A stretch of DNA of 21,675 nucleotides from a virus. Shown here piece by piece: positions 1 to 21,675 of this stretch. The DNA is taken from positions 1 through 21,675 of the IMG/VR virus record IMGVR_UViG_3300005882_000215; one strand, 5' to 3'. Positions within the stretch are counted from its first letter, which is position 1. Every line of letters begins with the position of its first letter. The notes under the pieces are model-generated. The model was not told where the DNA came from, did not search any database, and saw only the letters and a program-made list of their open reading frames with translations. A program made the position numbers and the translations under genes.

Positions 1-308
1 GTGTTATGTGTGGTTATTGATAAAGTTTTGTTATAGTCGTTGTTATGTGTTTTTATGTTTTATTCGAATACTGTTGTGGTCTTTAGTCTTTATAGTATAG
101 TCTTTATTGTAGTCAGTGTTGTCTTTTATTGTTTATAAGTCTGTCTAATATTCTTGTTTAGCTATCTGTGGTTTTAAGTTGTTGTGGTGAAAGATTAGGT
201 TTAGTCTGTTTGTGAAATTTGTTGTATTATGTTTATTACCAAATAAGATTTGGTATGTTGTGCTTATTGCCAAATATAATTTGGTGCGGTACGTGAGAGG
301 ACAAAATT
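1..308. other. gene-free, C-poor (G/T-rich) region
   Basis: No credible gene. All three plus frames hit stops within about 100 bases, and the triplet CAT does not occur, so no ATG exists on the minus strand here. The plus strand holds only about 22 C in 308 bases and is dominated by T and G. Short TAGTCT/GTCTTTA motifs recur between about 78 and 165. It lies downstream of the five-gene minus-strand array, so it may be a long A/C-rich 3' untranslated region. Two copied hairpins lie near its right end. Confidence 0.6.
238..285. repeat. two tandem copies of a short hairpin
   Basis: ACCAAAT-AAG-ATTTGGT at 238-254 is a perfect 7-bp inverted repeat with a 3-nt loop. A second copy, CCAAAT-ATA-ATTTGG, is at 270-284. 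Both are preceded by TTATT, and a lone ATTTGGT half-site follows at 311-317. Neither has a T tract on the minus strand, so an ordinary intrinsic terminator is unlikely. They could be 3'-end RNA structures or protein-binding sites. Confidence 0.5.
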
Positions 309-581
309 TTATTTGGTTTGGAAGACTTGGTCTTTTATGTTAACTACGGAGGAGTGGATAATGTTGAGTTTTAGGGATATGGTGAATTTAGTGTATGTTT
401 CGATTCCTTTTAGAGTTAGGAATGATTCTAGTTCTTTGTTTATTTTAATTGCGTATGCTATCTGTGGGTTTTTTGATTCGATAAGGTAGACTAGTTCGTG
501 TACAGAAAGAATTCCGTCTTTGTATTTGTTTACAATGTCTACTACGCTTGTGAATGATGTTGCTAGTATAAATTTATTCAT
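309..581 (-). CDS. array paralog 5 (unknown family, most diverged)
   Basis: I do not recognise this 90-residue protein. It is the last member of the five-gene minus-strand array and keeps the family signature in diverged form: a beta-like stretch, then a segment reading ESFLTLKGIETY, which matches AFFKLKGIKTY in the neighbour and ASFLKMKNS in the other three. The start is coupled to the upstream gene by an ATGA overlap at 578-581, with an AAGGA ribosome site 6 nt before it. No signal peptide, membrane segment or metal-binding motif is visible. The C-terminal part is unlike its relatives. Family membership is read directly; function is unknown. Confidence 0.75.
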   Translation of the reverse strand: MNKFILATSFTSVVDIVNKYKDGILSVHELVYLIESKNPQIAYAIKINKELESFLTLKGIETYTKFTISLKLNIIHSSVVNIKDQVFQTK

Positions 582-922
582 TGCTTATCCTTGTGGGTTT
601 TGGTGAATTCTCTTTTTGAACTGCTGCTATTTGTAAACTCTTCTAATACTGATAAAGTTGTTACTGAGTCATGTTTGTTGTGTGAATTATTGATTATTGA
701 CTCGATTTCGTTGTGGTTGTATGTTTTAATGCCTTTTAGTTTGAAGAAGGCTACTAAAGTTTCGTCCATTTCTATTATGTATCGTTTGCCGCTGGCTCGG
801 TAGAAAAATGTTGTTTTTGTTAAAATGTGTAATAAACGGATGTCGGTTATGTGTTCGTGATGTTTGTTGTATATTTCACTAACTTCATTGCGGTTGTCGC
901 TAATTATATAATAATTGCTCAT
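578..922 (-). CDS. array paralog 4 (unknown family)
   Basis: A 114-residue unknown protein. The N terminus (MSNYYIISDNR) resembles the MKQYYIVVPE and MQYVIVPDKQ starts of its neighbours, and residues 50-78 carry the shared core AFFKLKGIKTY followed by an acidic EIESII helix. A Ser/Thr/Lys-rich tail of about 35 residues after the core is unique to this copy and looks disordered. It is the longest member. A 54-nt gap separates it from paralog 3 upstream, the only break in the array. The ribosome site is weak (GGG about 10 nt upstream). A TTGACA hexamer lies in the gap, but no well-spaced -10 follows. Confidence 0.72.
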   Translation of the reverse strand: MSNYYIISDNRNEVSEIYNKHHEHITDIRLLHILTKTTFFYRASGKRYIIEMDETLVAFFKLKGIKTYNHNEIESIINNSHNKHDSVTTLSVLEEFTNSSSSKREFTKTHKDKQ

Positions 923-976
923 TTTAAAAATACCCGTACGAAAAATTTGTCAACACTGTTTAACAATTGAATTTGC

Positions 977-1216
977 TTATTTGCCAAATCTTTTTTTTAA
1001 CTCGTTCATATTCATTGGTTTGACAAAACTATCTTTCATTTTTAAAAATGAAGCTGCTTCGTCGGTGATAGTGATAACGACTAGGCCGGTGGCGGCTTTT
1101 TTGTGTTCGTCACTAAACTCGTCGACGATGTCATAATCAATATTAATTACTTGCTTATCTGGAATTTCAGCTAAGTATTGATTTAAATGGTATACTGTGG
1201 TTACAACGTATTTCAT
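977..1216 (-). CDS. array paralog 3 (unknown family)
   Basis: A 79-residue unknown protein with the clearest form of the family: an N-terminal beta-like MKYVVTTVYHLNQYL, an acidic middle, then ITDEAASFLKMKDS and a Glu/Lys helix (NELKKRF). The core is nearly identical to that of paralogs 1 and 2. The start overlaps the stop of paralog 2 by ATGA (1213-1216), so translation is probably coupled; the ribosome site is weak. It is soluble, with no cysteine cluster or signal peptide. Relatedness is visible at DNA level, since a 36-bp block inside the gene recurs in the next two genes. Function is not known. Confidence 0.78.
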   Translation of the reverse strand: MKYVVTTVYHLNQYLAEIPDKQVINIDYDIVDEFSDEHKKAATGLVVITITDEAASFLKMKDSFVKPMNMNELKKRFGK

Positions 1217-1608
1217 AATTTCGGTCTTGGGTTTTTGATAATTTCGCCTTGTGCATCTAGTGTGTCTTTATCCACTACTTCGATGTCGCTATTCTTCATT
1301 TTTAAAAACGACGCTGCTTCGGCAGTAATAGTGATTATGCGCAAATCGATGCATTGTGTAAAACTTACATTGTTGTCGTCGACTGCTGCTTCAACAAATG
1401 GCAGATAACTTTTTAAACGATCGCCGTAACTAATTATATGCTGCCTTGGTATAATGTTCAAATAATGTTCTAGTCGGTGTTCAGGGACAACAATATAATA
1501 CTGTTTCATAATCTTTTTAATTCAAGAACTTTTCGCAATTCTTTGCAAGTTACTACTTTAACAAAACTGTTTTTCATTTTTAAAAACGAAGCTGCTTCGT
1601 CAGTAATA
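1035..1608. repeat. three copies of a 36-bp block inside paralogs 1-3
   Basis: Near-identical 36-bp blocks lie at 1035-1070, 1295-1330 and 1573-1608, beginning TTCATTTTTAAAAA on the plus strand. By eye the first and third share 33 of 36 bases, and the second and third 34 of 36. They encode the shared core EAASFLKMK in paralogs 3, 2 and 1. Conservation includes synonymous positions, pointing to recent duplication, gene conversion, or selection on the DNA or RNA itself. Confidence 0.85.
1213..1509 (-). CDS. array paralog 2 (unknown family)
   Basis: A 98-residue unknown protein. Its N terminus (MKQYYIVVPEHRLEHYL) aligns with paralog 1, and its C-terminal core ITAEAASFLKMKNS differs from paralog 1 by one residue over this stretch. 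The middle 40 residues are diverged and longer than in paralog 3. The start overlaps paralog 1's stop by ATGA (1506-1509), and its own stop overlaps paralog 3's start in the same way, giving three translationally linked genes. The fixed core with variable N-terminal and middle segments suggests duplication followed by diversification of a recognition part; that is inference. Confidence 0.78.
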   Translation of the reverse strand: MKQYYIVVPEHRLEHYLNIIPRQHIISYGDRLKSYLPFVEAAVDDNNVSFTQCIDLRIITITAEAASFLKMKNSDIEVVDKDTLDAQGEIIKNPRPKL

Positions 1609-1778
1609 ATAAGTATTGATACATCTTGTTTAATTACTTCAACATATTCGTTTCCGTTTTCGTCAATGCATATTTCGGGTGCTGGAAGAGATTCGTTCAA
1701 AATATCGACGATGTTCTCTTCTGAAATTTCTTCTATATACTTATCTAGTTGTTTGTCTGGTACAATAACGTATTGCAT
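1506..1778 (-). CDS. array paralog 1, first gene of the array (unknown family)
   Basis: A 90-residue unknown protein and the first gene of the minus-strand array. It starts MQYVIVPDKQLDKYI, has an acidic centre (many Glu/Asp at residues 18-48), and carries the family core at about residues 57-70 (ITDEAASFLKMKN), then VKVVTCKELRKVL. The ribosome site is weak (GAAG about 2-6 nt upstream). The 131-nt gap to the divergent plus-strand gene must hold its promoter, but I see no convincing -35/-10 pair on the minus strand. The negative charge and small size recall phage inhibitors and mimic proteins, but nothing in the sequence proves that. Confidence 0.78.
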   Translation of the reverse strand: MQYVIVPDKQLDKYIEEISEENIVDILNESLPAPEICIDENGNEYVEVIKQDVSILIITDEAASFLKMKNSFVKVVTCKELRKVLELKRL

Positions 1779-1871
1779 AACTTCGCTAACTTTTAACAGA
1801 TATACTTTATTATTAAACTAAAAATGTGGTATTTGCAAATCCGTAATTTATGATTGTGCGTGTAGGTTGCT

Positions 1872-1879
1872 GATAAATA
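1872..1879 (+). promoter_or_regulatory. candidate T4-type late promoter for the 901-residue gene
   Basis: GATAAATA lies 30 nt before the start codon at 1910 in the divergent intergenic gap, matching the T4-like late-promoter pattern NATAAATA. The same octamer recurs in other intergenic gaps of this window in the right orientation. A GGGAG ribosome site follows about 7 nt before the ATG. Confidence 0.5.
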
Positions 1880-1909
1880 GTTTAAACGTCTGTTAATGGG
1901 AGATAATAC

Positions 1910-4615
1910 ATGGTAAAAGCTGATGTGTTTGTGCTAGGCAATAGTGAAAAATACAAAGAGTTGGACTTTGAATATACATTTAGAATTCCTGCCGAAAAGA
2001 TTACACTGCACACGTTTAATGTTATTAAGCGCATGTCTAAAAGTCCGTATTTTTATATTGTGAAAGAGAGTGCAAATACAAACATTGATTTTAGTCAAGA
2101 GGTGTACGAATATGAAAATGCGTTTGTATTTTGGAACGGTGATGATAGTGTTCGTTTATTTAATGCAGAAAAGGTATTTGAAAATCCAGCAGCATATACA
2201 GACGAAGAATGGTGGGCTGGCAATATAACAGACGTGTACAATATTATTGACGACAATGTTGCTGTTAATGATGCAGAACATGTTGGCGGAAACATAAAGA
2301 GTAAGTGCCAGGTTGTGTTATTAGGCAAGGGCTGGAACGACTGGAAGCAGAAATTAAGTTCAATACATTATCCGATATTGCATGTTGATTCAGATAGTTT
2401 AGACGAAGAAGGGATCGAATACATTTTATCAAACACTAACAAGCCTGTTATTTATATCGTGCGATGTGATGTTGATTGTAATGGGTTATTCCAGTTAGAT
2501 TATGTGCCACCACATTACGATGACAAATACATGCATGTGTGGAACAACAATCTGAATGTTGTTTGTATTGTGCGAAAACAACTAATGTCGCGACCAGAAT
2601 TATATACTGATGTTGCTATTGCTAATGGCAAAGCACCAGTGAAACATATGACAGACGACGATTTTGTTATACACGAAGAAAATACAGGTGCGGTAAGAAG
2701 TAAAGATAAGTGTATGTCTGTATTTTTGTATAATGGTTGGGCTGAGTGGTGTGATCGTTTAAGTTCAAAGTTTTGGCCGTTTGTACATATAAAATCAAAT
2801 TGTTTAGGTGAAGTTGAGATAGAAAAAATATTAGCTGCTGCGAACGACAACATTGAAACAATTTATATTGTTCGCAATGATGTTGAACTAGGAGAAGAGT
2901 TTGAACCGAGTTTTATTTTCCACAAGCATGACAGAAAGTATATGCATGTTTGGAACGATAATTGCAATTTAATTGCAATTTCTAAATCGGTACTAAAAAG
3001 TAATCCAAGTTTATATACAGACGATGCACTGAAGCTTAACAATACACCAATTAAAAATCATACTTCTACTAGTGTAAAGCATAATGCAGGTTCGTTTCTA
3101 GATGCTGGCGTATATAATGACGATGCATGTTGTGTTGTATTAATGTCTCCAACATGGGAAGACTGGTGCGAAGATTTATCAAAAGAAATACGAAAAACAA
3201 TTTATGTTAAATCTAACATGCTTTCCTTAGAACAAATACATAAAATTTTAGCATGTGTAGACGACGACACAGAAATGTTATACTTTGTTCGTGACAAAGT
3301 TGAAATGGTAGGCGAATTTCAATTAAATTGGGTTCCATCAATTTATGATTCTGAATATTTACACATTTGGAACGGTAATACAAATTTGTGTGGTGTTACT
3401 ACCCGCGCACTAAAACAAAACCCACAATTGTATACAGATGATTCGCTAAGAAACGAAACAGTAGATTTTAAATTAGTTAGTGATCCATCTGTAATTGTTT
3501 CTGGATCACTAACTAAAGATATGAATATGTTTGGTGTGTTTGATAAAAGTAAATGTTCGTATGTATTTCTAACAGAAGACTGGATGCCTTGGTGCGACAA
3601 GATGAGTAAGAAAGTGTGGCCAGTTTTGCATATTGATTCACACGAACTAGGTGAAAAAGAAATACAAGAAATACTAGCTGAAGTAAACACAGAATATGTT
3701 TACGTCTTTAGTGCAGATGTTGAAACAGATGGGTTTGAGTTTGATTATATTCCGCCTGTGCGAGATAACAGATACATTCACATTTGGAATAATAGTTTTG
3801 ACATGCGACTAATGTCTGTTGACGAACTAAGGAAAGACCCTAAATTGTTTACAGATGACTCAATTAAGAACGGTGCTGCCGACGTTAAAAATTATATTGC
3901 ACCATCGGTTGTAATTAAAAAAGAATTAGACATTGTGTTCTTGAGTTACAACGAGCCCAGCGCAGACGAGAATTATCAAAAGCTATTAAAGCGTTTTCCT
4001 AGAGCAAAGCGTGTACATGGCGTTGAAGGAATATTTAACGCACACAAGACCGCTGCGAAGCTAGCAAAGACCGATATGTTTTATGTTGTTGATGCTGACG
4101 CAATAATTTTAGATAGTTTTGACTTTAGTTATGTCCCTAGCATCTATGATAAAAATTGTGTTCATGTTTGGCGAAGTGTTAATCCGTGCAATAATTTACA
4201 ATACGGTTATGGTGGCGTTAAGTTGTTTCCTAGAAACAAATTAATTGAAGCAAAAACTTGGGGGACAGACTTTACAACATCATTGGGGACAGAATTTAAG
4301 CCTATGGGAGAAATAAGTAATATCACTGCATTTAATGTCGACGCATTTTCTGCATGGCGTTCAGGTTTTCGTGAAGCTGCAAAACTTGCAAGCAAAACTA
4401 TCGATAGGCAATTAGATGCCGAAACCGACGAACGATTAAATGTGTGGTGTACTGTTAAAACTGACGCACCGTTTAGTGAAGAATGCGTACATGGGGCATT
4501 ACAAGGAAAAGAATACGGGTTGAAACATAAAAACGACCTCGAAGCATTAAAGAAGATTAACGATTATAACTGGTTAAAGGAGCAATATGAGAACAGAACG
4601 TCTAGCATGGGGTGA
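1910..4615 (+). CDS. 901-residue multi-module glycosyltransferase-like protein
   Basis: A large soluble protein built of repeated modules. Copies run at about residues 3-103, 132-248, 267-376, 406-522 and 548-663, and a longer C-terminal domain at about 672-890. Each module has a beta strand (xYIVRxDV), then Pxx(Y/R)D, Y(M/L/I)H(V/I)WN and NPxLYTDD. The C-terminal domain carries FYVVDADAI (D728, D730), a DxD as in GT-A glycosyltransferases, then YVPSIYDKN and VHVW, so the modules look like degenerate copies of its core with the first Asp lost (RCD, RND, RDK, SAD, KES). The likely role is sugar transfer or sugar binding, with the upstream modules non-catalytic. It starts at ATG 1910 behind GGGAG. 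It heads the plus-strand cassette and overlaps the next gene by 29 nt. The substrate is unknown. Confidence 0.7.
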   Translation: MVKADVFVLGNSEKYKELDFEYTFRIPAEKITLHTFNVIKRMSKSPYFYIVKESANTNIDFSQEVYEYENAFVFWNGDDSVRLFNAEKVFENPAAYTDEEWWAGNITDVYNIIDDNVAVNDAEHVGGNIKSKCQVVLLGKGWNDWKQKLSSIHYPILHVDSDSLDEEGIEYILSNTNKPVIYIVRCDVDCNGLFQLDYVPPHYDDKYMHVWNNNLNVVCIVRKQLMSRPELYTDVAIANGKAPVKHMTDDDFVIHEENTGAVRSKDKCMSVFLYNGWAEWCDRLSSKFWPFVHIKSNCLGEVEIEKILAAANDNIETIYIVRNDVELGEEFEPSFIFHKHDRKYMHVWNDNCNLIAISKSVLKSNPSLYTDDALKLNNTPIKNHTSTSVKHNAGSFLDAGVYNDDACCVVLMSPTWEDWCEDLSKEIRKTIYVKSNMLSLEQIHKILACVDDDTEMLYFVRDKVEMVGEFQLNWVPSIYDSEYLHIWNGNTNLCGVTTRALKQNPQLYTDDSLRNETVDFKLVSDPSVIVSGSLTKDMNMFGVFDKSKCSYVFLTEDWMPWCDKMSKKVWPVLHIDSHELGEKEIQEILAEVNTEYVYVFSADVETDGFEFDYIPPVRDNRYIHIWNNSFDMRLMSVDELRKDPKLFTDDSIKNGAADVKNYIAPSVVIKKELDIVFLSYNEPSADENYQKLLKRFPRAKRVHGVEGIFNAHKTAAKLAKTDMFYVVDADAIILDSFDFSYVPSIYDKNCVHVWRSVNPCNNLQYGYGGVKLFPRNKLIEAKTWGTDFTTSLGTEFKPMGEISNITAFNVDAFSAWRSGFREAAKLASKTIDRQLDAETDERLNVWCTVKTDAPFSEECVHGALQGKEYGLKHKNDLEALKKINDYNWLKEQYENRTSSMG

Positions 4616-5213
4616 CATCGATCATTATCTGTCTAATAAACCCATTTCGTCAAAATTAGTAGCGGATGTATACAATTTAGCAAAAGAAGGCAAAGTTAAT
4701 ACAGATTGTTTGGGTAAATGTCAACTCGTAAGCAAATTTAAAATAATTGAAGCATTAAGGTCACATGTTACAGACGAGTCGCGTGTTGTAATTGCTTGTG
4801 CTTGGTATGGCCAATTGGCAACATTGTTGTTTCATGCCGGAATTGGTTCTTCTTATTATGGCATTGACATCGACCCTGCAACAAAGATCCCTGCACAAAA
4901 AATTAATGATACAATAGAATACTGTCACACTTGCGCAGACATTTTTTCAGTTGATTATTCTAGGTATGATCTTATCATAAATACTTCGTGCGAACATATA
5001 AAAAACGTAGACAAGTGGTTAGAGCTCGTTCCAAAAAATAAATTAGTTGTATTGCAGTCAAACAATTTTAGCGAACCAAAAGACCACATTAATTGTGTCG
5101 ACAATATTGACGAATTCATTCAGCAATGTAACGGACTGCTAGATATTAAAGATGCCGTTACGCTATCTATGCCAATATATGATCGATTTTTAATAGTTGG
5201 GACAAAGACATAA
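4587..5213 (+). CDS. class I SAM-methyltransferase-like protein
   Basis: A 208-residue protein with a Rossmann-like pattern: VVIACAWYGQLA at residues 67-78 in the position of the SAM-binding glycine loop, YGIDIDP at 91-97 with an acidic residue ending strand 2, and YDLIINTSCEHI at 127-138 in the motif IV position. The glycine loop is non-canonical, having one Gly where most enzymes have GxGxG, so activity is less certain than the fold. It overlaps the end of the 901-residue gene by 29 nt and has a strong AAAGGAG ribosome site just before ATG. The next gene follows its stop codon directly, so the cassette is one operon. The acceptor could be a sugar, protein or small molecule. Confidence 0.65.
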   Translation: MRTERLAWGDIDHYLSNKPISSKLVADVYNLAKEGKVNTDCLGKCQLVSKFKIIEALRSHVTDESRVVIACAWYGQLATLLFHAGIGSSYYGIDIDPATKIPAQKINDTIEYCHTCADIFSVDYSRYDLIINTSCEHIKNVDKWLELVPKNKLVVLQSNNFSEPKDHINCVDNIDEFIQQCNGLLDIKDAVTLSMPIYDRFLIVGTKT

Positions 5214-5792
5214 ATGTATATACATAACTTAGATATACCTGGTTATGCAACTAAAGAACGTTTAGACATACTAGCAAAACATGCTGCTGATGTTCCGGAC
5301 AACGGCTGGATTGTCGAATACGGTGCATTTGCGGGCCGAACAACATATACGCTAGCAATGAATTCGCATCCGTCTGTTAAGACTACATCAATTGATAGTT
5401 TTTCCGGCAACAACATATTCATAAACAACCAAGAAAGCATTTTAGGGACTATAAGACCAACTGACCGCAACGACATTAAAACATGGAAGCATTATACAAA
5501 GGGTTGTAAAAATTTAGATTATTTGCAAGTTAAATTTCCAATTATGTCAGATGAATTTATATTTCGCAGAAAGGCGAACTTAATATATTTTGATGCAGAC
5601 CACAGATATAAACGAGTTAAAGAAGATTTAAACTATTTTTATTCTATGTTAGCTAATGGCGGCGTAATGCTTATCGACGATTACAACCCTAAGAGTTGGC
5701 CGGGCGTTGTAAGGGCAGTTAACGAATTTGCAACTAAACATCAGCTAGACTTTGACCTAGTCGATTCAACATGCGCAAGGATTGTAAAATGA
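5214..5792 (+). CDS. class I SAM-dependent methyltransferase
   Basis: A 192-residue protein with clear methyltransferase landmarks: WIVEYGAFAGRTT at about 32-44 (SAM-binding loop), SIDSF at 59-63 (strand 2 acid), LIYFDADHRY at 123-132, and GGVMLIDDY at 149-157, a pattern of the O-methyltransferase/MTF_24-like group often found beside glycosyltransferases. The ATG follows the previous stop with no gap, and the stop overlaps the next start by ATGA. It is shorter than many stand-alone enzymes but looks complete. By context it may methylate the product of the glycosyltransferase-like protein; that link is inferred. Confidence 0.78.
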   Translation: MYIHNLDIPGYATKERLDILAKHAADVPDNGWIVEYGAFAGRTTYTLAMNSHPSVKTTSIDSFSGNNIFINNQESILGTIRPTDRNDIKTWKHYTKGCKNLDYLQVKFPIMSDEFIFRRKANLIYFDADHRYKRVKEDLNYFYSMLANGGVMLIDDYNPKSWPGVVRAVNEFATKHQLDFDLVDSTCARIVK

Positions 5793-6256
5793 TAGACATT
5801 AAAGAAGTAGATTTTGAAACAGTAAAACATGTTTGGGTATCAAGACTGTGGCCAGGAAGATATGATGTTAAGCCAATGAGTTCAATGGTATATGGTGACT
5901 TTGAAAAGTTTGATATGAATGTTTACATGAAATACACGCCAACATTTTGGGCAGCATATAGTGGCGACAAAGTTGTTGGTGTTAACTCTGGATTTAGGAC
6001 TAGCGACACCCAATATCGTTCTCGTGGTATATGGGTTGATCCCGAATATAGAAAGTGCGGAATTGCCCAACAGTTATTTCTATGCTTAGAAAAACAAGCA
6101 CACAAAGAAGGGTGCAAAACAATGTGGAGCTTTCCTAGAAAAGGCTCACATCATGCCTATTTAAAATACGGATTTACTAAAACAAGTGATTGGATACATG
6201 ATGCTGAGTATGGCATTAATTGTTATGTACTAAAGGATGTTGCACTTCCTAAATAG
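5789..6256 (+). CDS. GNAT-family N-acetyltransferase
   Basis: A 155-residue acetyltransferase by pattern: a central strand VVGVNSGFR, then IWVDPEYRKCGIAQQLF at about 81-97, which contains the acetyl-CoA loop RxxGxA, and the C-terminal AYLKYGFTKT typical of GNAT motif B. An in-frame ATG at 5771 exists, but the start at 5789 is preferred: it forms an ATGA overlap with the upstream stop and has AAGG about 8 nt before it. It ends the plus-strand operon, and its last 27 nt overlap the convergent gene on the other strand. The acceptor is unknown. N-acylation of an amino sugar would fit the neighbours. Confidence 0.8.
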   Translation: MIDIKEVDFETVKHVWVSRLWPGRYDVKPMSSMVYGDFEKFDMNVYMKYTPTFWAAYSGDKVVGVNSGFRTSDTQYRSRGIWVDPEYRKCGIAQQLFLCLEKQAHKEGCKTMWSFPRKGSHHAYLKYGFTKTSDWIHDAEYGINCYVLKDVALPK

Positions 6257-6538
6257 GTCGTCTATGATCTGATTTGCATATTCTTGCAATTTTTCTGTAT
6301 TAACATAAACTCTAACGTCAGCAATTGTTGGGTCTTTTGTGTCAATACTTTCTATTTTAGGGCGGTTATTTGCTATTACAATGTCGGTTAGTATTTCGTC
6401 GTTTGTTAGTTCAACAACATTTCCGCTCGTATAAAATACGGCAACGCTTTCAACAAATTGTGCTGGTATATAAGAAACGTCTACTTCTCGCAAGTATATA
6501 TCAAATGGGTTTTTGTCTTTGTTGTTGTTGCTTGACAT
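6230..6538 (-). CDS. hypothetical protein, 102 residues
   Basis: I do not recognise this protein. The N terminus is polar (MSSNNNKDKNPFD), followed by alternating beta-like segments (VSYIPAQFVESVAVFY, IVIANNRPKI, VRVYVNTEKL) and a short C-terminal helix ending in KCNIL. It has no membrane segment or metal motif. The start has AAAGGA about 9 nt upstream, and a GATAAATA late-promoter-like octamer lies 39 nt before it, so it is probably a stand-alone late gene. Its 3' end overlaps the end of the plus-strand acetyltransferase gene by 27 nt, tail to tail. Confidence 0.75.
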   Translation of the reverse strand: MSSNNNKDKNPFDIYLREVDVSYIPAQFVESVAVFYTSGNVVELTNDEILTDIVIANNRPKIESIDTKDPTIADVRVYVNTEKLQEYANQIIDDLFRKCNIL

Positions 6539-6576
6539 AGCTGAGATCCTTTTCTTATAACAAACACCACTCTTTA

Positions 6577-6584
6577 TATTTATC
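6577..6584 (-). promoter_or_regulatory. candidate late promoter before the 102-residue gene
   Basis: On the minus strand this reads GATAAATA, 39 nt before the start at 6538, matching the NATAAATA pattern of T4-like late promoters. It sits just past the terminator of the preceding minus-strand gene, where a new transcription unit would be expected. Confidence 0.5.
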
Positions 6585-6596
6585 TTATGCTATAAC

Positions 6597-6627
6597 AAAA
6601 AAACCGGGTATTTTACCCGGTTTTTTT
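6597..6627. terminator. bidirectional intrinsic terminator
   Basis: A-tract, ACCGGGTA, TTTT loop, TACCCGGT and T-tract form a GC-rich stem with seven T on the plus strand and the same on the minus strand. It lies 16 nt after the stop of the 271-residue minus gene and can also stop read-through from the plus-strand cassette. Confidence 0.9.
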
Positions 6628-6642
6628 GATTGCAGTGTTTGT

Positions 6643-7458
6643 TTACTTAGACTCTTCTTTTGCATTGTCTTCAGTGAGTAGCCCTGCATCACGAAGAATT
6701 TTTTCTTGAACTTTTTTTTCAATTTCTTCGTTTATTTGCTGCTCTTTCTTTTTGCGATATGCCTCGCGTCGCCTAGCAAGCTTAGCTTCTTTTGTCTTTT
6801 GCTTTTCCTCAGGCGTCTTTTTTCTTCGATCTACTTTCTTTTCTGTTTCTTTTTTTTTAGTAGTATCGCTTTCATTAGCAGATGCTTCTGCTTCTTCTTT
6901 TGCCGGCTCGTCTGCTTTGACAGACTTTAGAAGTTGCTCTGCTTGCTCACGCTTAGCCTTCGCATCATTTTCTAATAGTTCTGCTTGCATCAACATGCTT
7001 TCAGCAATTTCAGCCTTTTCTTTGTCAGACAAGATAGTGGGCTGTTTCTGGGTAGTTTCTGCAACAACTGCTTCAGCAGGATTTGCTTGTGCTTCTTCTG
7101 ACACGCCACCCGCAGCAATTGCTGCGTTAATTTCTGCTAGTGCAACAGGACGGTTAGGGATTGGCACAAGCTCAATTTCATCAACACTAGCTTTGCGCAA
7201 ATATTTTCTTGCATGTAGTGTTTCTAGTGCATTAGTGCCGTCATTTAGTTTTGACTGACTAAGTGCAACATATAGATCGTTTGTGCCTTGTGCTAAGTTT
7301 GAGTTAACAATTTCCATAATGTTGTCATGCAACAAATCTGGCAATCTCTCAATTTCGCAGATTAAGCAGTCCTTCGGTGAATCTGGTAATTCACGGAACA
7401 CAACAATAACTCGAGTTCCTGTATTTTTAATTCGCCCAACGTGTTTAGTCATTTTCAT
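6643..7458 (-). CDS. Lys/Glu/Ala-rich coiled-coil protein with a conserved N-terminal domain
   Basis: A 271-residue protein in two parts. Residues 1 to about 112 look globular (RVIVVFRELP, CLICEIERLPDLLHD, TLHARKYLRK) and resemble a domain I associate with hypothetical proteins of T4-like marine phages; that is recollection, not proof. Residues 115-271 are low complexity, first Ala/Glu-rich and then Lys/Arg/Glu-rich with long helix-forming runs, likely a coiled or disordered basic tail able to bind nucleic acid. The ribosome site is unusually strong (AAGGAGGTGA, 7 nt before ATG 7458), suggesting high expression and perhaps a structural or DNA-associated role. A strong terminator follows it. 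Confidence 0.75.
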   Translation of the reverse strand: MKMTKHVGRIKNTGTRVIVVFRELPDSPKDCLICEIERLPDLLHDNIMEIVNSNLAQGTNDLYVALSQSKLNDGTNALETLHARKYLRKASVDEIELVPIPNRPVALAEINAAIAAGGVSEEAQANPAEAVVAETTQKQPTILSDKEKAEIAESMLMQAELLENDAKAKREQAEQLLKSVKADEPAKEEAEASANESDTTKKKETEKKVDRRKKTPEEKQKTKEAKLARRREAYRKKKEQQINEEIEKKVQEKILRDAGLLTEDNAKEESK

Positions 7459-7484
7459 AATATCACCTCCTTTTAGGTATTTTG

Positions 7485-7790
7485 CTATTCGCTGGCCGAA
7501 GGATTGCTGTCATCTTCGCTAGTGACTTGTTCGCTTTGCTGGCTTGCTTCAGCTTGTGCTGCTGCTGCATACGCCAAAAAAGCATTTAGTTTGTTGTATA
7601 GCACGCCAACGTCAGCAAGTTCTGCTGCTTTAAACGCACCTCTACGTGACGCAACATCAATAATTTGCGCTAGTCCTTGCAAATCTGATAGTTGAAGCTG
7701 AACTGCTTCAGCTTGTGCTGTTGTTTCAGCTTGTGCAGGTTCTACTGGGTCAGTTGCTACTGCTTCTTGGCTTTTTGCTGTCTTACTCAT
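7485..7790 (-). CDS. small conserved phage protein, Ala/Gln-rich
   Basis: A 101-residue protein with an Ala/Gln/Glu-rich N terminus (1-32), a compact central segment LQGLAQIIDVASRRGAFKAA, then LADVGVLYNKLNAFLAYA, and a Ser/Glu-rich tail. The central segment resembles a short helical domain I have met in hypothetical proteins of T4-like phages, so it is probably a real, conserved fold flanked by disorder. The start is well supported by AAGGAG 7 nt upstream. It sits 26 nt before the 271-residue gene on the same strand, with similar Ala/Glu-rich composition, suggesting co-transcription and a shared role. Function is unknown. Confidence 0.75.
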   Translation of the reverse strand: MSKTAKSQEAVATDPVEPAQAETTAQAEAVQLQLSDLQGLAQIIDVASRRGAFKAAELADVGVLYNKLNAFLAYAAAAQAEASQQSEQVTSEDDSNPSASE

Positions 7791-7807
7791 AGTGTGTCTC
7801 CTTGTAG

Positions 7808-8335
7808 TTAACTTTGAATTGACAATGGTATAAAGGTTTTCCAGTACTCGTCTTTAACGTGTATTGGTTTTTTAAATTGTTTTGCAACTAGTTCATAATA
7901 TGAAGGAATAGTGCATTTTTTCATTGGCTGTATGCTTTCATTTGCACCACGTTTAGTGTTGCAAGGCTTGCATGACGTAATAATATTAAGCCAATTAGTT
8001 TTTCCGCCTTTACTGCGAGGAACAACATGATCTAAGCTAAGGTGCTTTTCATTGTATTCTTTCCCGCAATATTGACATGTGTAATCATCACGTAAAAATA
8101 TATTATTGCGTGTAAATTTAACACGACGATTCCATTTTATGTAATCATTAGTAATGACAACACTTGGGACCGCCATTGTTATAGATGGTGATCGCACATT
8201 CCAATTGTCATGATTTTTTAATATTCTAACTTTATCTGTAACAACTAAACGTATTGCAATTTGCCAATTTACAACAGATAGTGGCAATAGAGATAGTGGT
8301 GTTCCGTCTTTGTTTAATATTAATGTGTCTGACAT
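7808..8335 (-). CDS. HNH endonuclease
   Basis: A 175-residue HNH nuclease. After an N-terminal domain of about 80 residues (LNKDGTPLSLLPLSVVNW, RRVKFTRNNIFLRD) comes the zinc-bound HNH core: C87xxC90, LDHVVPRSKGG with D102 and H103, the Asn of NWLNI, and C122xxC125. This N-terminal domain plus HNH is the widespread bacterial and phage type, not a typical intron homing enzyme. An upstream in-frame TTG at 8368 is open, but ATG 8335 has AAGGA about 7 nt before it and is preferred. In phages such enzymes serve packaging, host DNA degradation or genome mobility; which one cannot be told here. Confidence 0.9.
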   Translation of the reverse strand: MSDTLILNKDGTPLSLLPLSVVNWQIAIRLVVTDKVRILKNHDNWNVRSPSITMAVPSVVITNDYIKWNRRVKFTRNNIFLRDDYTCQYCGKEYNEKHLSLDHVVPRSKGGKTNWLNIITSCKPCNTKRGANESIQPMKKCTIPSYYELVAKQFKKPIHVKDEYWKTFIPLSIQS

Positions 8336-8398
8336 TGTATTGTCCTTACGCTTTGTATTATTTACCAAATAGGCGTACTAAAAACTTTAAAAACTGAT

Positions 8399-8653
8399 CT
8401 ATTGCAACATCAGCTTGTAATCTTTCTCGTCAAAAAAGAAGACAACGCATACAGATTTTTGTTGATTACACCAGTCAATATAAAAAACACCATTACATAC
8501 TTTGTTTAACTCTTCTTCTAAATCACTAATAACTTCTGTGGAGCTAAACACAACTTGATGATTCAAAAAGGTCAAATAGATAGAAGGCTCTTTTATGAGC
8601 GCGTCCCACTCATCACGGTTTAATCTTTTGTTTTTCTTTTTTCTAAATTCCAT
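8399..8653 (-). CDS. hypothetical protein, 84 residues
   Basis: Not recognised. The first dozen residues are strongly basic (MEFRKKKNKRLNR), then DEWDALIKEPSIYLTFL and a beta-rich C-terminal half (GVFYIDW, SVCVVFFFDEKDYKLML). It looks like a small alpha/beta fold with a basic arm that could touch nucleic acid. AGGAAA lies about 10 nt before the ATG. It follows the terminator of the VWA gene, so it probably starts a short unit with the HNH gene 63 nt downstream. No clear promoter is visible between the terminator and this start. Confidence 0.7.
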   Translation of the reverse strand: MEFRKKKNKRLNRDEWDALIKEPSIYLTFLNHQVVFSSTEVISDLEEELNKVCNGVFYIDWCNQQKSVCVVFFFDEKDYKLMLQ

Positions 8654-8675
8654 GTGTGCATGTTTCCTAAATTTA

Positions 8676-8706
8676 ACAAACTACGCTTAAAATAAGCGTA
8701 GTTTGT
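8676..8706 (-). terminator. terminator after the VWA gene
   Basis: A perfect 14-bp inverted repeat (8676-8689 with 8693-8706, 3-nt loop) carries the core CTACGCTTA/TAAGCGTAG. On the minus strand it is followed by an imperfect T-rich stretch (TAAATTT). It begins 25 nt after the stop of the VWA gene at 8731. Confidence 0.75.
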
Positions 8707-8730
8707 ATATTAATGCAGCTTAGCCTTTCT

Positions 8731-9951
8731 TTATTTGCGACTGTAATGAAGCGTCATTCCAAATGGTGCTGTTGCCTCAGGGTTGCCATGTATTAAGAAA
8801 ATTGTGTCACAGTAGTTTTCATCACCCCAACTACCAAACGGGTAGCCGTCTGTAAACACAATTAAACGCTCAGGCACGTAGTCCATTTCTTTGAGCATAT
8901 CCCAGTTGCACATAAAATCTGTGCCACCCTTGCCTTCAATTTCAACGTCAAGCATTTCTGTCATATTGTCTGGTGTATAAGTATGCACAGTATATGCTTT
9001 TGTATCAAAGAACCACAGCTTAATTTCAAAATCTGCGTGTTGATCCATAATGCCTACTACTTCAGACAAAAAGTCTCGCAACATGTCATCACCAATTGAA
9101 CCTGATGTATCAATTGCAACTGCAACCTTAACCATTTGATCAGTGTCCATTGCAGGCAAAATGATGCCCCCTAATGAAGATGATTTGCGGCTTGGTCTTG
9201 AAAACGTGAAATCACTTTTAAATGCACTGTCAATTTGCATTTGTAACAGTTCACGCCAATCCATTTCTGGCTCAAGCAAGTCTTTTAGCAGGCGTTTTAC
9301 ACCACCTGGCGTGTTGCTGGCACCAGCAGCCTTAGCAGCCTCAATAACAGCATGTTTAATTTCTTCTTTAATTTGTGATGCTTCTTCTTTTGAAATAGCA
9401 ATTGGGCCATTAATGGCGCCATCGCCTTCGCCTTCACTGCCGTCTTCGCCTTCGCCACTAGTGTTGGGTTCTATGTGAACGTCAAGCGTAGTGTAACCTT
9501 GGCTGCCTTTTTCTTGTTGCTCATTATATAGAAGTTCATATACTTCTTCTGTAGCTAGCCCTTTATATTTGTGGTCTAGCAGCCCAACCTCTGGCATTTT
9601 GCCAATGCCTTGTTCTGTGATTTCCAAGTTAATGACAAAGTCCGCCGCAGCATTAAATAACGCTTTGTCGCGAGACCTGCAGCGGAACATGTGTTCATAA
9701 ACACAGTGCATAACCTCATGACAAATCAAAAAGTCAAGCTCTGGGTCGGACAATGACTCCAAAAACTCTTCATTAAAATATAAATGTTTGCCGTCTGTAG
9801 CGGCAGTAGGAAGCCAATCACCTGCTTTAACAATGCGAAGGCGTACTGCTAATGTACCAAAAAACGGCGCATTCATTAGCATACGAATTCGCGCTGCTAC
9901 TACACGCTTTTCATTTTGTGGCTTGAGGCCAGATGAGTTGTATTGTGCCAT
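8731..9951 (-). CDS. VWA-like protein with N-terminal metallopeptidase-like domain (CobT/DUF2201 type)
   Basis: A 406-residue two-domain protein. The N-terminal part holds HEVMHCVYEH (H78, E79, H82, H87), a zinc-peptidase-like HExxH of the kind in the DUF2201 N-terminal family. An acidic Gly/Glu-rich linker (about 163-178) leads to a C-terminal VWA-like domain with the MIDAS motif DTSGS (281-285), GGTD at 342-345 and FTDG at 366-369. Families of this design pair with MoxR-type AAA+ ATPases, and one is encoded at 12821-11691. Whether it cleaves protein or only binds metal is open. The start has AAAGGA 6 nt upstream, a consensus sigma70 promoter precedes it, and a hairpin terminator follows, so it can be a single-gene unit. 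Confidence 0.85.
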   Translation of the reverse strand: MAQYNSSGLKPQNEKRVVAARIRMLMNAPFFGTLAVRLRIVKAGDWLPTAATDGKHLYFNEEFLESLSDPELDFLICHEVMHCVYEHMFRCRSRDKALFNAAADFVINLEITEQGIGKMPEVGLLDHKYKGLATEEVYELLYNEQQEKGSQGYTTLDVHIEPNTSGEGEDGSEGEGDGAINGPIAISKEEASQIKEEIKHAVIEAAKAAGASNTPGGVKRLLKDLLEPEMDWRELLQMQIDSAFKSDFTFSRPSRKSSSLGGIILPAMDTDQMVKVAVAIDTSGSIGDDMLRDFLSEVVGIMDQHADFEIKLWFFDTKAYTVHTYTPDNMTEMLDVEIEGKGGTDFMCNWDMLKEMDYVPERLIVFTDGYPFGSWGDENYCDTIFLIHGNPEATAPFGMTLHYSRK

Positions 9952-9977
9952 ACACTATCCTTTTGTTGGTTGCTTAG

Positions 9978-9985
9978 TATTTAGC
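9978..9985 (-). promoter_or_regulatory. weak late-promoter-like octamer before the VWA gene
   Basis: On the minus strand this reads GCTAAATA, 26 nt before the start at 9951, similar to NATAAATA but with one mismatch. It lies just downstream of a consensus sigma70 promoter, so the gene could be read both early and late. This is a weak call. Confidence 0.25.
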
Positions 9986-9988
9986 AAC

Positions 9989-10017
9989 ATTATACTAAGA
10001 AAATGTGGCGCTGTCAA
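9989..10017 (-). promoter_or_regulatory. consensus sigma70 promoter for the VWA gene
   Basis: On the minus strand there is an exact TTGACA (10012-10017), a 17-nt spacer and an exact TATAAT (9989-9994), 37 nt before the start codon at 9951. The hexamers overlap the 3' end of the upstream nuclease gene, whose stop is at 9995-9997. An unmutated consensus promoter suggests strong early transcription by host polymerase. Confidence 0.85.
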
Positions 10018-10519
10018 CAAGATTAGCAATTTTAGTGCTACTTGTTATTTCAATGCAACAATTGTCGCATTTTGAATATTTGTTATTGAAATTGTGTACC
10101 ACAAAGTTATGAGAATCATTAATATAATGTATCTCATTTTTGTTCTCAATTCCGATAATAAAGGATAGATGGGCGTCAAATATTTTTGCAGCTTTGCGAT
10201 AATCTTCTACTTTCCATTTTTCTATTGCTACAAACTGTCTTACACCATGTCCTTTTAGACGGAATGTTTGTTTCTTTAGTTTTGCCTCACATAAAATTAA
10301 TGTTTTATTTGGAAGTGTTGGATTTGCAATAAACAGAAAATCTGGCAGTATAATGTCTTTGTGTTGTGGGTGAAACATTCTTGGGCCTTTACTAACACTT
10401 GTTTTAAAGTTGTGTGTTGGCACCACCCACGTATTGTTAAAATGTGTCATTAATAGCTGAAGCACACGGTCTTCAAACTTCATTCCTTTTTTAAGGTTTT
10501 TTACAAACTGTTCGTTCAT
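9995..10519 (-). CDS. PD-(D/E)XK nuclease-like protein
   Basis: A 174-residue protein with the outline of a PD-(D/E)XK nuclease: an N-terminal helix with KFEDRVLQLL (E16), a strand ILPDFLFI with D60, then LILCEAKLK with E78 and K80, the D...ExK arrangement of the catalytic core. A C-terminal CDNCC (C151, C154, C155) could bind metal. An ATG at 10534 is in frame, but the AAGGAGC ribosome site lies between it and ATG 10519, so the latter is the start. It overlaps the epimerase gene by 29 nt, and its 3' end carries the promoter of the VWA gene. Targets could be host or competitor DNA, or DNA ends during repair. The family call rests on a short motif only. Confidence 0.6.
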   Translation of the reverse strand: MNEQFVKNLKKGMKFEDRVLQLLMTHFNNTWVVPTHNFKTSVSKGPRMFHPQHKDIILPDFLFIANPTLPNKTLILCEAKLKKQTFRLKGHGVRQFVAIEKWKVEDYRKAAKIFDAHLSFIIGIENKNEIHYINDSHNFVVHNFNNKYSKCDNCCIEITSSTKIANLVDSATFS

Positions 10520-11402
10520 TATTGCTCCTTGCATACAATTGTCTTAGTTGCTGAATTCCTTCATGTAACTGTGTTTGTGCTTTCCAATTAATAACTGTGT
10601 TGTTTGACACTTCTGCGCAGGTCATAGCAGCGTATTTAGGCCTTGCTGGACCATACTGTACTGGTGCATTAAAAAGCTTAGCTAGGTCTGCTATAGTAGT
10701 TGACACGCCCGTTCCAATGTTAAATACACCTGGAACCATCATTGTTGCTGCGTTGTAAAATGCATTTGCAACATCATAGACATGCACAAAATCTCTGCTT
10801 TGACTACCGTCGCCGTCTATTGTTATGGGCTCGCCGTTCATTTCTGCCTGAAAGAAACGGCCAATGACAAGTGCATCTTTTCCTGTTGGCTGGCCTGGTC
10901 CGTATGTTGTAAAAATGCGCAAAATACTACAAGGTGGTGCGCCAGGCGTGATTTTGCATATTTCTTCACCTGCCTTTTTAGACCATGCATAATAATTAAG
11001 GGGGTTTCCTGGAACTTCTGGATATTGAGGATATGCATTGCCATAGTATGTGCTTGAGCCTGCATAAACTACGTGCTTAACATTGTTTTTAATTGCAGCA
11101 TTAATTAAGTTTTGCGTTCCAACAACATTGCTTTGAAAATACTGGTTCCAGTTTGTTTCACTTTCTGGTATTCTGGCTTTCGCAGCTAAATGAATGATGA
11201 CGTCTTGAAACTCTGTTGCTAGCTCTAAGTCATTTATATGTGTTTGTAAATAACCACGGAAAACGCTAGCAGGCTTTAGTGTGTCTAGATTGTCGTTTGG
11301 CGGGATGAATACGCTAACATTATGACCTTTGTCAATAAACTTTTTTGTTACGTGCTTTCCTATAAATCCTGTTGCACCAGTTATTAATACATTAAGCTTC
11401 AT
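10491..11402 (-). CDS. NAD-dependent epimerase/dehydratase (extended SDR)
   Basis: A 303-residue sugar-nucleotide epimerase-type enzyme, of usual length for the family. It has the NAD-binding GATGFIG (G9, G12, G15), the HLAAKAR segment at about 71-77, AGSSTYYG at 114-121, the catalytic Y138xxxK142, an LRIFTTYGPGQP region, and RDFVHVYDVANAF, all typical of GalE/RmlB-like extended SDRs. It probably acts on a nucleotide sugar in the cytoplasm; epimerase or dehydratase cannot be decided. The start overlaps the stop of the small upstream gene by ATGA (11399-11402). Together with the glycosyltransferases of the window it hints at a phage sugar pathway. Confidence 0.88.
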   Translation of the reverse strand: MKLNVLITGATGFIGKHVTKKFIDKGHNVSVFIPPNDNLDTLKPASVFRGYLQTHINDLELATEFQDVIIHLAAKARIPESETNWNQYFQSNVVGTQNLINAAIKNNVKHVVYAGSSTYYGNAYPQYPEVPGNPLNYYAWSKKAGEEICKITPGAPPCSILRIFTTYGPGQPTGKDALVIGRFFQAEMNGEPITIDGDGSQSRDFVHVYDVANAFYNAATMMVPGVFNIGTGVSTTIADLAKLFNAPVQYGPARPKYAAMTCAEVSNNTVINWKAQTQLHEGIQQLRQLYARSNNERTVCKKP

Positions 11403-11626
11403 ACTTCTTCAAGCTCCATTTTGTTAAATTGCTCAAAACGCATTCCTATTGCATGTGTTTTGTTTTTATTGCATACAAAAATTACACCAGACTTTAGTAT
11501 TTCTTTAATAGTTATAGTTGCACCTGGGGTCAATGAGAAACCCATAAAGCTACGCTTTTCTTGCTTTGTTGTGCTGTCTTTGTATTTTAATATTTTGTAT
11601 TGTTTATCTTTTTTAACCACGCTCAT
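11399..11626 (-). CDS. small protein, possibly FeoA/SH3-like
   Basis: A 75-residue protein with a basic N terminus (KKDKQYKILKYKDS), then SFMGFSLTPGATITI, VIFVCNKN, HAIGMRFEQFNKMELEEV. The order MGxxxxPGxxIxI ... HAIGMRxE ... MELEE resembles the C-terminal half of FeoA-type SH3-like domains, where a Gly-Pro turn is followed by an alanine-rich strand and a final IxV/E strand. That similarity is by eye and uncertain. If right, it would be a small protein-protein interaction module and not an iron transporter part. It lies 64 nt past the AAA+ gene, beyond its terminator, and is coupled to the epimerase by ATGA. AAAAGG precedes the start. Confidence 0.65.
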   Translation of the reverse strand: MSVVKKDKQYKILKYKDSTTKQEKRSFMGFSLTPGATITIKEILKSGVIFVCNKNKTHAIGMRFEQFNKMELEEV

Positions 11627-11642
11627 AAACCTTTTAATGCAG

Positions 11643-11672
11643 AAAAGGGTGGCTTACATTTGTAAGCCACCC
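11643..11672 (-). terminator. intrinsic terminator after the AAA+ gene
   Basis: A perfect 11-bp stem, GGGTGGCTTAC (11647-11657) with GTAAGCCACCC (11662-11672), has a 4-nt loop and is followed on the minus strand by TTTT. It lies 19 nt after the stop of the AAA+ gene. Some read-through to the downstream small gene is likely because no separate promoter is evident there. Confidence 0.85.
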
Positions 11673-11690
11673 CCAGGCACCGCACACTGC

Positions 11691-12821
11691 CTAGCCACCG
11701 ATAATCATTTGTCCATATTCTTTGTACAGACGCTTGAAGTTTTTCAGCTTGCGATGTTCAATTGGAAGATTAAACATGCTCTTGCGTAGTGCAGTGGTAC
11801 CGCCCAACACAATCATTTCTGGCTGCATGTTGTCAAGCATAAATGCAAAGTAGTTGTCAACATACTTGTGCCAGTCATCACTGTCAAACTTTTCATAGCC
11901 TTCAGGACGTGCATCCTCAGGACTTTCATAGACATTCACTAGTTCTTTTAAGCGGTAGCACAATGACACAACTAATGAGTAATGTGCTGACACTTCAGTA
12001 CAGTCAAGCTTTTTAACCTTTCCTGTTAATACGTCAATTGCGTCTGGCAATTGTGCAGCAAAGCGTCGGTGCTGTGCAAATTCTGTTGCAGTACCAGAGC
12101 CAACTGTGCCTGCAACAAGTGCAGTAATCTGTGAATCTGACAAACCAGTGCTTTCTGCTGTTTTGATCAAATCACTTGCAAATACCCAACTACGCGGTGT
12201 GGCAAATGCTTTGTCTGGTGATTTGGGATCAAATGTAAACAGTTTGTGTGAGTGCTTGCTCAAGTAACCAACTACGTCTTCATGAACGTTGTTGTTAAGC
12301 GCCCATGTCCGCCAATCTTCAAAATTTGCTTCCATATCAATGTGAACAAAGCGGTTGGCTAGTGGGCTTGGCATGCGGTAAACAACACCGCGGTCTGATT
12401 CACGGTTACCTGCAGCAATAATGCTAACACCTTCAGGCAATACATATGGCCCAATGCGGCGGTTCAAAATCAGCTGATATGCTGCTGCCTGCACACTTGG
12501 TGGTGCTGCGTTGATTTCGTCTAAGAACAAAATCGCACGTTCCAGGCCGTTAGTTTCTGTAGGCAGTTCTGAGTTTTGAGCCCACTCCATAGTTTTGGTT
12601 TCTGGGTTGTAATATGGAATACCCTTAAGATCTGTGGGCTCCATTAACAACAGACGCATATCAATTACTGGGCGAGGCTCGTCATATGAATTTGCAATCT
12701 GCTCAATTAGATCAGACTTACCAATTCCTGGAGGACCCGAAAGCATAACTGGGCGGCCAGCATCAAAGCATACACGGATGAGTGAAGCTGCTGCGCTAGG
12801 GCTGTGTGCGTATTCTGACAT
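11691..12821 (-). CDS. MoxR/CobS-type AAA+ ATPase
   Basis: A 376-residue AAA+ ATPase with Walker A GPPGIGKSD (29-37), Walker B ILFLDEIN (97-104; D101, E102), the sensor segment IIAAGNRESD, and MPSPLANRF with an Arg finger-type position. The layout matches the MoxR/CobS group, which works with VWA-domain partners in chelatase-like or chaperone-like assembly; the VWA protein at 9951-8731 is the obvious partner. Related genes in cyanophages have been annotated cobS. The start has AAGGAG 7 nt upstream. The leader contains two candidate promoters and two inverted repeats, and a strong terminator closes the unit. The client protein is unknown. Confidence 0.9.
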   Translation of the reverse strand: MSEYAHSPSAAASLIRVCFDAGRPVMLSGPPGIGKSDLIEQIANSYDEPRPVIDMRLLLMEPTDLKGIPYYNPETKTMEWAQNSELPTETNGLERAILFLDEINAAPPSVQAAAYQLILNRRIGPYVLPEGVSIIAAGNRESDRGVVYRMPSPLANRFVHIDMEANFEDWRTWALNNNVHEDVVGYLSKHSHKLFTFDPKSPDKAFATPRSWVFASDLIKTAESTGLSDSQITALVAGTVGSGTATEFAQHRRFAAQLPDAIDVLTGKVKKLDCTEVSAHYSLVVSLCYRLKELVNVYESPEDARPEGYEKFDSDDWHKYVDNYFAFMLDNMQPEMIVLGGTTALRKSMFNLPIEHRKLKNFKRLYKEYGQMIIGG

Positions 12822-12863
12822 ATTTATACTCCTTTGTGAGTTGTTTTACTAAACTACTGTGTA

Positions 12864-12892
12864 ATTTTACTACTAAAAAGTGATAATGTAAA
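12864..12892 (-). promoter_or_regulatory. sigma70 promoter, proximal, for the AAA+ gene
   Basis: On the minus strand: TTTACA (12887-12892), a 17-nt spacer, TAAAAT (12864-12869). Each hexamer has one mismatch to consensus. It lies 43 nt before the AAA+ start at 12821. The inverted repeat 12869-12908 overlaps the whole -35 region and spacer, so a bound protein or alternative DNA structure could control it. Confidence 0.6.
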
Positions 12893-12908
12893 TAGCTTTT
12901 TTAGTAGT
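12869..12908. repeat. 12-bp inverted repeat in the AAA+ leader
   Basis: ACTACTAAAAAG (12869-12880) pairs with CTTTTTTAGTAGT (12896-12908), all 12 positions matching apart from one extra T, with a 15-nt loop. It covers the proximal promoter. In RNA from the distal promoter it would form a hairpin in the 5' leader. No U tract follows, so it is not a terminator. Confidence 0.7.
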
Positions 12909-12936
12909 ATTAAGATTGTTACTACACCATCTTAAT
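12909..12936. repeat. 8-bp inverted repeat at the 5' end of the AAA+ leader
   Basis: ATTAAGAT (12909-12916) pairs perfectly with ATCTTAAT (12929-12936), with a 12-nt loop. It directly abuts the 12-bp inverted repeat and ends at the position where RNA from the distal promoter should start, so it would be the very 5' hairpin of that transcript. Confidence 0.6.
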
Positions 12937-12943
12937 GTTTATA

Positions 12944-12972
12944 ATTGTACATTAATAATGTGGTGTTGTCTA
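12944..12972 (-). promoter_or_regulatory. sigma70 promoter, distal, for the AAA+ gene
   Basis: On the minus strand: TAGACA (12967-12972), a 17-nt spacer, TACAAT (12944-12949). Each hexamer has one mismatch to consensus. The predicted start near 12937 gives a leader of about 115 nt. The -35 box overlaps the stop codon of the gene upstream. Confidence 0.6.
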
Positions 12973-13248
12973 TTCCTTTTTGTTATGATCAATCATAACG
13001 CGCCAATACAAAATTTCGTGGGTCTTGTTTGAGCGGATAGGAACAGACACCATAGAGAGGAATTCATCAACATTATGTTTGTCTTCATATGTTCCATAAC
13101 GCCGTATATGGCGATCAATTTTTTTTGACTCATTAATGCGTCTGGTAAGCTCAATGTAACCCGCTAGCGACATTTCACAAATTTTCGAATATTTGAGAAG
13201 ACGACCGTAGCGTTCTTTATTTCTTTTTACGATTTTTCTGAGACTCAT
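12970..13248 (-). CDS. basic hypothetical protein, 92 residues
   Basis: Not recognised. It is rich in Lys/Arg throughout (MSLRKIVKRNKERYGRLLKY, NESKKIDRHIRRYG), has predicted helices in the first two thirds, and a beta-like end (ILYWRVMIDHNKKE). The charge suggests nucleic acid or ribosome/polymerase binding, but there is no known motif. GGAGG lies 8 nt before the start, and a TTGACA promoter with an extended -10 lies about 50 nt upstream, so it looks like an early gene with good expression. Small basic early proteins in T4-like phages often target host machinery; this is analogy only. Confidence 0.72.
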   Translation of the reverse strand: MSLRKIVKRNKERYGRLLKYSKICEMSLAGYIELTRRINESKKIDRHIRRYGTYEDKHNVDEFLSMVSVPIRSNKTHEILYWRVMIDHNKKE

Positions 13249-13300
13249 TTTAAATACCTCCTAGTAGTTGTATGGTGTTTAAACAAATTAGATTAATTGC

Positions 13301-13329
13301 AGTTTAGCATCATAAAACGCAACTGTCAA
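13301..13329 (-). promoter_or_regulatory. sigma70 promoter for the basic 92-residue gene
   Basis: On the minus strand: exact TTGACA (13324-13329), a 17-nt spacer, TAAACT (13301-13306) preceded by TGC, an extended -10. It is 53 nt before the start at 13248 and overlaps the end of the gene upstream. Confidence 0.6.
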
Positions 13330-13682
13330 CTAGCAGATGAAATTGCTTCATTTCCTACTAAATCTTCTGTATAGTATAAGCATTCATTGTCTGATAATAT
13401 TTTTGATGTTTCGCCGTCTTCGAAAGGTGCATTCAAGATGTAATTGTGTTTGACTTTATATAAACTGACATTTGGAGTTATGGAAATGTTTGTAAAATAA
13501 GATAAGAAGTTTTCTATTGATAGCTTTTTGAATAGTTTTTCGTTTATTTTGTTGTGCATTGCAATCATTGCATCAAATGTCTTAAAGATTGCAAGTTCGT
13601 TTTGGTACACTGGAATTACTAATGTAATCCCTTCGATTTTAAGAATTGCTGCGTCTTGATTTTTAAAAATTGTGTAACTCAT
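13326..13682 (-). CDS. hypothetical protein, 118 residues
   Basis: Not recognised. It begins with beta-like strands (MSYTIFKNQDAAILKIEGITLVIPVY), followed by helical segments (AIFKTFDAMIAMHNKINEKLFKKL) and an acidic C-terminal region (FEDGETSKILSDNECLYYTEDL). It is soluble, without cysteine pairs or membrane segments. No ribosome site is visible before the ATG. Instead GATAAATA lies only 8 nt upstream, so if that octamer acts as a promoter the message would be nearly leaderless. If it does not, the gene depends on read-through from the upstream 75-residue gene. Confidence 0.7.
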   Translation of the reverse strand: MSYTIFKNQDAAILKIEGITLVIPVYQNELAIFKTFDAMIAMHNKINEKLFKKLSIENFLSYFTNISITPNVSLYKVKHNYILNAPFEDGETSKILSDNECLYYTEDLVGNEAISSAS

Positions 13683-13690
13683 TATAATAA

Positions 13691-13698
13691 TATTTATC
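13691..13698 (-). promoter_or_regulatory. late-promoter-like octamer very close to a start codon
   Basis: On the minus strand this reads GATAAATA, 8 nt before the ATG at 13682. It matches NATAAATA, but transcription would begin a few nt before the start codon, leaving no room for a ribosome site. It may be chance in AT-rich DNA. Confidence 0.3.
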
Positions 13699-13720
13699 TT
13701 TTTGTATTAAAAACGTGCAG

Positions 13721-13948
13721 CTATAATGCTTGTCTCTTGAATAGTTGCGACTCGATATTCTTAATACCTTGCTTAATACTAAATGCAGAATCACAATTAT
13801 ATACTTTGCCGTCAATGTTGACACGCAATGACCAAGAACGCTGTGTGTTTGTTTTGTAGTTTGCTTCAGCTACCCCAGACAAAACACCGTTTATATATAA
13901 TTTCCACACATACGGATTGTTTGTTTTTCTCTTTGTCACTTTGATCAT
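13721..13948 (-). CDS. hypothetical protein, 75 residues
   Basis: Not recognised. The pattern is a small beta-sheet protein: IKVTKRKTNNPYVWKLYING, GVAEANYKT, SWSLRVNIDGKVYNCD, ending in a helix (SIKQGIKNIESQLFKRQ). The alternation of Tyr/Trp and basic residues in a small sheet would suit RNA or DNA binding. The ribosome site is weak. A promoter-like TTTACA/TATAAT pair (18-nt spacing) lies upstream, inside the end of the dihydrofolate reductase gene and the gap, so it can be expressed on its own. Confidence 0.68.
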   Translation of the reverse strand: MIKVTKRKTNNPYVWKLYINGVLSGVAEANYKTNTQRSWSLRVNIDGKVYNCDSAFSIKQGIKNIESQLFKRQAL

Positions 13949-13982
13949 AATGCTTTACAGACATTTTAATAGATAGACGTGC

Positions 13983-14012
13983 ATTATATTATATAAAATG
14001 TGATGGTGTAAA
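13983..14012 (-). promoter_or_regulatory. sigma70-like promoter for the 75-residue gene
   Basis: On the minus strand: TTTACA (14007-14012), an 18-nt spacer, exact TATAAT (13983-13988), 35 nt before the start at 13948. The -35 lies inside the 3' end of the dihydrofolate reductase gene. Confidence 0.55.
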
Positions 14013-14477
14013 TACCTTAAATGTACACTGCGGTGTTTCTTTGATTATTGTTTCGTCCCACGATGATTTATCGAATACAGGGAAATATGCATCGCCATCA
14101 ACATCATTGTTTATGACGGTAATGTACATTTTGTCAACCATTGGAATTGCTTGTTCATATATAGTTGCACCACCGATAATAAAGATGTCGTTGCCCGTAT
14201 CCTTTGCAAATGATATAGCTTCGTCTAGTGAGTTTGCAACAAGAACGTCATCGTGTTGTGTATCATAGCTTGTGTTTCTTGTTACAACAATCATTCTTCT
14301 GTTAGGCAGAGGCCTTTTATTTAACGATTCGTATGTCTTCCGGCCGCAAATTAGTGTTTGATGCATTGTTGTTTCTTTAAAGAATTTTAGGTCTTCTGGG
14401 CAATGCCACGGCAGTTTGTTATTTTCTCCTATAACATTTTTATTGTTGATTGCAACAATCAGTGATGTGGTTGCCAT
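13989..14477 (-). CDS. folA: dihydrofolate reductase
   Basis: A 162-residue enzyme of standard length that reduces dihydrofolate to tetrahydrofolate with NADPH, supporting thymidylate synthesis for phage DNA. Landmarks: SLIVAINNKNVIGENNKLPW at 5-24, the catalytic acid D29 in HCPEDLKFFK, the cofactor-binding GRKTYESL at about 45-52, a VVTRN strand, and FIIGGATIYEQAIP. All expected regions are present, so it should be active. Its ATG follows the previous stop with no gap, and AAGG lies about 8 nt upstream. A thymidylate synthase or ribonucleotide reductase is not in the window but is expected elsewhere in such a genome. Confidence 0.95.
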   Translation of the reverse strand: MATTSLIVAINNKNVIGENNKLPWHCPEDLKFFKETTMHQTLICGRKTYESLNKRPLPNRRMIVVTRNTSYDTQHDDVLVANSLDEAISFAKDTGNDIFIIGGATIYEQAIPMVDKMYITVINNDVDGDAYFPVFDKSSWDETIIKETPQCTFKVFTPSHFI

Positions 14478-14810
14478 TTATAGCCCTTCAATCCACTTAT
14501 TTACATCTTGTATTAACGATAGTCCAACTGCATCTTCTTCTGTAAAAACTGCAAAAATTTTTGTGCCCATATAATACGGATATCTACATTTGCGGTATAA
14601 CTTAATTTTGTTCATGGGTGTAATTGTGTCACTGTCATATTTATAACTGCGAAAATATTTTTGAAGTGTGAGGAATCCTTTTCTTCTTAACCTCAGTGAT
14701 GGCCAATAATAAAATAATTGCTTCGTATCTTCTTTTGTTTTGAAACGCACGGGATCATATTTTGATAGAACTTCAGTGAGTTTCGTTAGTAGTTCTTCTT
14801 TTGTACTCAT
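14478..14810 (-). CDS. hypothetical protein, 110 residues
   Basis: Not recognised. The first half is helical and basic (KEELLTKLTEVLSKYDPVRF, WPSLRLRRKGFLTLQKYFRS) and the second mixes helices and strands (GTKIFAVFTEEDAVGLSL), ending VNKWIEGL. Frequent Tyr, Trp and Arg in the centre suggest a nucleic-acid- or protein-binding surface. It overlaps the upstream 107-residue gene by 38 nt, has a poor ribosome site, and is followed directly by dihydrofolate reductase, so translation is probably coupled. A similar small protein beside dihydrofolate reductase is plausible in related phages, but I cannot confirm it. Confidence 0.72.
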   Translation of the reverse strand: MSTKEELLTKLTEVLSKYDPVRFKTKEDTKQLFYYWPSLRLRRKGFLTLQKYFRSYKYDSDTITPMNKIKLYRKCRYPYYMGTKIFAVFTEEDAVGLSLIQDVNKWIEGL

Positions 14811-15096
14811 CTTCTGTTAATTGTAATCCGGACGTTAGTTCCACGACAGTAAAGTCGTTTGTCGAGAACTGTTTGTTTAGTTTGTCTGCTAAATTAAATG
14901 CAGATCCTGCATTAACAAAACTAACCTTTTTATATTTTGGACCAGGGTAGTCAATTAGCTTATTTAAAGATCTAACATTAATTGGACTACCTTGATAAAA
15001 CACTGCATAAATTGCAGATGCTTTTAGCACCTGTAATGTTTTATATGTACTTTTGTCGGTGTGTTCTAATAACACCGTCGGTTTTGGTCTTGCCAT
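14773..15096 (-). CDS. conserved-looking phage protein, 107 residues
   Basis: A small protein starting MARPKPTVLLEHTDKSTYK, then QVLKASAIYAVFYQGSPINV, NKLIDYPGPKYKKVSFVNAG, AFNLADKLNKQF and TVVELTSG. The sequence has the feel of a hypothetical family I associate with T4-like marine phages, with strongly patterned beta strands and a PGPKYKK turn, but no function is known to me. It is likely a compact alpha/beta protein. The ribosome site (AGAGG) is inside one arm of a 15-bp hairpin just upstream, whose loop contains GATAAATA; expression could therefore be both late and structure-controlled. Confidence 0.75.
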   Translation of the reverse strand: MARPKPTVLLEHTDKSTYKTLQVLKASAIYAVFYQGSPINVRSLNKLIDYPGPKYKKVSFVNAGSAFNLADKLNKQFSTNDFTVVELTSGLQLTEDEYKRRTTNETH

Positions 15097-15100
15097 ATTA

Positions 15101-15139
15101 TTGTGCCTCTTTATGTTTATTTATCATAAAAAGGCACAA
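15101..15139 (-). promoter_or_regulatory. hairpin with a late-promoter-like loop and a ribosome site in its stem
   Basis: TTGTGCCTCTTTATG (15101-15115) pairs with CATAAAAAGGCACAA (15125-15139) at 14 of 15 positions, with a 9-nt loop. On the minus strand the octamer GATAAATA occupies 15118-15125 and the AGAGG ribosome site of the 107-residue gene is in the last arm. Full-length RNA from upstream could hide the ribosome site, while RNA begun at the octamer would lack the first arm and leave it open. Confidence 0.5.
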
Positions 15140-15150
15140 TAACAGAAGTG

Positions 15151-15399
15151 TTAATTAGTTAGTGTGTTCATTTGGTCTACTAAATCTATGTATCCGCCGA
15201 TGTGCTTTTCTCCGTCCTCAGCCAACAAAAATATTTGTGGAACAGTTTTAACAAACGGATATTTATCCATCAGCTGCTTTCTTGCTTCAAGATCTTTTGA
15301 TAAGTCAATTTCTTCGTACGTGTGGCCTGTACTTTCAAGAAGGTCTTTTGCTCTATTACAAAAGATACAACCAGGTTTTGTATAAAGTTTAAATTTCAT
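15151..15399 (-). CDS. glutaredoxin
   Basis: An 82-residue thiol oxidoreductase of normal glutaredoxin length. It has the active site C11-I-F-C14 after LYTKPG, the cis-proline segment TVPQIF (P54), and the GGYIDL glutathione-site motif at 68-73. CIFC differs from the classical CPYC but keeps both cysteines. In T4-like phages glutaredoxins reduce the phage ribonucleotide reductase, which fits the dihydrofolate reductase nearby. The start is coupled to the upstream gene by an ATGA overlap (15396-15399), with GGAG 10 nt before it. Confidence 0.93.
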   Translation of the reverse strand: MKFKLYTKPGCIFCNRAKDLLESTGHTYEEIDLSKDLEARKQLMDKYPFVKTVPQIFLLAEDGEKHIGGYIDLVDQMNTLTN

Positions 15400-15599
15400 T
15401 TAAATTGTTCTCCGTCAAAGTTTATGTTTGTTTTACTTTCTTTAGCTTCGCTTTTTGCTTTTAATACTGCAACTTCTTGCTCAAGTTTTTCAACATAATT
15501 AACTAACTGCAACGCATCGTCTTTTGTTAGTGTAACATGTGTTCTTTTTAGCTTAGTTGTGTTTTTAATAGCTAGCTTTAATTTATCTAGTAAGTTCAT
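15396..15599 (-). CDS. small coiled-coil protein, 67 residues
   Basis: Not recognised. The N terminus is amphipathic and basic (MNLLDKLKLAIKNTTKLKR), followed by THVTLTKDDALQLVNYVEKL and a heptad-like stretch LEQEVAVLKAKSEAKE, which should form a short coiled coil; the tail is polar. It may act as an oligomeric adaptor. It overlaps its upstream neighbour by 17 nt and the glutaredoxin gene by ATGA, so it sits in a tightly packed operon from the exonuclease gene to glutaredoxin. GGAAG lies 10 nt before the start. Confidence 0.72.
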   Translation of the reverse strand: MNLLDKLKLAIKNTTKLKRTHVTLTKDDALQLVNYVEKLEQEVAVLKAKSEAKESKTNINFDGEQFK

Positions 15600-16077
15600 T
15601 TTTCAGTTTCTTCCGCATTTGCGACAAAACAGTTTTCATTTCTAATTCTGTCTTAAATGGTCCTTCATAATTGTACTTTTCTAGTGTTTCAAATTTTGGG
15701 CAGAACGAATGGATTGGTCCTTTTGGAAAGTGAATGACGTAGTATCCAGCACAATGCACAACAGACCCAGTCTCATTTTTAGTGTAAACCGGCAAATCAG
15801 TATTTAGCTCGTTATTGTCAACAGGCCACGGGTTTTTAAAGTCTGTTGGATAGCCCTTAATATAGTTTTCTTTGTCGACTTCTTTAATCTTGATGACTTT
15901 GTTAAATATCTCTTTTCCAAGTTTGTTGCAAACTTCTTCTTGGTCTCCAAACTTTGCTAATCCTTTCTTTGTAAGTAGTATGTATTCGTTTTTGTTATTT
16001 TTAGACAATAACCCGTAATTACCTGTTGTACTACTAACAAGCCACGAGCGAGGTGTTACTTCTTTTAATTTATACAT
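15583..16077 (-). CDS. conserved-looking phage protein, 164 residues
   Basis: No known function. The N terminus reads like a small beta domain (MYKLKEVTPRSWLVSSTTGNYGLLSKN), the middle contains YPTDFKNPWPVDN and LPVYTKNETGSVVHCAGYYVIHF, and the C-terminal part is helical and basic (LEMKTVLSQMRKKLKNELTR). The CAGYYVIHFPKG segment resembles a hypothetical protein that I associate with T4-like cyanophages near replication genes, but this is recollection. It overlaps the next upstream gene by 8 nt. The GGAG ribosome site is 11 nt from ATG, slightly far. Its position beside the exonuclease hints at a DNA-metabolism role. Confidence 0.75.
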   Translation of the reverse strand: MYKLKEVTPRSWLVSSTTGNYGLLSKNNKNEYILLTKKGLAKFGDQEEVCNKLGKEIFNKVIKIKEVDKENYIKGYPTDFKNPWPVDNNELNTDLPVYTKNETGSVVHCAGYYVIHFPKGPIHSFCPKFETLEKYNYEGPFKTELEMKTVLSQMRKKLKNELTR

Positions 16078-16372
16078 CGTTGTGTGTTCTCCGTATTTGA
16101 GCTTGGTTTGATAAGAAATATGTTATTGCAAATTTCATTAATTTTGCCCTATTCTCAAATATGCCAAACAATATTGGGGTTCCGTTATTAAATATAGTTA
16201 CTACTTTTTCGGAATCATTTTCATCTGTTACTTCCCAATCGGCATTAAGGTAGTATTGTCCGTCTTCATACTTACCTTTAAGATAGGCGCTGTCATACAT
16301 CATTTTTGCTAGTGCATATTCTTCCTCATATTCAACAATTTTATAAGCTTTATTTAGCTTTAAATCAATCAT
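16070..16372 (-). CDS. hypothetical protein, 100 residues
   Basis: Not recognised. The open frame extends to 16450, but the start is placed at ATG 16372 because it forms an ATGA overlap with the exonuclease stop (16369-16372), while the longer version would overlap that gene by more than 80 nt. From here the protein reads MIDLKLNKAYKIVEYEEEYAL, then acidic DWEVTDENDSEKVVTIFNNG, and a helical end ENRAKLMKFAITYFLSNQ. It is acidic overall and soluble. The ribosome site is poor, so translation is probably coupled to the exonuclease. Confidence 0.72.
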   Translation of the reverse strand: MIDLKLNKAYKIVEYEEEYALAKMMYDSAYLKGKYEDGQYYLNADWEVTDENDSEKVVTIFNNGTPILFGIFENRAKLMKFAITYFLSNQAQIRRTHNDV

Positions 16373-17400
16373 GGCTGATATGAAGCATTTAATATTTTTG
16401 CTATATCGTTGGGATATTTGCTCAGCTGAACTAAGTCCCATTTCTTGCAAAATTTAAGGAAATGTATGCCAGCACCATTAACTTTTTTCCTGCTTACTTG
16501 TGTGTTAATGTCTTCTATTATTTCTTTTTTAATTTCTTCCGGTTGCTGTGTTAAATCAATCAATAGTCTATTCTTTTCGTAGCATTCGCCTACACGATGC
16601 TCAACGCCATTGTGGTCTGTCCATCGCTGCAACATAAAGTTATTGTAATTATACCCTTTCGTGTCTTTATCTTCGTATGCTTCGTTAATACCTACGCGGT
16701 TTCTTGAGCCTTTAACTTTAGCGCCTGGGTATGCACTAAAGATGCTGTCAGACTTATCACCACGAATACATTTTAAAAATAAAGCATATTTGTACCAATC
16801 TTCTCTTTCGGGCACAAAATTTGGGTTTGGCTTTCCTGTTTTTATTTTGCTGTCGCTTTTTACTGTAAATTCTACTTTTTGTCCTTTATCGTTATAGACG
16901 CCGTCTTTTTTGAGTGTTCTTCCCATTACACCATCATGTACTACTACATTGTCGTCGAGCAATTGCACAAAGTCCGAATCACTACTTACAATAACATGAT
17001 TGTCGTCTGGGTGCTGCTGGATCCATAACGCAATAATATCGTCTGCTTCGGCATTAGGAGAATTAACCACAGTACAATTTGTTCTTTTGTCAATAAACTC
17101 AATGAGCTCGTTGAGTGCTTCCATGAATATTTCGTCTTCTTCTTGTTCTGCAGGGCTTTTATCAATTTTGTCGAGCTTTCTTTGTATTTTGTAATTTTCG
17201 GAGTATTTATATCTCCAGCTCTTGCCTTCTGTTGCAAAAATAACATGTGTTCCTCCGTATTCATTCCATACCTTTCGGAGGCTGCTAAATAGAACATGGA
17301 ATGCCATTCCGACTTTTGTGTCTATGTCGCCCATAACTGAATGTCTTGCACGGAAGAACATATTATTTGTGTCAACTATGATGTATGTGTTTTTAGACAT
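16369..17400 (-). CDS. rnh: 5'-3' exonuclease / RNase H of the T4 rnh (FEN) family
   Basis: A 343-residue FEN-type nuclease that removes RNA primers and 5' flaps during lagging-strand synthesis. Metal-ligand motifs are in order: IIVDTNN (D10), AEADD at 117-121, SSDSDF at 139-144 (D141, D143) and IRGDKSD at 212-218 (D215, D218), followed by a helix-hairpin-helix region with GSRNRVGIN. Length is close to T4 RNase H (about 305 residues). The start has GGAG 11 nt upstream and lies 2 nt past the previous stop; the stop overlaps the next gene. All acidic ligands are kept, so it should be active. Confidence 0.92.
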   Translation of the reverse strand: MSKNTYIIVDTNNMFFRARHSVMGDIDTKVGMAFHVLFSSLRKVWNEYGGTHVIFATEGKSWRYKYSENYKIQRKLDKIDKSPAEQEEDEIFMEALNELIEFIDKRTNCTVVNSPNAEADDIIALWIQQHPDDNHVIVSSDSDFVQLLDDNVVVHDGVMGRTLKKDGVYNDKGQKVEFTVKSDSKIKTGKPNPNFVPEREDWYKYALFLKCIRGDKSDSIFSAYPGAKVKGSRNRVGINEAYEDKDTKGYNYNNFMLQRWTDHNGVEHRVGECYEKNRLLIDLTQQPEEIKKEIIEDINTQVSRKKVNGAGIHFLKFCKKWDLVQLSKYPNDIAKILNASYQP

Positions 17401-17402
17401 AA

Positions 17403-18020
17403 TTATTTAAACTCCTGTTTGCCGTCGGGCGTTTTCTTTGACTGTGTCATTCCTTCGTTTTTTCTTTGTTCTGCTTGCTCTTCTATTAATTGCAGATCGT
17501 TGCCGACTTGTTCTAATGTAACACTTTTGCATACAGCAACAAACCACTCGTCAACAATCATCTCTGGCTTTGGAGCAGGACCGAATCCTGCTTTTTCTAA
17601 GTGTTCAATAAATTGGTCATTCCAGTCGAACTCAAACGAGCCGTCGGCTTCAACACTAACAACTTTAACCCATGGTTCGTTGTTGATTGTTGCTAATCTT
17701 TTCTCGTATTCTGTGTCTGTTATTTCTTTATAGCTGTGTTGTATTTTTAGTAACTCTAACTCTAACTCTTTGCCACTTAGTGTTAGCTTTGCTCTTTTCT
17801 CTTTATATTCCTTTAAAGGAATTTTGTTATACTTAAAATCGATCTCTAATAGTCGAAGCATTTTGTCGTGTTCGTCGTGTGCTTCAACTTCGGCGATCTT
17901 TACATCTCTTTCGTATCCAGTGTAATAATATTCTATTTCTGCAATCTTCCTTGATTTGCCTTTCAAGCCCCAGCTTGCTGGCAACATTGCAAATGGTATT
18001 AATCGTCTATTTTTGCTCAT
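17403..18020 (-). CDS. conserved-looking phage protein with charged helices, 205 residues
   Basis: No known function. It starts MSKNRRLIPFAMLPASWGLKG, a pattern I associate with a hypothetical family in T4-like marine phages, then long charged helices in two related halves (IAEIEYYYTGYERDVKIAEV and HSYKEITDTEYEKRLATI are similar in spacing). The last third carries WVKVVSVEADGSFEFDWND and a Gln/Glu/Lys-rich tail. It is probably an elongated helical protein, possibly a scaffold or virion component. AAGGA lies 7 nt before the start. It sits 11 nt after the QueE-like gene and 2 nt before the exonuclease gene, so it is in one operon with them. Confidence 0.75.
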   Translation of the reverse strand: MSKNRRLIPFAMLPASWGLKGKSRKIAEIEYYYTGYERDVKIAEVEAHDEHDKMLRLLEIDFKYNKIPLKEYKEKRAKLTLSGKELELELLKIQHSYKEITDTEYEKRLATINNEPWVKVVSVEADGSFEFDWNDQFIEHLEKAGFGPAPKPEMIVDEWFVAVCKSVTLEQVGNDLQLIEEQAEQRKNEGMTQSKKTPDGKQEFK

Positions 18021-18031
18021 GATATATTCCT

Positions 18032-18958
18032 TTATGTTCCTATGCTATTTCCTAATAAGTGACAATGAAGTCGTCCGCTGATATTGTAACCCCGTTCGAG
18101 TGCTTTGTGAACAATATTAACATTAACTGGCATTTCTTGCTGTTCTTTTGTTGCACCAACAGGCATAATAAACACAGGCCAATTAATACCGGCAGCTTTA
18201 AATTGCTTAACTACTTGACCAATTTCTTCCCAACAAGCATCTGTGTCGTTTGCAACAAATTTTAAATGACCACAATTACTAACTTTAACATATTCTGCAA
18301 CATGTTCGGGTTTGATTGCTTTGCTTGGTTTCTCGCCGCTGACTGTGTACAACTTTGGACTCACTGACCAAAACCATTCTGCTTCTTTACCCAAATCCAT
18401 AAATGTGTTTTGAAATTCTTTAATCATTTTAACTAGTTCGGGTATTAGCTTTTGTGTTCCGTTTGTTTCTACGGTAACATATCGTGGCAGATTATTTCTT
18501 TTGCGAAACTCGTTCATTGTGGCGACAGTTGCTTTTTGGTTAGCTTTGAGTAAAGGCTCACCTCCTGTAAAACACATGTGAGTTTCTTGTAAGCTAACAG
18601 GATGCAAAAATTTGCCTTGCGGGTTTGATTTGCTGACAAGCTCTTTTTCAAGCTTGTCAGCAATCGTTTTAATGTCTTCGCATTTCATCAAATGCTTATA
18701 CTTTTTTGACCACGTGTATGAACTATCGCACCCGTAATCAAAAACAGGCAAATCTTCGACTTGCTGAATGTTAATTAAGTCTAAATCTTTGTAAGGTAGT
18801 ATATACGAGCTAGGGTCTGTTGGGTCTTTCTGACCAAATCCGTCGCATTGCAAGTTGCACATAAACCAGCGTATCCACAAACTGTTTACGCCAGTGTATG
18901 TGCCTTCTCCTTGTAAAGATCTAAAAATTTCACTATAATAGTATTTGTTTTCTTCCAT
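18032..18958 (-). CDS. queE: QueE-like radical SAM protein (7-carboxy-7-deazaguanine synthase type)
   Basis: A 308-residue QueE homologue. Family marks: SEIFRSLQGEGTYTG at 9-23, WIRWFMCNLQC at 28-38, GCDSSYTW at 76-83 (QueE CDTxxTW), CFTGGEP with the SAM-binding GGEP, and VTVETNG. QueE makes 7-carboxy-7-deazaguanine, precursor of preQ0 and of 7-deazaguanine bases in tRNA or phage DNA. The iron-sulfur cysteines read C34-x3-C38-x38-C77, so a 36-residue insertion separates cysteines usually spaced CX3CX2C; the protein is longer than bacterial QueE (about 220). Other preQ0 genes (folE, queD, queC) are not in the window. The start has AGG 6 nt upstream and a perfect sigma70 promoter. Confidence 0.85.
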   Translation of the reverse strand: MEENKYYYSEIFRSLQGEGTYTGVNSLWIRWFMCNLQCDGFGQKDPTDPSSYILPYKDLDLINIQQVEDLPVFDYGCDSSYTWSKKYKHLMKCEDIKTIADKLEKELVSKSNPQGKFLHPVSLQETHMCFTGGEPLLKANQKATVATMNEFRKRNNLPRYVTVETNGTQKLIPELVKMIKEFQNTFMDLGKEAEWFWSVSPKLYTVSGEKPSKAIKPEHVAEYVKVSNCGHLKFVANDTDACWEEIGQVVKQFKAAGINWPVFIMPVGATKEQQEMPVNVNIVHKALERGYNISGRLHCHLLGNSIGT

Positions 18959-18982
18959 GATTAACCTGCGTGTTTATATAGC

Positions 18983-19011
18983 ATTATACAATACGAAGTC
19001 GCTTTTGTCAA
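18983..19011 (-). promoter_or_regulatory. consensus sigma70 promoter for the queE unit
   Basis: On the minus strand: exact TTGACA (19006-19011), a 17-nt spacer, exact TATAAT (18983-18988), 25 nt before the start at 18958. Both hexamers and the spacing are ideal. It probably drives queE, the 205-residue gene, the exonuclease and the following small genes. Confidence 0.88.
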
Positions 19012-19019
19012 TATTTATA
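19012..19019 (-). promoter_or_regulatory. candidate late promoter stacked on the queE sigma70 promoter
   Basis: On the minus strand this reads TATAAATA, the exact T4 late-promoter octamer, directly adjacent to the -35 of the sigma70 promoter. It is 53 nt before the queE start, so the operon could be switched from host-type to late transcription. Confidence 0.5.
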
Positions 19020-19022
19020 TTC

Positions 19023-19376
19023 TTAATGTTCGCGTATATATTTTTCAAAAACACAAATAAAGACTAAGTCTTGTTTTGATTTTCTGTCATTATGCACACG
19101 ATGGTATACTTTTTTTGGAATTAAAACAATCGACCCTGTCTCTACAGGAAATGATTGATCACCCAACTCCATTGTTCCATGCCCACTAACGAAGAAATAT
19201 ACTTCTTCTTCGTCTCCGTCGTGTATATGGCCCGATGTGCTTTTTCCAGGGTGAAGTATAGTTTTTGATAATGTTAAGTGCTCTAATGTTTCATTATCTT
19301 CAACAACATACACTTCGTTGTCGCGCATAATGCGACCATTTATATCGTCAGTTGTTACTTTTTGCTTCGTGCTCAT
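19023..19376 (-). CDS. cupin-domain protein
   Basis: A 117-residue single cupin. Motif 1 is GHIHDGDEEEVYFFVSGHG with metal-ligand-type His and Glu, followed by GTMELGDQSFPVETGSIVLI, and motif 2 is KVYHRVHN. Such small cupins bind a metal and act on sugars or small metabolites, or only bind them. It resembles sugar isomerase or mannose-phosphate isomerase-type cupins in its turn pattern, which would fit the sugar enzymes here, but the substrate cannot be read. The start has AAGGAG 9 nt upstream and overlaps the HIT gene by 29 nt. It ends just before the queE promoters. Confidence 0.85.
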   Translation of the reverse strand: MSTKQKVTTDDINGRIMRDNEVYVVEDNETLEHLTLSKTILHPGKSTSGHIHDGDEEEVYFFVSGHGTMELGDQSFPVETGSIVLIPKKVYHRVHNDRKSKQDLVFICVFEKYIREH

Positions 19377-19791
19377 CTTTGACTACTCCTTGTCGTTTTC
19401 TCTTTGTAATATGATCGAATTCCGGTCGATCATAATATGGCGATGTTTTGTAATTCCCTCGCTCAGGAACCACATTCCTTACACCGCCGGTGGGATCTTC
19501 TGTGTCACCTTTCATCCTTGGTATTAAGTGTACATGAGGCCACATAACTGTTTGTCCTGCGACTGGACCATAATTTATTCCTACGTTAAATTCGTCGCAT
19601 TTATTTTCGGTTACTAATTTCTCGCCGAGTCGGTACGCCTGTTCGAAGCATTTAGCAATTAGTTCAGGGTAGTTCCTTTTTGGAACAAAAAGGCGATGTC
19701 CTTCGTTTACAGGCACACCGTCAAAAAACACTACATAATCGTCGTGCTCTTCGTCTATATCTTTCCAGGGTATTTGTCCAAATGTAAGCAT
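19348..19791 (-). CDS. HIT-family nucleotide hydrolase/transferase
   Basis: A 147-residue HIT protein. The histidine-triad segment is AGQTVMWPHVHLIPR at 78-92, followed by GDTEDPTGGVRNVVP, the usual C-terminal signature. The triad normally reads HxHxH; here the first position is W84 while H86 and H88 are kept, so the nucleophilic middle His remains. An N-terminal FVPKRNYPELIAK strand-helix fits the fold. HIT enzymes cleave AMP-linked or dinucleoside polyphosphate substrates, or transfer nucleotides to sugars. GAGGTG lies 8 nt before the ATG. It follows the phosphoribosyltransferase gene by 4 nt. Confidence 0.88.
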   Translation of the reverse strand: MLTFGQIPWKDIDEEHDDYVVFFDGVPVNEGHRLFVPKRNYPELIAKCFEQAYRLGEKLVTENKCDEFNVGINYGPVAGQTVMWPHVHLIPRMKGDTEDPTGGVRNVVPERGNYKTSPYYDRPEFDHITKRKRQGVVKDEHEAKSNN

Positions 19792-19795
19792 GTGT

Positions 19796-20266
19796 TTAAT
19801 TCACCTCATATGGATAAACAACCCATGTATTGTCAGGGATTGTGTTGATTTTATAATTGACCTTAAACTTGCTTTCTAATTTATAGTCAATAACTGCAAT
19901 GCGGAATGTGTTGTACCAGTCAATTTTTTGTGGCTCACAAGAAAGACTCCACGAATCCATAAGTTCTCTTAATGTACTTCCGCTATCGCAAATGTCATCA
20001 ACAATAAGAACTTTTTTGCCTTTTGCAACAACATCTTTAATCCAATTGCAGTCTGTTGAGCTAATTTCGGGAAAATCTCTTGTCGACAAATTTATTGCAT
20101 ACATCGGTGTGTTTGTCATGTGCGACAAAAGTGTTGCTGGCAATAATCCGCCGCGGCATAAACCAACAATAATGTCTGGTTTAAAACCATCGCGATCTAT
20201 CTGCTTTTGTAAAGAGCGAACAAATGATTCTATGTTGCTATATGTGTAATGAACTTGATTAGGCAT
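19796..20266 (-). CDS. purine-type phosphoribosyltransferase
   Basis: A 156-residue phosphoribosyltransferase. The PRPP-binding motif VLIVDDICDSGST at 86-98 is textbook, and IIVGLCRGGLLPATLL at 32-47 forms the pyrophosphate loop region, as in Gpt/xanthine-guanine or hypoxanthine enzymes. It converts a free purine base and PRPP into a nucleotide, recycling bases from host DNA. An in-frame TTG at 20284 was not used as the start, because ATG 20266 has AAGGA 8 nt upstream. The start overlaps the stop of the coiled-coil gene by 8 nt. With the deazaguanine gene nearby, a modified purine base is a possible substrate, but that is speculation. Confidence 0.9.
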   Translation of the reverse strand: MPNQVHYTYSNIESFVRSLQKQIDRDGFKPDIIVGLCRGGLLPATLLSHMTNTPMYAINLSTRDFPEISSTDCNWIKDVVAKGKKVLIVDDICDSGSTLRELMDSWSLSCEPQKIDWYNTFRIAVIDYKLESKFKVNYKINTIPDNTWVVYPYEVN

Positions 20267-20576
20267 TATCGTTTCCTTTTTCAATGTTTTCTTTCACTAA
20301 CGCCTCAACTAGTAAATATTCGTCGTATGCATTTTTTAATGCTTCGGCATCGTCTTTTCTTATATCACGATCAAGTATGCATAATCTTTCTTCGATTTTG
20401 GAAAGTCGTTTTTCGATGTTTTCTAACAAACTAAATAGTTCATCTAATGTCATTGATTTGTGCTCTCTTGTACTAATGGTTTGTGCTGTGTATGTTGTGT
20501 TTGCCCATATGCTTGCCATAGGCGGAATGTTGTTGCATGTAAGACTACTGTTTAATTGACTTTTCTTTTTACTCAT
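20259..20576 (-). CDS. coiled-coil protein, 105 residues
   Basis: Not recognised. The N terminus (MSKKKSQLNSSLTCNNIPPM) looks flexible, then from about residue 40 it is almost purely helical: LDELFSLLENIEKRLSKIEE, RLCILDRDIRKDDAEALKNA, then YDEYLLVEALVKENIEK. The heptad-like Leu/Ile spacing predicts a coiled coil, so it probably forms dimers or trimers. It overlaps the upstream glycosyltransferase gene by 8 nt and the downstream phosphoribosyltransferase gene by 8 nt, so it is an integral operon member. Function is unknown; an adaptor or virion component are both possible. Confidence 0.72.
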   Translation of the reverse strand: MSKKKSQLNSSLTCNNIPPMASIWANTTYTAQTISTREHKSMTLDELFSLLENIEKRLSKIEERLCILDRDIRKDDAEALKNAYDEYLLVEALVKENIEKGNDNA

Positions 20577-21636
20577 TGCTTTCTTTAAGTCCTTCTATTA
20601 ACTTGCTTGCACAGAAAAATTGTTTGTGCATTTTTGCATAACTTTCGCGTATGTCATCCACAAGTGTATCATAATTTTCCATCTGGTTCTTAATGTGTTC
20701 TGCCAATTGGTCTTTGTGTGTCAAAAATGACTCATAACTTTCTGACCATTCCGACGGATATTTCCATTGTTGATCATACATTTCTACATAGCTAAGACGA
20801 TCTGGAACACACGGAATAGCATCTACTGCCATGCCTTCTGGAACACCAATGCCTAGCGTTTCTTGCAAGTTTGCACTGAAAATCATTTTGGACTTGCCTA
20901 GCAATTCGTGATATTCTTTTTTAGTTAATTTTTTGTCTTGACAGGTAATAAATTCATACTCGGGCAATAGCTCAGACAATTTCAAAAATATTTCGTGTTG
21001 TTTCTCTGGTGCAAGACGGTGAGGGAACAAAATAATATTTTCTTTTTCTTGTTTGTATGGAGCTAATGTTTCTGTCATGTATTCCATTGGCCAGCCTGTG
21101 CGACAGCATTTTTGATTATATTCGTTTTTCCATTCAGCACCAAATACATTATTTTTAAACATGTCGATGTGAAATTCTGTTGCAAACCAGTTGTAGTCGT
21201 AACAGTGGAACATTGCTTTTTCAGTTGAATTAACCCATGTTTTGTCGTGGATTAGCCTTCCTAAGAAGTCGTGTGGGTCGTAGCTGCCGGCATGCCATAA
21301 TCCGTGTATTTCAACTGGTATGTTAAGTAGCGAACTCATGTACTTTACTTGCATCACACAAGTATTCCATGCATCAGTAAATAAAAACCTGTCGCCCGGC
21401 TTTACTTCCCCGTTTCGGAACATTTCAGCAATTTTTATTAGTTGTGAACTTTTATAAATGTTTGTTGCACCGAAGTCTAAAAATGCTCCAGGTGTTGTAA
21501 CTGGCGGCACTTCTGTTCCGTCAATTTGCACAACATTACTATCTAAATTATTAGACAACAATTTTGGTAAATGCTCGTACCACTCTATTGTGTATCGTGT
21601 TTCGATTGGTTCGATAGGAATAATAAAGACATTCAT
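20569..21636 (-). CDS. GT-B glycosyltransferase (GT4-like)
   Basis: A 355-residue glycosyltransferase of the GT-B fold. The C-terminal half has ILFPHRLAPEKQHEIF at 202-217 and the E-x7-E nucleotide-sugar motif in QETLGIGVPEGM (E259, E267), followed by VDAIPCVPDRLSYVEMY, all typical of GT4-like retaining enzymes. The N-terminal half is less conserved and would bind the acceptor. The acceptor may be DNA with a modified base, a lipid, or a phage protein; the queE-like gene in the same strand block makes a modified base worth testing. The start has AAGGA 9 nt upstream and a TATAAT near the window's right end. It leads the operon. Confidence 0.85.
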   Translation of the reverse strand: MNVFIIPIEPIETRYTIEWYEHLPKLLSNNLDSNVVQIDGTEVPPVTTPGAFLDFGATNIYKSSQLIKIAEMFRNGEVKPGDRFLFTDAWNTCVMQVKYMSSLLNIPVEIHGLWHAGSYDPHDFLGRLIHDKTWVNSTEKAMFHCYDYNWFATEFHIDMFKNNVFGAEWKNEYNQKCCRTGWPMEYMTETLAPYKQEKENIILFPHRLAPEKQHEIFLKLSELLPEYEFITCQDKKLTKKEYHELLGKSKMIFSANLQETLGIGVPEGMAVDAIPCVPDRLSYVEMYDQQWKYPSEWSESYESFLTHKDQLAEHIKNQMENYDTLVDDIRESYAKMHKQFFCASKLIEGLKESNE

Positions 21637-21668
21637 ATATAAGACATCCTTGATTTATATTTTAATAC

Positions 21669-21674
21669 ATTATA
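21669..21674 (-). promoter_or_regulatory. -10 hexamer of a promoter for the glycosyltransferase operon
   Basis: TATAAT on the minus strand lies 33 nt before the start at 21636. The matching -35 would be outside the window, so this is half a promoter only. TATAAATC (21652-21659), one base from the late octamer, is nearby but too close to the ribosome site to be convincing. Confidence 0.45.
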
Positions 21675-21675
21675 C

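Follow-up and report, generated by a model that had tools for sequence, protein, structure and literature searches.

What are the five small genes that stand head to tail at one end of this phage fragment? Are they copies of a single family, and if so, what could they do for the phage? The window, by which we mean the whole stretch of DNA analysed (21,675 nucleotides), is a 21.7-kb IMG/VR virus contig and a fragment of a jumbo-phage genome. A preliminary description, made from the letters of the sequence, had proposed five coupled paralogs of an unrecognised small-protein family, with a fixed core and a variable remainder, diversifying against host targets such as defence systems. The gene structure in that proposal is sound. 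All five consecutive minus-strand ORFs, 79–114 residues long, were found where they had been placed (Table 1), and the N-termini quoted for them are all present in the translations. The quoted cores are present too, except that g3 reads EAASFLKMKDS rather than ending in KNS; the 'acidic middle' attributed to all five fits g1–g3 better than g4 and g5. Three junctions are ATGA overlaps (g1/g2 at 1506–1509, g2/g3 at 1213–1216 and g4/g5 at 578–581), and g3 and g4 are separated by a gap of 54 nt. The minus-strand frames have codon scores of 0.05 to 0.38 bits per codon versus −0.09 to −0.22 for the antisense ORFs tested, which were dropped as candidate genes because of these negative values; large genes score 0.22–0.46, and the support for g5, the lowest of the five, is weak. 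An RNA element or tRNA at the locus was also considered and dropped, as was a palindrome resembling a terminator: it lies in the core-coding DNA, consists of the EAASF codons and is broken in g2.

Table 1. Features of the array and its surroundings. P values for the helix motif come from the 12-column matrix trained only on the relative G001 and from the 22-column extended matrix; within one group (g1–g3 or g4–g5) they are non-independent tests.
Feature	Positions	Strand	Evidence
g1, 90 aa, first gene of the array	1506–1778	-	ORF; paralog of g2 and g3; AlphaFold pLDDT 89.5
g2, 98 aa, ATGA overlap with g1	1213–1509	-	ORF; 42% identity to g1, E 3e-17
g3, 79 aa, ATGA overlap with g2	977–1216	-	ORF; 37% identity to g1, E 4e-15
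g4, 114 aa	578–922	-	ORF; paralog of g5, E 2e-7; AlphaFold model
g5, 90 aa, ATGA overlap with g4	309–581	-	ORF; lowest codon score among the five
g1 helix motif TDEAASFLKMKN	1569–1604	-	G001-only matrix P 0.004; extended P 0.001
g2 helix motif TAEAASFLKMKN	1291–1326	-	G001-only matrix P 0.0165; extended P 0.002
g3 helix motif TDEAASFLKMKD	1031–1066	-	G001-only matrix P 0.005; extended P 0.002
g4 helix motif DETLVAFFKLKG	731–766	-	G001-only matrix P 0.051; extended P 0.004
g5 helix motif NKELESFLTLKG	405–440	-	G001-only matrix P 0.0035; extended P 0.003
Intergenic region separating the array from the divergent 901-aa gene	1779–1909		Gene layout
Gene for a 901-aa protein	1910–4615	+	Several repeated units with recurring 'YxHxWN' segments

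Whether the five are one family is less simple. BLAST connects g1, g2 and g3 with one another (E 1e-9 for g2–g3; other values in Table 1) and, separately, g4 with g5. Since it finds no significant match between these two sets, and profile–profile comparison yields P 0.018 at the core only, the grouping by sequence is three plus two. Paralogy as originally claimed therefore holds within each group; its extension to all five is suggested by the predicted topology of g1 and g4, by a helix motif at the same place and by the array organisation. The family does deserve to be called unrecognised: the five have no match in Pfam, in PHROGs or by direct search. The tested members from the window, from its relatives G001 and L016, from Sinorhizobium phage Phosso and from the AMLFKLTW-type family discussed below gave chance-level matches only in Pfam, PHROGs and NCBIfam. 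A tblastn search of named phages with g3, pattern scans of IMG/VR with the two window alignments, and a search of 23 phage records with alignment A1 all returned nothing. The same 23 records searched with alignment A2 gave one stretch within a 4193-aa open frame (E 0.005), which we judged to be a chance match.

Structure models were made for one protein per sequence group, g1 and g4. AlphaFold, supplied with an alignment of eight divergent sequences, folded g1 into a strand (residues 2–7), a helix (8–18), two strands (23–38 and 44–58) and two helices (60–69 and 78–86). The g4 model has the same order of elements, β-α-β-β-α(-α), with pLDDT values of 84–93 in most of the core and 67–78 around the β2–β3 hairpin, followed by a low-confidence C-terminal tail. 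A shared fold, on which the preliminary description had staked the family, is thus upheld as predicted topology for the two of the five proteins that the models cover. In this predicted fold the 'core' is formed by the turn that follows strand three and by the next helix, so its conservation may be partly structural rather than functional.

Among named phages, the group of Pseudomonas jumbo phage PA5oct in the Arenbergviridae is closest to the tested window genes (HNH protein 57%, MoxR-type ATPase 54%, 5′-3′ exonuclease 48%, VWA protein 47%, QueE-like protein 36%), and gene order is conserved in part; judged by these proteins, the window phage is a distant relative of Arenbergviridae. The nearest relative found is G001, a 328-kb IMG/VR contig (ATPase 69%, VWA 63%), followed by contig L008 and then by G002 (210 kb). 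The array lies at the left end of the window and is transcribed leftward, pointing away from the 901-aa gene. Promoters for both would be expected in the divergent region between them; a promoter scan produced a single weak promoter-like match (1838–1809, minus strand), with the number of matches at or below chance. Downstream of g5, positions 1–308 contain no convincing gene, and their minus strand is C-rich and G-poor (plus-strand GC skew +0.53), resembling a Rho-utilisation type region that might terminate the array transcript. The 901-aa protein has no Pfam match, and its C-terminal part looked glycosyltransferase-like by eye ('VVDADA'). The number of its repeat units seems to vary among phages, because its homologs (L168 10841–12631, L013 15977–17044 and L008 13690–14826) have 596, 355 and 378 aa, respectively.

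In G001 the matching operon is a long series of genes for proteins of 60–110 aa, many of them overlapping by a few bases and all carrying motifs of the type FDNEQDAMLFKLHY or FRNEEALRFKLEY. We built a 12-column matrix on 21 of the G001 motifs, leaving out all window sequences, and obtained P values against shuffles. Its best match in each of g1–g5 is exactly the 'core' of the preliminary description. Of the 29 window proteins with fewer than 210 aa, g1–g5 take ranks 1–5 with an extended matrix of 22 columns, trained on 89 members from outside the window. HMMER with the motif alone was not significant and did not set g1–g5 apart from the window's other small proteins. The motif consensus is [S/T/D/N]-x-E-x-[A/L]-x-x-[F/L]-[K/R]-[L/M]-x-[Y/F/K]. 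Elsewhere in the window, lone small proteins at 8399–8653 and 14478–14810, both on the minus strand, have motif-like strand–helix segments (VCVVFFFDEKDYKLMLQ and IFAVFTEEDAVGLSLIQ) with weak extended-matrix P values of 0.05 and 0.12; judged by these segments, they are possible single family members outside the array.

The matrix finds the motif in 58 of the 299 small ORFs of G001 versus 3.05 in shuffles, an enrichment that is partly circular, because 21 of these motifs trained the matrix. About 34 of the motif genes form one block of ~13 kb that spans the contig ends; the two ends have 23 bases in common. In G002, a shorter run of about seven motif genes is found at the same kind of place. In both relatives, as in the window, the operon is divergent from the homolog of the 901-aa gene. 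The window genes thus resemble the G001 and G002 arrays in having the motif after the third strand, in being tandem overlapping small genes and in belonging to a divergent operon; full-length sequence similarity to those array genes was not detected. We regard it as very probable that the window genes and these arrays share descent. The pattern of a fixed core and a variable remainder repeated head to tail is borne out, and the comparison of copy number between related phages that had been proposed as a check reveals the same pattern with many more copies. In another relative, L016, the matrix led to ten genes that form an independent array and whose products end in EDLxAFxLKYGHIYG; an IMG/VR scan yielded only L016 itself and one weak locus. 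The motif is not enriched in PA5oct with the G001 matrix, nor in SCTP-2 or the first 50 kb of T4 and of KVP40. Small paralogs of other kinds also occur in these phages. Three related proteins near the G001 array (L168 14494–14976, 15968–16468 and 16490–16954; 'VYNAKGDLGLNGTVFANDV...TQTPESI') make up another small set, and PA5oct gp130 and gp129 (L004 33673–34109) are adjacent overlapping paralogs (25% identity, E 6e-9) of another sequence type, close to a strand switch.

Larger jumbo phages carry what may be the same theme on a grander scale. In Sinorhizobium phage Phosso, the G001 matrix finds 17 genes versus 0.4 expected. A DNA pattern for the octapeptide AMLFKLTW occurs in 58 IMG/VR stretches, many of them within the same few contigs of 417–465 kb; 57 called ORFs, most of 66–134 aa, contain the octapeptide, always with 1–12 residues after it, and at least 16 such genes lie close together in locus L282. 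A profile of 25 AMLFKLTW-type members (A8), with matches counted at E up to 1 per genome, gave 100, 88, 81, 76 and 56 matches in five phages of 417–469 kb, high counts being expected in source genomes because some of their members built the profile. There were at most 17 in others (G001 4, PA5oct 3, G002 2) and none in four control jumbo phages (SCTP-2, 121Q, G and Atu_ph07). Neither PHROG nor NCBIfam models match any of the 25 members, ten proteins of Phosso and L016 gave chance-level Pfam matches only, and the phage collection contains no DNA-level relative of Phosso. Among solved structures, the A8 profile found nothing; RanBP2 matches at E about 0.5 were judged to be chance.

Like the window proteins, the AMLFKLTW-type proteins (annotated as hypothetical in Phosso) are small, often tandem and variable in the body, with a predicted strand followed by the helix motif, here [DE]xxAxLFKLxW. 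Unlike the window genes, they reach tens to ~100 copies, and their motif is far more constant and stands mostly at the very C-terminus. At an E threshold of 10, the A8 profile matches nothing in the window, and hhalign of the window groups against A8 and A9 was negative; for this reason we do not file the window genes as AMLFKLTW members. A8 and A9 themselves match at P 0.003, at the motif only. With the profiles negative, the link between the window and the larger family is drawn from the motif, the predicted fold, the operon position and the array organisation, and on balance these make shared descent probable, if clearly less so than with the G001 and G002 arrays.

In a rival reading, the fixed helix would be a docking or addressing element that a single phage factor (perhaps a protein of the virion, a scaffold or an adaptor) recognises, and the variable bodies would be different cargoes or effectors using one route. 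The last dozen residues of the AMLFKLTW-type proteins, far more constant than the rest and mostly at the very C-terminus, with K76 and L77 invariant in the 25 sequences, are what such a role would leave. In the window, however, predicted structure continues beyond the motif, which is also less constant (the [K/R] of [F/L]-[K/R]-[L/M] is K in four of the five proteins and T in g5). Moreover, a core helix can be conserved for structural reasons, and no candidate partner was seen. We consider this reading rather unlikely. Somewhat less likely still is that g1–g3 and g4–g5 are two unrelated families that only look alike, or have no kinship with other phages' arrays. The sequence and profile searches, which at a significant level matched neither one group with the other nor either group with the profiles of relatives, would allow it, but the order of elements is the same in the models, the motif occupies the same structural place, and G001 and G002 have the same array and operon setting.

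The PDB neighbours of the models bring in a further possibility, namely that the proteins are P_II/CutA1-like oligomers binding a nucleotide or second messenger, perhaps as sponges against signalling defence. P_II/GlnK and CutA1, both trimeric regulators, are the best neighbours of the g1 model, alongside the Trm5 N-domain in a mostly ferredoxin-like list (best Z 5.6), and they resemble it in general element order. Neighbours of g4 are UreE, papillomavirus E2, CutA1 and ribosomal proteins (best Z 4.9), with PstA and CutA1 (Z about 4.1) among the lower ones. However, Foldseek E-values are 0.01 or worse and all Z scores are under 8, too low to tell relatives from common arrangements; sequence similarity to P_II/GlnK and CutA1 is absent, and no ligand-binding residues are common to the five. 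Scores of this kind, obtained with predicted models, fit any common ferredoxin-like arrangement and do not indicate function, and ligand binding of this type seems to us quite improbable.

How fast such proteins change could be gauged from one gene. Between L008 and G002, a lone family member is ~55% identical, whereas conserved core genes here are 80–88% identical; its dN is 0.36 versus 0.06–0.13 for core genes, and its dN/dS is ~0.1, an approximate value with synonymous sites saturated. This is fast change under constraint. The idea of a diversifying family is supported insofar as the lone member outpaces core genes; on the other hand, an unrelated small neighbour is equally fast (dN 0.43), and there is no sign of positive selection. 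That the duplicates have little specific function, filling genome length in a large capsid, an argument made for jumbo phages in general, and persisting for a while as they drift, accords with copy numbers that differ greatly among phages and with tandem duplication as a proposed route of jumbo-phage genome growth (PMC5646251), but intact frames, the kept motif and the dN/dS of the one pair compared argue for selection, and we find this reading quite improbable as well.

What we tentatively favour, ahead of these readings, is that the array, part of a jumbo-phage accessory operon, repeats one small single-domain scaffold of ferredoxin-like topology (strand, helix, strand, strand, helix) in a short tandem run. 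In each phage lineage such an array would expand and contract through tandem duplication; the motif-bearing strand-to-helix element would stay fixed, while the remainder would diverge until copies lose similarity. The copies would probably be made jointly from one coupled transcript. During takeover or counter-defence, each would bind and adjust a host protein of its own, or a distinct form of the same protein, with duplication and divergence providing new specificities. Host-interaction genes usually look like this, with one scaffold present in an accessory operon as many small, coupled copies that diverge fast, and it is because of this look that binding of different host targets by different copies is our first choice. 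The original suggestion of host targets such as defence systems found nothing to anchor it: nothing links these genes to defence or to a target, and Pfam and PHROGs give no match. Bolder, and in our judgement possible but doubtful, is the idea that the array is a small, divergent outpost of a superfamily with a fixed helix 'handle' and a nearly freely varying body, forming a standing host-binding repertoire of up to ~100 copies per jumbo phage and, by a rough estimate, 5–7% of the genome.

Tandem arrays as such have precedents. Phages G and 121Q have arrays in which more than 30 similar genes follow one another (Hua et al. 2017, PMC5646251), a point restated in a 2026 jumbo-phage review (PMC13282480), and phage G has about 35 copies of a zinc ribbon (PMC7824862). 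These arrays are like the present ones in being lineage-specific runs of similar genes attributed to tandem duplication. They are unlike them in that the families described here have no profile match in G or 121Q, the paired CxxC of the zinc ribbons is missing from all five window proteins, and the 121Q paralog groups have other sequences and form separate short runs. In 121Q (KM507819.1, about 60–180 kb) we observed six small proteins with an EELFQYSLVY-type motif versus 0.7 expected, which from their sequence may be convergent or distantly related. A paper on a Sinorhizobium giant phage reports hundreds of unique ORFs, and a term search of its text gave no mention of paralogs (PMC11242549). 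The literature searched, with most subscription journals and preprints outside its scope, contained no description of this family.

Unexplained small ORFs make up a large share of jumbo-phage genomes. If dozens to a hundred copies of one scaffold per genome do exist, much of this dark matter would be reduced to one testable family. The motif makes it possible to search for its members where ordinary homology search fails, and the expansions in several lineages would represent a natural experiment in making many proteins from one fold.
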